NCBI RefSeq assembly: GCF_025770765.1
Contig: NZ_JANZKY010000004.1
Span: 62,001-126,000, forward strand
Length of the DNA: 64,000 nt
Origin: Propionivibrio soli
GTDB taxonomy: Bacteria > Pseudomonadota > Gammaproteobacteria > Burkholderiales > Rhodocyclaceae
Direction of reading: 5' to 3'
Positions 1-64,000 of this stretch are shown here, one piece after another. The notes under the pieces were generated by a model, which was given only the letters and a program-made list of their open reading frames with translations, did no database searches and was not told the origin of the DNA. The position numbers were made by a program, and so were the translations under genes. The stretch's first letter is position 1. Every line of letters starts with the position of its first letter.

Positions 1-203
1 AGAAAACGCGGCTCGGTCAAAACCCGCAGATAGCTATCGAACCCAACGATTTTTGCGGGCATGCCGGACGTCAGGTTCCAATTGGTAAAGCTGAGGAACA
101 GCGTGTAGAGCACAGGGAAGACCATCAGCAGGGCGATGAAAATGACGGCCGGCAGCGGAAAAAGAACCGGCAGATTGCGTTCGGTAAAGCTCGACTGGCT
201 CAT
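1..203 (-). CDS. Carbohydrate ABC transporter permease (N-terminal part only)
   Basis: The gene runs off the left edge, so only about 67 N-terminal residues are present. The start is the ATG at 203-201, preceded by a good GAGGGA ribosome binding site. The protein begins MSQSSFTERNLPVLFPLPAV and has one long hydrophobic helix (about residues 10-32) followed by SFTNWNL, the usual opening of MalF/UgpA-type inner-membrane permeases. It lies 67 bp downstream of the solute-binding protein gene on the same strand and is the third gene of a leftward sugar importer operon. The substrate cannot be read from the sequence. The family call is firm; which permease of the pair it is (MalF-like) is inferred from its position and N terminus. 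Confidence 0.85.
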   Translation of the reverse strand, partial: MSQSSFTERNLPVLFPLPAVIFIALLMVFPVLYTLFLSFTNWNLTSGMPAKIVGFDSYLRVLTEPRF

Positions 204-270
204 TGAATCCCTCTGAAATCAAATCGCGGCACGGAGGGCGCCCCGGCCCCCCGCGCAAAGCGCCGTCTGA

Positions 271-1533
271 TTACTTACCGTACTCGCCCGTATCCTTGAG
301 CAAACCGTTCACCTGGTTCACCTTGTCTTTCGCCATCTTTTCCAGATTGGCCGAAGTTCCCTTGGTGTTGATCGACTCGATGATCAGTTCGCCGATCAGG
401 TCGCGCGCTTCGCCAACGGCGCTCATATACGGCCGGTCGACTGGCGTCCCGTTCTTGGCGGCGAAGGTACGCGTTTCGATGAGTCCGGGATTGATCTTCG
501 AGAGCACCACCTCATCCGACCACACCGATGAGCGCGCCATCGTGATGTTGCCGACCATACCCTTGATCGCCATCTCCTTGCTCGTCGCCCAGTCGAGGAA
601 CTTCATCGCGAGGTCCTTCTTTTTCGACTGCTGGGCGACCGACATACCCCACGAAGACACGATGAACGGTGCGTTGGTCTTCGGGCCCGCCGGGAAGTTG
701 GCGATGCCGAAATTCTCCACCGGGACCTGAGTCTTCGACGGATCGATGATCTGGCCAAGGAATACCGAGGCGTCCGTCCACATGGCTACCTTGCCCGCCT
801 GGAAGAGCGGCATGATGTTTTCCCACGACATCGACGTCACACCCTTCGGGCCGTAGGTGCCGAGCAGCTTGCCGTAGAAGCGCAACGCGTCGACCGCGGC
901 TTTCGAGTCGAAGACGGCGGTGCCCTTGTCGAGATACTGCCCGCCGTAGTTATAGACGTAGCTGGAAAGCTGGGTCACCGCCGCCGCCCCCTTGCCGCGC
1001 GAAGCGATGCCCGCCACCGCCTCGGAATTGAGCTTTTGCGCCGCGGCTTCGAGCTCCGTGAAGTTCGTCGGCACCTTGATGCCGGCTTGCTGCAAGAGGT
1101 CCTTGCGGTAATAGAGAACCTGCCATTCCGTAACCAGCGGCACGATGTATGGTTTGCCGCCGAAGGATGCCGCCCCCATGATGTTCTTCGGATAGTCGGC
1201 AAAATCGTATGCCGTCAGCGGGGCATACCAGCCGTTTTTCGCGAACATCTTGCCTTCCTGCAGGGGGCGCGTCATGAAGACGTCGACCGTCGAGGATTTC
1301 GTCGCGAACTCGGTCGTCAGTTTTTGCGTCAGTTGGCTTTCCTGCAGGCTTTCGACGTTAACCTTGATGCCCGACTGTTTTTCGAATTGCGGAATCGATT
1401 GCTTGATCAGTTCTCCATACGGGTGATTCGCCAGCAGCACGCGGATTTCACCGGATTTGGCTTGAGCCATCGCCCCTCCCGAGATGCAGAGCGAAGACAG
1501 AACCGCCACCGACGTTACGAGTATTTTTCTCAT
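271..1533 (-). CDS. Carbohydrate ABC transporter solute-binding protein (family 1)
   Basis: Periplasmic binding protein of 420 residues with a clear Sec signal peptide (MRKI, hydrophobic core, cleavage around AMA/Q at residue 23). The mature part reads as a family 1 extracellular solute-binding protein: an early strand IRVLLANHPYGELI, the FEKQSGIKVNVES segment typical of the first lobe, and a central GKVAMWTDASVF region that usually lines the sugar site. Length is normal. It lies between the ATPase gene (118 bp upstream) and the permease gene (67 bp downstream), all leftward, so it supplies substrate to that importer. Sugar, polyol or glycerol-3-phosphate are possible substrates; nothing here decides between them. 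Confidence 0.93.
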   Translation of the reverse strand: MRKILVTSVAVLSSLCISGGAMAQAKSGEIRVLLANHPYGELIKQSIPQFEKQSGIKVNVESLQESQLTQKLTTEFATKSSTVDVFMTRPLQEGKMFAKNGWYAPLTAYDFADYPKNIMGAASFGGKPYIVPLVTEWQVLYYRKDLLQQAGIKVPTNFTELEAAAQKLNSEAVAGIASRGKGAAAVTQLSSYVYNYGGQYLDKGTAVFDSKAAVDALRFYGKLLGTYGPKGVTSMSWENIMPLFQAGKVAMWTDASVFLGQIIDPSKTQVPVENFGIANFPAGPKTNAPFIVSSWGMSVAQQSKKKDLAMKFLDWATSKEMAIKGMVGNITMARSSVWSDEVVLSKINPGLIETRTFAAKNGTPVDRPYMSAVGEARDLIGELIIESINTKGTSANLEKMAKDKVNQVNGLLKDTGEYGK

Positions 1534-1651
1534 AAGACCTCCACAAATTAGAAAACAGGCTCAGCCAGGAACAACCTCTTTGGAATGACTTGTTGGACAA
1601 CCTCCCGACGGCTTTCGGCAAACGCAGCGCTCTGCGGCATTCCGGATGCCG

Positions 1652-2752
<1,101 letters not shown>

Positions 2753-2975
2753 AGATCTCCGACCTCGTCTTGGACCGCGATTTTTGGTATTGCAGGAGCT
2801 GGTTTGCCGGCGCTCGAACTTGCCCGCAACTGTGTCACCGAGGTAATAAGCTGTCAACGCAAGGAGGCAAGCGTCCGCGCCGAATGTCCGGCGAACGCTT
2901 TCCCTTGTGCGGCCCTGTGGGGGCAAAGACCGTGCCGACTCAACGGCGTGGAGCGCTCTCACCGCGCCCTTCAGG

Positions 2976-5102
2976 TTATTTGCCGAACAGACCTTTCAGC
3001 TTGTCCTTGAGTTTGTCTTCAGCCTTGTTCTTCAGCTCTTCTTTCTTTTCGTCGAGCTTGGCCTTGGCCGCCTCGCTGGCGAGATCGGCGAGCTCCAGCT
3101 TGTAGGAGAGCGCGTCGAACGGGCCAGTGACCCGCACGGGAATCGTCAGCCCTTGCAGCTGCGCCAGATCCTTTCCTCCTTGCCCGGCGCTCGTGTTGAC
3201 AACGCTCGTCTTGGCTAGGTAGTTCATCTGGCCGCCGCCGATGTCGATGTCGCCCGCGCCCGTCACGCGCAGGAAAGGCGACTTCATCAGCAGGTCGTCG
3301 TTGCGGGCAACGCCCTTGGCGATATTCAGCGTGGCCGTGAGTTCCGAAAAGTCGGTCTTGTTCGCCGCATTGGCCTGTTGCGTCGCGCCCTGCTTAGCGC
3401 CGAGCTTGCCCTTGATGTCGCGCAAGGTCTGCGCGAGGTTGATGCCTTTGATGGCCCCGTCGCGCAGACTGAGCGCGGCTTTTCCGCCGAGCGCCTTTTT
3501 CATCGCGGTTACGGTGTCGCCGTTGGCCGTTACGTCGAGCGCCACGTTACCGCGACCTTCAAGCAAGTCCTTCTCGGCGAGGTCCTTCATCAGCGGGTTG
3601 ATGCTGATGCCCGTGAGATCCTGCTTCACGGCGATCAGGTTGCCGGCCGAATTCACCGACAGGTTTCCGCGGGCAGTGCCCTCGTAAAGATTCAGCGACA
3701 ACGGAGCGATGTCGAGACGGCCGCCGGCGACGCGGACCTTGGCGTCCAGCTTGCTGAGCTTCAGACGCGACACCTGCAGCGCGCCAATGCGCACCGTCCC
3801 GTTCGCGTCGATCCCCTTGAGCGCGGAGAGGTCGATCTTGTCCTCGGCTGGTGCGCCCGCGCCTTTCGGTGATGGTTGTCCTCCCGCCTGCCCGCTGCCC
3901 GGTTTGGCCTCGGGAGTCTTCTCCGCTTTCTTCGCCTCGTCCTTCTTCGGCGGCAGGTACTTGTCGATATTGAGCCGGTCGACGTCGACCGCGAAGCCGA
4001 GCGCCAAGGGCGAGAACTTCGCAACGTCGAGCTTGAGTGCAATCTTCGATTCGTCGAACTGCGTACCGAGGTCGGCAAGCGCACTCTGCTTCGTGAGGTC
4101 GGCGCTCAGGCGTCCGGCGAGCGGAATCTTCACCTGCTTCATCGGCATGCGCGGATTCGCGATTTCCAAGTTGCCGTCGAGCTTTTCCAGAGCGACAGTC
4201 CGCGCCGCGAGGTCGGACTTCACCGGGGAAGCGAGCCGCGCCTTGATCGTCGATTCGCCGGATTTGGCGTCGGCTTCGAGTGCCAGCTTGCCGATCTTGA
4301 GTGCGTTCTTGTCGCCCTCCACACCTGACAGGATGAGCTTGGCGGCGGCGTTGCGCTCCCGGCCCTTGAGGCTCGCCGAAACGTTGACGGTCTCGCCCGA
4401 GGAGTGTTCCGGCGAAATGCTGAGCTTGGGCACGTCGAGCTTGAGGTCGAAGGTGTCGTCGCCCGTCTTGCCGTTAGCTGCAAGCGAGAGCGCATCGACG
4501 GCCAGCGATTGGCGCCCGCTGTCGGCCTGTACGCGGCCGCTACCGAGGTCGAGATTGGACTGCGTCGTCGTCGACCCGGCCTTTTCGTCGCGCCATGTCA
4601 CCTGGGCACGGGCGACGCGGATACCGGCAATGTCGACGTGCAATGGTTCGGAGGCGCCGCCGCTGGTTTGCGGTTTTTCCGGTGTTGCCTTGGGCGACTT
4701 CTCGTCGCCGCCCGTCAAGTCGGCGATGTTCAGCGTGCCGTCTTTGCGCTTGATCAGCGTCACGTGCAAGCCGTCGACCTCGACGCGCCGCACTTGCACC
4801 TGTTTGGAGAGCAGCGGCATCACGGCCACCGCCACGCGCGCCGAATCGAGCGCCAGGAATTCCTGTTTTCCGCCGGGCTCGGACAAAGTCAGGCGCCCGA
4901 CCTTGATACCGACGTCCGGCCACACCGAGAGTTCGAGGGGACCGGGAATATCGAGTTTGCGCTGCTTCTTCTCCATCACCGTGTTGATGACCTGTGCCTT
5001 CACCTTTTCGCCGTCAAAAAACGCGTACAGCGCGACTATCCCAGCCACGACGAGAACGAGAACGACAGCGAACGCGATGCCCAGGATACGCAGTACTTTC
5101 AT
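2976..5102 (-). CDS. AsmA family protein
   Basis: Large protein of 708 residues with an N-terminal membrane anchor (about residues 5-28) and a long periplasmic body. The start of the body (VINTVMEKKQRKLDIPGPLELSVWP split over residues ~40-65) is the AsmA N-terminal domain, and the part after about residue 500 (GRGNVALDVTANGDTV, then GAIKGINLAQTLRDIKGKL) is the AsmA C-terminal domain. A low-complexity Lys/Ala/Pro/Gly linker lies near residues 385-425. The family is thought to act in envelope lipid homeostasis and transport of lipids between membranes. It stands alone, leftward, 222 bp upstream of the sugar ATPase gene. The C terminus is lysine/glutamate rich and probably coiled. Confidence 0.92.
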   Translation of the reverse strand: MKVLRILGIAFAVVLVLVVAGIVALYAFFDGEKVKAQVINTVMEKKQRKLDIPGPLELSVWPDVGIKVGRLTLSEPGGKQEFLALDSARVAVAVMPLLSKQVQVRRVEVDGLHVTLIKRKDGTLNIADLTGGDEKSPKATPEKPQTSGGASEPLHVDIAGIRVARAQVTWRDEKAGSTTTQSNLDLGSGRVQADSGRQSLAVDALSLAANGKTGDDTFDLKLDVPKLSISPEHSSGETVNVSASLKGRERNAAAKLILSGVEGDKNALKIGKLALEADAKSGESTIKARLASPVKSDLAARTVALEKLDGNLEIANPRMPMKQVKIPLAGRLSADLTKQSALADLGTQFDESKIALKLDVAKFSPLALGFAVDVDRLNIDKYLPPKKDEAKKAEKTPEAKPGSGQAGGQPSPKGAGAPAEDKIDLSALKGIDANGTVRIGALQVSRLKLSKLDAKVRVAGGRLDIAPLSLNLYEGTARGNLSVNSAGNLIAVKQDLTGISINPLMKDLAEKDLLEGRGNVALDVTANGDTVTAMKKALGGKAALSLRDGAIKGINLAQTLRDIKGKLGAKQGATQQANAANKTDFSELTATLNIAKGVARNDDLLMKSPFLRVTGAGDIDIGGGQMNYLAKTSVVNTSAGQGGKDLAQLQGLTIPVRVTGPFDALSYKLELADLASEAAKAKLDEKKEELKNKAEDKLKDKLKGLFGK

Positions 5103-5246
5103 AGGAATCCCCTTCTCCCTCGAGAGGTCATGTAGCCCTCAGCTTAGCAGCCGATCGCCGATTTAGCCGAACGGCAAGCGTCGCTAACGCTCCTCGACAG
5201 GGGGACGTGATTCCACCAGCACAACCAACAGGGAGAGTGAAGCGTC

Positions 5247-5513
5247 CTACGCCGACCGTTTTCCGTAGCGCAGCTTCATCGCCAGTACCGACCCGGCGAG
5301 CGCGAGCGTCACGACGTTGGTGAGGATCAGGGCGATCTGCGCCGATACGACGCCATAGACGAGCCACAGGCAGACGCCGGTGACGAAGGTCGAGTACATG
5401 CCGAGCGAAATGTCGTCGACCGAGCGTGTGCGCCAGATCTGGGCAACCTGCGGCAGAAACGACAAGGTGGTGCAAATGCCGGCGACGATACCGAGAAAAT
5501 CAATGAACATCAT
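5247..5513 (-). CDS. SemiSWEET-type sugar transporter (PQ-loop)
   Basis: Small membrane protein of 88 residues with three predicted helices, the size of a bacterial SemiSWEET half-transporter that works as a dimer. The PQ motif is visible in helix 1 (LSFLPQVAQIWRTRS), followed by the conserved DDISLGMY segment and an Asn in helix 3 (LILTNVVTL) at the substrate-site position of the family. Members move mono- or disaccharides down their gradient. The gene is leftward and divergent from the AraC-type regulator at 5843. There is no sugar enzyme beside it, so the substrate is unknown. Confidence 0.93.
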   Translation of the reverse strand: MMFIDFLGIVAGICTTLSFLPQVAQIWRTRSVDDISLGMYSTFVTGVCLWLVYGVVSAQIALILTNVVTLALAGSVLAMKLRYGKRSA

Positions 5514-5730
5514 GCTGTGTCAATAACCTTTGCAAAGAAGCGTTTTCGCGGCCCGCGACACGCTAGGCAGGTTGGCCGCGGGCATCTCTCCACGGCAAAC
5601 GCCAGGCCGACGGCGCCGGGCTCGACGAATGGATGCCGAAAGACAGAACCACTCTAGGGAACGTCAACCACGGATGAATGGCGTAGCGGCGCAAGTTGCT
5701 ACGTTTTCGGATCAACCGATGCGGTAATTG

Positions 5731-5759
5731 TTGACCTTACACGTACCGGCTCGCATCAT
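5731..5759 (+). promoter_or_regulatory. Candidate sigma-70 promoter in the 5514-5842 gap
   Basis: The 329 bp between the divergent SemiSWEET and AraC-type genes contains TTGACC (5731-5736), 17 bp, then CATCAT (5754-5759), a reasonable -35/-10 pair reading toward the AraC gene. No other structure was recognised in this gap, and no coding potential was seen. The call rests on hexamer match and spacing only. Confidence 0.35.
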
Positions 5760-5842
5760 CGGGCCATGAGCTGACGCAGTGGGCCCGACCTCCGCGCTCT
5801 CGCGTCAGCGCACCTGCCGGCAACGCCAACGCCGCCCACGCC

Positions 5843-6742
5843 ATGCTGATTCGCGAAATCGTCGGCCGCACCATCGGCCATAACTGGCACTACGTCGCCC
5901 ATGTCGGCCGGAGCTGCCCTTTTCTTTGGCACTATCACCCGGAGTTCGAGCTCACGCTGACCCGGCATTCGTGCGGCGTTCGTTACGTCGGCAACGACGT
6001 GCAGCCCTTCGGCGACCACGACCTGGTGCTCGTCGCTCCAAACTGCGCGCACACGTGGCACAGCAACGAAGGCATCGACCACAGCCGGACGCGCATCCAC
6101 GTCGTCTTTTTCACGCTTGAATGGCTGCAAGGGCTCGCCGAATGCGGCCTGCCGGAATTGATCGTGCTGAACCGGTGGCTATCCGGCGTGCGCCAAGGGG
6201 TTGTATTCAGTCCGGCGCTGGCCGAGCGTGTCGTGCCCTTGTTTTCTGCGCTGGACAAGGAACACGGCGTGAAACGGCTGGCGGTGCTTCTGCAGATTCT
6301 CGATTCGCTGCCAAAAGACGATAACGCCCGCCATCTGGGCATCGGCCATACCTCGCGCGGCGGCAGCGATCGGCGTGTCGACACCGCCCTGCGGCACCTG
6401 CAGGAGAACTACCAACATGCCGTCAGTCTGGGGCAGGTGGCGAACGCCGCGGCGACGAGCGCCTCCACATTGAAGCGCGTCTTCCGCGAACGGCTGGGCA
6501 TGAGCGTCACTGACATTCTGATTCAGTTGCGCGTCGGCCATGCCTGCCACCTGCTGATCTCGACCGACTATCCGGTGCACCGGATCGCAAGCGAGAGCGG
6601 CTTCAACAACCTCGGCCATTTCTTTCGCCAATTCGCGGCGCAGCGCGGCTGTACGCCGGAAGAGTTCCGGCGCCGCAATCATCTGCCGGCCCCCGGTGAG
6701 ACGCCGCCTCCACATTTGCCGGCCCGCTGCTCGATCCGCTGA
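5843..6742 (+). CDS. AraC family transcriptional regulator with cupin sensor
   Basis: Regulator of 299 residues. The N-terminal half is a cupin-like ligand domain (HYHPEFELTLTRHSCG at about residues 32-47, then PNCAHTWHS). The C-terminal ~100 residues are the double helix-turn-helix AraC domain (VANAAATSASTLKRVFRERLG, split here into first-helix recognition; then IASESGFNNLGHFFRQF for the second). The start used is the ATG at 5843 (MLIREIVG). The gene is divergent from the SemiSWEET gene and convergent with the cytidylate-kinase-like gene, so its target is not obvious. The related regulator at 31286-32128 has a different cupin. Confidence 0.92.
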   Translation: MLIREIVGRTIGHNWHYVAHVGRSCPFLWHYHPEFELTLTRHSCGVRYVGNDVQPFGDHDLVLVAPNCAHTWHSNEGIDHSRTRIHVVFFTLEWLQGLAECGLPELIVLNRWLSGVRQGVVFSPALAERVVPLFSALDKEHGVKRLAVLLQILDSLPKDDNARHLGIGHTSRGGSDRRVDTALRHLQENYQHAVSLGQVANAAATSASTLKRVFRERLGMSVTDILIQLRVGHACHLLISTDYPVHRIASESGFNNLGHFFRQFAAQRGCTPEEFRRRNHLPAPGETPPPHLPARCSIR

Positions 6743-6763
6743 AATCCGCACGGTTGTTTCTGG

Positions 6764-7429
6764 TTACGGGTGGATTGCCGTACAACCGAGCTTGTCTTCT
6801 ACCGTCTGCCTCAAAACCTCGTCGACTTCCAACTGCTTGGTCGTCGGCTTGTTGGCGCCGCTCTTGAGCGGCAGTTTGGCGGCTTCGATGACCCAACGTA
6901 CGGCTAATTCGAGCGGTACGTGCGCGGTGTTAATCGCGATATCGAAGGCGTGCGAAGCTTCCCAGGGCACGTGGTAGAACGATTCAATGAACGCCGTTCG
7001 GATCGCGTCTTTCTCCTTGACGAGCGCTGATGCCTCGGCGAAGGAGATCTTCTGCTCCTCGCTCACCCGCTCGATGCGATCGGCCAGCGGCGCGTGGAGG
7101 CGGACATGGAGCACGTCGGCCAGCCCGGAGAGTACGGCGTAACCGCTGCGTCCGAGAATCACTGTGTTGCCGTGGTAGGCAGCGGTGCGGATCACCTTGT
7201 TCAGCATGCGGACCATGATGTCGCGGCGGTCGGCTTTATCACCGTCGAATCCTGCCCAGAAGCCCGGCTGCTTCTCGTATTCGATGTCGAACTCGCTCAA
7301 ACCGTACTGGCAAAGCACGGTGCTCACGAACGCCTTGTCGACGACGTGATAACCGAGCGAACGGGAAACCTGCTCGGCCAGCGCGTCGCCGCCGCTGCCG
7401 AATTCGCGCGAAATCGTGATCACTGTCAT
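6764..7429 (-). CDS. Cytidylate kinase-like family protein
   Basis: Protein of 221 residues matching the cytidylate kinase 2-like family (PF13189 type). It opens MTVITISREFGSGG, where SREFGSGGDALAEQ is the degenerate P-loop seen in this family, and continues with VILGRSGYAVLSG and LHAPLADRIERV, which resemble nucleoside-monophosphate-kinase segments. Members are often found beside signalling or transport genes and true CMP kinase activity has not been shown for most. It is leftward and divergent from the FadR-type regulator at 7787. Confidence is good for the family and low for the substrate. Confidence 0.85.
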   Translation of the reverse strand: MTVITISREFGSGGDALAEQVSRSLGYHVVDKAFVSTVLCQYGLSEFDIEYEKQPGFWAGFDGDKADRRDIMVRMLNKVIRTAAYHGNTVILGRSGYAVLSGLADVLHVRLHAPLADRIERVSEEQKISFAEASALVKEKDAIRTAFIESFYHVPWEASHAFDIAINTAHVPLELAVRWVIEAAKLPLKSGANKPTTKQLEVDEVLRQTVEDKLGCTAIHP

Positions 7430-7786
7430 GGTGCGGTCTCCTTTTTGTCTCGATTCAGAACACTACGTCCGCCTTCATCGTAGCAGTAGAAACGACGCTT
7501 TGCCGGCTGCAGTTAGCCGTATGTCATTTTCAGTTACAGCATTTACCGCATTCTCGCGGCGAGTTTTGATGAGCAAGCTCCTCCCAAATTCGGAGCATGT
7601 ACCCCATGTCGATGCCCCATGGTGGGACATACGCGGCGTCTGACGGCCGGCTAACAGGGTGGTGACCATCGCTTCTTACTCCTTGATATCGCGTCATTTT
7701 TCCGATTTTCGGTTATGCGGATCGCGGATGGCATGGCCGTTGCTTTTAACTCTCCATACCGGTCAGACCAGTCGAACCTCTTCACC
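7430..7786. promoter_or_regulatory. Divergent intergenic region with FadR-type operator
   Basis: Gap of 357 bp between the divergent kinase-like and GntR-type genes. At 7760-7769 the sequence reads CGGTCAGACC, containing GGTCAGACC, the palindromic core (GGTCnGACC) recognised by FadR-subfamily GntR regulators. It ends about 18 bp before the regulator ATG at 7787, a position fitting autorepression. The rest of the gap shows no gene; short open frames across it have no family resemblance. Confidence 0.6.
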
Positions 7787-8461
7787 ATGCCCAGCCTTTC
7801 GAACGTCGCCGCACAGAACCTTCAACGCCTTATCGCAGACGGCACCTATGCCGCCGGCAACGCCCTGCCCTCGCAGCGCGAACTGGCCGATACCCTCGGC
7901 ATCAGCCGCGCTTCGTTGCGCGAGGCGATATCGATGCTCGAAGCCCTCGGGCTGGTCCGTTCGCATCCGGGCAAGGGCGTCTTCGTCACCGCCGGAACGG
8001 CACGCGACGACCGCGACCTCCCGGCGAATCCGGCCGGCATGCGACCGGAAGCCATCTTCCAGTTCCGCTTCGTGCTCGAGCCAGCCGCGGCGAGCCTGGT
8101 GGCTGCCGATCCGCGCAGCAACGTCGACGAGCTGCGCGCCATACAGTCCCGGCTTGAGGCCGCGTTGCATGCCTTCGACCTCGTCACCGCGGCCGAGTGC
8201 GACATGGAATTTCACCACGCCATCGCTCGGCAATCGAGCAACGAGGTGTTCGCCTCAGTTCTAAGGCAATACGAAACGCAGGTCGCCTACAGCCTGCAGC
8301 TGCCGTTCGCCAACACCCGCGGCATCTGGGACACCGCCGACGAGCACCGGAACATCATCGACGCCATTGCCGCGCACGACCCGGCCGCCGCCCGACAGGC
8401 GATGCAAACGCATTTGCTGCGCGCCGCCGGCCGGGTCGGCATCCATTTTTACCAACCCTGA
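7787..8461 (+). CDS. FadR-subfamily GntR transcriptional regulator
   Basis: Regulator of 224 residues. The N-terminal winged helix is plain (GNALPSQRELADTLGISRAS, then LREAISMLEALGLVRSHPGKG), and the C-terminal part is an all-helical FCD ligand domain with the expected metal-site histidines (ECDMEFHHAI; later AARQAMQTHLLRAAG). I start it at the ATG at 7787 (MPSLSNVAAQ); the 24 codons upstream are open but lie over the operator-like palindrome. It sits 18 bp upstream of the ABC importer genes and is the likely controller of that transporter and of alc/allA, with allantoin, allantoate or a related ureide as a possible effector (inference). Confidence 0.93.
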   Translation: MPSLSNVAAQNLQRLIADGTYAAGNALPSQRELADTLGISRASLREAISMLEALGLVRSHPGKGVFVTAGTARDDRDLPANPAGMRPEAIFQFRFVLEPAAASLVAADPRSNVDELRAIQSRLEAALHAFDLVTAAECDMEFHHAIARQSSNEVFASVLRQYETQVAYSLQLPFANTRGIWDTADEHRNIIDAIAAHDPAAARQAMQTHLLRAAGRVGIHFYQP

Positions 8462-8479
8462 AACCACAGGAGAAGCACC

Positions 8480-9271
8480 ATGAACAGCAAGCGTCTCATT
8501 CGTACCTTGGCGTTGCTTGCAGCCGTTGCCGCCGGAACGATCGCGCCTGGAGTCAAGGCCGATGTGCTGAGCACGATCGCCAAGACAGGGACGATCAAGA
8601 TCGCCGTGCCGCAGGACTTCCCGCCGTTCGGGAGCGTGGGCGCGGACATGAAGCCGACCGGGTACGACATCGACGTCGCCAACCTGATCGGCAAGGAGCT
8701 GGGTGCCAAGGTAGAACTCGTGCCGGTATCGAGCGCCAACCGCGTGCCTTTTCTGACCACCGGTAAGGTCGATCTCGTCATTTCGAGCATGGGCAAGAAC
8801 GCCGAACGCGAGAAGGTGATCGACTTCTCGGCCGCTTACGCACCGTTCTTCAACGGCGTATTCGGACCGGAGGACATCAAGGCAGCAAAGGCCGAAGACC
8901 TTGCGGGCAAGACGATCTCGGTCACCCGCGGCTCGATCGAAGACTTGGAGCTCTCAAAGATTGCGCCGACCAGCGCTGTCATCAAGCGTTTTGAGGACAA
9001 CAACGCGACGATCACCGCCTACCTGTCGGGACAAACGCAACTCATCGCCACCGGCAACGTCGTCGCCGCCGCCGTCAACGAGCGCAGCAAGCTCCGCCGC
9101 CTGTCGACCAAGTTCCTGATCAAGAATTCGCCGTGCTACGTGGGGCTCGCCAAGGGCGAATCGGCGCTCCAGGCGAAGCTGGACGAAATCATCGCCAAGG
9201 CCAAGAAGAACGGCTCCCTGAACGAGATTTCGCAGCGCTGGCTGCATGCCGCCCTGCCGGGGGATTTGTGA
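8480..9271 (+). CDS. Amino-acid-type ABC transporter substrate-binding protein (family 3)
   Basis: Periplasmic binding protein of 263 residues with a signal peptide ending near VKA/D (residue 28). Family 3 signatures are visible: IKIAVPQDFPPFG, PTGYDIDVANLIGKELG, the KVDLVISSMGKNAEREKVID segment and a C-terminal NEISQRWLH. It follows the regulator by 18 bp and precedes two permeases and an ATPase, forming a complete polar-amino-acid-type importer. Because alc and allA follow directly, the true substrate may be a purine breakdown product such as allantoin or allantoate rather than an amino acid; this is inference from context. Confidence 0.93.
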   Translation: MNSKRLIRTLALLAAVAAGTIAPGVKADVLSTIAKTGTIKIAVPQDFPPFGSVGADMKPTGYDIDVANLIGKELGAKVELVPVSSANRVPFLTTGKVDLVISSMGKNAEREKVIDFSAAYAPFFNGVFGPEDIKAAKAEDLAGKTISVTRGSIEDLELSKIAPTSAVIKRFEDNNATITAYLSGQTQLIATGNVVAAAVNERSKLRRLSTKFLIKNSPCYVGLAKGESALQAKLDEIIAKAKKNGSLNEISQRWLHAALPGDL

Positions 9272-9305
9272 CAGGAAATGCGTGAGCGGCAGGCGGAATC
9301 GCCGT

Positions 9306-9403
9306 TTAGCCCCCCAATCCCCTTTGTCAGGGGGAGCCAGCTAGTCGGGTAATTTATCCACTCGGCGCGCTCCTCCCCTGACAAGGAGAGGTCGGGAGGG
9401 GTT
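9306..9403. repeat. Dispersed paired-palindrome repeat, copy A
   Basis: Between the binding-protein and permease genes. A left unit (TTTAGCCCCCC, then CCCCTTTGTCAGGGGGAG) and a right unit (CTCCTCCCCTGACAAGG, then GGTCGGGAGGGGTTG) form an inverted pair separated by about 30 bp. Related units occur at 17081-17173 (same element, opposite orientation), 37374-37475 and 43795-43882. All copies are intergenic. This is REP/BIME-like in layout. Confidence 0.8.
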
Positions 9404-9453
9404 GAAGCGCCTCACCAACCGCACCGACACCCATTCAACCCGAAGCAACTTCC

Positions 9454-10125
9454 ATGGCCTACCACTTCGACTTCACTTTCGTTCCGGATTACGCCGGCAT
9501 GCTGGCCCAGGGCGTGGCCTATACGCTCGGGCTGACGGTGGTCGGCGGCACGCTCGGCATTCTCATCGGTATCGGCGGCGCCGTCAGTCGCACCTGGAAC
9601 GTGAGGCCGTTCGGTCCGCTCTACGGATACTACGTTGAGCTGTTCCGGAACACGCCGTTCCTGGTGCAACTGTTCCTCATCTTCTTCGGCCTGCCGTCGC
9701 TCGGTATCAAGCTCGCCGAGTGGCAGGCGGCGATCCTGGCCATGGTGCTCAACCTCGGTGCCTACAGTACCGAGATCATCCGCGCCGGGCTGCAGGCCAC
9801 ACCGCGCGGGCAGGTGGAGGCGGCGGACTCCCTCGCCTTCACGCGCTGGCAAGTTTTCCTGCATGTCATGCTGCGCCCCGCTTTGCGCAAGGTTTGGCCG
9901 GCACTTTCCAGCCAGGTCGTGATCACCATGCTCGGCTCCTCCGTGTGCTCGCAGATTTCCGCCGAAGAACTCACCTTCGTCGCCAACTTCATCCAGTCGC
10001 GCAACTTCCGCGCCTTCGAGACCTATTTTCTGACCACGGCGATGTACTTCGGTCTGGCGCTCCTGGTGCGGCAAGCGATGCACGCCATCGGCCGCCACCT
10101 CATCGTGCGGAGGCCTTCGCGATGA
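9454..10125 (+). CDS. Amino-acid-type ABC transporter permease 1
   Basis: Inner-membrane permease of 223 residues (HisMQ/GlnP type) with about five helices. The family signature is plain: YVELFRNTPFLVQLFLIFFG in the middle and the EAA loop GQVEAADSLAFTRWQVFLHV before the last helices. The start is the ATG at 9454 (MAYHFDFTFV). Its stop overlaps the next permease start as ATGA (10122-10125), indicating translational coupling. It pairs with the second permease as a heterodimer and is separated from the binding-protein gene by the palindromic repeat. Confidence 0.94.
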   Translation: MAYHFDFTFVPDYAGMLAQGVAYTLGLTVVGGTLGILIGIGGAVSRTWNVRPFGPLYGYYVELFRNTPFLVQLFLIFFGLPSLGIKLAEWQAAILAMVLNLGAYSTEIIRAGLQATPRGQVEAADSLAFTRWQVFLHVMLRPALRKVWPALSSQVVITMLGSSVCSQISAEELTFVANFIQSRNFRAFETYFLTTAMYFGLALLVRQAMHAIGRHLIVRRPSR

Positions 10126-10772
10126 TGACGTTCTCGCTGTGGGACATCGTGCGCAATCTGCTGATCGGTGGTGCGCTCACGTTGCTGCTCTCCTTGGTCG
10201 CGTTCGCGCTTGGCGGCGCCACGGGCCTCTTGGTACTCTTTGCCCGCATCGGCAAGTGGCGAGCGCCGCGCGCACTGGCGCAGATGCACATCGAGCTGTT
10301 CCAGGGCACGCCGTTGCTGCTGCAACTGTTCACCCTGTTCTTCGGTTTGTCGCTGTTCGGGCTCGACGTGCCGGCCTGGCTGGCCGCCGGGCTGGGCCTC
10401 ACGTTGTTCACCAGCGCCTTCCTCGCCGAGATCTGGCGCGGCTGCGTCGAGGCCGTGCCGCGGGGCCAGTGGGAAGCGAGCGCCTGCCTGGCGATGACCT
10501 ACTGGGAACAGATGCGCCATGTGATCCTGCCCCAAGCGATGCGCCTCTCGATCGCGCCCACGGTCGGTTTCGCCGTGCAGGTGGTCAAGGGCACGGCCGT
10601 CACCTCGATCATCGGCTTCGCCGAGCTGACCAAGACCGGCTCGATGATCGCCAACGCGACCTTCCAGCCCTTCCTCGTCTATAGCCTGGTCGCCCTCGGT
10701 TACTTCATCCTCTGCTACCCGCTGTCGCGCTACGCGCAAGCGCTCGAAAGGAGCTTCCATGCCGCTCGTTAG
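10122..10772 (+). CDS. Amino-acid-type ABC transporter permease 2
   Basis: Second permease of 216 residues, paralogous to the upstream one. It shows the same signature (IELFQGTPLLLQLFTLFFG) and EAA loop (GQWEASACLAMTYWEQMRHV). I start it at the ATG at 10122, which overlaps the stop of permease 1; a second ATG follows at once at 10125. The frame is open far upstream, but that extension is the shadow of permease 1. The gene overlaps the ATPase gene by 14 bp, so the three are tightly coupled. Confidence 0.94.
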   Translation: MMTFSLWDIVRNLLIGGALTLLLSLVAFALGGATGLLVLFARIGKWRAPRALAQMHIELFQGTPLLLQLFTLFFGLSLFGLDVPAWLAAGLGLTLFTSAFLAEIWRGCVEAVPRGQWEASACLAMTYWEQMRHVILPQAMRLSIAPTVGFAVQVVKGTAVTSIIGFAELTKTGSMIANATFQPFLVYSLVALGYFILCYPLSRYAQALERSFHAAR

Positions 10773-11496
10773 CACCAACCGCCTGCACAAGTTCTTCGGC
10801 ACCAACCACGTTCTGCGAGGCATCAAGCTTGACGTCGAAGAAGGCGAAGTCGTGACCATCGTCGGCCGCAGCGGCTCGGGGAAAAGCACCCTGTTGCGCA
10901 CGCTCAACGGGCTGGAAAGCATCGACGACGGCGTCATCGAAGTCGACGGCGCGACGCTGGAAGTCGACCGCGCCGACGCCTCGGCCTTGCGTAATCTGCG
11001 CCAGAAGGTCGGCATGGTCTTTCAGCAATTCAACCTCTTTCCGCACCTCTCAGCCGGGCAAAACGTGATGCTCGCACCGCAGGTGGTCAAGCGAACGCCA
11101 AAGAAGGAGGCGGAAGAAATTGCCCGGCGCATGTTGGAACGCGTGGGGCTGGCCGAGAAGTTCGACGCCTTTCCCGACCAGCTCTCCGGCGGTCAGCAAC
11201 AGCGCGTTGCTATTGCGCGCGCGCTCGCCATGTCGCCGAGGGTGCTACTGTGCGACGAAATCACCTCGGCGCTCGACCCGGAACTCGTCAACGAAGTGCT
11301 CGGCGTTGTGCGCCAGCTTGCCGGCGAGGGCATGACGCTGATCATGGTCACGCACGAGATGCGCTTCGCGCGCGAGGTGAGCGACAAGCTGGTGTTCATG
11401 CACGAAGGCAAGATCCACGAGTCCGGCCATCCCCAGGCGATGTTCGCCAAGCCGGCGACGGCGGAATTCGCCAGTTTTATCGGGTCGCTGAATTAA
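10759..11496 (+). CDS. Amino-acid-type ABC transporter ATP-binding protein
   Basis: ATPase of 245 residues (GlnQ/HisP type). Walker A GRSGSGKST (about 36-44), Q-loop VFQQFNLFPHLS, signature LSGGQQQR, Walker B VLLCDEITSALDPE and the H-loop MVTHEM are all intact. Note ITSALD where EPTSALD is usual: the residue after the catalytic Glu is Ile instead of Pro, a conservative variation seen in some members. It completes the importer and is followed 21 bp later by alc, so transporter and ureide enzymes probably share a transcript. Confidence 0.95.
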   Translation: MPLVSTNRLHKFFGTNHVLRGIKLDVEEGEVVTIVGRSGSGKSTLLRTLNGLESIDDGVIEVDGATLEVDRADASALRNLRQKVGMVFQQFNLFPHLSAGQNVMLAPQVVKRTPKKEAEEIARRMLERVGLAEKFDAFPDQLSGGQQQRVAIARALAMSPRVLLCDEITSALDPELVNEVLGVVRQLAGEGMTLIMVTHEMRFAREVSDKLVFMHEGKIHESGHPQAMFAKPATAEFASFIGSLN

Positions 11497-11517
11497 CGCT
11501 CCTCGTATCCAGGAAAA

Positions 11518-12546
11518 ATGACGAATAACTCAATCCAAATCGCCGAATCTGCCGCCACGCCTCCTTGGGCGGCGCGTGCCATCAACCTCGCCGACCCGCG
11601 CCTAGGCGCCGAAGCCGTTGCCTGCTCAGACGACTTCTTCGCGCCGATGGCGCGCCTGCTCAACCCCGATCCGGCGTGTTTCATTCCCGGCAAATACGAC
11701 GACAACGGCAAGTGGATGGACGGCTGGGAAAGCCGCCGCAGGCGCGTTGCCGGGCATGATTGGTGCCTCATCCAACTCGGTTGCCCGGGAACGATCGCCG
11801 GCTTCGATCTCGACACGAGTTTCTTCACCGGCAACTATCCGCCCGCTGCGAGCATCGAGGGGCTACCGGTCGGAAACGATCCGCAGTCCGGCGGCTGGCA
11901 AACGCTCATGCCGACGATCGCGTTGCAGGGCAACCGGCACCATCTGGTCGAAGCGGACGCCCGCGGTATCGTCTATTCGCACATCCGCGTCAATATCTTT
12001 CCCGACGGCGGTCTCGCCCGGCTGCGCGTCTTTGGCCGGCCCGCAACGCAGGCGATCGAAACCGACTCGGACGGACTGGTCGATCTCGCCGCCGCGCGCC
12101 ATGGCGGGCGCGCCATCGCATGGAACGACGCGCATTACGGCGCCGTGGCCAACCTCCTGCTACCCGGACGCGGCGTCAACATGGGCGATGGCTGGGAAAC
12201 ACGCCGCCGCCGCGAACCAGGCCACGACTGGTGCCTGATCGCGCTCGGCCTGCCCGGCACCGTGCGCCGCATCGAGGTGGATACGGCCCACTTCAAAGGC
12301 AATTTCCCCGACCGTTGTTCGCTGCAAGGCGCCTGGGTGCCCGATCTCGACGAATCGGCGATGCCGGCCCAGTCCCAATTCTGGGCGCCGCTCCTGCCCG
12401 AAAGCCGTCTCACTGCCGACAACGTCCACGCCTTCACGCTCGACGCCGACCAGCCTGTCACTCACGTCCGCTTCAACCTGCATCCCGATGGCGGCGTGTC
12501 GCGTCTTCGCCTGTGGGGCGTGCCGGTTGGAAAGGCGGGCCGATGA
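11518..12546 (+). CDS. alc: Allantoicase
   Basis: Allantoicase of 342 residues, which hydrolyses allantoate to ureidoglycolate and urea. The two-repeat architecture of the family is visible: repeat 1 (WMDGWESRRRRVAGHDWCLI, then GFDLDTSFFTGNYPP) and repeat 2 (MGDGWETRRRREPGHDWCLI, then EVDTAHFKGNFPDRCSLQG), each ending in a HIRVNIFPDGG or HVRFNLHPDGG strand. Length is typical. The ATG at 11518 follows an AGGAAA element. It overlaps allA by ATGA and lies downstream of the ABC importer, placing it in a ureide-use operon. The urea it releases links to urease at 42.6-48.4 kb. Confidence 0.96.
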   Translation: MTNNSIQIAESAATPPWAARAINLADPRLGAEAVACSDDFFAPMARLLNPDPACFIPGKYDDNGKWMDGWESRRRRVAGHDWCLIQLGCPGTIAGFDLDTSFFTGNYPPAASIEGLPVGNDPQSGGWQTLMPTIALQGNRHHLVEADARGIVYSHIRVNIFPDGGLARLRVFGRPATQAIETDSDGLVDLAAARHGGRAIAWNDAHYGAVANLLLPGRGVNMGDGWETRRRREPGHDWCLIALGLPGTVRRIEVDTAHFKGNFPDRCSLQGAWVPDLDESAMPAQSQFWAPLLPESRLTADNVHAFTLDADQPVTHVRFNLHPDGGVSRLRLWGVPVGKAGR

Positions 12547-13055
12547 ACTTGCACGTCGAGCCTTTGAATCGGGCCGCCTTCGCGCCGTTTGGCGACGTCA
12601 TCGAGGCCGACCCGGCGCAAGCGTCGTTTGCGATCAACGGCGGTACGTCGCAACGCTTTCACGACCTCGCCCACCTCGACCCAGGGGACGGCCGGCTGAT
12701 CATGAGTATCTTCCGCGCACAGCCGCGGCAATTGCCGCTTGCCATCACGATGCTCGAACGTCATCCGCAGGGCTCGCAGGCATTCATGCCGCTCGGCGGC
12801 GCCCTGTTTCTCGTCGTCGTCGCGCCGCCCGGCGACCGCATCGAGCCGGCGGCGATTCGCGCCTTCCTGGCGCACGGCCGTCAGGGCGTCAATTTCGCTC
12901 CCGGTGTCTGGCACCATCCCTTGCTCGCGTTGCACGGCGAGAGCGATTTCCTCGTCATCGACCGCGACGACCCGAACGATAATTGTGATGAGCGGCGCCT
13001 CGAACGGCCGCTGTGGTTGCATCTAGACGTGTCGCAGGTCGGTGCCGCCGCATGA
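12543..13055 (+). CDS. allA: Ureidoglycolate lyase (AllA family)
   Basis: Protein of 170 residues of the AllA family, which splits ureidoglycolate to glyoxylate and urea. Diagnostic segments are FAPFGDVIEAD near the N terminus, LERHPQGSQAFMPLGG in the cupin core and APGVWHHPLLAL near the end. The start is the ATG at 12543, overlapping the alc stop. It is the last gene of the importer-alc-allA run; 160 bp follow before lrgA. Together alc and allA convert allantoate to glyoxylate plus two urea. Allantoinase and uricase are not in the window. Confidence 0.95.
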   Translation: MNLHVEPLNRAAFAPFGDVIEADPAQASFAINGGTSQRFHDLAHLDPGDGRLIMSIFRAQPRQLPLAITMLERHPQGSQAFMPLGGALFLVVVAPPGDRIEPAAIRAFLAHGRQGVNFAPGVWHHPLLALHGESDFLVIDRDDPNDNCDERRLERPLWLHLDVSQVGAAA

Positions 13056-13215
13056 GTACCGCAGTCGGAAACGAACCAGACCGCCATTGTGGCACGTAAG
13101 GTGGCATGTAAGGATTCGACGGCGCGACGTCGATCGCAACACCTTACGGCGAACCGAAGCCTCGTAACGCCGGTATCATTCCACCTCTTGGCAACAGAAC
13201 AATAACTTTGCATCC

Positions 13216-13581
13216 ATGCTTACCGGATTTCTCAGACTGCTGGCTTTCCTCGTGGCCGGCGAAAGCGTCGTTTATCTCCTCGCCCTGCCGCTGCCCGGCG
13301 CCGTCGTCGGCATGGCGTTCCTGCTCATCTGGCTGCTCTGGCGCGGGCATGCGCCGTCTGAAAACCTGACCAAGGCGGCGAACGGTCTCCTGCAATACCT
13401 TTCGCTGTTCTTCGTGCCCGCCGGCGTCGGCGTGATCCTGCACTTCGAACGCCTGCAACGTGAATGGCCGGCCATCGTCAGCGCCATCGTGTTCGCCACG
13501 CTGGTCAGCGCCGCCTTCACCGCCCTGCTGCTCAAGGCCCTGGCTGGAAGGAAGAACGGACAGGAGAGCCGCCATGGTTGA
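13216..13581 (+). CDS. lrgA: CidA/LrgA family holin-like protein
   Basis: Small membrane protein of 121 residues with four hydrophobic segments. LPLPGAVVGMAFLLIWLLW and FFVPAGVGVILHFERL are the LrgA/YohJ hallmarks. The family is linked to murein hydrolase control, and with LrgB to pyruvate or small organic acid transport in some species. It overlaps lrgB by 8 bp, which supports co-translation. The 160 bp upstream carries no recognised regulator gene; LysR- or two-component-type control common elsewhere is not adjacent. Confidence 0.93.
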   Translation: MLTGFLRLLAFLVAGESVVYLLALPLPGAVVGMAFLLIWLLWRGHAPSENLTKAANGLLQYLSLFFVPAGVGVILHFERLQREWPAIVSAIVFATLVSAAFTALLLKALAGRKNGQESRHG

Positions 13582-14293
13582 GCGCCTTTCCGGTTTGTGG
13601 ACACATCTGCAGACGCTGCCGGTCTTCTGGCTGATGCTGACGTTGGCGGTTTACCAGCTCGCTCTGCAGCTCACCAAGCGTACCCACGGTTTCCCGCTGG
13701 CCAACCCCGTCGGGCTGAGCATCCTCGTGCTGGTGCTCCTGCTCTACTTCACCGGCACGCCGTACGAGCGCTATTTCGCCGGCGGCCAATGGATTCACTT
13801 CCTGCTCGCTCCCGCCACCGTGGCGCTCGCCGTGCCGCTCTATCTGCAACGCGAGCGCATCGGCCGCCTGTTGGTGCCGCTGCTGATCACGCTCACGCTC
13901 GGCTCGCTGTTCGCGATCGGCCTCTCGGTCGGCATCGGCTGGGCGCTTGGCGCGAGCCCCTCGACGTTGCTGACGCTCGCGCCAAAGGCGGCCACGGCGC
14001 CGGTGGCCATGGGCATCGTCGAAAAACTCGGCGGCATACCGTCGCTGACCGCCGCCGTCGTCATCCTCACCGGAATCACGGGTTCGATCGCCGGACCGTG
14101 GGTACTCGACCGCCTCGGCATTCGCGAACCGGCCGTGCGCGGGTTCGCCCTCGGCCTCGCGAGCCACGGCATCGGCACCGCACGCGCCTTCCAGGAAAGC
14201 ACCGAAACGGGGGCCTTCGCCGGGCTCGGCATGGGCTTGAATGCGCTGATGACAGCGGTGTTGGTCCCCCTGCTTTACCGTCTGGTTTCCTGA
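13574..14293 (+). CDS. lrgB: LrgB family membrane protein
   Basis: Polytopic membrane protein of 239 residues. The family core is clear: PLANPVGLSILVL, SLFAIGLSVGIGWALGAS, the conserved LAPKAATAPVAMGI loop, and GLASHGIGTARAFQE near the C terminus. It begins at the ATG at 13574 inside the end of lrgA. The frame is open upstream in the shadow of lrgA; that extension is not used here. It works with LrgA and is followed 19 bp later by a lipoprotein gene on the same strand, possibly co-transcribed. Confidence 0.94.
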   Translation: MVERLSGLWTHLQTLPVFWLMLTLAVYQLALQLTKRTHGFPLANPVGLSILVLVLLLYFTGTPYERYFAGGQWIHFLLAPATVALAVPLYLQRERIGRLLVPLLITLTLGSLFAIGLSVGIGWALGASPSTLLTLAPKAATAPVAMGIVEKLGGIPSLTAAVVILTGITGSIAGPWVLDRLGIREPAVRGFALGLASHGIGTARAFQESTETGAFAGLGMGLNALMTAVLVPLLYRLVS

Positions 14294-14312
14294 CCCGCCT
14301 TCGGCATCCCGT

Positions 14313-15902
14313 ATGCGCCGCGCGGCCCTGTTGCTGATCGCTCTCACGTGCGCGGTGCTGAACGGTTGCGCCTATCTCGGCACCGTCGCCTCGCAGTCAG
14401 CCTATTCGATCAAACAGCGGGTCGCGCCGGAACAACGCACGGCGAAACACCTGCTCGACCGTAACACTGCCTTTGTGTTCGGGCGCATCCTCGGTGCGCC
14501 GACTGGGAGTGCCGACACCATGACGGTGATCGCTGTTTCGGACGCATTCCGCGACAGCGAGGTCGTCGACGTAAATACGCTGGCACGGCCCGACTCGTAT
14601 TACGGTCTCAACCTGCCAGACGGCCGTTATCACCTGCTGGCCGTCGTCGATCGAAACGCCGATGGCGTATTCACACCCGACGAGGTGGCAGCACGTCGCG
14701 ATGTCGTTGTCGATACGCGCCAGCCAGGCGGCAGTGTCGTCGGCGACGTGGATATCGATCTATCGGTGCCCTACGAGGCGGAAACGTGGACGTTCCGGGT
14801 CGCCAAACGGCCGACCCTCGCGCGAGCCGAATCGATCTTCTATCCCACCGGCACGTTGCGCACACTCGATGACCCGGTGTTTTCGCCCGAAATGGCGAGC
14901 CTCGGCCTGTACCGTCCATCGGCGTTTCTCGAAGAAGCGCCGATGATGTTCTACGCGTTGGAGGAAGACCTCGGGCACAAGGTCCCCGTGGTCTTCGTGC
15001 ATGGCATCGGCGGTAGCCCGCGCGAGTTCGCGGCGATCGTCGCCCGCCTCGACCGCACCCGCTTCAAGCCGTGGTTCTTCTACTACCCCTCGGGGATGGA
15101 TCTCAAGCAGCTCGGCGCGATGTTCTACAAGCTCTTCCTTTCCGGCGAGGTGATCCCCAGCCCCGAAGTGCCGATGGTGATCGTCGCGCACAGCATGGGC
15201 GGATTGGTGGTGCGCGAGGCGATGAACAATCTCAAGGGATCAGCCACGGAAAACCGCGTGCCGTACTTGATCACGATCAGCAGCCCGTTCGGCGGGCACC
15301 CGGACGCCCGCGCAGCGAGCCATGCACCCGTGCCGCTGCCCGCATGGCGTGATCTGAGCCCGGAAGCCGACTTCATCGCCAGCCTGTACCGAAAGCCGCT
15401 GCCGGCGACCACCGCCTACCACCTCGTCTACACTTTCGGCCATAACGGCAACCCCAGCCGGAGCGATGCCAACGACGGCTCGGTGCCCTTAAGTAGCCAA
15501 CTGGCAAATGCAGCACAACGCGAGGCCAACGGGCAGCGCGGCTTTGCCGACGGACACACCGAAGTCCTGCGCGACCCGGGGGCCATCGAACACATCCTCG
15601 GAACATTCGCCCAGACGCGTCCGCCCTTCCCCGAAGCGGCGCTTCGTTCCATGGCAGAAGGCGGGTACCCGGCGGCGGCCGAAGATCCGGCGTTCCTGCC
15701 GTTGGAGGCGTACTTCGTCCGCCATTACGGTCGCTTCGTGGATGCGTTGGTGGCCGGCGAGATCGCGCCCTTCCACCCGGTGCACGAGCATTTTCTGCGC
15801 GCCGCGCGCGGCGAAGCGGAGGCCGAGAATCCGTTCGAAACCGCTTGGCTGAAGCTCTCTCGGGCATATCCGGACCGCCGGGAGCGCGGGTCAAAACCCT
15901 GA
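14313..15902 (+). CDS. Lipase-like alpha/beta hydrolase lipoprotein
   Basis: Lipoprotein of 529 residues with lipobox LNGC (Cys19). Residues ~50-165 form a beta-rich region including DRNADGVFTPDE (113-124), which resembles an EF-hand-type calcium loop. The alpha/beta hydrolase domain follows: oxyanion strand VPVVFVHGIGGSPREF (224-239) and nucleophile elbow VIVAHSMGG with Ser294. An Asp (NDGSVPLSSQ) and a His (FADGHTEVL) near residues 390-415 are good candidates for the rest of the triad. It looks like an envelope-anchored esterase or lipase; the substrate is unknown. It lies 19 bp after lrgB. Confidence 0.85.
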   Translation: MRRAALLLIALTCAVLNGCAYLGTVASQSAYSIKQRVAPEQRTAKHLLDRNTAFVFGRILGAPTGSADTMTVIAVSDAFRDSEVVDVNTLARPDSYYGLNLPDGRYHLLAVVDRNADGVFTPDEVAARRDVVVDTRQPGGSVVGDVDIDLSVPYEAETWTFRVAKRPTLARAESIFYPTGTLRTLDDPVFSPEMASLGLYRPSAFLEEAPMMFYALEEDLGHKVPVVFVHGIGGSPREFAAIVARLDRTRFKPWFFYYPSGMDLKQLGAMFYKLFLSGEVIPSPEVPMVIVAHSMGGLVVREAMNNLKGSATENRVPYLITISSPFGGHPDARAASHAPVPLPAWRDLSPEADFIASLYRKPLPATTAYHLVYTFGHNGNPSRSDANDGSVPLSSQLANAAQREANGQRGFADGHTEVLRDPGAIEHILGTFAQTRPPFPEAALRSMAEGGYPAAAEDPAFLPLEAYFVRHYGRFVDALVAGEIAPFHPVHEHFLRAARGEAEAENPFETAWLKLSRAYPDRRERGSKP

Positions 15903-15979
15903 ACTCCTCGAAATAAGCCCCAAGAAAATGCAGAAGGAATAAAGCGCGCAGAGGCTCAATCCTCCACGCGCCAGGGAAA

Positions 15980-16825
15980 TCAGGCTGCGATCACCCGCTG
16001 GCGCTGCCGGCCAAGGCCGGTAATGCCGAGTTCCATGACATCGCCGACTTTGAGGTATTCCGGCGGTTTGCAACCGAGGCCGACGCCGGGCGGCGTCCCG
16101 GTGATGATGAGGTCGCCGGGTTCCAGCGTCATCACGCGGCTGCAATAGCTCACCAGAAAGTCGCAGGGGAAGATCATCTTCGACGTGTTGCCCGTCTGCC
16201 GACGCACGCCGTTCACGTCGAGCCACATGTCGAGGTTCTGCGGGTCCGGGACTTCGTCGCGGGTCACCAGCCACGGGCCGACCGGCCCGAAGGTGTCGAA
16301 GCCCTTGCCCTTGTTCCACTGCCCGCCGCTGCGTTCGAGCTGGTAGGCGCGCTCGGAAATATCGTTCGCCAGGCAAAAGCCGGCAACGTAGTCGAGCGCC
16401 TCGGCCTGCGAAACGTTGCGCGCGCGCCGCCCGATCACGATGCCCAGCTCGACCTCCCAATCCAGCTTGGTGCCGTCCGGCGGCATGATCGTGTCGTCGT
16501 TCGGCCCGCACACGCAGCTCACCCACTTGTTGAACATCGTCGGCTCTTGCGGCGCCGGCACACCGGATTCCGCCGCGTGGTCGCTGTAGTTGAGACCGAT
16601 CGCCACATACTTGCCCATGCCGCTCCAGGGCACGCCGAGGCGCACGTCGCCCGCGACCTTCGGCAAGCGTTCCAGATCCAGCGCGCGCAGCACATCGAGC
16701 GCTGCCGGCGAAAGCGTCCGCGGGGTGAAATCGTCAAGCAGCCCCGACAGATCGCGAATGTTCCCCGACGCTTCGAGCAGCCCCGGTTTTTCCTGGCCCG
16801 ACGGGCCATAACGCAAGAGTTTCAT
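15980..16825 (-). CDS. Fumarylacetoacetate hydrolase family protein
   Basis: Protein of 281 residues of the FAH family. The metal-binding core is plain: YVAIGLNYSDHAAESG, then LDWEVELGIVIGRRARN with the two Glu ligands, an Asp in LANDISER, and GDLIITGTPPGVGLG near the end. It begins at the ATG at 16825 (MKLLRYGPSG); the frame continues upstream without similarity. Close relatives are variously annotated as 2-keto-3-deoxy-L-fuconate hydrolase, homoprotocatechuate isomerase or, by propagation, ureidoglycolate lyase. A true AllA-family lyase is already present at 12543, so I do not assign that activity here. Confidence 0.9.
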   Translation of the reverse strand: MKLLRYGPSGQEKPGLLEASGNIRDLSGLLDDFTPRTLSPAALDVLRALDLERLPKVAGDVRLGVPWSGMGKYVAIGLNYSDHAAESGVPAPQEPTMFNKWVSCVCGPNDDTIMPPDGTKLDWEVELGIVIGRRARNVSQAEALDYVAGFCLANDISERAYQLERSGGQWNKGKGFDTFGPVGPWLVTRDEVPDPQNLDMWLDVNGVRRQTGNTSKMIFPCDFLVSYCSRVMTLEPGDLIITGTPPGVGLGCKPPEYLKVGDVMELGITGLGRQRQRVIAA

Positions 16826-17080
16826 GGCATCTTCTTTCGGTTGTTTGAGCGGAAAGGCGTGCGGAGCCGACACGCCCCGCGCACTGCCACGCATTATAGA
16901 AGGGGCCTGACCACCTGTCCGGTACGGCGCCCAGCGCTCCGGTGGGTCGAGGCCGGGGGATTCTGCTGCTCAGGATCGGCTTTCAGCGGCTCGCCACTCT
17001 TCCAAGTCCATCTCCCCCAGGCAAAAGAAAACAAGGGCAGCCTGGCAACATACCCCCTGCGCCCCTTTTTGCCCGTCTTA

Positions 17081-17173
17081 CCCTGACAAGGGGAAGACGG
17101 GGGGCTAAACAGCGGCTCCGTCATCAACAACCGCCGCCAACCCCTCCCGGCCTCCCCTTGTCAGGGGAGGAGC
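17081..17173. repeat. Dispersed paired-palindrome repeat, copy B, in the 16826-17231 gap
   Basis: The 406 bp gap between the FAH-family and DUF523 genes holds the repeat in the opposite orientation to copy A. CCCTGACAAGGGGAAGACG plus GGGGGGCTAAAC form the first unit, and CAACCCCTCCCGGCC plus TCCCCTTGTCAGGGGAGG the second. A related fragment (TCTCCCCCAGGCAAAAG) lies near 17011. No gene was recognised in the gap. Confidence 0.8.
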
Positions 17174-17231
17174 GGTCCCCTCTCCATGGCCTGTCGTTTC
17201 CTTACCGCAACGACGCGGCTCCGCACGGCGG

Positions 17232-17738
17232 TCAAACCGCCCCGTGCTTCTCCAGCCGCTCAATCAACGCATTCGCTTCGGCAAACTGCGTCTCCCCGAA
17301 AACCGTGATTCCCACCGTCTTCAGCAAGGCCGCCGTCACCCCGGCGTGCGGGACGCGTCGGCTGGTAAACGAACCGTCGTAAATGTAGTTCGACCCGCAC
17401 GAAGGGCTGCCGTCCTTGAGCACGGCCACGCGCACCCCTCGGCGCTGCGCCTCGCGCAACACCTTTTCGGCGCCGGCGATGAACGCGGCGGACATGTCCT
17501 GGCCGTTGCCGTCGATCACCCTCGCCTTGCCGGCATGCACTTCCAGACCATCGACGCCGCCGGTCGTTTCGGCCGCCGGACGCGGCACAGGCAACCCAGC
17601 CGCGACTTCCGGACACACCGCAATCACGCGCCCCTCGCTCAGCCAGCGACGGAGTTCCGGGCTGTCGTATTCCTTGTCGATACCGTTGTAGCGCACGTGC
17701 TGCCCAAGCAGACACCCGCTGACGAGAACGTATTCCAT
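17232..17738 (-). CDS. DUF523 family protein
   Basis: Protein of 168 residues of the DUF523 family. Family marks are the N-terminal VLVSGCLLGQHVRYNG with a conserved Cys, the CPEVAAGLPVPRPAAE segment, and the LKDGSPSCGSNYIYDGSF motif with a second conserved Cys. The conserved cysteines suggest a metal or iron-sulfur site (inference); no biochemical role is established. The ATG at 17738 starts MEYVLVSG. It is followed leftward by the FAH gene across a repeat, and preceded by a GNAT gene on the same strand 32 bp away. Confidence 0.92.
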   Translation of the reverse strand: MEYVLVSGCLLGQHVRYNGIDKEYDSPELRRWLSEGRVIAVCPEVAAGLPVPRPAAETTGGVDGLEVHAGKARVIDGNGQDMSAAFIAGAEKVLREAQRRGVRVAVLKDGSPSCGSNYIYDGSFTSRRVPHAGVTAALLKTVGITVFGETQFAEANALIERLEKHGAV

Positions 17739-17770
17739 GCTTCCTCCTTCTCCGCGACCGGCGCGGACCC

Positions 17771-18307
17771 TCAGCCGGCAAGCGGCTCTACGCTCTCAGA
17801 GCATAGATCGCGCGCCATGACGAACAAGCCGATCTCGGCTTTATCGGTGCTGAACGGAATCTCGCCGATCATCTGGAAACCGTGTTTCTGATAAAAGGCC
17901 TGCGCGCCGCGATTGGACTTCAACACATCGAGCCACACCCAGGATTGCGCACGCTGCCCCACCTCCCCGAAAACGGCATCCAGCAGACGCGCCCCATATC
18001 CCCTGCCCGTCGCCGCCGAGGAAAAATAGATTTTCTGCAACTCAGCACCCACCGTCTGCCGCACCGGATCGGGCCGATCCCAATTGATTTTCGCGAAGCC
18101 CTTCGGCTCACCAGCATCGCGCAGCACCAGCCACGCATGTGTCGGCGAAACCAAAGACGCCTGCAACGCCTTCTCCGAGAAATCGCGTTGCAGAAACTCG
18201 CTCATCGCCCGCTCGGACCAGATCGACGTGAAGTGGTCTCGGTAAGTGCGGCAGCCAAGGTCCGCAATGAGATCGAGGTCGTCGAGGGATGCCGTTCGTA
18301 TGTCCAT
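17771..18307 (-). CDS. GNAT family N-acetyltransferase
   Basis: Protein of 178 residues starting at the ATG at 18307 (MDIRTASLDDLDLIADLG), the usual N terminus of this family. The acetyl-CoA loop is GRGYGARLLDAVF, preceded by the LQKIYFSS strand and followed by WLDVLKSNRGAQAFYQKHGF, which is typical of RimI-like enzymes. The substrate is unknown. An upstream open extension to 18421 lacks similarity. It marks the left border of the accessory region: sequence to its right becomes visibly AT-richer. Confidence 0.9.
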   Translation of the reverse strand: MDIRTASLDDLDLIADLGCRTYRDHFTSIWSERAMSEFLQRDFSEKALQASLVSPTHAWLVLRDAGEPKGFAKINWDRPDPVRQTVGAELQKIYFSSAATGRGYGARLLDAVFGEVGQRAQSWVWLDVLKSNRGAQAFYQKHGFQMIGEIPFSTDKAEIGLFVMARDLCSESVEPLAG

Positions 18308-18908
18308 CTTGAATACGTCGTCTTTCCTAGCGGCGTCAATCCGTAGCGAGGGAGTTATGAGGACTATTTTCCACTTCGGCCGGCTGAAGTGGAAAGTCAG
18401 CGAGTCGGTCCATATCGGCAATGCCGTTTAAGCCGCTGCACCAGTACGCTGATGTGATCGGATTGTAAGGGCGAAACCTCCGGAGTTGCCCGCCGAGCAG
18501 GAAATGCCAATATTCTGGCACTTTAGTCCATACGACGATAACGACCAGCAGCAAACTCCCGGGCATAGTTGTCTTGAAACAACACGACGGCGGCACGACA
18601 GGCATAAATCACCGCCGAAGCAGTTGCCAAATGTCCATGCTCGCCGTTTAATCAATCTCCATAAACCGCGCGGCACGGCTTCCACATCTGGAGCCAGCAA
18701 CCGCGAAGCGGACAGAACGAAAACAACACGCGCAAAAATGGGGTAACGCTTGACGCTTTTGGCGCCGCTTTTAGGCGCCACTAAATCGGTTTAAGCGTTT
18801 AAAAATAATGGGATCGCCAAGTTGGAGTTCTCCGTTTATACAGTGGAATGACGGAAAGTTCTCCGTTATGACGCAAAACTTTCCCTTTTTTAGGACGGCC
18901 ACTTCGCG
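18308..18908. other. Gene-poor gap at the border of the cassette array, with an attC-like fold
   Basis: Six hundred bases with no convincing gene. A leftward frame at 18336-18605 has one hydrophobic stretch (SLLLVVIVVW) but no family resemblance. At 18742-18803 there is an attC-like fold: GGGTAACGCTTGA on the left, inner hairpin TGGCGCC/GGCGCCA, and TTTAAGCGTTTAAA on the right (AACGCTT pairs with AAGCGTT). Its right core GTTTAAA departs from the GTTRRRY consensus, so it is a weak candidate or a decayed site. No integrase gene or remnant was recognised. Confidence 0.4.
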
Positions 18909-18915
18909 TTGGGCG
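18909..18915 (+). other. Left cassette junction (integron core site GTTGGGC)
   Basis: GTTGGGC fits the integron crossover consensus GTTRRRY exactly. Its six bases TTGGGC are the reverse complement of the R'' core (GCCCAAC) at the other end of the same cassette (19666-19672), as expected when a circular cassette has been inserted. A matching R'' to its left was not found, so it may be the remains of an attI or of a decayed attC. Confidence 0.6.
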
Positions 18916-19020
18916 CCATAGCCTCAAGCCTCTGCAAGAGTTGCCGTCAAACTCGAATCTAGCGAATCGCTCTTGCAAACGTTCTCAACTTCACTCAACG
19001 AATTTCATAGGGAGCAAGTT

Positions 19021-19641
19021 GTGTTGTCTAGATTGCCGTATTTCTTTCTCGTCTTCTCGCTTGTTGGATGTGCAAGCTCGCCACTCCAACGTTCTAGCGT
19101 CGAAAGACTGCAAAGTGTCGAGATCGTCACGGTTTCAACGCCAGCGATAGAAGCGCCGAGTTTAATGCAGGCTGGAGTAAGTAGCGGTCAATTGGGGTTA
19201 ATTCCCGCTCTAATCGTTGAGGATCAGCAAAAATTCACTTATTCACCGCCGCTGATTCAAGATCTTGGCGCGTTGCTGACCGACCGACTGCAGCAGAGCT
19301 TAGCGCAGATATGTTGGTGGCCGAAAATGACGGTACATCAAGACTCTGTCCCCGCAAACTACGTTTATCCTTCGGGCCACTGGCTCCGCGTAGCAATTGG
19401 GAAATATCAGATTGCGCCGTCTCCATTTAGAACGGTCTTTGCGGTGGCAAGAGTTTCTCTGGAGCGGCCCTATATGCAAGGCGAACCACTTTGGATAAAG
19501 CAAATAGCATTTAGCGGCATAGTTCATGGGGGAGAAAGGATCGATGTGGACAGACTTCCAGACGACCCGTCGCTGCTACGTCGAGAGATTGAACGTGCAG
19601 CTGACTGGTTGGCAAGAGAAATAGTTGCCGACATTCAATAG
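19021..19641 (+). CDS. Cassette 1: hypothetical lipoprotein
   Basis: Lipoprotein of 206 residues. I choose the GTG at 19021 because AGGGAGC lies just before it and it gives a compact signal peptide (LSRLPYFFLVFSLVGC) ending in a lipobox Cys; an in-frame start at 18973 would add 16 residues without signal character. The mature part is probably secreted to the periplasm or outer membrane; no known domain was recognised. It fills the first cassette (about 18910-19726) and reads in the cassette orientation. Base composition is lower in GC than the flanking core genes. Function unknown. Confidence 0.75.
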   Translation: MLSRLPYFFLVFSLVGCASSPLQRSSVERLQSVEIVTVSTPAIEAPSLMQAGVSSGQLGLIPALIVEDQQKFTYSPPLIQDLGALLTDRLQQSLAQICWWPKMTVHQDSVPANYVYPSGHWLRVAIGKYQIAPSPFRTVFAVARVSLERPYMQGEPLWIKQIAFSGIVHGGERIDVDRLPDDPSLLRREIERAADWLAREIVADIQ

Positions 19642-19665
19642 CTATGCAGAAAATCATAGAGCGCC

Positions 19666-19732
19666 GCCCAACCCATCATTCCACCGGACCCGCGCGAGAA
19701 GCCGCGCGGGCCGGTGAATTCAGACGTTATGC
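19666..19732 (+). other. attC site 1
   Basis: Integron recombination site of 67 bp. R'' is GCCCAAC (19666-19672) and R' is GTTATGC (19726-19732). Between them ACCGG-A-CCCGCGCG pairs with CGCGCGGG-CCGGT, leaving a single unpaired A on the left arm, the extrahelical base expected of attC hairpins. The left arm AACCCATCATTCCACCGGAC and right arm GGCCGGTGAATTCAGACG recur in attC site 3. Confidence 0.88.
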
Positions 19733-19750
19733 ATTTACCAAGGAGAAGTC

Positions 19751-20332
19751 ATGAGCATTGGCTTGTTTATTGATGGCGCTTACCTACTCAAAACGTTCCG
19801 AGAGCACATTGACTATGTGAAGCTCCGACAGCACATTGAATCGATACTCGACGATACCATCGACGAAGGCTATTTTTTCAATGCCGATACCGATCCCCCA
19901 AAGGCAGAAAAACTACACAACGCTCTAACTCTGCCACCGCCGCGCGGCCCAGGTTTACGGGTCAAAATCTACTGGCTACAGAAAAAGCAACTTTTCTGGC
20001 CCAAACAGCTTGGCGGCCAGCCAGTCGTTCACCCAGACAATCCCGAAATTCAGTTTGAACAAACAACTCAAAAAGCTGTAGATGTTGGGTTGGTCTATCA
20101 CATGGTTCGCTCGTACCATAAACGGAAATGGACAAAGTTGGTTTTAATAGCCGGTGATGGGGATTTTCACGAACCAGTACAAAATCTTGTCGAGTCTGAG
20201 AACGTCGACCTTTACTTGGTCGGCTCAGTTCGAAACATCTCCGATGAACTTCGGCCTTACGCCCGCAGCATCTTCGAGATAGATCAAGAGCCATTACATT
20301 CTCAGCTTCGGTTATCTCGTCCTAATGCATAA
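19751..20332 (+). CDS. Cassette 2: NYN (PIN-like) domain protein
   Basis: Protein of 193 residues of the NYN/LabA-like superfamily, predicted metal-dependent RNases. The acidic site is visible: Asp8 in IGLFIDGAYL, Asp111 in KAVDVGLVYHM, and Asp136/Asp138 in VLIAGDGDF. AAGGAGAAG precedes the ATG at 19751. Its TAA stop lies inside the R'' core of the next attC (GCATAAC), a compact arrangement typical of gene cassettes. Cellular role is unknown; RNA cleavage in stress or defence is a reasonable inference from the fold. Confidence 0.88.
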   Translation: MSIGLFIDGAYLLKTFREHIDYVKLRQHIESILDDTIDEGYFFNADTDPPKAEKLHNALTLPPPRGPGLRVKIYWLQKKQLFWPKQLGGQPVVHPDNPEIQFEQTTQKAVDVGLVYHMVRSYHKRKWTKLVLIAGDGDFHEPVQNLVESENVDLYLVGSVRNISDELRPYARSIFEIDQEPLHSQLRLSRPNA

Positions 20333-20396
20333 CACTACGCTCCAAGGGACGCTGCGCGATAGAGTCGCGCAGCGTCCCTGCGCTTCGACGTTGGGC
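20327..20396 (+). other. attC site 2
   Basis: Seventy-base attC. R'' GCATAAC (20327-20333) is the exact reverse complement of the core that opens cassette 2 (GTTATGC at 19726). R' is GTTGGGC (20390-20396). The inner arms AGGGACGCTGCGCGA and TCGCGCAGCGTCCCT form a perfect 15 bp stem around a five-base loop. Confidence 0.9.
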
Positions 20397-20442
20397 GTCA
20401 CTGAAATAGGTTGTTCCGCTTCCATGAATGAAAGGAGTCCAG

Positions 20443-21078
20443 ATGTCTAGCTTGCAGGAGAAAGTGAAAGAGATTGCCGAGATCGCAGCGTCTGTTCCGG
20501 AGAATCTTCAAGTTACTTGCTTTGAACTCCTTCTACGGGACTACTTGGCTGCCGCTTCACCCAAAGAGCCACCCCCGCAAAAACAAACGACGGAGGCAGC
20601 AGCCATTGGAGCCGCCACGGAGAGCGGTAGCGAGGAAGCGAGCAGCGGTGCCGAAAGATCGGAACCGGTACAAGCGGATGTCACTCAAGCCGACCTACAT
20701 GTCAAAGCACGTAAGTTCATGGAGAAGTATTCGATCTCGATCAGCGAACTCAACAACTTGTTCTACAAGGAGGGGGCCGCAATCATGCCTCTCTATGAAG
20801 ACCTAAAGACAACTCGAATGTCAGAGGCTCAGATTCGAATTGCACTACTACAAGCCCTTCATCACGGATTAGGTGACGGAGAGTTTATTGCCCAGATCGA
20901 AGATATTCGTACGGAATGTCGTGACCGTAAGGTGCTAGACGGAACCAATTTCGCAGCAAACTTTAAGAACAACAAATCGCTTTTCGATTTCGATACCTAC
21001 AGTAAAGACACCAAGTCGATTCGCCTATCTGAAGAAGGCAGGAAGGAGCTTGCCGACATCATCAAAGAGCTACAGTGA
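20443..21078 (+). CDS. Cassette 3, first gene: hypothetical protein (partner of HEPN-like protein)
   Basis: Protein of 211 residues. I use the ATG at 20443 because AAAGGAG lies before it; the ATG at 20428 overlaps that site. Residues 1-40 are helical, ~43-85 are a low-complexity linker rich in Pro, Gln, Glu, Ser and Ala, and ~90-211 form a charged helical region (FMEKYSISISELNNLFYKEG, then IRLSEEGRKELADIIKEL). No known domain was recognised. Its stop is 4 bp before the next start, so the two are translated together and share one cassette. It could be an antitoxin or sensor for the HEPN-like partner; this is inference from gene order. Confidence 0.75.
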   Translation: MSSLQEKVKEIAEIAASVPENLQVTCFELLLRDYLAAASPKEPPPQKQTTEAAAIGAATESGSEEASSGAERSEPVQADVTQADLHVKARKFMEKYSISISELNNLFYKEGAAIMPLYEDLKTTRMSEAQIRIALLQALHHGLGDGEFIAQIEDIRTECRDRKVLDGTNFAANFKNNKSLFDFDTYSKDTKSIRLSEEGRKELADIIKELQ

Positions 21079-21082
21079 AGCA

Positions 21083-21889
21083 ATGGAGACGAGTCTGAAT
21101 TCGCTCCTTGAGGACCTAAAGAGATTTCGCAAGGTTCTGAAGGCTGAAACCGTTCCTCAAGTTGGGAAGAAGATACTTCGCAATAAGGCCAACGAACTAG
21201 GTTCCGCTTGGCATCGCGACTTCAGCCCAAAGCTGAAAAGTGCCGTTCCAGACGAGGTCTGCGCTCGCTATGACGAGGGGTTTACGCGGCTCATCAAACT
21301 TAGCTCCCCGAATAATCTTCGCTCGAGCTACCTCGACGCCCTCAATGACCTAATTTCAAAGTTCCGCGACGAACTCGTCATCCCAGCGAAGCAGGGACTT
21401 CTTGCCACTGCATCTCCCAGCGCGTTTGATAGTTTTTTCGCCTCGTTAGCGGGCACCGAAGAGAGTGGCTACCTTCAGGAAGCAGTTGCATGTGCTCGGG
21501 CTGCGCATTTTCGTGCCGCAGCGGTGCTTGGTTGGAGTGCCGCAATTGACCGAATTCATCGCAAACTGGAAGGTCTAGGCTTTCAACAATTTAATGTCTC
21601 CTCTGCCCGAATGGCCGGCCAACAGTCGGGCCGATACAAGAAGTTCAATCAGGTTCAAAACGTCAATAGCATTGGCGAAATACGCGAAGTCTTCGACACC
21701 ATTGTTCTATGGGTCATCGAAGGCATGGGGTTGATTGATTCGAATCAGCACACCCGTCTTAGAAGTTGCTTCGATATGCGCTGTCAGAGCGCTCATCCTG
21801 GCGAGGCTCCGATAACATCATTCAATTTGCTGTCCTTCTTCTCTGATCTCGACCAAATTATCTTTAGCAATCCGAAATTCAAGCTTTAG
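21083..21889 (+). CDS. Cassette 3, second gene: HEPN-like hypothetical protein
   Basis: Protein of 268 residues. The C-terminal half looks like a HEPN-type helical domain: a conserved helix AAVLGWSAAIDRIHRKLE (147-163) and, about 70 residues later, RCQSAHP with Arg233 and His238 spaced as the R-x4-6-H motif of HEPN ribonucleases, followed by a final helix. The N-terminal ~110 residues are helical and unassigned. The start is the ATG at 21083. HEPN proteins are common in toxin-antitoxin, abortive-infection and other defence modules. The domain call rests on the motif and helical pattern only and needs a profile search. Confidence 0.7.
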   Translation: METSLNSLLEDLKRFRKVLKAETVPQVGKKILRNKANELGSAWHRDFSPKLKSAVPDEVCARYDEGFTRLIKLSSPNNLRSSYLDALNDLISKFRDELVIPAKQGLLATASPSAFDSFFASLAGTEESGYLQEAVACARAAHFRAAAVLGWSAAIDRIHRKLEGLGFQQFNVSSARMAGQQSGRYKKFNQVQNVNSIGEIREVFDTIVLWVIEGMGLIDSNQHTRLRSCFDMRCQSAHPGEAPITSFNLLSFFSDLDQIIFSNPKFKL

Positions 21890-21895
21890 CGTGAC

Positions 21896-21964
21896 GCACA
21901 ACCCATCATTCCACCGGACCTGTCGCGGCAAGCCGCGCCAGGCCGGTGAATTCAGACGTTGCCG
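21896..21964 (+). other. attC site 3
   Basis: Sixty-nine-base attC closing cassette 3. R'' GCACAAC (21896-21902) matches the reverse complement of the cassette start (GTTGGGC at 20390) except at one base. R' is GTTGCCG (21958-21964). Arms ACCGG-A-CCTG and CAGG-CCGGT pair with the same unpaired A as in attC 1, and an inner GCGG/CCGC stem closes the loop. Outer arms are identical to attC 1. Confidence 0.87.
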
Positions 21965-21974
21965 GTAGTCAAAC

Positions 21975-22751
21975 ATGCGCTTTTTCAAATCAATTTTTAA
22001 TGCCCTCAGTCTCCTCGTACTGCTTGCTGGCTGTGATCAGCAAGCAATGCTCGAAAAGTTCATCCCGAAAGAGGAGTCGGCGATCGCGAAACAAGTTCTC
22101 TCTCAACTCGCCACGAAGAACTATGCCGACGTAGAGAAACAACTAGACCCCAGCATCAGGAATGCGTCTGCTCGAGCCGCGCTTGAACAAATGGCTGCCC
22201 TGTTTCCACCTGCCGAGCCGAAGAGCGTTACCACGGTCGGCGCGAACACACATACCGCCAGTGACGTCACCACCTATAACTTGACGTTTGAACACGAGTT
22301 TTCAAACTTATGGTTACTCACCAATGTTGTTCTTCAGAGACGTGACGCTCAGGTAACGATTCTCGGATTGCACGTAAAGCCAATGAAGCAGTCACTCAAA
22401 GAATTGAATCGGTTTACTTTTGAAGGAAAGGGCATACGTCACTACCTTGTTTTCGCCCTTGCAATCACTGTCCCTCTCTTTATCGTTTTTTCCCTTATTC
22501 TTTGCTTCAAAACGCCCGTCGAAAATCGTAAATGGCTATGGTTGCTTTTCATTGCGCTTGGGTTCGTTCAGCTTTCACTCAATTGGACGGATGGGAGCTA
22601 CGGTGTTCAACTAATAAGCTTTGTTCTGCTTGGGGCTGGAATTTTCAGTGCCGGGCCATATGCACCGACGGTCATTAGCATTGCTTTTCCACTCGGCGCT
22701 GTCATTTTCCTATTCAAGCGTCGTTCATTGATGGTAGGGAACACCGCGTAA
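21975..22751 (+). CDS. Cassette 4: membrane-anchored lipoprotein of unknown function
   Basis: Protein of 258 residues with a signal peptide and lipobox LLAGC (Cys20), a soluble region of about 130 residues, then three to four transmembrane helices from about residue 155 to the end (HYLVFALAITVPLFIVFSLI; WLWLLFIALGFVQLSL; further hydrophobic runs) and a basic tail FKRRS. The soluble region resembles DUF3887/DUF4019-like accumulations of helices around QLATKNYADVEKQLDP, but this is weak. It begins 17 bp after attC 3 in cassette orientation. Function unknown. Confidence 0.78.
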   Translation: MRFFKSIFNALSLLVLLAGCDQQAMLEKFIPKEESAIAKQVLSQLATKNYADVEKQLDPSIRNASARAALEQMAALFPPAEPKSVTTVGANTHTASDVTTYNLTFEHEFSNLWLLTNVVLQRRDAQVTILGLHVKPMKQSLKELNRFTFEGKGIRHYLVFALAITVPLFIVFSLILCFKTPVENRKWLWLLFIALGFVQLSLNWTDGSYGVQLISFVLLGAGIFSAGPYAPTVISIAFPLGAVIFLFKRRSLMVGNTA

Positions 22752-22801
22752 TCGACCATTCCAGCGGATCAACCACATCGACTGCAGAACTCAGCCTTTG
22801 G
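22746..22801 (+). other. Degenerate attC-like site
   Basis: The sequence from the stop codon of the cassette 4 gene (AATCGACCATTCCAGCGGAT) aligns with the left arm of attC 1 and 3 at about 16 of 21 positions, and CAGAACTCAGCCTTT aligns with their right arm at about two thirds of positions. The AAC of R'' has become AAT and the crossover GTT has become TTT, so it is probably inactive. It may mark the right end of the recognisable array. Confidence 0.5.
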
Positions 22802-22870
22802 AAGCCAATTTGCCGTGAGCGGGCGTAAACCGGCTCAAATTTCCAATAACATAATCGAGGGTATAGTTTA

Positions 22871-23335
22871 ATGAAAATCGTTTCCGTATTTGCTCTTACA
22901 GCTGCTCTCCTAATCTCGGGATGTGCATCCGTAGATATGGCCACAAAAGCAGAATCAGCAAAAGCGAAAGAGTTCAACCCACCTAGCGACGGCAAAGCGG
23001 GGGTTTATGTATATCGAGACAGCTTCGTCGGGAAAGCGCTCAAGAAAGACGTTTGGGTTGACGGAGTGTGCATCGGTGAGACTGCACCAGATGTATTTTT
23101 CTATACAGAGGTTGCGGGAGGTAAAAACCACAAACTCGATACCGAATCTGAGTTTTCGCCAAATACCCTAGAGCTGATGTTTGAAACAGGGAAGAACTAT
23201 TTCATTCGGCAGTTCATTAAGTTGGGCGTCTTTGTTGGTGGCGCGGGACTAGAACAGGTCCCTGAAGACGAAGGAAAAGTTGCTGTCGCCAAGCTCGAAA
23301 TGGCAAAACCAGGTAGTTGCAGTGGGGCTCGGTAA
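22871..23335 (+). CDS. DUF2846-type lipoprotein
   Basis: Lipoprotein of 154 residues with lipobox LISGC (Cys18). The body (GKAGVYVYRDSFVG, then VWVDGVCIGETAP, then LELMFETGKNYFIRQFIKLG) follows the DUF2846 pattern of a small beta-rich periplasmic domain. It starts at the ATG at 22871 after a weak ribosome binding site (GAGGGTAT). It lies beyond the decayed attC, reads in the same direction as the cassettes and is followed by a hairpin terminator. It could be a former cassette whose attC sites have decayed. Function unknown. Confidence 0.82.
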   Translation: MKIVSVFALTAALLISGCASVDMATKAESAKAKEFNPPSDGKAGVYVYRDSFVGKALKKDVWVDGVCIGETAPDVFFYTEVAGGKNHKLDTESEFSPNTLELMFETGKNYFIRQFIKLGVFVGGAGLEQVPEDEGKVAVAKLEMAKPGSCSGAR

Positions 23336-23390
23336 CCGCGAGTTCTGCCAAACCTCTGCCTCTGCCAATCCTCTGCCAATCAAGCGGTCG

Positions 23391-23421
23391 AAACGCGCAG
23401 CCTAAAAAAGCTGCGCTTTTT
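23391..23421 (+). terminator. Rho-independent terminator
   Basis: GCGCAGC (23395-23401) pairs with GCTGCGC (23410-23416) around an A-rich loop, followed by TTTTT. It lies about 60 bp after the DUF2846 lipoprotein stop. Just upstream there is a short tandem run of CTCTGCCAA-type units (23355-23380). Confidence 0.85.
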
Positions 23422-23522
23422 GACCCTTAACACCCCTTCCTCTACCAAGCCGCTCACATGGTCCCTGTTGAAACCATATCCAGACCGGGCTCTCGTTATC
23501 TGAGTTTAAAACTTGTACCTGA

Positions 23523-24044
23523 ATGCCATTTTCGAATCAAACCGAGCCAAAGGGGTTCAAACAGATGACAGATATGCTCGTCAAGCTATACGACTTCACA
23601 AACACGAGCAAAAAGGAAGAAGTCGAAAGGAATGGAGTCTTCGTCAAACGCGCGATGGCGCTTGATCGGCACCTGATCACCGATTTCGTTCATGACCAAT
23701 TCAGCCGTACCAACGCTGGATGGGTTGGAGAGTGCGAGCTTGCCCTATCGCAACAACCGACCACTTGCTATATCGCCGTTCATGACAAAAAGATCGTCGG
23801 CTTCTGCTGCTGGGATGGCACGGCCAAAGGGATGCTTGGCCCTTTGGGGGTAAGTGAAAAATGGCGAGGCCGGGGTATTGCGCGAGAGCTTGTTCTATCC
23901 TGCTTGCTGTCGATGCGAGAGGCCGGGTATGCCTATGCGGTGATCGGCTGGGTGAGCTCCGAGGAGTTTTACTCAAAGCTATGCGGGGCAATCGCAATTC
24001 CAGATTCGCATCCAGGCGTCTATTCCAGGCTTTCAAGCATTTGA
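23523..24044 (+). CDS. GNAT family N-acetyltransferase
   Basis: Protein of 173 residues (or 159 from the in-frame ATG at 23565; neither start has a strong ribosome binding site). The GNAT core is present: CYIAVHDKKIVGFCCWD strand pair, LGPLGVSEKWRGRGIARELV with the acetyl-CoA loop, and a final EEFYSKLCGAIAIPDS segment. The substrate is unknown. It lies in the lower-GC accessory region after the terminator and before a 285 bp gap (24045-24329) in which I see no gene. Confidence 0.87.
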   Translation: MPFSNQTEPKGFKQMTDMLVKLYDFTNTSKKEEVERNGVFVKRAMALDRHLITDFVHDQFSRTNAGWVGECELALSQQPTTCYIAVHDKKIVGFCCWDGTAKGMLGPLGVSEKWRGRGIARELVLSCLLSMREAGYAYAVIGWVSSEEFYSKLCGAIAIPDSHPGVYSRLSSI

Positions 24045-24329
24045 CCTGATTGGTCACCCCGCTTTTCAGCGAAAGGTAAGAAGTAACTCTTCCCTCTTTT
24101 TGCGCCGAGTTCTTCATCGGGATTCTTAGCAACAGTCGATCACATCTGCGCGTTCCAACTTCCTGAGCAAGCGGAAGATCGATTCGCCATACGAACGTCC
24201 TGGAACAGCAATTCCGTGTCCATCTATGCCGTTGGCTTGCGCCATTTACTCATTCACGGCAGTATGACGACCGCAATTTGATCGTGGTTACGTTAGTGAA
24301 CAACCCGTCGAGTGTCGAAAAGGAATCAA

Positions 24330-24788
24330 ATGCCAGACTGTACGTTTGAACTGAACGGTAAGCCAATGAGCGCTCTGCAGTGCGGTGCGTCGTCATTTCC
24401 AGCGTTTTCAGGGCTCGGTGGGCAAGCCAACCGGCGCGAATACGCGTGCCATGCGAGCGCAGGCCCCATCCCTCCGGGAACCTACTACATCGTTGACCGG
24501 CAATCCGGCGGGCTTCTTGGCCCTCTTCGCGATATGTTCAACGACCGCAGAGAGTGGTTCGCGCTCTATGCAATCGACGACAAGATCGACGACACCACGT
24601 ACTGCAACAAGATCAAGCGGGGCAGTTTCCGGTTGCACCCCAAAGGCCCACTCGGTATCAGCGAAGGTTGTATAACGATCGAGTCACAGAGTGATTTTCA
24701 ACGCTTGCGGGCTCTCTTGAAGGGTTCTGCTCAAATTGCCATCCCTGGCACGACTTTGAAGGCTTACGGCAAGGTTCTCGTTAAATGA
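24330..24788 (+). CDS. DUF2778 (Tlde1-type) L,D-transpeptidase-like toxin
   Basis: Protein of 152 residues of the DUF2778 family, whose studied members (Tlde1) are type VI secretion effectors that attack peptidoglycan stems in the target periplasm. The catalytic motif HPKGPLGISEGC (His103, Ser111, Cys114) fits the HxxG...SxGC pattern of L,D-transpeptidases. The N-terminal LNGKPMSAL and GIPPGTYYI-like PIPPGTYYIVDRQSGG segments are also family-typical. I start it at the ATG at 24330 behind AAAAGGA rather than the GTG at 24312. There is no signal peptide, consistent with delivery by a secretion system. It overlaps the next gene as ATGA. Confidence 0.88.
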   Translation: MPDCTFELNGKPMSALQCGASSFPAFSGLGGQANRREYACHASAGPIPPGTYYIVDRQSGGLLGPLRDMFNDRREWFALYAIDDKIDDTTYCNKIKRGSFRLHPKGPLGISEGCITIESQSDFQRLRALLKGSAQIAIPGTTLKAYGKVLVK

Positions 24789-25045
24789 AGCGCAGTGCTC
24801 AAGCCGTCGTCGTTGTCCTGTGGATCGCCCTCGCCTCGATGCTTCTCACCCGGCTTTGGCTTATCCACCCGGAGTTGTTTCCCACGTTTCCCAAACCCGT
24901 CGCGGAATACCTCGCCGCGCTGTATGGGGCTCAGAATGCGGAAGATGTTGCCGATCTGGAGATATTGGTCGGCTTGTCGATAAGCGCACTCGTTGTCTCG
25001 GCGTTGACGTTCCTGTCACTGACAATCTGGCGTAAGAAGCGCTGA
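24785..25045 (+). CDS. Small membrane protein, putative immunity partner of the DUF2778 toxin
   Basis: Protein of 86 residues with two transmembrane helices (about 8-27 and 61-80) and a loop of about 33 residues that should face the periplasm, where the upstream toxin would act. It overlaps the toxin gene by four bases (ATGA), the arrangement usual for effector-immunity pairs. There is no sequence resemblance that I can name, so the immunity role is inferred from gene order and topology. An envelope-stress or unrelated membrane role remains possible. Confidence 0.65.
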   Translation: MKRSAQAVVVVLWIALASMLLTRLWLIHPELFPTFPKPVAEYLAALYGAQNAEDVADLEILVGLSISALVVSALTFLSLTIWRKKR

Positions 25046-25142
25046 GAAACCAGGCGCAGCCGCGCTCATGGCTCGCCCGTTTGACCAAAGAAACACTTCC
25101 GATAAGATGGTTATCACAATTCCAATTCGCCGATAACCATCC

Positions 25143-27083
25143 ATGACTAATAGCAGACTGCAAACAATTTTATCGGTGGCCCTGACTCTCGCCGTCGCGG
25201 GCTGCGCCAGCGTTCCCGAGTACCACTCCATTTCGCGCACCGATTTCAAAGGCGTGCCGTTTACCGTCGAGGGTATGTTCCTCGATGGCTACCTGGTCGA
25301 CGGCAAGGTGACCTACGGCACGTCCGGGCCGGATTCCCACGTATGGCAAGGGAAGAGGAACGGCGGGGTGTTGAACGGCACGCTGGTTCGCGGTGACGGC
25401 CGGCGCTTTGAGGGGCTCATCCAGCCGGACGAGCATGACAGCGCGAACTTGCAATACATCAGCGGACGCGACACGCGGCTAGATGGTTGCGTGCATGAAG
25501 GGAGTTTCAAGAATCAGGAACTCTCCGGCCCCGGCAAGATCACGTGTCCCGACCGTACGCTGCAGGGCACCTTTCAGAACGGCAAGCTGCACGGCAAGGG
25601 ATCGATCACGTGGGCCAACGGAGACAAGATCGAGAATGCCAATTTTGACAACGGCAAGTTCAGCAACAGCCGGCACACGCTTCAGTACGCCGACGGCCGA
25701 AAACTGAGCGAGTACTACGACTACGACGGGACACGGTCGGGACTAGCCACGCTCGACTATCCCAACGGCGACAAAGACGAATTGTTGTACTGGAAGGACG
25801 TGCTCCTCGAACAACTACCCGTCGTAAGACAAGCCGGCTCGCTGCCGCCCTGCGCCGCCTTGCCGGCAGACTGGCAACTCCTGAAAGGTAGCTGTGCCGG
25901 TGGCAAGCCTACCGGCGAGGTCGAGCTTTGGCACAAGTCGGGCCGTCGCATATCCGCGACCTTCAAGGACGGACAGCCGACGGGTAACTCGACTCTCGCC
26001 TGGATGGACAAGAGCGATCCTCCATTGGTCGTCGCCCGCTCTCTGTCCGGAAAAATGGATGCACAACTACGGTTCAGCCAGGGCTTCAAGCGGGAGGCGG
26101 GCCTCAATGCCGACGGGAAGGGCCGCTCCTGGTACTGGGACTGGGAGGGCCCCTTCGTCAATAACCTGCCCCACGGCGACGGCCGATGCGCCTATCAGGG
26201 CAAAGCGGAGCCCTGCAATATGGCGCAGGGGGCGCGCGTCGATGCCGTGCACCAACAACGCCAGAGAGAAGCCGCCGTGCGCAGCGCACAGGCGATCGCC
26301 CACCTTGACTACTTGCAGCAGCGGGAGGACGAGGCAAGAGCACGCAGAGCCGCCGACAGGGAACGCGAACGCGCCGCCGCTTACGAGCGTCAAAATCAGG
26401 CCGCCGAAGACATGCGTCGAGCGGCAAGTCGCAGTCCGGGTGTTTTCTCGCCGGAAGCTTCGGCAAAGACAGCGCGCGAATACCAGGCAATCGCAGAGAG
26501 CAATGCGCGGATGCACGCGCAAATCCAGGCTGCCAAGCAACAGCTTGCCCGCGAATCAGCGGATCAACGGCGCGTAACGAATGAAGAAGGCGCGCACCAG
26601 GGGCGAGAGTCGCAACCGCGGAGCGAAGTCGGGCGACAAGTGTCCGAGCGTATCGGCTCCGACCCGGCCCAGAACCCGGCGCGTCCTCGCGAGCAGGCTG
26701 CGCGAGAGGAAGCCGCGCGCTCCAGCAGCCCGGTTGCGCCGCCAGCGGCCAAGCCCGTCGTCACCGTTCCGGAAGCTGTCGCCGTTTGCCATCGCAACAC
26801 GCAAGACTATTGGTTCTGCGACGGTCCGGTGCAGAAGACCTCAGTCGGCGACAAGGGCGATGCGGGCCTACGAAGTCAATTGTCGCTGTCCGGTTGCGCC
26901 AATCCGCGCAGCGACCGCCCCAGCCCTGACGGCCAAGGCAAACTTTTCCTGTGCGGAACAGGCCTCAAGGTCGGCGCACGCGACGTCCCGAAGCTGCGCG
27001 GGTTTACCACGGAGAGGCAGACCTATCGCTGTGAGAGTGGGAACTGCAGCGCGTTGTCGGACTCGCGCGAAGTTGCCCAATAG
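25143..27083 (+). CDS. MORN-repeat lipoprotein
   Basis: Lipoprotein of 646 residues with lipobox AVAGC (Cys21). Residues ~45-350 contain MORN-like repeats (for example EGSFKNQELSGPGKITC, GTFQNGKLHGKGSITWANGD, and later GEVELWHKSGRRISATFKDG). Residues ~365-505 are a charged coiled coil rich in Arg, Glu and Ala. The last ~110 residues form a small cysteine-rich region (AVCHRNTQDYWFCDGP; LSLSGCANPRSDRP; LFLCGTGLK; YRCESGNCS) with six cysteines, suggesting disulfides. MORN repeats bind membranes or act as scaffolds. It stands between two toxin-like pairs; whether it is linked to them is unknown. Confidence 0.82.
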   Translation: MTNSRLQTILSVALTLAVAGCASVPEYHSISRTDFKGVPFTVEGMFLDGYLVDGKVTYGTSGPDSHVWQGKRNGGVLNGTLVRGDGRRFEGLIQPDEHDSANLQYISGRDTRLDGCVHEGSFKNQELSGPGKITCPDRTLQGTFQNGKLHGKGSITWANGDKIENANFDNGKFSNSRHTLQYADGRKLSEYYDYDGTRSGLATLDYPNGDKDELLYWKDVLLEQLPVVRQAGSLPPCAALPADWQLLKGSCAGGKPTGEVELWHKSGRRISATFKDGQPTGNSTLAWMDKSDPPLVVARSLSGKMDAQLRFSQGFKREAGLNADGKGRSWYWDWEGPFVNNLPHGDGRCAYQGKAEPCNMAQGARVDAVHQQRQREAAVRSAQAIAHLDYLQQREDEARARRAADRERERAAAYERQNQAAEDMRRAASRSPGVFSPEASAKTAREYQAIAESNARMHAQIQAAKQQLARESADQRRVTNEEGAHQGRESQPRSEVGRQVSERIGSDPAQNPARPREQAAREEAARSSSPVAPPAAKPVVTVPEAVAVCHRNTQDYWFCDGPVQKTSVGDKGDAGLRSQLSLSGCANPRSDRPSPDGQGKLFLCGTGLKVGARDVPKLRGFTTERQTYRCESGNCSALSDSREVAQ

Positions 27084-27370
27084 CCATCGTCTCGGCCATT
27101 CGTTTCTTTCCGAAGGGCGGGCCCGGCCGGTTTATCTGACGTCAACCGAGCCGGGTCGGTCCTAAGCATGCGCCTTGGCGTGGCTGTTTTCCCGGCACGG
27201 TGGGCTCCCGGCGATTACCAACATAGGCCTCGTGCGGCGAGACGGTCCTGTGTTGCCCCAGCAAAAAACGAATACTACAAATCGATCTATCGGAAAAAAG
27301 CAACAACTCTCACACCACGGATCCGCAATATGAAACAATATCCAAGCTTCATAACACAACGGGAAATACC

Positions 27371-27796
27371 GTGGCCTCCGATTTCTACAAATACTTCAGC
27401 GAAAACATGGAAGCACTGGGGTTACCAGCCCCCGAAACGCTTTATGGAAATCTGCAACTTGCGTTGGCAAACGTAACCGCCATGGCGAAGTACGTGGATC
27501 AATTTGGTACCAAGGTCACCGTGATGGAAATGGCTAGAGCGGGATCTCGCCTTGAACGACTTGCCACAGTCGGCGCTGTATCGGCAGCCTTCTATGTGGG
27601 GGCAGTAATAGGAAGTATTGCCATCGCTACGGGACGCTCACTGGCGGGAGGAACCACAATATCCGACGCTCTTTCTTTGGCGGCAAATAACAACATCGGC
27701 AAACCGTGGGTGCGTACTGCGTTGGTGAGGTACCCGGGGATTCTCGATAGCAAGGTCGCACATCGCGCAACGTACCGCTTTATGGCAGCGGTATGA
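27371..27796 (+). CDS. Small membrane-active protein, candidate toxin
   Basis: Protein of 141 residues starting at a GTG (27371; weak GGGAAA upstream). It has no signal peptide. The N-terminal ~55 residues are amphipathic and helical (DFYKYFSENMEALGLPAPE), then a long hydrophobic segment LATVGAVSAAFYVGAVIGSI (about 65-85) and a further helix. The pattern of a soluble N terminus followed by a hydrophobic hairpin in a small protein without a signal peptide resembles pore-forming interbacterial effectors. It overlaps a two-helix membrane protein gene by ATGA. The toxin role is a hypothesis from architecture and context; I cannot name the family with certainty. Confidence 0.6.
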   Translation: MASDFYKYFSENMEALGLPAPETLYGNLQLALANVTAMAKYVDQFGTKVTVMEMARAGSRLERLATVGAVSAAFYVGAVIGSIAIATGRSLAGGTTISDALSLAANNNIGKPWVRTALVRYPGILDSKVAHRATYRFMAAV

Positions 27797-27984
27797 AAGA
27801 CGGAGCACTATTACTGGTTGTTGGAATTCTCGCCTCAGTATTCGCGTGGGGACTCTGGCACTATTCGGGTGAGTACGGCGCGCTGGTTGTCATGGCGATC
27901 AGCGTGATATCGCTGCTTGTCGATAACCGGCGCCTCCGCAAAGCCCTCCGCCAAGCGAATCGAACCGACGGCCGGGAGCGTTAG
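27793..27984 (+). CDS. Small two-helix membrane protein, putative immunity partner
   Basis: Protein of 63 residues with two adjacent transmembrane helices (about 5-22 and 28-45) and a basic cytoplasmic tail (NRRLRKALRQANR). It begins at the ATG at 27793, overlapping the stop of the preceding candidate toxin. The small size, topology and overlap mirror the toxin/immunity-like pair at 24330-25045. No family could be named. It could equally be a small regulatory membrane protein. Confidence 0.6.
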   Translation: MKDGALLLVVGILASVFAWGLWHYSGEYGALVVMAISVISLLVDNRRLRKALRQANRTDGRER

Positions 27985-28030
27985 CCGATAGGCAGTCGCA
28001 ATTCTTGTTGCTTGGGCAATCCCCGGCGCA

Positions 28031-28264
28031 TCACGGCTTCCACGCTTCAAACGCCGCGCCATAATCGGTGTTCGTTCCGGAATGCGCGGTGGCAATCCTC
28101 GTAATACCTTGCAGTCGAGCGAGTTTGGAGATCGATTCGCGCTGGAGCGCGGTGTCCATGTTGAAGCGTTCGTTGAACGGGGTTACGTGGTCGTTCTCCA
28201 AGGCCAACGTATCGCCGGTGAACAGCGTTTTTCCGTTGAAAAGGTAGGCCGTCGAGCCCGGTTT
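28031..28264 (-). pseudogene. Truncated copy of the MBL-fold hydrolase at 30486-31220
   Basis: This 234 bp stretch encodes the last ~76 residues of the intact hydrolase downstream, nearly identical over STAYLFNGKTLFTGDTLALE and LARLQGITRIATAH, with the stop codon kept. Homology ends abruptly at about 28264, so the HxHxDH metal site and the N terminus are missing. A frame continues upstream to 28444 but bears no similarity. Because both copies are on the same strand they form direct repeats flanking the B2 lactamase and PEP-CTERM genes. Confidence 0.88.
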
Positions 28265-28348
28265 TGACGTTCCTGGCATGCGCCTTCTGGCGTAATGAGC
28301 CCAAAAAAAGCTGGACATCGCCTCTAAGGCGCACCCGCGGCGGACTGA

Positions 28349-29329
<981 letters not shown>

Positions 29330-29481
29330 CCTTTGCATCAAAAATGCCGCGCAAGGTATCGGGCTCAATTGAATACAACACGAAAACGAGAACGTCGAAT
29401 CGCCCCTGCGCGGCCCTGTTGGTTTTCTTTACACCTCCGACTGACAAGAAGTTTTCAAGCGCAGAAAAGTTGCTAGAAATT

Positions 29482-29505
29482 GTTATAACTTATTGATTTT
29501 ATAAC
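29482..29505. repeat. AT-rich inverted repeat upstream of the PEP-CTERM gene
   Basis: GTTATAA (29482-29488) and TTATAAC (29499-29505) form a perfect inverted repeat with a ten-base spacer, about 95 bp before the PEP-CTERM start. It lies in the most AT-rich stretch of the 29330-29599 gap and could be an operator or part of a promoter. No clear -24/-12 sigma-54 element was seen. Confidence 0.45.
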
Positions 29506-29599
29506 ACATCAGGCCAATTCCGGCTGCTCGGCAAGCCTCTTGCTTTGCCTAAATGTCTACCAAGAGACACCCATTTCAGAAACCTATTTGGGAGGCAAA

Positions 29600-30262
29600 A
29601 TGAGTTCAATACTTGGAAAATCGTTGCGCCCATTGTTGGTAGCCGCGCTCTTGGGAAGCGCGTCTTTAAGCCATGGCGCCGTCATTACGTTCGACACACT
29701 GGTCTCGGGAGCAACGAGCTTTGCTTACGATGGCGATGGTGACGCTGTAACCGACGTTCTGTTCAGCACGACAGATCCCTTTGGTTTCAACACGGTCGGA
29801 CCGGGCACCAATATGTCGTATATCCACGAGCCGGGGATTGAAGGCACAACGGGGTTAGCACCGGATTTGAAGGTTAATTTCTTCAACGGCGCAATTGGCT
29901 CGCTTGGCTTTGGTTTTGCCATGAGTACCGGTTCCGGCGGCCCACCTGTTTCTGTCACCTTCTCGATCTACGACGCGCTGAACCATCTCCTTGCGTCGAT
30001 AACCACAAGTGCCGATTTCACCGATCCACCCGGCCCAAGCACCGAGAGCAGTTTCCCGGAAGGACTGGTCAATCTCACATTTGCGGGCGTAGCGAGCTAT
30101 GCCACGTTTGACTTCGACTCCACCCTCGCCAGTCGATACATCATCGACGACTTTACGGGCACCTTCGGTTCAACCGAACGTGGCGTGCCGGAACCGGCCA
30201 CCCTGGCGCTGTTGGGAATAGCGCTGGCTGGACTCGCGAGCTCGCGTCGGCGTCAAAAGTAG
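29600..30262 (+). CDS. PEP-CTERM sorting domain protein
   Basis: Secreted protein of 220 residues. It has an N-terminal signal peptide (cleavage near SHG/A, residue ~27), a Gly/Ser/Thr-rich beta-type body, and the C-terminal PEP-CTERM signal VPEPATLALLGIALAGLAS followed by a basic SRRRQK tail. That tripartite tail is recognised and cleaved by exosortase EpsH/XrtA systems linked to exopolysaccharide production. I use the ATG at 29600 behind GGGAGG rather than the upstream in-frame ATG at 29540. No exosortase gene is in the window. A terminator follows directly. Confidence 0.93.
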   Translation: MSSILGKSLRPLLVAALLGSASLSHGAVITFDTLVSGATSFAYDGDGDAVTDVLFSTTDPFGFNTVGPGTNMSYIHEPGIEGTTGLAPDLKVNFFNGAIGSLGFGFAMSTGSGGPPVSVTFSIYDALNHLLASITTSADFTDPPGPSTESSFPEGLVNLTFAGVASYATFDFDSTLASRYIIDDFTGTFGSTERGVPEPATLALLGIALAGLASSRRRQK

Positions 30263-30284
30263 AAGAACCTGCAACAGCAAAAGG

Positions 30285-30316
30285 AAAGGCGGCCCAAGTG
30301 GCCGCCTTTTGTTTTT
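30285..30316 (+). terminator. Rho-independent terminator after the PEP-CTERM gene
   Basis: GGCGGCC (30288-30294) and GGCCGCC (30300-30306) form a seven-pair stem with a five-base loop, followed by TTTTGTTTTTT. Confidence 0.92.
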
Positions 30317-30485
30317 TGAGTTCCTGATCAGAACTCAGGTCGGCGTTCTCCTAACTCGACCCACTGGCTCCTGCAACGAACGGCGTGCGTCGTCACCACT
30401 CACCGGACGAGCAGAAGAATACGTCTTGTGCCGAATGCTTCTTTGGGCCAATCAGGCGGCAAGCAACACGCGGGGCGAAACCCGC

Positions 30486-31220
30486 TCAAGGTGCCCATCC
30501 TTTAAACGCTGTGCTGTAGTCGGTGCTCGTTCCGTAATGCGCGGTGGCTATCCTCGTAATGCCTTGCAGTCGCGCGAGCTTGGAGAGCGATTCGCGCTGG
30601 AGCGCGGTGTCGAGGTTGAAGCGTTCGTTGAACGGGGTTACGTGGTCGTTCTCCAGTGCCAGCGTGTCGCCGGTGAAGAGCGTTTTTCCGTTGAAAAGGT
30701 AGGCCGTCGAGCCCGGTGTATGGCCGGGGACGATGAGCGCCTGGATGGTGGAGTTGCCGAGCTGCAGGTGCTCGCCATCGTCGAAGGGCGTCGGCGCTAC
30801 GGGGAAGCCGGCTTTTTCTTTATCACCGAGCTTGGCGAGTTCGGGGCGTGCGATATGAATACGGGCATTCTTGAATAGCACCAACGCGCCGATGTGGTCG
30901 TAGTGGGCGTGGGTGAGAAAGATGTGTTCGACGGCGGCCGGGTCGATATTCGCTTGCCGAAGCTCGCGGCCCACCGATTCGGCGCTTACGCCGGCATCGA
31001 TCAATGCGAGATGATTCCCATCCCGCAGAACGTACATGTTCACGAAGTCATCGCGGATCGCTTCGATGCCGTCGCCGACCGGGCCGGTTGGTAGCGGCCG
31101 GAATTTGGCGTACTCGGCGCGTTCCTGCTGGGCTTTTATCAACGAGAATCCCCCAAAGCCGAGGGCCACGATGGCGAGTGCGGCGACGGCGAGAAGGACG
31201 TGTTTTTTTGCTGGCTTCAT
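30486..31220 (-). CDS. Membrane-anchored MBL-fold metallo-hydrolase
   Basis: Protein of 244 residues with an N-terminal hydrophobic anchor or uncleaved signal (about 8-28). The MBL motif is complete: HAHYDH (His104, His106, Asp108, His109), His167 in VPGHTPGS, Asp185 in FTGDTL and His228 in TAHYG, so two metals can bind. It belongs to the general glyoxalase II/lactonase-like group, not to the B1-B3 lactamases by sequence. I start it at the ATG at 31220 (MKPAKKHVLL). Its 3' third is duplicated as the fragment at 28031-28264. Leftward, after an AraC regulator gene 65 bp upstream, so possibly co-transcribed with it. Confidence 0.88.
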   Translation of the reverse strand: MKPAKKHVLLAVAALAIVALGFGGFSLIKAQQERAEYAKFRPLPTGPVGDGIEAIRDDFVNMYVLRDGNHLALIDAGVSAESVGRELRQANIDPAAVEHIFLTHAHYDHIGALVLFKNARIHIARPELAKLGDKEKAGFPVAPTPFDDGEHLQLGNSTIQALIVPGHTPGSTAYLFNGKTLFTGDTLALENDHVTPFNERFNLDTALQRESLSKLARLQGITRIATAHYGTSTDYSTAFKGWAP

Positions 31221-31285
31221 TTGCTTCTTGTTCTCCCTTACTGATTGTCTTGCATCCGCCAGCCGCTGCACGGCTGGCAGACGCC

Positions 31286-32128
31286 CTACTTTCCGATGAT
31301 TTCGCCCGGCGTTCTCCCGAACAACGCGCGAAAGGCGGCAATATACGACGATGGCGTGTCGTATCCATAGTCGAGCGCTACCCGCGTGACTGCGTGCCCC
31401 GCTTCAAGCCCCGCGAGCGAGAGCATGAGGCGCAGCCGCTGGCGCCAGAGGCGGAACGGCAGGCCCGTCTCCTGGCGGAACAGGCGAGCGAGGTTGCGCT
31501 CCGACGTACCGAGTTCGGCCGCCCATTGAGCTAACGTTTGAGAGTCGCCCGGGTTGTCCTGGATGCTCGCCTGCACGCGGCGGAGCCGTTCGTCCTGCGG
31601 CAGCGCCAGCGAAAATGCGGCTTCCGGCAGAGCGATCAATTGATCCACGAGCACCTGTACCAGCCGCGCTTCGGGGCCGTCGAGCGGGTAGTCGGCGGGG
31701 AATGAGGAGGCGGCATGGATCAGCTCGCGCACCAGTCGCGTCATTTCGAGCACACGGCATCGCCCGGAAGGCCAAGGAAACAGCGCAGGTTCAAGATAGA
31801 AACTGCGCATTTCGGCTTCGCCAAGATTGAGCAGCTGATGCTCCATCTGTGCGGGAATCCACACGGCGCAGTGGGGCAGCGCCACGTAGTTGCCAAGCGG
31901 CGTGCGGATGTCGAGGACGCCTTCGCTCGCGTAACAGAGCTGGCCCCATGCATGCCGGTGCGGTGAGCTGAACGAGCCGGCCGCCAGCGCTTCGGTGCGC
32001 GGGTAGAGCGGCCGGGGCAACGTTGCGAGTTGAGGTACCGCGCGCTGGCGGCGCAGTGTAGTACCGCTGGTTCCGCTGACGCCGCGAGCATTGCGGGCAT
32101 CGCGGTGGCGTTGGGTTTGGGAAGGCAT
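31286..32128 (-). CDS. AraC family transcriptional regulator
   Basis: Regulator of 280 residues. The N-terminal cupin is recognisable (FSSPHRHAWGQLCYASEG, then VALPHCAVWIPAQMEHQL). The C-terminal AraC domain has LAQWAAELGTSERNLARLFR for the first helix-turn-helix and VALDYGYDTPSSYIAAFR for the second, ending in FGRTPGEI. This arrangement (cupin with HRH and W.P..EH) is common in regulators divergent from efflux or transport genes, which fits the divergent BASS-type transporter at 32268. The metallo-hydrolase gene downstream may be a second target. Confidence 0.92.
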   Translation of the reverse strand: MPSQTQRHRDARNARGVSGTSGTTLRRQRAVPQLATLPRPLYPRTEALAAGSFSSPHRHAWGQLCYASEGVLDIRTPLGNYVALPHCAVWIPAQMEHQLLNLGEAEMRSFYLEPALFPWPSGRCRVLEMTRLVRELIHAASSFPADYPLDGPEARLVQVLVDQLIALPEAAFSLALPQDERLRRVQASIQDNPGDSQTLAQWAAELGTSERNLARLFRQETGLPFRLWRQRLRLMLSLAGLEAGHAVTRVALDYGYDTPSSYIAAFRALFGRTPGEIIGK

Positions 32129-32267
32129 GTCCGATTGGCAATATAAGCTGGCCGATTGCCGCTAGCCGGCAACCGCTACCGGCTATATAGTCCAGACGTA
32201 CGTTTCAGGCAAGCCCTGCACCGCCCGGGCATGCCGCAGCCCCCGCCTTTCACACACGCTGCCACCG

Positions 32268-33257
32268 ATGTTCGCCACCATCACCAAACACCTTCGCCGC
32301 CTGGCGCGCGACTGGTTTCTTATCGGCATGCTGAGCGCCGTCGTGCTCGCTTCGCTGTTTCCCGACGCCGGACGTAGCGGCGGCTGGCTGCATATGGAGA
32401 ATCTCGTCGATATCGGCGTCGGGCTGGTTTTCTTTTTACACGGCCTCACGATCTCGACCTCGAGCTTCAAGGCCGGATTGATGCGTTGGCCGGTCCACAT
32501 GGTGGTTCAAGTGCTGACCTTCGCGATCTTTCCCCTCCTCTTCTTTCCGTTCAGCAAGGCGTTCGCACCCATCGTGCCACCGGCACTGATGCTCGGTTTC
32601 CTGTATCTGTGCGTGTTGCCGTCGACGATCACGTCCTCGGTGGCCATGACCGGCATGGCACGCGGCAACGTACCAGCGGCCATTTTCAATGCCACCTTGT
32701 CGAGCCTGCTCGGCATCGCGCTAACGCCGCTGCTGGTGGGCCTGCTTGCCGGTGCGCAGCCCGGCCAGCCGCCGCTTTTCGATACGATCGTCAGCATCGC
32801 GCGCGTGCTCTTGCTGCCGCTGCTCGTCGGCCAGTTGGCGCGCCCCCTGCTCTTCAGATGGTTCAACCGCTACAAGGCGGTGACGGGCAAGCTCGACAAG
32901 TTCGTCATCCTGATGCTCGTCTTCGCTGCTTTCTGCGACTCGGTTGCCGCCGGGCTGTGGCGCGACCATGGGCGCAGCATCATCTTCGTCACGCTCTTCG
33001 GCGCGGCTGTCCTGCTCGCCGTGGTCCTCACGCTGTCGACGTGGCTCGCGCGGCGCCTGGGTTTTGCCAAGGAAGACGAGATCACGATCGTTTTCTGCGG
33101 CTCGAAGAAAACGCTCGCCTCGGGCGTGCCGATGGCGGCGCTGCTGTTTGGGTCCCATCCCTCGCTGGGGCTGATCGTCCTGCCGATCATGTTCTATCAC
33201 CAGCTTCAACTCTTCGTCTGCTCGATGCTCGCCGAGCGCTACGCGCGGCGAGCCTGA
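32268..33257 (+). CDS. Bile acid:sodium symporter family protein (YfeH-like)
   Basis: Membrane protein of 329 residues with nine to ten helices. The SBF-like family is indicated by FFLHGLTISTSSFKAGLMRW, LYLCVLPSTITSSVAMTGMA (the crossover region), GNVPAAIFNATLSSLLGIAL and ending FCGSKKTLASGVPMAALLFG. The substrate of this subgroup is not established; organic anions are plausible. It begins at the ATG at 32268, 139 bp from the divergent AraC-type gene, its likely regulator. Confidence 0.92.
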   Translation: MFATITKHLRRLARDWFLIGMLSAVVLASLFPDAGRSGGWLHMENLVDIGVGLVFFLHGLTISTSSFKAGLMRWPVHMVVQVLTFAIFPLLFFPFSKAFAPIVPPALMLGFLYLCVLPSTITSSVAMTGMARGNVPAAIFNATLSSLLGIALTPLLVGLLAGAQPGQPPLFDTIVSIARVLLLPLLVGQLARPLLFRWFNRYKAVTGKLDKFVILMLVFAAFCDSVAAGLWRDHGRSIIFVTLFGAAVLLAVVLTLSTWLARRLGFAKEDEITIVFCGSKKTLASGVPMAALLFGSHPSLGLIVLPIMFYHQLQLFVCSMLAERYARRA

Positions 33258-33291
33258 GCAGCGATGCGGAAGGCGCCGACGGTGCTCTTCC

Positions 33292-35457
33292 TTACTTCAT
33301 GTTCTTGATGGCCTGGAACAATGCCTTCTGTTGTGGCGTGACGATGAAGCGGTCGTACACCGGGCGCATCGCGTTGCGGAACGAGGCCTTGTCCACGTCC
33401 TTGACGAAGATCGTTCCCGCCTTGACGGCGTTCTGACGCGACACCTCTTCGCTCTCGTGCAGATAGCGGCGCATGATGCCGACCGACTCGCGCGCGGCGT
33501 CGGCGATGATCTGCTGATCCTCGGGCGAGAGCGCATCCCAGCGCTTTTTGGAAAACACGAGCAGGTCGGGCGCCATGGCGTGCTCGGTGTGACAGAAGTA
33601 CTTGAAGACGTCGAAGTGCCGATAGCCGTCGAAGATGACGATGCTGTTCTCGGCCGCGTCGATGAGCCCCGAGCGCACCGCCGTGGTCACCTGATCCTGC
33701 GGCAGCGGCGCCCCGCGCGCACCCATGGCTTCGGCGATGGCGACCCAGAGGTCCGACTGCATGACGCGCATCTTCAGATCCCGCATGTCGGCCAACGAAC
33801 GGATCGGGGTGTTGGCATAGACGCAGCGCGCACCGTTGTCGTAGAAACCGAGCCCGACGTAGCCGGCCACCGACAGCGAGGCGAGGATTTCGCGACCGGG
33901 TGCGCCGTCCATCGCGTGCTGCATGTGCTGCGTCGAGTTGAAGAGGAACGGCAACGACGGTATCACGGTGCCCGGGCAATCTTTGTTGAAGGCGGAAGCG
34001 TTGGTGCGGGTCATTTCGAGCGTGCCGGCCTTGACCGCCTCGACGGCCTCCTTCTCGGAGCCGAAGACGCCACCGGGTACCACTTTCAGGCGGATGCGCC
34101 CGTTGGTCTTGCGTTCCAGGATCTCCGCCATCGCCTGCGCGGCGCGTACGGCCGGATGGTCGGCTGGGTGAATGTCTGCGGAGCGCAGCACGATCTTCGC
34201 CGGCCCGCTGTCCACCTTGTATGCCGAGACGACGCGCACGAGCTCCATGCCTACCTGCGTCATCCGGCTCGCCGCGGCCGCCGAGGCGCTGGCGGCTTCG
34301 GAATTCTCTCCGCTCATTCGGGCGATCTGCTCGATGTTGCGCGAGATGACTGAACTGGCCGTCTCCTGCTCGCGGATGGCGCCCGAGATTTCGTCGACGA
34401 CTGTGGCGGCCGCCTCAGCCCCCGATTTGAGCTTCTCGATCAAGGTCCCGGCTGCCTGTGCGCTGTTCACGTTTTCCTTCACCGCTTTTTCGGTACTGCC
34501 CATGCTGTCCACGGCTTCGCGGGTGCTCTCCTGCATTTTGTCGAGCAGCGCGGTGATCTCGCGGGTAGCCTGCCGCGTACGCTCGGCGAGCTTGCGTACT
34601 TCATCGGCAACGACGGCGAAGCCGCGTCCCTGCTCGCCGGCCCTCGCCGCTTCGATGGCGGCGTTGAGCGCGAGAAGGTTTGTCTGGTCGGCGATTTCCC
34701 GAATCATGACGGCCATCGAGGAAATGCTTTCGCAGTCACCGCGCAAAGCACGGATGCGCGCGTTCGCCTCGCCGACCGTCTGCGCGATCTCACGAATTCC
34801 GGTGACGGTTTGCACGATGACGCTGGCGCTCTGATCGGCGATGTCGCTCGACTCGCGCGTGTGCCGGCTGGCGTCGCGCGTCTGTTCGGCGACCTTCGAA
34901 ATGCTCACGGTAAGCTGTTCGATCGCCGACGCCATGTGGGTCGAGGCGTCGCTCTGCACTTGCGTATTGCGCGCGATGCGGCGCGAGGACTGGTCGACGT
35001 CTTCGGTCACTTCAAGCAGATGCGCGACGGCTTGCTGGATTTCCTTGAGGCCGCTTCCCAGGCGGGTAAGCAGCCGGGCGTAGATCTGCATCGCACGCCC
35101 GATTTCGTCGTCGGACTCCGCGCGCACGACCGTGGAAAAATCGAGGCGGTCGGCCGCATCGGCCATCGAGATTTGTAGCGCGCCTAGCGGCCGGGAGGCA
35201 GAACGCAGCGTCACGAAGGCGGCGACCGCCACGGCAGCCAAGCAGATCACGCCGGTTATCAGAATCAGCCATTGGGCCGAAGCGACCGCTTCGCCGAGGG
35301 CCTTGAATTCGCTTGCCGCCGCATCGGCGGAGGTCTTCCCCGCAACACCGGCGGCGGTCGCCACCGACGATAACGCGCCAAGGGAAACGGCAAGGAGCAC
35401 GACGAGCCCGATCAGCGCGATGCCAGCCAGCACAAGGATTCTGCGTGAGACGCCCAT
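33292..35457 (-). CDS. Methyl-accepting chemotaxis protein fused to a TRAP DctP solute-binding domain
   Basis: Protein of 721 residues with an unusual order. Two transmembrane helices (about 7-30 and 62-84) enclose a short periplasmic loop of only ~30 residues. A HAMP-like linker and a full MCP signalling hairpin follow, with the conserved tip [20 protein letters not shown] (258-277) and [13 protein letters not shown]. From about residue 419 there is a complete DctP-type domain: [15 protein letters not shown], then [28 protein letters not shown] and [16 protein letters not shown]. DctP proteins are normally periplasmic, but this topology puts the domain in the cytoplasm. It may sense an internal organic acid. 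The gene is divergent from urtB. Confidence 0.9.
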
Positions 35458-35764
35458 TTGATCCCCCGAAAGTACGTTGATCAGATCCTCTCAACTGCTC
35501 CCTGCTGCGTGTTCGTCAGCTACCCAACGTGTGCCAGTTCTCCGCTCATCGGCTCAAGCCTTGGCCCGGGTTTCGGCGCCACAACCTGCCGAACGTTTTG
35601 TTATTGGTAAAGCCACTTGTCCTTGTTCAAATATTGTTGCACAAATGCCTGGGATGGCGACATGTCGAGGCAGCAAACCGTGCGCCTACGCAATTTGTCG
35701 TATTCCAGCGCCCGTGTCGCGTCCGTAAGCTCCGTTCCAAGAGCCACCCGCGTACGGAATCGTC
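35458..35764. other. Divergent gap upstream of urtB
   Basis: Gap of 307 bp between the chemoreceptor and urtB. No gene, repeat or clear operator was recognised. urtA, which normally precedes urtB, is not here. Confidence 0.5.
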
Positions 35765-37342
35765 ATGTTCAGATCGTTGCTTGCCCTGTTGCTGATCGCC
35801 GCCTCGCTGACGGCCCGGGCGGCACCGGACGCGACCCTGGTGCGCCAGTTGGCTGACGAGGATTCAAGTACCAAGGTCGCTGCTATCCGCAAACTGGTGC
35901 AGGCTGCCGACCCGGGCACCACCCGCATTCTTCAGGCAATGGCCGACGATGCGCTCGTCGTTGCGGGAGACCGGGTGCTGATCGCCGACGGTGAGAAGGC
36001 ATTCGAAGCGGCGACCGGCTCGCCGATCAAAATGCCCGATGGTGCCGAGTCCATCACCGTAAATAACCGCATTCGCGGCGAACTGGCGAACGCGCTGGCG
36101 GCACTCAAACTCTTCGACTCCGATGCGAACGTGCGGCTGGAGTCGGCGCAGAAGCTGCAAAACAAGGTGGGACCCGAAATGGCGCCGCTGCTCACCCGCG
36201 CCCTGGAAAAGGAAACCGACCCCCGGATCAAGCCGCTTTTGGCGCTCGCGCACGCGCAGTCGAATCTGGCCAATACCGACCCGATGGCGCGCCTGGCCGC
36301 GGTGAAAGCGTTGTCGGGTTCGTCGTCGCCGGCCGTGAAAAGCCTCCTGCTGCCGCTGACCGAGAAGGCCGGAGAGGCAGATCCGCGGGTGCGTTACGCG
36401 GCAATCTCGGCGGTCAAGTCGATCGACGGTCGCCTCTCGCTCACAGAGAATCTGGGGCGCGTATTTTCCGGCTTGTCGCTCGGCAGCATCCTGCTGCTCG
36501 GCGCGCTCGGCCTCGCCATCACTTATGGTGTGATGGGCATCATCAACATGGCGCACGGCGAGCTGCTGATGATCGGCGCCTACTCGGCCTACGCCATGCA
36601 GAGTCTGTTCCGCGCCTATTTCCCCGGCGCCATTGACTGGTACCTGCCGGCGGCCATCCCGCTCGCCTTCTTCGCGGCCGCGCTGGTCGGCGTGGTCATG
36701 GAACGCACGGTCATCCGCTGGCTCTATGGTCGTACGCTGGAGACGCTGCTCGCCACCTGGGGCTTGTCGCTGATTCTCATTCAGGCGGCGCGGGTGCTTT
36801 TCGGCGCGCAGAACGTTGAAGTCGCCAACCCGAGCTGGATGTCAGGCGGGATCGAGTTGATGCCTAACCTGCTGCTGCCCTGGAACCGCATCATCATCAT
36901 TGGCTTCGCGCTGTTCGTGCTGGCGCTCATGTGGGTGCTGATGAACAAGACGCGGCTCGGCATGTTCGTGCGCGCGGTGACGCAGAACCGCGCCATGGCC
37001 GGCTGCGTCGGTGTACCGACCGCACGCATCGATACGCTCGCTTTCGCGCTCGGCGCCGGCATCGCCGGACTCGGCGGCCTGGCCCTGTCGCAGATCTCCA
37101 ACGTCGGCCCCGACATGGGCCAAGGCTACATCGTCGACGCCTTCATGGTCGTCGTGCTCGGAGGGGTCGGGCAACTCGCCGGTGCCGTGTGGGCCGCGCT
37201 TGGCCTGGGCGTCTTCACCAAGTTGCTCGAGGGCTGGTCGGGCGCGGTGATCGCGAAGATCGTCGTCCTCGTGTTCATCATCATCTTCATCCAGAAGCGT
37301 CCGCAAGGCCTGTTCGCCTTGAAGGGACGGTTCGTCGATTGA
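35765..37342 (+). CDS. urtB: Urea ABC transporter permease UrtB
   Basis: Permease of 525 residues. It has a signal peptide (about 1-19), an N-terminal periplasmic region of roughly 200 residues made of HEAT-like repeats (RQLADEDSSTKVAAIRKLVQ; DSDANVRLESAQKLQN), characteristic of UrtB, and then a LivH-type membrane domain beginning near SLGSILLLGALGLAITYGVM with eight or so helices (IINMAHGELLMIGAYSAY is the LivH signature). The length fits UrtB rather than plain LivH. Urea uptake by this system serves the urease encoded 5 kb downstream. No urtA precedes it. Confidence 0.95.
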   Translation: MFRSLLALLLIAASLTARAAPDATLVRQLADEDSSTKVAAIRKLVQAADPGTTRILQAMADDALVVAGDRVLIADGEKAFEAATGSPIKMPDGAESITVNNRIRGELANALAALKLFDSDANVRLESAQKLQNKVGPEMAPLLTRALEKETDPRIKPLLALAHAQSNLANTDPMARLAAVKALSGSSSPAVKSLLLPLTEKAGEADPRVRYAAISAVKSIDGRLSLTENLGRVFSGLSLGSILLLGALGLAITYGVMGIINMAHGELLMIGAYSAYAMQSLFRAYFPGAIDWYLPAAIPLAFFAAALVGVVMERTVIRWLYGRTLETLLATWGLSLILIQAARVLFGAQNVEVANPSWMSGGIELMPNLLLPWNRIIIIGFALFVLALMWVLMNKTRLGMFVRAVTQNRAMAGCVGVPTARIDTLAFALGAGIAGLGGLALSQISNVGPDMGQGYIVDAFMVVVLGGVGQLAGAVWAALGLGVFTKLLEGWSGAVIAKIVVLVFIIIFIQKRPQGLFALKGRFVD

Positions 37343-37373
37343 GCGCCGCCATGAACTACCACCTGCCTCCGAC

Positions 37374-37475
37374 CATCCTCTCCTTCCTGGCAAGGGAGGC
37401 CGAGGGGGTTTGCGGCTTCTCCTGGACCACCGCCTTCAACCCACCGCCCTCCCCTTGTCAGGGGGAGACCGAGCT
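37374..37475. repeat. Dispersed paired-palindrome repeat, copy C (between urtB and urtC)
   Basis: CTTCCTGGCAAGGGAGGCCG plus AGGGGGTT is a diverged left unit, and CCCTCCCCTTGTCAGGGGGA the right unit, in the orientation of copy A. It fills most of the 153 bp between urtB and urtC. Confidence 0.7.
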
Positions 37476-37495
37476 TGGTCGCTTGGAGGACTCTC

Positions 37496-38688
37496 ATGCG
37501 TAGGCCGCTCGTCTTCCGCATCGCATCCGCGCTCGACGGGCGGACGCGTCTTGCGCTCACGGTGTTTCTCGCGGTCACGCTTCTGGTAGTGCCGGTTCTT
37601 CACCTCACACTGCCGCCTGAAAGTGCTTTCCACGTGTCGACCTACGCAATCACTTTGCTCGGCAAGATCATGTGCTACGCCATCGTCGCCGTGGCGATGG
37701 ACTTGATCTGGGGCTACGGCGGCATTCTTTCGCTGGGGCATGGTCTATTTTTCGCGCTCGGCGGCTACGCGTTCGGCATGTACCTGATGCGCCAGATCGG
37801 GCGTGACGGCAGCTATCAGAGCGATCTGCCCGACTTCATGGTCTTCCTCGACTGGAAGGAACTGCCCTGGTACTGGACAGGCAGCGACAGTTTCCTTTGG
37901 GTCTCGGCGCTTGTCGTGCTCGTGCCGGCGCTGGTCGCCTTCATCTTCGGCTATTTCGCCTTCCGCTCGCGCATTAAGGGCGTGTATTTCTCGATCATCA
38001 CGCAGGCGCTGACCTACGCGGCGATGTTGCTGTTCTTCCGCAACGAAACCGGATTCGGCGGCAACAACGGCTTCACGGATTTCAAGCGCGTGCTCGGTTA
38101 CACGATCACTTCGCCGCAGACGCGGCTCGTGCTGTTCGGCCTCACGGCGCTCGTGCTCGCGCTGACCTTCGTCCTCGCGCGGTGGCTGGTCGCTTCGAAA
38201 TACGGCCGCGTGCTGACGGCAATCCGCGACGCCGAGTCGCGCGTCATGTTCATCGGCTACAACCCGCTGTGGTTCAAGCTCTTCATCTGGACACTCTCGG
38301 CCGTGTTGTGCGGTATCGCCGGCGCGCTGTACGTGCCGCAGGTCGGCATCATCAACCCGTCCGAGATGAGCGTCGCCAACTCGATCGAGATCGCGATCTG
38401 GGTGGCGGTCGGCGGCCGCGGCACATTGATCGGCCCGATCGTCGGCGCCTTCGTCGTCAATCTCGCCAAGAGCTGGTTCACGGTAAGCTTTCCCGAATAC
38501 TGGCTGTTCTTCCTCGGCCTGCTGTTCATCGTCGTCACGCTGCTGTTGCCGCACGGACTGGTCGGTTTGTGGAAGACGTTACGTCAGGCGAAGCAAACGC
38601 GGCCCGACGACATGGAGCTGCCTCCCCGCGAGAGCGTTCTTGCTCCTCCGCTGACACCGATTCCGCCGAGCGACAGGAGGGTGACCGA

Positions 38689-38692
<4 letters not shown>
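37496..38692 (+). CDS. urtC: Urea ABC transporter permease UrtC
   Basis: LivM-type permease of 398 residues with about ten helices. Family marks are DLIWGYGGILSLGHGLFFAL near residues 67-86, GNNGFTDFKRVLGY, and the EAA-type loop AIRDAESRVMFIGYNPLWFK. UrtC-specific length and the AIWVAVGGRGTLIGPIVGA segment support the call. I use the ATG at 37496 behind GGAGGA. Its stop overlaps the urtD start (ATGA). Confidence 0.95.
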
Positions 38693-39519
<827 letters not shown>

Positions 39520-39560
39520 TGGCTATCGGCGTCCTCGACCGCTCTGTTCCGCCTTGCCGG

Positions 39561-40013
39561 CGGGCATACTCTTTCTTGTCTTGCCAAGAAAGAGTAGCCA
39601 GAAAGAAGGCGCGCCCGCTGCGTCGCCCGGCTTCGCCGGGTGCTCTGCGCTGCTCGGCCGCAACGGGGCGCTGCGGAACTCGGGCCTGCGGCCCTCAGAC
39701 AGTCCTCGCGCTTTTTCCCGTTGCACCCTGCGCTGCTCGACGACTCAGAGGGCGAATCGCAAACCACCTGAACACCATCGTACCGAGGCATCAGATTCGT
39801 TCCGGGGTGCATTCCCCCTCGTGGAGCGCCGAGCAACGGAGCGAGGCCGGGGGAAGTCGGCGAGCACTGTTTGAGGGGCGCAGCCCCGAGTTGCGCAGCC
39901 GCCCGGCCTCGCGAGTAGCGCAGGGAAGCCGGCGGAGCCGGTCGCGTAACGCGGGGGTCGCCTTTTCTTTGGCTACTTTCTTTTGGCGAAGCAAAAGAAA
40001 GTATGTCCGCGCG
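39561..40013. mobile_element. MITE-like long inverted-repeat element between urtD and urtE
   Basis: About 453 bp. The left end (CGGGCATACTCTTTC, then GCCAAGAAAGAGTAGCCAG, then AAAGAAGGCG) is repeated inverted at the right end (CGCCTTTTCTTTGGCTAC, then TTTCTTTTGGCG, then AAAGTATGTCCGC) with about 80% identity over ~55 bp. Internal stretches also pair: GGAACTCGGGCCTGCGGCCC on the left with GGGGCGCAGCCCCGAGTTGC on the right. The whole element can therefore fold into one long hairpin. It encodes no protein of its own; its presence splits the urt operon. Confidence 0.75.
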
Positions 40014-40065
40014 TCAGGCGCGGAACCCGGCACATCAGCGTGCCACCACGCTTGAGGAGCCAGAA

Positions 40066-40836
40066 TTGCTCAAAGTCGAAAACCTCAACCAATACTACGG
40101 TGGCAGCCACATCCTCCGTGGCCTCTCCTTCGACGTCGAACCGGGCAAGGTCACCAGCCTGCTCGGGCGTAACGGCGTTGGAAAAACGACGCTGATGAAG
40201 TGCCTGATGGGGCTCGTCAAATCGAAAACGGGGCGCATCAATTTCCAGGGCAAGGACGTCACCCAGGCGCCGTCGCACGAGCGCGTGCGGGCCGGTATCG
40301 GCTACGTGCCGCAGGGGCGCGAGATCTTTCCGCGTCTGACGGTTGAAGAAAACCTGCTCATGGGGCTCGCCATCAAACCTGCGGGAGCAAGGATTCCGGA
40401 ACAGGTGTTCGAGTTATTTCCCGTATTGAAGAGCATGCTGCGACGCCGCGGCGGCGACCTGTCCGGCGGCCAGCAGCAACAGTTGGCAATCGGGCGCGCT
40501 CTGGCGATGGACCCCAAGCTCTTGATCCTCGACGAGCCGACCGAGGGCATCCAGCCGTCGATCATCAAGGACATCGGGCATGCCATCCGAGTCGTCGCCC
40601 GGCGGCCGATCGCGCAGAAGATCAGCCAGTCGGCCGAGGAGCGCCAGGAGGTGAAAGACGCGATTCGCAAAGTGGCCGACACGGGGCGTGTCGCCATCCT
40701 GCTCGTCGAGCAATACTACGATTTCGCCCGCGATCTTGCCGACCACTACCTGTTGATGGAGCGCGGCGAGTTCATCATGCGCGGCCTGGGCGCGGACATG
40801 GACAAGGACGGCGTGCGCGAGGCGCTGGCGGTTTAG
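40066..40836 (+). CDS. urtE: Urea ABC transporter ATP-binding protein UrtE
   Basis: ATPase of 256 residues starting at the TTG at 40066 (reading M-LKVENLNQYYGG) behind GAGGAG. An ATG at 40003 lies in the palindromic element and would add 21 residues with no family similarity, so it is rejected. Walker A GRNGVGKTT (34-42), signature LSGGQQQQ (132-139), Walker B LLILDEPTEGIQPS and VEQYYDFARDLAD are present. Between the Walker B region and the VEQ segment there are about 25 extra residues (about 176-205, VVARRPIAQKISQSAEERQE and onward) not usual in UrtE. The enzyme drives urea uptake with UrtD. Confidence 0.93.
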   Translation: MLKVENLNQYYGGSHILRGLSFDVEPGKVTSLLGRNGVGKTTLMKCLMGLVKSKTGRINFQGKDVTQAPSHERVRAGIGYVPQGREIFPRLTVEENLLMGLAIKPAGARIPEQVFELFPVLKSMLRRRGGDLSGGQQQQLAIGRALAMDPKLLILDEPTEGIQPSIIKDIGHAIRVVARRPIAQKISQSAEERQEVKDAIRKVADTGRVAILLVEQYYDFARDLADHYLLMERGEFIMRGLGADMDKDGVREALAV

Positions 40837-40910
40837 TTCGGTTCAAGCTGTCGAATAGCCAGATCCCGGGCCGTTTTCGGCCCAAACATGTCGAATCACA
40901 AGCCAATATT

Positions 40911-40963
40911 CAACACATCGTCGCGATATGTTGATACACTCGACACATTCTAAGAACGTGTCG
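40911..40963. promoter_or_regulatory. Two tandem operator-like palindromes upstream of fic
   Basis: Palindrome 1 (40911-40933) is CAACACATCG, TCG, CGATATGTTG. Palindrome 2 (40941-40963) is CGACACATTCT, A, AGAACGTGTCG. They share half-sites CRACACAT and AYRTGTYG and their centres are 30 bp apart, close to three helical turns. A further half-site ACATGTCG lies near 40886. They end 24 bp before the fic start, so a regulator, possibly the Fic protein's own winged helix, could repress the gene. Confidence 0.65.
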
Positions 40964-40986
40964 ATGCGGCGGAGATTTTTCGACTT

Positions 40987-42084
40987 ATGGCGTTCGACCC
41001 GAGCAAGCCCTACAACGACCTCCCGCCGCTGCCGCCCCAGGCGGACGTCGAAACACGGGCCGTCCTCAAGGCGTGCATCGACGCGCGCGTGGCGCTGGCC
41101 GAACTCAAGCAGGCTGGCGAGCTGATCCCGAATCAGGCGGTGCTCATCAACAGCATCCCGCTACTTGAGGCGCAGGCGAGCTCCGAGATTGAGAACATCG
41201 TCACCACCACCGACCGGCTATTCCAGTACGCCGACGACCGCTCAGGCCGTGCCGATCCGGCCACCAAAGAAGCGCTACGTTACCGTACCGCCTTGCGCCA
41301 GGGGTTTGCGTCCCTCGCTCAGCGCCCATTGACCACCCGCACCGCCGTCGAGGTGTGCCAAACCATCAAGGGCGCGGACATCGACATCCGCAACACGCCG
41401 GGCACCACCCTGACGAACGATGCAACCGGCGAGCTCATCTACACTCCGCCAGAGGGCGAAAGCCTCATCCGCGACAAGCTCGCCGACTGGGAGCGCTTCC
41501 TACACGAAGCCACCGAACTCGATCCGCTGATTCGCATGGCTATCGGCCATTACCAGTTTGAAGCCATCCACCCCTTCGCCGATGGGAATGGACGTACCGG
41601 GCGCGTGCTCAACCTGCTTTACCTCGTCGACCAAGGCCTGCTCGATACGCCGGTCCTCTACCTCTCGCGCGCCATCATTGCCAACAAGGCGGACTACTAC
41701 CGCCTCCTGCTTGGCATCACCCGCGAAGCGAACAAGGAAAAAGCCTGGGAAGACTGGATTCTCTACATGTTGCGCGCCGTGGCCGACACCGCGCGCTGGA
41801 CAACCGGCCGCATTCGCGCGATCCGCAGCCTGCTGCAAGAGATGGCCGACAAGATGCGCCGGGAAGCACCGCAAATCTACAGCCGCGAGCTGGCCGAACT
41901 CATCTTCGAGCAACCCTATTGCCGCATTGGCAACCTCGTTGACGCCGGGCTCGCACACCGACAAACCGCGTCAACACACCTCAAGAAGCTTTGCGACATC
42001 GGCATTCTGCGCGAGGAGAAGGTGGGGCGGGAGAAGTTGTTTATCCATCCGGCGCTCTTAAAGCTATTGCGCGAAGGCAGCTGA
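40987..42084 (+). CDS. Fic family protein (class II)
   Basis: Protein of 365 residues. The catalytic motif [12 protein letters not shown] (195-206) matches the active Fic consensus for AMP or other nucleotide transfer onto target proteins. The inhibitory helix motif S-x-x-x-E-N (Ser65-Asn70, SSEIEN) lies N-terminal to the Fic core, making it a self-inhibited class II enzyme. A C-terminal winged-helix region (about 305-360, [20 protein letters not shown]) may bind DNA. The start is the ATG at 40987 ([17 protein letters not shown]), a typical opening for this family. Two palindromes upstream suggest autoregulation. The target is unknown. Confidence 0.94.
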
Positions 42085-42596
42085 TAACACGCGTGGCGAT
42101 CTATCACACGAGGTTTCCCCGCATCCGCCCGGCCTGCCTCATCGAGAGCACGGCGACACCCGCGCGACCAGAACGTGCTTTGCCACATCTCGGCGCAGGA
42201 ACTGAAGAGCGAAGAAGTGAACTCGAAGGCTGTTGCCGAGGTCTTGCGCACAGCCCTGCTGGCTTTGTGCAGGCGGCGCAAGAAGCTGCCGCATCCGGCG
42301 CAGTGACTGACCGTCCAGTGCACCAACGAATCTTGTAAGTCCATCGGTTATAGACCTGACGGCCACTTTCGTCACGTCGCGAAAATGATCAATGTGAACA
42401 AGGGCACAACCGAAATCCACCCCATCGCCTGCGTAATTCTGCGTATTACCATCCGCCCCCGGCGCCGCGATAATCGCAGTATGAGTTCGCCCTACGCCCT
42501 TCCATTTCGACGACCTGGTTTGCCAGTCTGCGGCTCCGTTTCACGCGCGAAGCCAGGGCGGACTGGCCGCTTGGCCATTGATAGCGCCTTGCCGCC
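42085..42596. other. Gap with a possible gene remnant
   Basis: Gap of 512 bp between fic and ureD. At 42175-42306 a short rightward frame reads as a plausible protein tail (ISAQELKSEEVNSKAVAEVL, then RTALLALCRRRKKLPHP, stop), without a good start, so it may be the end of a decayed gene. The remaining sequence shows no gene, terminator or repeat that I can support. Confidence 0.3.
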
Positions 42597-43454
42597 ATGA
42601 TCCCCGTCGAACCGGCCCTGATGAACGCGGCGCACTGGCAAGCCGATCTGTCGCTGGAATTTTCCGCTCGCGGCATGGCGACGATCCTGAGCGATTGCCG
42701 CCACCACGGCCCCTTGCGCGTACAGAAGGCGCTCTACCCGGAGGGTGAAGCGGTCTGCCAGGCCATCGTCCTGCATCCGCCCTCAGGCATCGCTGGCGGC
42801 GACCATTTGCGCATCGTGGCGCGCGTTACCGAGTCAGCACACGCTCAGCTCACTACACCGGGTGCCGGCAAGTGGTATCGCTCGGCCGGCGACGACGCTT
42901 CGCAGACGCTCGACTTTTCCGTGCGCGACGGCGCCATTCTGGAATGGTTGCCGCAGGAAACAATCATTTTCGATGGCGCGCGAAGCCGAATGCAGACCCG
43001 CGTCGTATTGACTGGTGGCGCCCGCTACCTTGGGTGGGAAATCCTCTGCCTCGGGCGCAGCGCGTCAGGCGAACGCTTCACGCATGGGCTCATCGCCCTG
43101 CATACGCGCATCGAACGCGAGGGCAATGTCGTCTGGCTGGAGCGCGGCCAACTCGCCGGGGACGACCCATTGCTCGTCAGCCCGACCGGCTGGGCCGGCG
43201 CCAGCGTCGGCGGCACGCTGCTCGCAACGCTCGTTTCCCGGGACGAAGTTGGCCCACTGCTCGAAGCCTGCCGCACCATCGCGCCCCCCGACGGTGCCGA
43301 CCACGCGCTGACGGCCTTGCCGAACCTGCTCGTCGCGCGCTATCTCGGACACAACAGCGAAGCGGCCCGCCTGTGGTTCGTTTCGCTTTGGCAGGTGCTG
43401 CGCCCCGCCCTGCTGGGCCGCGCCGCCGTGCCAGCACGCATCTGGAATACCTGA
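42597..43454 (+). CDS. ureD: Urease accessory protein UreD
   Basis: Protein of 285 residues needed, with UreF and UreG, for nickel insertion into apo-urease. Family segments are HGPLRVQKALYPEG, LHPPSGIAGGDHLRI, TTPGAGKWYRS and GAILEWLPQETIIFDGA. Length is typical. The start used is the ATG at 42597 (MIPVEPALMN); an in-frame ATG at 42621 is an alternative. It opens the ure cluster and precedes ureA by 21 bp. Confidence 0.96.
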   Translation: MIPVEPALMNAAHWQADLSLEFSARGMATILSDCRHHGPLRVQKALYPEGEAVCQAIVLHPPSGIAGGDHLRIVARVTESAHAQLTTPGAGKWYRSAGDDASQTLDFSVRDGAILEWLPQETIIFDGARSRMQTRVVLTGGARYLGWEILCLGRSASGERFTHGLIALHTRIEREGNVVWLERGQLAGDDPLLVSPTGWAGASVGGTLLATLVSRDEVGPLLEACRTIAPPDGADHALTALPNLLVARYLGHNSEAARLWFVSLWQVLRPALLGRAAVPARIWNT

Positions 43455-43475
43455 ATCCGTGAACGAGGAGAAGCA

Positions 43476-43778
43476 ATGGAACTGACCCCACGCGAAAAAG
43501 AAAAGCTGCTCATATTCACCGCCGGCCTGCTCGCCGAGCGGCGCAAGGCCCGCGGCCTCAAGCTCAACTACCCGGAAGCGACCGCGCTGATCACCTGCGC
43601 GATCCTGGAGGGCGCGCGCGACGGCAAGAGCGTCGCCGAACTGATGAGCGAAGGCACAAAGGTACTGACCCGCGGCGACGTGATGGACGGCGTACCGGAG
43701 ATGATCCCCGAGATCCAGGTCGAAGCGACCTTCCCGGACGGCACGAAGCTGGTGACGGTGCATCATCCAATCGTTTGA
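43476..43778 (+). CDS. ureA: Urease subunit gamma
   Basis: Small structural subunit of 100 residues starting [20 protein letters not shown], the standard N terminus. The length and the [20 protein letters not shown] and [15 protein letters not shown] segments are exactly those of UreA. An SD-like GAGGAGAAG precedes the ATG. It is followed by a palindromic repeat and ureJ before ureB, so the three structural genes are not contiguous. Confidence 0.97.
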
Positions 43779-43794
43779 CATGACTCTCCGGCCT

Positions 43795-43882
43795 TTACCC
43801 CCTCCCGGCCTTCCGTTATCAGGCGAGGAGATGAGCATGACGTTCCCTCAGCCGCACTCCCCCCGGACAAGGGGCTGGGGGC
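43795..43882. repeat. Dispersed paired-palindrome repeat, copy D (between ureA and ureJ)
   Basis: TACCCCCTCCCGGCC plus TTCCGTTATCAGGCGAGGAG is a diverged left unit; CTCCCCCCGGACAAGGGG plus CTGGGGGCC the right unit. It is the most diverged of the four copies. Confidence 0.6.
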
Positions 43883-43939
43883 CAAAAGACGCGGAGCTTT
43901 CCACCCTTCCGCAATACCTCCCACACCCAGGAGCCCTTC

Positions 43940-44509
43940 ATGACCAAGCGCTTTGCCCCCCTGCTTCTCGCCGCCCTTCCCCTTGCCGCCGTCGCCCATA
44001 CAGGCCATGGCGATCACAGCTTCATTGATGGCTTCACGCATCCCTTCCTCGGCCTCGATCACCTGCTGGCGATGCTGATGGTCGGCGTCTGGAGCGTTCT
44101 CAACGCACGCAGCAACAAGGTCTGGTTGGCACCGGCCACCTTCGTCAGCCTGCTCGCCGTGGGCGCCTTCCTCGGGCAGTACGGCATCGTCGTGCCGCAG
44201 CTCGAACCGCTGGTCGCCGGGTCGGTCCTGGTACTCGGCGTCATGCTGACACTGCCCTTTAGCCTGGGCCTGACTGCCGCTCTGGCCGTCATCGGCGGTT
44301 TCGCGGTGTTCCATGGCATGGCCCACGGCGGCGAACTCGAGCAAGGGTCCGCGATCATGAGCGGCATCGTCCTTGGCTCCGCCGTCCTGCACGCCTGCGG
44401 CATGGCGTTCGCCCATCGGGTGCTCAAGAGCCGTCCGCAACTCGCGCTGCGTCTCGGGCAACTGGTCGCCCTGATCGGTGGCGGGCTGGTTCTTTCCACC
44501 GTGCTCTGA
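43940..44509 (+). CDS. ureJ: HupE/UreJ family protein
   Basis: Membrane protein of 189 residues with a signal-like first segment and about six helices. The HupE/UreJ nickel-permease signature is visible: HTGHGDHSFIDGFTHPFLGL, then DHLLAMLMVGVWS, and later FHGMAHGGELEQ. The family is thought to import Ni2+ for urease or hydrogenase. It sits inside the ure operon between ureA and ureB, supporting a nickel-supply role here. Confidence 0.94.
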   Translation: MTKRFAPLLLAALPLAAVAHTGHGDHSFIDGFTHPFLGLDHLLAMLMVGVWSVLNARSNKVWLAPATFVSLLAVGAFLGQYGIVVPQLEPLVAGSVLVLGVMLTLPFSLGLTAALAVIGGFAVFHGMAHGGELEQGSAIMSGIVLGSAVLHACGMAFAHRVLKSRPQLALRLGQLVALIGGGLVLSTVL

Positions 44510-44521
44510 GGTACCACGATC

Positions 44522-44827
44522 ATGATTCCCGGAGAAATGTTCGTTGAACCCGGCGAACTCGCACTCAACGCCGGCCGCCCGACCGTAACGCTTGTCGTCG
44601 CCAACACCGGCGACCGGCCGATCCAGGTCGGTTCGCACTACCACTTCTACGAGACCAACGCCGCGTTGTCCTTCGACCGCGAGGCGGCGCGCGGCTTCCG
44701 CCTCGACATAGCCGCCGGCACCGCCGTGCGCTTCGAGCCGGGCCAGACGCGCACCGTGCAGCTCGTCGCACTGACCGGCGAGCGCAAGGTATTCGGCTTC
44801 CGCGGCCTGATCCAGGGGGAACTATGA
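44522..44827 (+). CDS. ureB: Urease subunit beta
   Basis: Structural subunit of 101 residues with the usual start [20 protein letters not shown] and the conserved [17 protein letters not shown] and [14 protein letters not shown] segments. It follows ureJ by 12 bp and overlaps ureC by four bases, as is common. Confidence 0.97.
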
Positions 44828-46530
44828 GCACAAAGATTTCGCGGCAAGCCTACGCCGAAATGTTCGGCCCGACCGTCGGTGATCGCCTACGTCTGGCCGA
44901 CACCGACCTGTTTGTCGAAGTCGAGAAGGACTACACCCTCTACGGCGAGGAAGTGAAGTTCGGCGGCGGCAAGGTCATCCGCGACGGCATGGGCCAAAGC
45001 CAGCGCATGGCGAAGGACACCGTCGATACCGTCATCACCAACGCGCTGATTATCGACGCCGTCACCGGCATCGTGAAAGCTGATATCGGCCTCAAGGACG
45101 GGCGCATCGCCGGTATCGGTAAGGCGGGCAACCCCGACATCCAGCCGGGCATCACCATCGTCATCGGGCCTGGTACCGAAATCATCGCCGGCGAAGGCAT
45201 GATCGTCACCGCCGGCGGCATCGACAGCCACATCCACTTCATCTGCCCGCAACAGATCGAGGAAGCCTTGATGTCGGGGGTGACCACCATGCTCGGCGGG
45301 GGCACGGGCCCGGCCACCGGCACCTTCGCCACTACCTGCACACCGGGGCCGTGGCATATCCACTCGATGCTCTCGGCAGCCGAAGCTTTCCCGATGAATC
45401 TCGGCTTTCTCGGCAAAGGCAACGCCAGCCTGCCGGAAGCGCTGCGCGAGCAGATCGCCGCCGGGGCGATGGGCCTCAAGCTGCATGAGGATTGGGGGAC
45501 GACGCCGGCGGCCATCGACTGCTGCCTATCCGTGGCCGACGAGATGGACGTGCAGGTCGCGATCCACACCGACACGCTCAATGAGTCGGGTTTCGTCGAA
45601 GCGACCATAGACGCCTTCAAGGGCCGCACCATCCACACCTTCCACACCGAAGGCGCCGGTGGCGGCCATGCGCCGGACATCATCCGCGCCGCGGGTCTGC
45701 CCAACGTCCTGCCCAGCTCGACCAACCCGACCATGCCGTACACGGTGAACACCATCGACGAGCACCTCGACATGCTGATGGTCTGCCACCACCTCGACCC
45801 GGCCATCGCCGAAGACATCGCCTTCGCCGAATCGCGCATCCGCCGCGAAACGATCGCTGCCGAAGACATCCTGCACGACCTCGGCGCCTTCTCGATGATG
45901 AGCTCGGACTCGCAAGCCATGGGTCGCGTCGGCGAGGTGATCATCCGTACCTGGCAGGCGGCGCACAAGACGAAGGTGCAGCGCGGCACGCTGGCCGGCG
46001 ACAACGTGCGCAACGACAACCTGCGCGTCAAGCGCTACATCGCCAAGTACACGATCAACCCGGCGCTCACGCACGGCATCGCGCATACCGTCGGCTCGGT
46101 CGAAGTCGGCAAGCTCGCCGACCTGGTGCTCTGGCGCCCGGCTTTCTTCGGCGTCAAGCCTTCGCTCATCCTCAAGAGCGGCATGATCGCCGCCGCCGCG
46201 ATGGGCGACCCCAACGCCTCGATCCCGACGCCGCAACCGGTGCATTACCGGCCGATGTTCGGCAGCTTTGGCAAGGCGCTGAAGACCTCGGTCACCTTCG
46301 TCTCGCAAGCGGCGCTGGAGAATCCGGCGGTTGCCGCATTGGGGCTGGAGAAGCCGCTGATCGCCGTCTCGGGCACGCGCAAGCTGAAGAAGGCCGACAT
46401 GGTGTGGAACGGCGCCACGCCGAAGATCGACGTCGATCCCGAAACCTACGTCGTGCGCGCCGACGGCGAATTGCTGGTCTGCGAACCGGCTGCGTCGTTG
46501 CCGATGACCCAACGCTACTTTCTGTTCTGA
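44824..46530 (+). CDS. ureC: Urease subunit alpha (catalytic)
   Basis: Catalytic subunit of 568 residues. All nickel-site residues are present: His136 and His138 (GGIDSHIHF), the carbamylated Lys219 ([10 protein letters not shown]), His248 ([10 protein letters not shown]), His274 ([12 protein letters not shown]) and Asp362 ([10 protein letters not shown]). The mobile flap Cys321-His322-His323 (VCHHLDP) is intact, so the enzyme should be active. It overlaps ureB and is followed 2 bp later by ureE. Confidence 0.98.
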
Positions 46531-46532
46531 CC

Positions 46533-47096
46533 ATGCTAATCCTGACTCAACGCACGCTACAGCCGCCCACGGACTCGGTTGCACTGGTCTACGACGAACG
46601 CAAACGCAGCCGCCTGAAGGTAACGCTTGGCTCGGGCCGCGAGGCTGGCATCTTCCTCGAACGGGGCGACCACCTGCACGGCGGCGACCGGCTGCTGGCT
46701 GAGGACGGTACGACCATCGTCGAAATCCTCGCTGCACCGGAAAAACTGATTGAGGCGACCGCCGATACATCGCTGCTCTTTGCCCGCGCCGCCTACCACC
46801 TCGGCAACCGTCATGTTCCTGTGCAGATCGTACCGTCGGCAAACGGCGGAGTGCTCCGTTTCCAAACCGACCACGTGCTGGCCGAGATGGTCAAAGGCTT
46901 GGGCTGCGTCGTAGCCGAGGTCGAAGCACCGTTTCAACCGGAGTCGGGAGCGTACGGTGCGCACGGCGGGCATCATCACCATGGCGACGACCACGAGCAC
47001 CACAGCGATGAACATGCCCGCCTGCACAACCCCGGCCATGGCCCACACCGCTCGATGCCGCGGATTCACGAATTCAAACCGGGCGCGAAATCTTGA
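46533..47096 (+). CDS. ureE: Urease nickel chaperone UreE
   Basis: Protein of 187 residues. The N-terminal peptide-binding and central metal-binding domains are recognisable (LKVTLGSGREAGIFLERGDH; AYHLGNRHVPVQI). The C terminus is His-rich (HGGHHHHGDDHEHH and further HNPGHGPH), which stores nickel ions for delivery to the UreDFG complex. The start is the ATG at 46533. Its stop overlaps the ureF TTG start. Confidence 0.96.
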   Translation: MLILTQRTLQPPTDSVALVYDERKRSRLKVTLGSGREAGIFLERGDHLHGGDRLLAEDGTTIVEILAAPEKLIEATADTSLLFARAAYHLGNRHVPVQIVPSANGGVLRFQTDHVLAEMVKGLGCVVAEVEAPFQPESGAYGAHGGHHHHGDDHEHHSDEHARLHNPGHGPHRSMPRIHEFKPGAKS

Positions 47097-47785
47097 ACGA
47101 TCCTTCCCGACTAGCGCTGATCCGCCTGCTTCAGCTCGCCAGTCCAGCGCTGCCGGTCGGCGCCTACACCTATTCGCAAGGGCTGGAGTGGGCTGTCGAG
47201 TCCGGGCGCATCCGTGACGAAGCCAGCGCCGGGCGATGGATCGGCGACCTGATGGCTTTCGCCATCGGCCGCTTTGAAGCACCGCTGGTCGCCCTGCTGA
47301 TGCACCGCTGGGTTGAGGACGAAGTCGTGGAAATCAAACGCCTGAATGGGGACTTCCTGGCCAGCCGCGAATCCGCCGAATTACGCGCGGAGACCGTGCA
47401 GATGGGCTTTTCGCTCAATCGTCTGCTGGCCGATCTTGCCGATCCCGCCTTGGCAACCGTACGCGAACGCCTTGCCGACATGCCCGAAATCGCCTTCCCG
47501 ACCGCCTGGTCCGGCATCGCCGCCGCGTGGAAAATCGCACCGGGCGACGCCGTTGCGGCCTACCTCTGGACCTGGGCCGAGAACCAGGTGATGGCCGCGC
47601 TCAAAGCGGTGCCGCTCGGCCAAGCAGCGGGTCAGAGGCTGCTTGCCGAACTCGGCCGGCAGGTGCCGGCCATCGCAGAGACCGCACTGGCGCTACCCGA
47701 AAACCAATGGTCAAACCTGACCCCGGCATTCGCGCTGTGCAGCGCACGGCACGAAACCCAATACTCACGACTCTTCCGGTCATAA
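47093..47785 (+). CDS. ureF: Urease accessory protein UreF
   Basis: All-helical accessory protein of 230 residues that gates UreG GTP hydrolysis during urease activation. Conserved segments include [20 protein letters not shown] and [10 protein letters not shown]. The start is the TTG at 47093, overlapping the ureE stop; this gives the family's usual N terminus ([14 protein letters not shown]). It is followed 4 bp later by ureG. Confidence 0.95.
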
Positions 47786-47789
47786 CGAC

Positions 47790-48443
47790 ATGAATACAGA
47801 AACTGCCTCCCGTATCCTCCCTCTCCGCGCCGCAGGTTCACGCGCCGCCCCATTACGGGTCGGCATCGGCGGCCCTGTCGGTTCCGGCAAGACGGCGCTC
47901 ACGCTCGCGCTGTGCCAGGCGTTGCGCGACCACATCGACATGGCCGTCGTAACCAACGACATCTACACGGCCGAGGACGCCGAGTTTCTCGTCGCGCACT
48001 CCGCCCTGCCGCCCGAACGCATCATGGGCGTCGAGACCGGCGGTTGCCCGCACACGGCGATCCGCGAGGACGCGTCGATCAACCTCGAGGCCATAGATCG
48101 CCTGCAACGCGCCTTCCCCGAGGTGCAACTGATTCTCGTCGAGTCGGGCGGCGACAACCTCGCGGCGACCTTCTCACCTGAGCTTTCCGACCTCACGCTT
48201 TACGTCATCGACGTGGCGGCCGGCGAGAAGATTCCGCGCAAAGGCGGTCCCGGCATCACGAAGTCGGACCTACTGGTGATAAACAAGATCGATCTCGCGC
48301 CGATGGTCGGTGCCTCGCTCGACGTCATGGCGCGCGACGCCAAGACGCAGCGCGGCGAAAGGCCTTTCGTCTTCACCAACCTGAAGACGGGCGAAGGACT
48401 TGATCGGGTGATCGCCTTCATCCGCGAACGCGGCATGCTGTAG
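47790..48443 (+). CDS. ureG: Urease accessory GTPase UreG
   Basis: GTPase of 217 residues with P-loop [11 protein letters not shown] (about 28-38), a metal-binding [18 protein letters not shown] region (CPH motif), Asp of the VESGGDN segment and NKxD (VINKIDLAP). It powers nickel insertion with UreD and UreF. Its N terminus is slightly longer than the shortest homologues. It ends the ure cluster; a 235 bp gap without clear signals follows. Confidence 0.97.
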
Positions 48444-48678
48444 AGGAAGTCGTCCAAGCACTTGCGCTGTTGGTTCCGCTGGCGGCTCTCGGTGACGAAT
48501 ATTCCCTGGATGGAAAGGCTGGGAAAGCCCTTGTAGGACACAGGTTATTCGCGGTGCATCGTCGGTCGTCCATGCACACGTGCGGTGCAGCGGACCCACG
48601 AAAAGCCGCGTCATGCCAAGTAATTATCGTGGCCCGCGTCTTGCTTCGGAACAACGCCGAGTCCCCCTGGAGCGTTCC

Positions 48679-51600
48679 GTGTCGATCCATGTCGCCCTCA
48701 ATCATGTCACCCACTACCGTTACGACCGGCCGGTCAGCCTCTCTCCGCACATTGTCCGCCTGCGCCCGGCGCCGCACGCGCGCACGCCCATCCTCAGCTA
48801 TGCGCTGAAGGTTACGCCCGCGGAACACTTCATCAACTGGCAGCAGGACCCGCAGTCAAACTATCTGGCACGGCTCGTCTTTCCCGGAAAGACACGCGAA
48901 CTCAAGGTTGAAGTCGATCTCGTCGCCGCACTATCGGTCATCAATCCCTTCGATTTCTTTCTTGAACCGGCCGCCGAGAAGTTTCCGTTTGAGTACGAAA
49001 GCGAGCTGCGCCACGAGCTACTACCCTTTCTCGAGAAACTGCCCGCCACGGGGCGGTTGCAGGAGTTCGTCGCCGGCGTTTCGCGCGATCCGAAGCCGAC
49101 GGTCGACTTTCTCGTCGCGCTCAACCAGGCGGTGCAACGTGAGATCCGCTATGTAATCCGCCTCGAACCCGGCGTACAGACGCCCGAACAGACGCTCGCC
49201 GCGAAAACCGGTTCGTGCCGGGACTCGGCCTGGCTTCTGGTGCAGGTATTCCGTCATCTCGGCCTTGCCGCCCGCTTCGTCTCCGGCTACCTGATCCAGC
49301 TCGTTCCCGACGTGAAGCCGCTCGACGGGCCCGCAGGCGCCGCTGCCGACTTCACCGACCTGCACGCGTGGTGCGAAGTGTACCTGCCGGGTGCCGGCTG
49401 GGTCGGCCTCGATCCGACATCGGGGCTGTTCGCCGGCGAAGGCCACATACCGATCGCCTGCTCGCCCGAGCCGTCTTCGGCGGCGCCGATCACCGGTTAT
49501 ACCGACCAATGCGACTGCGAGTTCGGGCATACCATGAAGGTCGAGCGCGTGTGGGAAGCACCGCGGGTCACGAAACCGTATACCGACGAACAATGGCAGG
49601 CCATCGACGCACTGGGCGGCGAGATCGACGTCGAACTGGCCGAAGGCGACGTCCGCCTGACGATGGGCGGTGAGCCGACCTTCGTCTCGATCGATGATCC
49701 GGACGGTGCTGAATGGAACACCGACGCGCTCGGGCCGACCAAGCGTGCGCGGGCGTCCGATCTGTTCCACCGCCTGCGAGCGCACTATGCGCCCGAGGGG
49801 CTTGCCCATTACGGCCAGGGCAAGTGGTATCCCGGCGAGCAACTGCCGCGCTGGTCGCTCAACTGCTTCTGGCGGCGCGACGGCCAGCCGATTTGGCGCA
49901 ATCCGGCGCTGATGGCCGACGAGACGAGGGATTACGGCGCCGACGCCGAACTCGCCGAGCGCTTTCTGAAGCGGATCGCCGAACACCTCGACCTCGAAAG
50001 CCACCACGTTTTTCCCGCGTACGAAGACGCGTTCTATTACTTGTGGCGCGAAAGGCGGCTACCTTGCAACGTCGACCCGTTCGATGCACGGCTCGACGAT
50101 CCCCTGGAGCGGGAACGCCTCGCCAGCGTATTCACTCGCGGTCTCGACGCGGTGGTCGGTCATGTGTTGCCGATTGCCCGCAGCCTGAGCAACGGCTGCT
50201 GGCAGAGTGGCTCCTGGTTCCTGCGCGCCGAACACTGCTATTTGATCCCGGGCGACTCGCCTCTCGGTTATCGACTGCCGCTCGACTCGCAACCCTGGGT
50301 GGCCAAGACCGATTACCCGTACGTCAATCCACCAGATCCGGCACAGTCGTTTCCGCCCCTGCGCGCGCACGCCGATATCCGGCGCCAATTGACCACGCAC
50401 ACCGAAGCAGCGCCCCCGGATGGCATCACCTTGTTCGGGAACGGCCTCTCCGGACCGGACTCGGCGTTCGAGCGTTGGCCGCAAGCCGGCGATTCCGCCG
50501 CCTGGGTCGTACGCACCGCAATGGCGACGCAGGCGCGTAACGGCATCCTCTATGTCTTCATGCCGCCTACGGAAAGCCTCGACGATTATCTCGAACTCGT
50601 CGGCGCGGTGGAGGCCACCGCGGAAGAGCTGATGACGCCGGTGATCATCGAAGGTTACGAACCGCCTCGCGATCCTCGTCTGGCGAGTTTCCGCGTCACG
50701 CCAGACCCCGGAGTCATCGAGGTCAACATCCAGCCGTGCGCCGACTGGGACGAACTTGTCGAGCGTACCGACCACCTCTATGAAGCCGCCCGGCTGTCAC
50801 GCCTTACGACCGAGAAGTTCATGCTCGACGGCCGCCACACGGGTACAGGCGGCGGCAACCATTTCGTGCTCGGCGGCGCGACAACGCTCGACTCGCCTTT
50901 CCTGCGCCGTCCGGACCTTCTGCGCAGCCTGATCAGCTACTGGCACAACCACCCCTCGCTCTCTTTCCTTTTCTCCGGGTTGTTCATCGGGCCCACGAGT
51001 CAGGCGCCACGTATCGACGAGGCGCGCAACGATTCAGTGTACGAACTCGAAATCGCCTTTCGGCAGTTGCCCGAACCCGGCACCGACGTTCCGCCCTGGC
51101 TGATCGACCGCTTGCTGCGCAATATCCTCGTCGATGCGACAGGGAACACGCACCGTGCCGAGTTCTGCATCGACAAGCTGTATTCGCCCGACGGCCCCGC
51201 CGGTCGCCTCGGCCTGCTCGAAATGCGCGCCTTCGAGATGCCGCCGCACGCGCGCATGTCGCTCGTCCAGCAACTCCTGTTGCGGGCACTGATCGTACGC
51301 TTCTGGAACGTGCCTTACACCCCGGTGCGGCTGGTGCGCTGGGGCACCGAGCTGCACGACCGCTTCATGCTGCCGCATTTCGTCAAGCAGGATTTCGACG
51401 ATGTGATCACTGAACTGCGCCACGCGGGCTATGCCTTCGATCCGGAATGGTTCGCACCGCACTTCGAGTTCCGTTTCCCGTTGCATGGACGGTTCGCGGC
51501 GCAGGGCGTTGAGGTCGAACTGCGCCACGCGCTCGAACCCTGGCCGGTACTCGGCGAGGAAGGGTCGGTCGGCGGTACCGTCCGCTATGTCGATTCCTCG

Positions 51601-52014
51601 GTGGAACGTTTGCAGGTCAAGGCGACCGGCATGGCTGGAGAACGCTATGTCGTCACGTGCAATGGCCGTGCGCTGCCGCTGCAGAATACCGGGCGAGTCG
51701 GCGAGTTCGTCGCCGGCGTTCGGTACCGGGCCTGGCAGCCGCCGTCGTGTCTGCATCCGACCGTCGGCGTGCATGCGCCGCTCACTTTCGACCTCGTCGA
51801 CACCTGGATGCAACGCTCGCTCGGCGGCTGCCAGTACCACGTGGCCCATCCGGGCGGGCGCAATTACGAACGCCATCCGGTCAACGCCTACGAAGCCGAG
51901 GGCCGGCGGCTTGCGCGCTTCACCGTACCCGCGCACTCGCCTGGCCAAGTCGAAGTCAGCGAGAGGAAAAGCGACGCGAGTTTTCCGTTTACGCTAGATT
52001 TGCGTCGTTTCTAA
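48679..52014 (+). CDS. Transglutaminase-DUF2126 protein
   Basis: Very large protein of 1111 residues. The N-terminal ~280 residues are a bacterial transglutaminase-like domain with N-terminal extension (VALNHVTHYRYDRPVSLSPH) and triad Cys180 (KTGSCRDSAWLL), His229 (DLHAWCEVY) and Asp245 (GLDPTSG). The rest is the DUF2126 region (LTMGGEPTFVSIDDPDGAEW; HTGTGGGNHFVLGG), probably an amidoligase-like domain. I start it at the GTG at 48679 (MSIHVALNH); an ATG at 48613 is possible. It opens a run of five linked genes predicted to make or cleave amide bonds on an unknown peptide. Confidence 0.9.
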   Translation: MSIHVALNHVTHYRYDRPVSLSPHIVRLRPAPHARTPILSYALKVTPAEHFINWQQDPQSNYLARLVFPGKTRELKVEVDLVAALSVINPFDFFLEPAAEKFPFEYESELRHELLPFLEKLPATGRLQEFVAGVSRDPKPTVDFLVALNQAVQREIRYVIRLEPGVQTPEQTLAAKTGSCRDSAWLLVQVFRHLGLAARFVSGYLIQLVPDVKPLDGPAGAAADFTDLHAWCEVYLPGAGWVGLDPTSGLFAGEGHIPIACSPEPSSAAPITGYTDQCDCEFGHTMKVERVWEAPRVTKPYTDEQWQAIDALGGEIDVELAEGDVRLTMGGEPTFVSIDDPDGAEWNTDALGPTKRARASDLFHRLRAHYAPEGLAHYGQGKWYPGEQLPRWSLNCFWRRDGQPIWRNPALMADETRDYGADAELAERFLKRIAEHLDLESHHVFPAYEDAFYYLWRERRLPCNVDPFDARLDDPLERERLASVFTRGLDAVVGHVLPIARSLSNGCWQSGSWFLRAEHCYLIPGDSPLGYRLPLDSQPWVAKTDYPYVNPPDPAQSFPPLRAHADIRRQLTTHTEAAPPDGITLFGNGLSGPDSAFERWPQAGDSAAWVVRTAMATQARNGILYVFMPPTESLDDYLELVGAVEATAEELMTPVIIEGYEPPRDPRLASFRVTPDPGVIEVNIQPCADWDELVERTDHLYEAARLSRLTTEKFMLDGRHTGTGGGNHFVLGGATTLDSPFLRRPDLLRSLISYWHNHPSLSFLFSGLFIGPTSQAPRIDEARNDSVYELEIAFRQLPEPGTDVPPWLIDRLLRNILVDATGNTHRAEFCIDKLYSPDGPAGRLGLLEMRAFEMPPHARMSLVQQLLLRALIVRFWNVPYTPVRLVRWGTELHDRFMLPHFVKQDFDDVITELRHAGYAFDPEWFAPHFEFRFPLHGRFAAQGVEVELRHALEPWPVLGEEGSVGGTVRYVDSSVERLQVKATGMAGERYVVTCNGRALPLQNTGRVGEFVAGVRYRAWQPPSCLHPTVGVHAPLTFDLVDTWMQRSLGGCQYHVAHPGGRNYERHPVNAYEAEGRRLARFTVPAHSPGQVEVSERKSDASFPFTLDLRRF

Positions 52015-52042
52015 GCGAGCGCGCCGCGCCCATCTCCCCGCC

Positions 52043-54598
52043 ATGTCCCGCTCCCTGCTTGCCAATTACCCGCGCCAGACCGACCGCTACGACGAAATGC
52101 TGGCCGAGAACGGGGAGCTTCGAGCCCCCTGGCGCGGCTTGCTGGAACACCTGAGCAATGCACCGCCCGGGTTGATGCGACAGCAACTCGACTATGTACG
52201 CCGACGCATTCAGGAGAACGGCGTCACCTACAACGTCTATGCCGATCCGCAGGGCGCTGATCGCCCCTGGGAGCTCGACCCCTTGCCGCTCATTCTCTCC
52301 GCCGAGGAATGGAACGAGATTTCCGGCGCGGTCGTTCAGCGCGCCCGCCTGCTCAACGCGCTGCTCGGCGATCTCTACGGTGAGCAGAACACGTTGAAGG
52401 ATGGCACGATCCCGCCCGCGCTCGTGTACGGGCACAACAACTATCTCTGGCCCTGCCAAGGCATCCGACCTCCCGGCGATACCTGGCTGCACCTTTACGC
52501 CGCCGACCTCGCGCGTTCGCCCGACGGCCGCTGGTGGGTCATCGCCGATCGCACGCAAGCGCCGTCGGGGGCCGGCTACGCGCTCGAAAATCGCGTCATC
52601 GTATCGCGCCTGTTTCCGGAGAAATTCCGCGATCTCGGAGTCAAGCCGCTGAACGGATTCTTCGCCGCACTTCAGGAAAGCCTTTCCCACTGGGCGGCCG
52701 CCGACGAAGGCGGAACCGCGCCAATGATCGTCCTGCTCACGCCCGGGCCGTACAACGAGACCTATTTTGAGCACGCGTATCTGGCGCGCCAACTCGGCTA
52801 TCCGCTGGTCGAAGGGCAGGACCTGACGGTGCGCAACGATGCCGTCTATCTGCGCACCTTGAGCGGGTTGCGGCGAGTGCATGCGATCCTGCGCCGGCTC
52901 GACGACGATTATTGCGACCCGCTCGAACTGCGCGGCGATTCCGCGCTTGGCGTGCCGGGCCTGTTGCAGGCCGTGCGTGCGGGCAAGGTGCTGGTGGCCA
53001 ACGCGCTGGGCACCGGCCTGCTCGAATCGGCGGCCCTGCCCGGCTTTCTGCCCGGCGCCTGCGAAAAACTGCTCGGCGAGTCACTGCGCATGCCATCCGT
53101 CGGTACCTGGTGGTGCGGCGAGGCGGCCGCGCTCGAATTCGTCATCGAGCATATCGATCATCTGGTCATCAAGGGCGCCTACCCGTCGCAGCGCCTCGAA
53201 CCGGTGTTCGGCAGCGAGCTCGACGGGCCGCGGCGGAAAGAGATGATCGAGCGCTTGCGCGCACGACCTCAGGCCTATGTAGCGCAGGAACTCGTGCGTT
53301 TCTCGCAGGCGCCGTCGTGGAGCGCGCGTCATGAGCGGCGCCTGATCCCACGCGGTGTCGCGCTGCGCACCTACGTCGCGGCAACGCCGCAAGGTTACGT
53401 CGTCATGCCGGGGGGGCTGACACGCGTCACCTCGGCGGTCAACGCGCGCATGATCGCGATGCAGCGCGGGGGGTCGAGCAAAGACACTTGGGTGCTCGGC
53501 GAAAAAGCGGCAAGATCGCTGAACCCCGCCCGTGCGCTGACCGGCAAGGCGGGCGTCGTGCGCAGCGGTAGCAACCTGTCCTCGCGCGTCGTCGAGAATC
53601 TCTTCTGGTTCGGGCGCTACGCCGAACGCTGCGAAGATACCGCGCGCCTGTTGCGCGTCGCGCTCGCGCGACTCGTTGACGCCGCTCCCGACGACATGCC
53701 GGGCCTGATCTCGGCGTTCGAGGTCGGGCGCGCGCTCTCCGTCCTACCCGAACAAACGGGGAAGAAACCCATCGCCGACGGGCAGGACGCGTCGCGCTCG
53801 GCATTCGAGAAGCAACTGCTCGCGGCGTTATGCACCTCCGAATGGGGCGACGGGCTGGCCGGCGACATCCGGCGCCTGCTCTGGGTGGGCGCACAGGTAC
53901 GGGAACGCTTCTCGCTCGACAACTGGCGCGCGCTCAACCATCTGCAACGCCAGTTGCAAGGCTATGCCAAGGGCAAGCCCGGTCTCGGGGAAGCACTGGC
54001 TTTTCTCGACCAGATGATCCTTGCGGCGTCCGCCCTCGCCGGCTTCGCGATGGACGACATGACGCGCGACGATGGCTGGCGCTTCTTGATCATCGGACGC
54101 CGGCTCGAGCGCCTGATCTTTCTCGCCAACGCCGTCTCGCACTTCCTGCGGCTGCATTCGACGCGCGCCCCGGGCAGTCTGGAATGGCTGCTCGAACTGG
54201 CCAACAGCATCATCACCTACCGTTCGCGCTACATGGCACAACCCGAGTTGCTGCCGGCCATCGACTTGATCGTTTTCGACGATGCCAATCCGCATGCCGT
54301 CATTTTTCAGACGCACAACGTCATTCGCTACCTCGGTCGCCTCGAACGCGACCTAGGCGGAATCGGCGGCGAGGCCGACGAGGATGCGCTGCACGCCTCG
54401 TTTCTCCGTCTGCGCGCCTTCGACCCGCTACGCCTGCAGCGCCACGAAGCAGGCGACGCCGAGGCTCGCGCCTGCTCCGCCGAACTCGCGGAACTGCTGG
54501 AAGACGTGGCGCGTGGAGCGGCCGAGCTTTCCGACCGACTGGCCATGCGCTACTTCACGCATGTCGCCGACATCGGCCAGCAGACGCTGGCGGCCTAG
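52043..54598 (+). CDS. Circularly permuted ATP-grasp/alpha-E fusion protein
   Basis: Protein of 851 residues fusing two domains that are separate genes in the set further right. Residues ~1-485 are the circularly permuted ATP-grasp (DUF403-linked, COG2308 type): NGVTYNVYADPQG, WWVIADRTQAPSGAGYALEN, ILRRLDDDYCDPLELRGDS, VMPGGLTRV and SSKDTWVLGEK. Residues ~515-851 are the alpha-E helical domain (NLSSRVVENLFWFGRYAERC, then DTARLLRVAL). ATP-grasp proteins of this class are predicted peptide ligases. It follows the transglutaminase-DUF2126 gene by 28 bp. Confidence 0.92.
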   Translation: MSRSLLANYPRQTDRYDEMLAENGELRAPWRGLLEHLSNAPPGLMRQQLDYVRRRIQENGVTYNVYADPQGADRPWELDPLPLILSAEEWNEISGAVVQRARLLNALLGDLYGEQNTLKDGTIPPALVYGHNNYLWPCQGIRPPGDTWLHLYAADLARSPDGRWWVIADRTQAPSGAGYALENRVIVSRLFPEKFRDLGVKPLNGFFAALQESLSHWAAADEGGTAPMIVLLTPGPYNETYFEHAYLARQLGYPLVEGQDLTVRNDAVYLRTLSGLRRVHAILRRLDDDYCDPLELRGDSALGVPGLLQAVRAGKVLVANALGTGLLESAALPGFLPGACEKLLGESLRMPSVGTWWCGEAAALEFVIEHIDHLVIKGAYPSQRLEPVFGSELDGPRRKEMIERLRARPQAYVAQELVRFSQAPSWSARHERRLIPRGVALRTYVAATPQGYVVMPGGLTRVTSAVNARMIAMQRGGSSKDTWVLGEKAARSLNPARALTGKAGVVRSGSNLSSRVVENLFWFGRYAERCEDTARLLRVALARLVDAAPDDMPGLISAFEVGRALSVLPEQTGKKPIADGQDASRSAFEKQLLAALCTSEWGDGLAGDIRRLLWVGAQVRERFSLDNWRALNHLQRQLQGYAKGKPGLGEALAFLDQMILAASALAGFAMDDMTRDDGWRFLIIGRRLERLIFLANAVSHFLRLHSTRAPGSLEWLLELANSIITYRSRYMAQPELLPAIDLIVFDDANPHAVIFQTHNVIRYLGRLERDLGGIGGEADEDALHASFLRLRAFDPLRLQRHEAGDAEARACSAELAELLEDVARGAAELSDRLAMRYFTHVADIGQQTLAA

Positions 54599-54608
54599 GG
54601 GTCTCTGC

Positions 54609-55547
54609 ATGAGCGCCGCCCGCTATCACGTGGTTCACGAAACGACCTACCGTTACGAAAGCCCGGTATCGCTATCGCGCCAGTTGCTGCACCTGACGCC
54701 ACGCGAATGCCCGTGGCAGTCGTGTTTCGAACACGTCATCACGATCGACCCTGCGCCAGGCATCGAGACGCGACGCCTCGACAGCTTCGGCAACCCGATC
54801 CGCCAGTTCGCGATCGAGTCGCCGCACACCTCGCTTGTCGTGCGCTCGGAAAGCCGGATCGAGGTTCGCGCGCGGCCACACGCCCCCATCTTCGGTTCAC
54901 CTTCTTGGGAAAGCGTGCGCGACGCGCTGGCGTACGGCGCGCTGCCCGTCCGCCTAGACGCGGCTGCATGCCTTTTCGAGTCGCCCTACGTACGGGCGAA
55001 GCGTGAATTCGAGGCCTACGCGGCACCCAGCTTCACGCCAGGCCGCCCCTTGCTTGACGCGGTGCGCGACCTGATGACGCGCATTTATGGCGAATTTGCC
55101 TACGACCCGGCGGCAACCACCGTGGCTACGCCGGTGCTGCAGATTCTTGAGGACAAGCGTGGCGTTTGCCAGGATTTCGCTCATCTGATGCTCTCGTGCC
55201 TGCGTTCGATGGGGCTCGCCGCGCGTTACGTGAGTGGTTATCTGTTGACCCAGCCGCCACCCGGCCAACCTCGCCTTGTCGGTGCCGATGCCTCGCACGC
55301 ATGGATCGCCGTCTATTGCCCAGCGGCGCATGGCGGCAACGAAGGTAACGACGGCGATTGGGTCGACTTCGACCCAACCAATAATCAGCTTCCCGGTACG
55401 CGGCACATTACCGTCGCCTGGGGGCGCGATTTTGGCGACGTATCGCCGTTGCGGGGCGTGATCCTCGGCGGTGACAGCCATCGGCCCGAGGTTGCGGTTA
55501 CCGTCGCGCCGTGCGAAGGGCCGGAAGAACCCGCTAGCGCTGGATGA
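54609..55547 (+). CDS. Transglutaminase-like protein
   Basis: Protein of 312 residues with the N-terminal bacterial transglutaminase-associated region (YHVVHETTYRYESPVSLSRQ) and a transglutaminase-like core. The triad is Cys187 (KRGVCQDFAHLML), His230 (ADASHAWIAVY) and Asp255 (DFDPTNN). Members of this group act as proteases or amidases rather than classical cross-linkers. The start is the ATG at 54609, 11 bp after the fusion gene. It resembles the N-terminal domain of the 48679 gene, as expected for a duplicated module. Confidence 0.92.
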   Translation: MSAARYHVVHETTYRYESPVSLSRQLLHLTPRECPWQSCFEHVITIDPAPGIETRRLDSFGNPIRQFAIESPHTSLVVRSESRIEVRARPHAPIFGSPSWESVRDALAYGALPVRLDAAACLFESPYVRAKREFEAYAAPSFTPGRPLLDAVRDLMTRIYGEFAYDPAATTVATPVLQILEDKRGVCQDFAHLMLSCLRSMGLAARYVSGYLLTQPPPGQPRLVGADASHAWIAVYCPAAHGGNEGNDGDWVDFDPTNNQLPGTRHITVAWGRDFGDVSPLRGVILGGDSHRPEVAVTVAPCEGPEEPASAG

Positions 55548-55776
55548 GTTCAACGCCTCGGACGGCGACGAACTCATCGCGAATACGTTGTTCCGCCCAA
55601 GGACGGTGCATTGCGTGGCCAAATTGGAGCCAGCCCCGTTCACATTGATCGCCCGCCACGAACCGGAATAGTCGCCGAACCGCCTTGCCGCCTTGGTCAG
55701 ACTGGCTTGGCGCGAAGCCTCAAGCGCATGGCATGCTTCATGCTCGACGCCCATCATCGCGTCCCGCGGAAAAATC

Positions 55777-57195
55777 ATGGGCAAGAACTACTACAACGAG
55801 ATGTACGACGCGGCGGGTAGCGTACGGCCGCCGTATAGCGGCTACGCTGAGTGGCTTGCGGAAATGCCGGCAGAACGGATCGCCAGCAAGCGCGCGGAAG
55901 CGGACATCGCATTCCGGCGTGTCGGCATCACTTTCGCGGTCTATGGCGAAGAAGCCGGGACCGAACGGCTGATCCCCTTCGACATCGTCCCGCGCATCAT
56001 TCCTGCGAACGAATGGCGCCAACTGCACGTCGCGCTCTGCCAGCGCGTCAAGGCACTCAACGCCTTCCTCTACGACATTTACCACGGCCAGGAAATACTG
56101 CGCGCCGGCCGTATTCCGCGCGAGCAGGTGCTGAACAACACCCAGTTCCGCCCCGAGATGATCGGCGTCGACGTCGCCGCCGGAATCTACGCGCACATCG
56201 CCGGCGTCGACCTCGTACGCGCCGGTGAAGGCGAGTTCTACGTCCTCGAAGACAACCTGCGGGTCCCGTCCGGCGTGTCGTACATGATCGAAGACCGCAA
56301 GATGATGATGCGGCTCTTTCCCGAGTTGTTCTCGCGGCACAAGGTGGCGCCCGTCCAGCACTATCCCGACATGCTGCTCGAAAACTTGCGTACCGTCGCT
56401 CCGCCTTCCGCTGCCGACGATCCGACCGTCGTCCTGCTGACGCCCGGGGCGTACAACAGCGCGTACTTCGAGCACGCTTTCCTGGCGCAACAGATGGGCG
56501 TCGAACTCGTCGAGGGACGTGATCTGTTCGTATCCGAAGACACGGTCTATATGCGCACCACCCGCGGTCCGCAGCGTGTCGACGTCATCTACCGCCGCCT
56601 CGACGACGACTTTCTCGACCCGCGCGCGTTCCGCCCGGACTCGATGATCGGCGTGCCGGGCCTGCTTTCGGCCTACCGCGCCGGCAAGGTGACGCTGGCC
56701 AATGCCATCGGCACGGGCGTCGCCGACGACAAATCGATCTATCCCTATGTGCCGGACATGATCCGCTTCTATCTGGGCGAGGAGCCGTTGCTGCGGAACG
56801 TACCCACCTACATGCTGCGCAAGCCAGAAGATCTCAAATACACGCTCGACCACCTGCCCGAACTCGTCGTCAAGGAGGTACATGGCGCCGGCGGTTACGG
56901 GATGCTCGTGGGCCCGTCGTCCTCCGCGGCGCAGATCGAGGACTTCCGTCAGCGCATCCTTGCGGCCCCGGAGAAGTACATCGCCCAGCCGACGCTCGCC
57001 CTTTCCAACTGCCCGACCTTCGTCGAATCCGGCGTCGCACCGCGGCACCTCGACCTGAGGCCGTTCGTCCTTTCCGGCAAGGAGATCCAACTCGTTCCCG
57101 GCGGCCTGACGCGGGTCGCCCTGCGCGAGGGATCGCTGGTCGTGAATTCGTCGCAAGGGGGCGGCACCAAGGATACCTGGGTGCTCGAAGACTGA
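55777..57195 (+). CDS. Circularly permuted ATP-grasp protein
   Basis: Protein of 472 residues, a stand-alone paralogue of the first half of the 52043 gene. Shared marks are FYVLEDNLRVPSGVSYMIED, VLLTPGAYNSAYFEHAFLA, VIYRRLDDDFLDPRAFRPDS, VPGGLTRVAL and GGGTKDTWVLED. The start is the ATG at 55777 (MGKNYYNEMYD); the frame continues upstream without similarity. It is preceded by a 229 bp gap and followed 18 bp later by the alpha-E gene. Confidence 0.93.
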   Translation: MGKNYYNEMYDAAGSVRPPYSGYAEWLAEMPAERIASKRAEADIAFRRVGITFAVYGEEAGTERLIPFDIVPRIIPANEWRQLHVALCQRVKALNAFLYDIYHGQEILRAGRIPREQVLNNTQFRPEMIGVDVAAGIYAHIAGVDLVRAGEGEFYVLEDNLRVPSGVSYMIEDRKMMMRLFPELFSRHKVAPVQHYPDMLLENLRTVAPPSAADDPTVVLLTPGAYNSAYFEHAFLAQQMGVELVEGRDLFVSEDTVYMRTTRGPQRVDVIYRRLDDDFLDPRAFRPDSMIGVPGLLSAYRAGKVTLANAIGTGVADDKSIYPYVPDMIRFYLGEEPLLRNVPTYMLRKPEDLKYTLDHLPELVVKEVHGAGGYGMLVGPSSSAAQIEDFRQRILAAPEKYIAQPTLALSNCPTFVESGVAPRHLDLRPFVLSGKEIQLVPGGLTRVALREGSLVVNSSQGGGTKDTWVLED

Positions 57196-57213
57196 TCGAA
57201 GTCGGAGGAAGCC

Positions 57214-58149
57214 ATGCTCAGCCGCACCGCGGATCACCTTTACTGGATGTCACGCTACACCGAGCGGGCCGAGAACATGGCCCGGCTGCTCGACGTCACC
57301 TACCAAATGTCGCTGGTTCCGAAATCGGTCGCCGCCGAAAACCAGAACTGGGGCGCCATCCTCGCGCTCAACAGCCTGGAAGAACCCTTCGCACGCGGGT
57401 ACGACGCAGTGACGGCGGAGAACGTCCTGCGCTTCATGATTTCGGACGCGAACAACCCGGCGTCGATCTACAGCTGCCTGCGCGCCGCCCGCGAAAACGC
57501 GCATGCGGTGCGCGGCACGCTTACTTCCGAGACGTGGGAAGCCTGCAATTCCACCTGGATCGAGTTGCGGTCGCAGAACTTCCAACAAATTGTCTCAGGA
57601 GGCATCGAGCAGTTTTTCGAATGGGTAAAACTGCGCTCGTCGGTCGTTCGCGGTGTCACCTTCGGCACCATGCTGCAGGACGAAGCGTTGCACTTCATCC
57701 GCCTCGGCGGCCTGATCGAGCGGGGCGACAACACGGCACGCATCCTCGACGTGAAATACCACGTATTGCGTAGCAAGGGAGACGAGAACGCCACCGACTT
57801 CTACCAATGGGCGGCTCTGTTGCGCTCCGTCTCCGCATTCGAGGTCTACCGCAAAGTCTATCGCGACATCATCACGCCGGAGCGTGTCGCCGAACTCCTG
57901 ATGCTGCGCCCCGACATGCCGCGCTCACTGCATGCCTGCACCAAGGGAATCGTCCGCGTCCTGCGCGCGCTCAGCAATCACCAATCCGCCGAAACCGAAC
58001 GCCTGGCCGGCATGCTGCACGCGCAGATCCATTACGCGCGCATCGACGACATCCTGCGCCAAGGCATGCACGAAGTGCTGACTGAGTTCATGAACCACAT
58101 CTTCAACATCGGCGAGGGAATCAACCGCGACTTCCTGGCGCAGTTGTAG
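57214..58149 (+). CDS. Alpha-E domain protein
   Basis: All-helical protein of 311 residues (DUF403/alpha-E family): MLSRTADHLYWMSRYTERAE, then NMARLLDVTYQM, and HFIRLGGLIERGDNTARILD. It is always genetically linked to the circularly permuted ATP-grasp, and in the 52043 gene the same pair is one polypeptide, which implies a physical complex. A GGAGGAAG site precedes the ATG. An Anbu-type 20S peptidase often found with this set is not next to it. Confidence 0.93.
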   Translation: MLSRTADHLYWMSRYTERAENMARLLDVTYQMSLVPKSVAAENQNWGAILALNSLEEPFARGYDAVTAENVLRFMISDANNPASIYSCLRAARENAHAVRGTLTSETWEACNSTWIELRSQNFQQIVSGGIEQFFEWVKLRSSVVRGVTFGTMLQDEALHFIRLGGLIERGDNTARILDVKYHVLRSKGDENATDFYQWAALLRSVSAFEVYRKVYRDIITPERVAELLMLRPDMPRSLHACTKGIVRVLRALSNHQSAETERLAGMLHAQIHYARIDDILRQGMHEVLTEFMNHIFNIGEGINRDFLAQL

Positions 58150-58316
58150 CCGGCCGGCGCTCATTGTGCGCCGCGCCTGATCGGCGCAAGACCACTGGCT
58201 GGCGTTTTCCGGGTACCGCACGGGGGCGTTCACATCCGTTATGTGGCTCATCCCACCTTTTCAGCCGGCGCCCCAGGCTATACTGTCATCGTTTGACATT
58301 TGCATTTTTCGATGAC

Positions 58317-59105
58317 ATGAAACGGCTCTCGACGCTTGTCCTTTTGCTGGCCTTCAGCTCGGCGTACGCCGAACCCTGTGTGGACGAAAAGGACCAAAAA
58401 CGCGTAACCGGCGTTTCGGAGTGTCTCCTAACCAGGCACTACGGCCCCGAGAGCGCGCCCCATTTGCTGATCTGGCTGCATGGCGACGGTTCGACCGGAG
58501 GACCGGCGAACTACCATTTCCCGATCGCGGAAAAGGCTGCCGCCACGCTTGCGGCGCAGAATGTGCAGGCGGTCGCGCTCGTGCGCCCCGGCTATCCGGA
58601 CGGCGAAGGCGGCGTATCCACCGTGGCCGCGGATCAAGGCGGACGGAGCGATCACTATACGCGCCAGAATACCGACGAGGTGGCGGGCGCCATCCGCCGC
58701 CTCAAGGAGCGACATCAGGCGCGCGATGTGACGGTCATCGGGCATTCCGGCGGAGCGGCCACCACGGCCATCATTCTTGGGACGCATCCCGGATTGATCG
58801 ACAATGCCGTGCTCGTCGCATGCCCTTGCGACCTCGTTCCGTGGAGAGCCGGTCGCCGGGCATGGAACCGGAGCGAGAATCCTCGTGTGTGGATCGAACA
58901 CGTGGCGACGACAACGCGCGTGCTTGCCCTCACCGGATCACGGGACGACAACACCTTGCCGGAGCTGGCGCAGCACTATGTGGAAAGCCTTGCTGCTCGC
59001 GGCGTCAATGCCCGATACGTGGAGATCGCGAACGCCACTCACAATTCTGCTTTTCGGGCTACCGAGGTCACCGAGGCAATCTCTTCGCTACTCGCTGCGC
59101 CCTGA
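58317..59105 (+). CDS. Secreted alpha/beta hydrolase
   Basis: Protein of 262 residues with a signal peptide (cleavage near AYA/E, residue 18). The hydrolase fold is evident: LLIWLHGDGSTGG (oxyanion region), VTVIGHSGGAATTAI with the nucleophilic Ser, a candidate Asp in LALTGSRDDNTLPE and His in NATHNSAF. It resembles dienelactone-hydrolase or S9-like esterases. The ATG at 58317 overlaps an upstream ATG at 58312 out of frame. It lies 167 bp after the alpha-E gene, in the place where an Anbu protease might be expected, but there is no evidence that it belongs to that system. Confidence 0.85.
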   Translation: MKRLSTLVLLLAFSSAYAEPCVDEKDQKRVTGVSECLLTRHYGPESAPHLLIWLHGDGSTGGPANYHFPIAEKAAATLAAQNVQAVALVRPGYPDGEGGVSTVAADQGGRSDHYTRQNTDEVAGAIRRLKERHQARDVTVIGHSGGAATTAIILGTHPGLIDNAVLVACPCDLVPWRAGRRAWNRSENPRVWIEHVATTTRVLALTGSRDDNTLPELAQHYVESLAARGVNARYVEIANATHNSAFRATEVTEAISSLLAAP

Positions 59106-59135
59106 CTCAGGTCGGCGCTTCTGGAGGCCGAACAC

Positions 59136-59636
59136 TCAAGATGTGACGTAAAACGCCGGATGATGCTCGACGGTCCCCGCCGTTTCCTCGCCATCGAATG
59201 CCAGGCACAGGAAGAACTCCGGAGGAATCTCGGGGACCGTGAGGTGGTCGCTGTGGCGGAATCCGAAGCGTTCGTAGAAATGCGGCTCACCGACAAGCAG
59301 GCAGCCTCGGGCGCCTCGTTGGCGTAATGCGGCGAGTCCGGCACGAACGAGTTGCGAGCCGATGCCCTGCCGTTGGTGTGCCGGAGACACGGCCACCGGC
59401 CCGAGCGTATACCAGCCGAGATCCCGACCATCGATCAGCGCCGGCGAGAAGGCGATGTGCCCAAACACCGCGCCCTCCGTCTCCGCCACCAGCGAGATCG
59501 TCAGCGCCGACGCGGCGCGCAGTGCGGCGACAATCAGATGCTCCGTTTGCTGGCTATAAGGATGGTCGGCGAACGCTTGCTTGTTGATGGTTTCGATTGC
59601 GGCGTAGTCCGCGGGTGCTTCGGGTCGGATGATCAT
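59136..59636 (-). CDS. GNAT family N-acetyltransferase
   Basis: Protein of 166 residues (YhbS-like). Marks are MIIRPEAPADYAAIETINKQ, LGPVAVSPAHQRQGIGSQLV with the acetyl-CoA loop, and GEPHFYERFGFRHSDHL. The start is the ATG at 59636; the open frame upstream to 59828 overlaps the adjacent gene's tail and is not family-like. The substrate is unknown. Leftward, 76 bp from the HTH-2TM gene. Confidence 0.92.
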   Translation of the reverse strand: MIIRPEAPADYAAIETINKQAFADHPYSQQTEHLIVAALRAASALTISLVAETEGAVFGHIAFSPALIDGRDLGWYTLGPVAVSPAHQRQGIGSQLVRAGLAALRQRGARGCLLVGEPHFYERFGFRHSDHLTVPEIPPEFFLCLAFDGEETAGTVEHHPAFYVTS

Positions 59637-59712
59637 TGCCTTCTGTATCTTCGTGTCGGTGTTTCCCTGAGCCGCGAGAGAGCGGTCTGCCGGCCGCCCT
59701 CGCTCGCAATCG

Positions 59713-60195
59713 CTAGAGCGGCCTTCCCAATCGTTTTTCGACCTGCTGACGCTCCCACTGCGGCCCCAGCATCCACGCCGGGCCAAACACGCGCGAGGCA
59801 TGCAGCAGCAAGCCGATACCCCATCCACCCGCGACCCACAGCACCCACAGCGAATGCGACGAAGTTATCAGGTTGATGGCAAGCAATACGAGGTTTACGA
59901 CAACGTAACGGAAGACGTGCAGGTAAAAACGCCGCAAGCGGCGGACGTACTCGAAAGCCTCCTGTTCCTGTTGGTCGGCGGTCGCGGCGGCGATATCGGT
60001 TTGTGCAATCATGGTCTGCTCCGGGTTCAGGGTTGAAAAATCGACCTCAAAAACCGCCGCCAGCGACTTGAGCGACTCGGTGCTCGCCGGATCGCCTGCT
60101 TCGATACGCTGTATCGTGCGCACGCTCAATCCGCTCGCTTCCGCGAGTTGCTGCTGCGACCAACCGTGTTTAAGACGTAATTTCTGAACCAGCAT
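59713..60195 (-). CDS. XRE-type HTH regulator with 2TM domain
   Basis: Protein of 160 residues. Residues ~1-60 are a Cro/XRE helix-turn-helix (LRLKHGWSQQQLAEASGLSV, then RTIQRIEAGDPASTESLK). After a short linker two transmembrane helices follow (about 95-112 and 118-135), the 2TM domain. Such proteins are membrane-tethered transcription factors or membrane sensors. The start is the ATG at 60195 (MLVQKLRLKHG). No partner gene is adjacent apart from the GNAT gene downstream. Confidence 0.9.
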   Translation of the reverse strand: MLVQKLRLKHGWSQQQLAEASGLSVRTIQRIEAGDPASTESLKSLAAVFEVDFSTLNPEQTMIAQTDIAAATADQQEQEAFEYVRRLRRFYLHVFRYVVVNLVLLAINLITSSHSLWVLWVAGGWGIGLLLHASRVFGPAWMLGPQWERQQVEKRLGRPL

Positions 60196-60722
60196 GCTCA
60201 AGCTCCTTTGGCGATGGAGCCCCCAATCTGACAGCGGGCCCGGAGAAGCGCCACGACAAACAGGTGACAGCCACACGTCACGAGGCCGCCAACAAACCCG
60301 CCACTTAAATAAATCAGCGACTTGCGCTTCTTTACGCGGCTGGCGAAGCGGCGTACGCAAAACGCGAAAAGCCATTCTGCCAGTCGTGCAGTAGGCGGGC
60401 AAAGGAAACGAGGCAATCGGTGAAATCCTCGGTGAGCCGTTTTCCAATCCGCCGCACGGCGATTCCGCCGATCTCTCCTTGGGTTGAAAGAGACAAAAAC
60501 GGGACTACGCCAACCCTTCCCGGCCTCTTTTTTCTGCCGAGCAGGCGGACCCCACTGCCTGCGGCTTATCTTCGATCGGTTGATTCCACACAGGGAACCG
60601 TACCCGACGCGGCTGTTACTCACCACGCATGAGTCACGAACACATCATCCTCCGGCTCCCGATAAAGCCCGCTGTGCGTACTGCTCCGGAGCACCTTCTT
60701 TGTCCCCACGAAAGCTTTCATC
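60196..60722. other. Gap upstream of the type III chaperone gene
   Basis: Gap of 527 bp between the divergent HTH-2TM and chaperone genes. Short frames cross it but none resembles a protein family. No repeat, palindrome or type III regulator box was recognised. Confidence 0.4.
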
Positions 60723-61199
60723 ATGTCAAGAGCTGCCTTTGATTCCCTCCTATCCCGCGCAGGCGTTTTAGCCGGTATCCGGGATCTCGTCGCCGACGAA
60801 GACGGGTTCTGTCTGGTCCAGGTCGACGGTCGGCTGATGCTGACGCTCGAATACAGCCAGGACGCCGATGCCGTGATCCTCGGTGCTGTCTGCGGGCGCC
60901 TGCCGGAACCTGCCCCGGCATCGCTTCTTTCCGAAATCCTCGAAGCGAATTACTACTGGATCGGGTCGGGCGGCGGCACGCTGGCGATCAACTCGCCCGC
61001 CGGTACGCTGGATCTGCAGTTTCGCGAGAGTATCGAACGCATGGAGCCCGAGCGGTTGAAGGATCTGTTGGGAGCCATGGTCATCAACGCCGAGCGTTGG
61101 CAGAGACGGCTCGACGATTTCGCCGCCGCGCCATCCGCGCAAAACGATATGACATCGTCAGCAAAAGCCCAGTTGCCACCGGCAGGTGTCCGCGTCTAG
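60723..61199 (+). CDS. CesT-family type III secretion chaperone
   Basis: Small acidic protein of 158 residues with the CesT/Tir-chaperone layout: an N-terminal helix (FDSLLSRAGVLAGIRDLV), strands DGFCLVQVDGRLMLTLEY and AVILGAVCGRLPEP, the helix SLLSEILEANYYW, strand GGGTLAINSPAGTLDLQF, and a final helix. Class I chaperones bind and deliver a specific effector, usually encoded next door. Here the next gene, 52 bp downstream, is a large modular protein with effector features. No structural type III genes are in the window. Confidence 0.85.
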   Translation: MSRAAFDSLLSRAGVLAGIRDLVADEDGFCLVQVDGRLMLTLEYSQDADAVILGAVCGRLPEPAPASLLSEILEANYYWIGSGGGTLAINSPAGTLDLQFRESIERMEPERLKDLLGAMVINAERWQRRLDDFAAAPSAQNDMTSSAKAQLPPAGVRV

Positions 61200-61251
61200 G
61201 CAGATCTGGGCCGAATCCGCACAAAACCTATCGAGTTCACGGGAGAAGATC

Positions 61252-64000
61252 GTGGCCGTTTCCTTCACCGATGCTGTTCGCGCCAATCATGCACACAGCG
61301 ACTATCAACTCGGCATCGCCGCAGACCAGGCGAGCGTTCGACAATCGTCCGGCAGTCTTCTGTCACGCGCATGGAACTGCCTGACGCGCAGTACGGCTCA
61401 AGTGGCCGAAAACAAGGCGACCGCCCGTCTCTTCATAGATGAAATGCGCTCCAAGTATGGCGACCAGGTCGCGGACATGGCTTCGCACGAACTGCAGAGC
61501 CACTTGAGCCGCGGCAATCCGCTTTCGGTGCGGCGTGCCGAAGTGATCCTGCAAAATGCCGAGGCGATGCGCGCACGCCAATGCGCGCAAACGCTGACGT
61601 CCGCGCACCAAACGGTCGTAGACGCCTGCCGGCTACAGTGGGATGTCGCCACGCATTGGGACGCGCTTCCTGGGAACGCCAGTCATGCGATCGACGAGCA
61701 GATCGCCACGCTGGAAGCCACTCAAGCGGAGTTGGTCAACATTCGAGACGATGCGGAAAAGGCGCAGCACGTCCGCGCCAGCGTCCTCACTGACCAAATC
61801 GCCGAGTGCGGCCAGACGCTGGATCATCTGCGCGAGTTGCGCCAGCAAGTAGCCGATCGGGCGGCGATCGACGCAGCACTCTATCCGTCGCGCATGCCGG
61901 AAGAAGCGCCGGTGCTTTCGCCGGAGACTGGGGAGCTAGACACCGCTCATCGACCGCAAGGGAGGATTCCGGACAGTACGGGCGATGAAGCGGGGACTTC
62001 GAAAGGTGTCGCATCGAGCCAGGGAAGCGGCTTGAGCAAACCGTCGTTCGTTTTGTCCGAGCAAGTTGATTTTTCGCCTCCAGCGTCGCAGGAAAAGCCG
62101 ACGATTCAGCCCGCTACCGTTCCCTCGACACAGCGTCCATCGGGCGGAGAGATCACCGAAAGCCCCCGCCTCTACCAAGCCACGATTCCGTCCGATGAGG
62201 CTCCCGTGTACGTTGAGGACGAACCGTCTGCGCCCTCTCGCCCCCAAACCGAAGCGCCGACGGTTTCCGCTGTCACCTCTCAACCGACCGTGACCGAGAC
62301 AAAAGCACCGCGTCTCCTGGACTCCGCCACGCTACGCGCGTCCGCCGGCGAGCCGACGCCGGACGGATCGATCCTCGGCCTGATCGCACGTCCTCATGAC
62401 ACCGACTACAAGTCCTTGCTCGGCCGTCTCGACAGCTATCATCAGATGCTGCAGAAAATCCCCCTCAGTAGCGATCCCGCCTCGACCCGGCAGGCCGTCG
62501 CCTTATTGAACGCGCAACTGGATGAGATGGAAACCCTGGCGCAGAAAATCGGCGATACCAAGGATTTGGCCAGCCTGCGCGAAAGCCTCAAGGGTGAACG
62601 TGCGGCACTGGCGCGCTTCCAGCAAGCCCAGGCGATGCACACCGGACGTCATGATGCGATCGGCGTACCGATGAGCCTGGGCCGCGCGATCGAACTCGTG
62701 CCGCGCATGACGAGCGGCCTGGTGGATGCGAACCTCCAATCGCCGATGCAACCGCTTGGCTCCGGCCAGGTGAACACCGTCTTCTCCGCGCAGTTCGCCA
62801 CCCCGGAAGGCACGCCGCTCGCCGGCGTCGTGAAGTTCGACCCGGAGCACATGGCGGTCGATGCCGACGTTTTTCGCGGCGATGGCGACCGCCCGGAGCT
62901 CGGCGCGCGAACGATGGCGACGTCGATTCTCGACCGTGCGCTCGGTACGGGGATGATTCCCGAAACGCGCTACGCGGTGGTCAATGGCAGCCCGGCAACC
63001 GTGATGGCACGCGCGGAAGGAGTCGATACGGCCAACACGGAAAAGGTCGTGATGTTGAGCAAGCACGACTTCGACGCGATCGGCCGGGCGCAGGCTGCCG
63101 TAGCGGATAGTCAGCGCACGGCCACTGCTCTCGTGGAGAACCATCCGCTGGCCCAGACATTTTCTGTTCGCCGTGCAGGGGAATGGTTGGAGAACCTTCT
63201 TCGCGAGCACGCCAACGACAGCCCCCCGTTCGACCTGGCCACTGCGCCCGAAGGGACGCCGTTGAAGTCGATCCAGGCCACCGAGGGGGCGCGTTACGAC
63301 CTCTCCGTCGGACCAGGCGGCACGATCGTCGCCACGTTGTCCGAGGCCGGCCGGAAGAACCACCCCGACGCGACGCCCCGGATCGAGCTCGGTTCGCTTA
63401 CCGAGCCCGCCGCCGCGTTCACCATCATGCGCGATGCGGGCGCCGCCTATGACGCCGCGGTAGCTACCGCACTCTCAGCCGTACCGCGGGAAGACGAACG
63501 GGCCGGCCTTGGCTCGTTCATTCGCGCGCTCACCTCACTGAACATGGATCTTGAGGCGGCGCTTGTCACGCAGCCCGACATGTCGCGGGACCCGGCAACC
63601 GGTAACGTGACCTACAAGCGCCCAAAACCCTATGACATCGACTACACCCACCCGACCCTGCTCAAGCAGTTATCCCGATTGCAGGCACTCGATTACCTGA
63701 CCGGCGAGAAGGACCGGCACGCCGGCAACTATTTCGTCAGTCGCGATGCGTCGGGAAACTACGCCGTGCAAGGCATCGACAATGATCTCTCGTGGATGGC
63801 GACACGCACGGAGGACCCCGCGCGATTCGATGCCCCCGACCTCGGCATGTCTCACAATCGCGGTTTGCCGCCCGCGGTCGATCCGGAAACGGCGACGAGC
63901 ATCCTAGCCATGCGCAATGGAGGCAGCGAAGCGGTCAAACGCGAACTCGGAGTCTTCCTCAACGAAACGCAACTTGCCGCTTTCCAGCAACGCCTGGATA
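61252..64000 (+). CDS. Putative type III effector with PI3/4-kinase-like domain (3' end outside window)
   Basis: Open frame of at least 916 residues from the GTG at 61252 (GGGAGAAG just upstream) to the window edge. Residues ~1-220 are helical; ~220-360 are a Pro/Ser/Thr-rich disordered linker; a helical region follows to ~460. From ~490 a kinase-like fold appears: Gly-rich loop LGSGQVNTVFSAQF (503-514), Lys528 in GVVKFDPEH, then ARTMATSILDRALGTGMIPE, a catalytic loop GEKDRHAGNYFV (Asp821, Asn826) and a metal motif GIDNDLSW (Asp843, Asp845). This is the DRHxxN...DxD pattern of PI3/4-kinase-type effectors. Kinase activity and target are predicted only. Confidence 0.8.
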   Translation, partial: MAVSFTDAVRANHAHSDYQLGIAADQASVRQSSGSLLSRAWNCLTRSTAQVAENKATARLFIDEMRSKYGDQVADMASHELQSHLSRGNPLSVRRAEVILQNAEAMRARQCAQTLTSAHQTVVDACRLQWDVATHWDALPGNASHAIDEQIATLEATQAELVNIRDDAEKAQHVRASVLTDQIAECGQTLDHLRELRQQVADRAAIDAALYPSRMPEEAPVLSPETGELDTAHRPQGRIPDSTGDEAGTSKGVASSQGSGLSKPSFVLSEQVDFSPPASQEKPTIQPATVPSTQRPSGGEITESPRLYQATIPSDEAPVYVEDEPSAPSRPQTEAPTVSAVTSQPTVTETKAPRLLDSATLRASAGEPTPDGSILGLIARPHDTDYKSLLGRLDSYHQMLQKIPLSSDPASTRQAVALLNAQLDEMETLAQKIGDTKDLASLRESLKGERAALARFQQAQAMHTGRHDAIGVPMSLGRAIELVPRMTSGLVDANLQSPMQPLGSGQVNTVFSAQFATPEGTPLAGVVKFDPEHMAVDADVFRGDGDRPELGARTMATSILDRALGTGMIPETRYAVVNGSPATVMARAEGVDTANTEKVVMLSKHDFDAIGRAQAAVADSQRTATALVENHPLAQTFSVRRAGEWLENLLREHANDSPPFDLATAPEGTPLKSIQATEGARYDLSVGPGGTIVATLSEAGRKNHPDATPRIELGSLTEPAAAFTIMRDAGAAYDAAVATALSAVPREDERAGLGSFIRALTSLNMDLEAALVTQPDMSRDPATGNVTYKRPKPYDIDYTHPTLLKQLSRLQALDYLTGEKDRHAGNYFVSRDASGNYAVQGIDNDLSWMATRTEDPARFDAPDLGMSHNRGLPPAVDPETATSILAMRNGGSEAVKRELGVFLNETQLAAFQQRLD

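Follow-up and report, generated by a model that had tools for sequence, protein, structure and literature searches.

A probable degraded chromosomal integron: an attI-headed cassette array in Propionivibrio soli

The window (the whole stretch of 64,000 nucleotides analyzed here) corresponds to bases 62001-126000 of contig C31 in the Propionivibrio soli genome (4.76 Mb, 36 contigs). It contains four gene cassettes on the plus strand, and the open reading frames (ORFs) in all four read in that direction. GC content is 0.47-0.50 in the bins covering the array (18600 to 24100) versus 0.63 in the flanking bins, with bins chosen by us. Ten proteins encoded in the flanks were scanned for phage structural families and none was found; among plasmids, only three records match, each over 1-3% of the query, and the matching stretches lie at or within attC sites.

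Cassette 1 (18909..19727) carries an ORF running from a GTG at 19021 to 19641; its 206-aa product has no Pfam match and, judged by eye, a lipoprotein-like start. Cassette 2 (19727..20390) encodes a protein with a nuclease-type NYN domain (ORF 19751-20332; Pfam NYN, 54.0 bits, E 3.5e-14), and a search for defence systems with PADLOC returned weak matches only, the best being HEC-09 (E 0.00029) to this protein. Cassette 3 (20391..21958) holds two ORFs of no clear family (20443-21078 and 21083-21889); the second protein was matched in 1 of 199 genomes of the family, namely its own, and in no plasmid record. Cassette 4 (21959..22801) contains an ORF for a 258-aa protein (21975-22751) with no family match over the cut-off. 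Beyond it lie genes for a DUF2846 protein (22871-23335, plus strand) and a GNAT acetyltransferase (23523-24044, plus strand), both assigned by Pfam; with a GC content of 0.50, as in the array, against 0.63 in the flanks, the segment 22871..24044 might conceivably represent former cassettes that have no detectable attC.

Cassettes 1 to 3 are each associated with an attC site on the plus strand (19666..19732, 20327..20396, and 21896..21964), as the first-pass annotation had reported. All three combine the features that define attC: R'' and R' cores, pairing L boxes, and a folded bottom strand. Folding of the bottom-strand DNA gave z scores of -4.08, -5.90, and -3.33, with 0/200, 0/200, and 2/200 shuffles as good. 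The earlier annotation had also recommended a covariance model and a genome search for sites with the same arms, and both bore it out. Trained on 22 attC sites located outside the window (on contigs C3, C13, C17, C19, and C33 of this genome), the model scored the three sites at 65.4 bits (E 3.4e-15), 43.2 bits (E 3.7e-9), and 56.9 bits (E 6.9e-13); the next match in the 64-kb window reached 12.6 bits (E 0.79). The training sites, several of which flank intact intI genes, were gathered partly through similarity to those of the window, which limits the independence of this test; the fold tests are unaffected by that choice. Compensatory changes are seen in the L boxes of the model (pair 14-85: AU 11, GC 10; pair 15-84: GC 7, CG 7, UA 4, AU 3). 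Rfam gave no attC match within the window. The arms recur on C3, C13, C17, and C19 (seven matches with three mismatches or fewer, versus none for a reversed control). The identity of arms claimed for sites 1 and 3 holds for the outer arms; the centres differ. Cassette starts had been described as complementary to the R'' at their own ends, which is exact for cassettes 1 and 2 (TTGGGC/GCCCAAC and TTATGC/GCATAAC) and extends to only 5/6 positions in cassette 3 (TTGGGC/GCACAAC). The three sites are predicted to be recombination substrates of an IntI.

A decayed attC closes cassette 4 (22746..22801, plus strand), again in agreement with the annotation. Both outer arms are recognizable (pair score 110, reached by 0/2988 control pieces, whose maximum is 96) and the hairpin is lost; the exact stretch shows no fold (z -0.11, 89/200 shuffles equally good), and the covariance model did not find it even with filters off.

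The array is headed by an attI site (18845..18914, plus strand) consisting of a palindrome with co-varying arms followed by a core that ends in the crossover (G^TTGGGC here, GTTRGGC in general). By BLAST, bases 18849-18919 match the DNA that separates intI from the first cassette on C13 and on C19 (87-89% identity for the attI regions), as well as a head on C3. An element of this type recurs upstream of intI in relatives, where 32 of 43 loci beat all 50 of their own shuffles (44 intI loci were entered and one was dropped for too little upstream sequence). A model (R2) was built from 21 intI-adjacent heads, comprising 19 of the 32 loci, locus L047, whose score tied with its best shuffle, and the head on C13; the window, C3, and C19 were excluded. 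In the palindrome, nine cells changed on both sides, a number reached in 0/500 shuffles; the pairs having such a change number three, a count reached by 96/500 shuffles. The model covers one attI type and is narrow, in that a hit adjoins only 4 of the 15 intI matches listed over the cut-off for the genus. It finds 18845..18914 at 45.6 bits (E 1.9e-12), which means that cassette 1 is joined to an attI and that the array begins as a degraded integron should; the window has just one further hit, at 8.8 bits, which is this palindrome read from the opposite strand. The annotation had the array start at 18909; the structure in fact extends further left, through this attI, to a promoter remnant (18769 onward) and what is probably a remnant of intI (18617 onward).

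No intI gene is present in the window by profile search, and a tblastn search with intact IntI gave nothing better than E 1.7 and nothing left of attI, in keeping with the annotation. To the left of attI the integrase promoter region (PintI; 18769..18795, minus strand) survives in eroded form, as identified by alignment to C13 and C19 and by blastn (86% identity over 28 bp, E 0.02). The stretch 18767-18846 scored against C13 and C19 higher than every control in all three scoring schemes (0/1538 as high); against a third reference, L034, 2, 0, and 3 of 1538 controls were as high. The comparison thus shows the eroded intI promoter at the sequence level, and it is through this promoter that the locus retains the integrase-side remnant expected beside the attI of a degraded integron, the coding part being probable.

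Colinear with the promoter is a heavily eroded stretch (18617..18761, minus strand) that probably derives from the first ~50 codons of intI, as judged by local alignment to the C13 and C19 genes. Under two 5/-4 schemes 2-7 of 1538 controls were as high; under a 1/-1 scheme the number was 19-61, and with L034 as reference it was 37-52. Promoter and coding remnant combined scored 214 against C19 and 188 against C13, with 1 and 2 of 1062 controls as high, all of them pieces of L173 and L160, loci that themselves hold intI remnants yet sat among the controls. The best remaining control reached 159 against C19 and 170 against C13, the latter again a piece of L160; with L160 set aside, the best values were 157 and 168. 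A laxer test with four references did not separate the window (9, 47, 22, and 90 of the 188 controls scored at least as high), whereas the stricter tests did. Alignment of intI stubs to full intI produced random extension and was set aside.

Intact intI genes were identified on C13 (501 bits) and C33 (371.5 bits) in a whole-genome profile search; the match on C19 spans only the first 39 model positions, and the search found no TIGR02249 match on C31. Among named sequences, the C13 integrase is closest to those of Propionivibrio (81-82% identity), followed by Sulfuritalea and other Rhodocyclales. Its translation contains what we take to be the active-site residues, recognized by eye against known motifs, and the promoters on C13 and C19 include a sequence that presumably resembles a LexA box, again by eye against the consensus. 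The genome contains at least 39 attC sites at E < 0.01 (39 of 42 rows; scoring covered 150 of 4461 first-look candidates), distributed, as lower bounds, over C13 (3), C17 (11), C19 (5), C3 (3), the window (3), C33 beside intI (6), C33:145k (1), C34 (2), C7 (4), and C23 (1). Sites adjoining the C13 intI are of the same type as those of the window, and attI heads of the window's type occur on C13, C19, C3, and in the window itself.

With three attC sites at 43-65 bits and no integron-integrase near the array, the locus is a cassette array without an integrase (CALIN), the label given by the first-pass annotation; the outcomes it had named as contrary, covariance scores below threshold at all three sites or a directly adjacent integrase, were not encountered. 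No intact intI lies directly beside the attI, as it would in a complete integron. An integron that is complete in the cell and appears integrase-less only through assembly is extremely improbable: ends of C13, C17, and C19 share 119-127 bp inside their arrays, so these arrays meet in the assembly, and the assembly of arrays is fragile here, but the array of the window lies inside C31, with at least 60 kb of contig on each side and flanks that return to a GC content of 0.63.

Alternatively, a trans-acting integrase might have inserted the cassettes at a secondary site (attG); CALINs are common at a distance from intI, and insertion at attG through off-target IntI activity is documented in the account given in PMC12444791. 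Within this genome, C7, C23, and C33:145k hold attC sites at which the attI model detected no attI, an absence that is weak evidence because the model is narrow. The array of the window, however, begins at an attI of the type that adjoins intI and retains an intI promoter remnant, so that a degraded integron is the most likely reading rather than cassettes dropped at a random site; attG insertion, very unlikely here, was rejected because the array boundary is the attI.

Across 28 genomes of the genus, IntI was found over the cut-off in at least 12, attC at E <= 0.001 in 21, and attI heads at E <= 0.01 in 10. The attI heads occupy 26 places (34 rows, eight being the opposite strand of the same palindrome), 17 of which have an attC within about 3 kb and on the appropriate side; for two of the places (G012 C59 and G001 C21) this search covered short loci only. 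Among the matches listed, a full intI adjoins four of the 26 (C13 of the present genome, G001 C21, G005 C8, and G012 C59); an intI or promoter remnant is found at eight (C19 of the present genome, the window, L160, L164, L168, L173, L176, and, weakly, L175); and 14 have no intI trace. The series from full to truncated to promoter-only neighbors fits the decay of whole integrons; the 14 traceless places suggest that attI-headed pieces may also arise otherwise.

An attI-headed array could, on these grounds, have reached the locus ready-made and already lacking intI, whether through homologous recombination, through transposition, or with a phage. The traceless heads include that on C3 of the same genome (842/1062 controls as high) and five near-identical ones with differing left flanks, four of them adjoining phage-like genes; they leave room for mobile attI-headed pieces. 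Exact attI-head patterns were found in none of the viral contigs, and no prophage-type attI head was found in phage records. For the window this origin is unlikely, since the array retains, left of attI, an intI promoter remnant colinear with a probable coding remnant. Searches with the left flank gave weak DNA matches in four other genomes of the genus and protein matches at 51-54% identity in three, and no ortholog of the window locus with an intI was found by either.

Our analysis supports the degraded chromosomal integron as the likely identity of the array. Because attI and an eroded intI promoter head it, the array's own integrase was probably lost in place. The first-pass annotation had inferred that the array is stranded from its integrase, a reading that the attI and worn promoter support; it had missed the attI and so left the origin unspecified. 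In the history that we propose, an intI-PintI-attI platform at this locus took up four or more cassettes through attI x attC recombination mediated by IntI. Deletion or erosion would later have removed intI, so that what persists is attI, the worn promoter, the three good attC sites, and the decayed fourth. The cassettes probably now form a fixed CALIN that serves as a passive store. Further movement of cassettes would need an integrase in trans, most likely the intact IntI of C13; judging from sequence, that enzyme could act on the window array, which may consequently not be stranded in a functional sense.

It is possible, though we regard the idea as tentative and rather doubtful, that several dispersed attI-headed arrays per cell share one or two trans-acting integrases across the genus, that some prophages with an attI-like head and an array without an integrase load cargo via the host integrase, and that the window is a worn member of this network. 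If so, a genome would have many docking stations and few engines, and the window would not be a dead end. Genomes with several attI-headed arrays and few integrases are a natural place to test the action of IntI in trans on chromosomal arrays. The origin of CALINs has mostly been argued from counts; here the likely origin of a single array can be read by means of an attI model because the attI and promoter remnant are still attached, and one such model per integrase group could make CALIN origin testable array by array.

Published work already covers degraded integrons as well as an attI-headed CALIN, as the accounts in PMC9024848, PMC12444791, and PMC9892861 indicate, and attI-type cassettes are described in PMC12901181. 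CALINs are proposed to be degraded integrons in PMC9024848, where attI is said to be poorly described outside class 1; like the CALINs treated there, the window has at least two attC sites and no integrase nearby, and unlike the output of that tool, which as described seeks no attI outside class 1, its attI and promoter remnant are identified. Multiple intI genes per genome are common according to PMC2426708, which reports that nearly one third of intI genes are pseudogenes, some from duplication within a genome; the intI of the window, in contrast to the pseudogenes reported there, has decayed past a readable pseudogene. In Xanthomonas, repeated lineage-wise loss or truncation of intI with persistence of the arrays is reported (PMC12444791); the window resembles that case in its lost intI and remaining array, and CALINs lie away from the main locus in both, but the host is of Rhodocyclales type and holds several attI-headed arrays with two intact intI genes elsewhere. 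The Shewanella prophage M16-3 is described as carrying a CALIN that has its own attI but no intI and that lies next to a complete integron of matching type (PMC9892861); the CALIN of the window likewise has its own attI and no intI, and differs from that prophage-borne array in that its flanks (10 proteins) contain no phage structural family.

Heads of this attI group, among them that of the window's array (18845–18914) and one at another locus (L023:1891–1960), carry a palindrome, GACGSAA..TTSCGTC, directly before the attI core; it is doubled in attI sites of the Propionivibrio/Sulfuritalea type and reaches further outward in the head on contig C3 of the window's genome. This genome also encodes a second, different and intact IntI (L025:9181–10146, contig C33), which has about 50% identity to the IntI on contig C13 and its own attC array; the attI model, which is narrow and covers a single attI type, found no attI for it. 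The full size of the arrays on C13 and C19 is not settled by the assembly, because 119–127 bp are common to three contig ends within cassette arrays (C13:1–127 and the ends of C17 and C19).

Elsewhere in the genus, five near-identical attI-like heads of about 66 bp each (91–99% identity) were identified in genomes G005 (L161:7047–7112, L162:4652–4717, and L163:3727–3792) and G001 (L166:4028–4093 and L167:3509–3574). All five are accompanied by attC arrays, and a search for a trace of intI at these heads found none. The three G005 loci share approximately 3 kb of left flank (88–95% identity) containing phage tail and endolysin genes, and a phage-family protein of 980 aa adjoins the L167 head; neither of two proteins scanned at L166 had a phage match. 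Could these near-identical heads be prophage-borne cassette docks?

Tyrosine recombinases with roughly 33–39% identity to IntI lie within or close to attC arrays in G005 (L160:6431–7225 and L160:10335–11129, contig C12) and G026 (L168:6865–7694, contig C3), where the array head is an attI with an intI stub only.

In the window, a Tlde1-domain protein (24312–24788; 118.2 bits) is located immediately right of the array and also matches phrog_14093, a family with no assigned function; a match to the 5' ureB sRNA family (Rfam RF02514; 44976–45265, minus strand; 116.2 bits) was also obtained. The window's attC arms (near 19670–19727 and 21893–21961) have short matches of 86–89% in three plasmid records, from Shewanella, Cupriavidus, and Ideonella, all of sludge origin, which points to plasmids as carriers among which attC sites of this type circulate.
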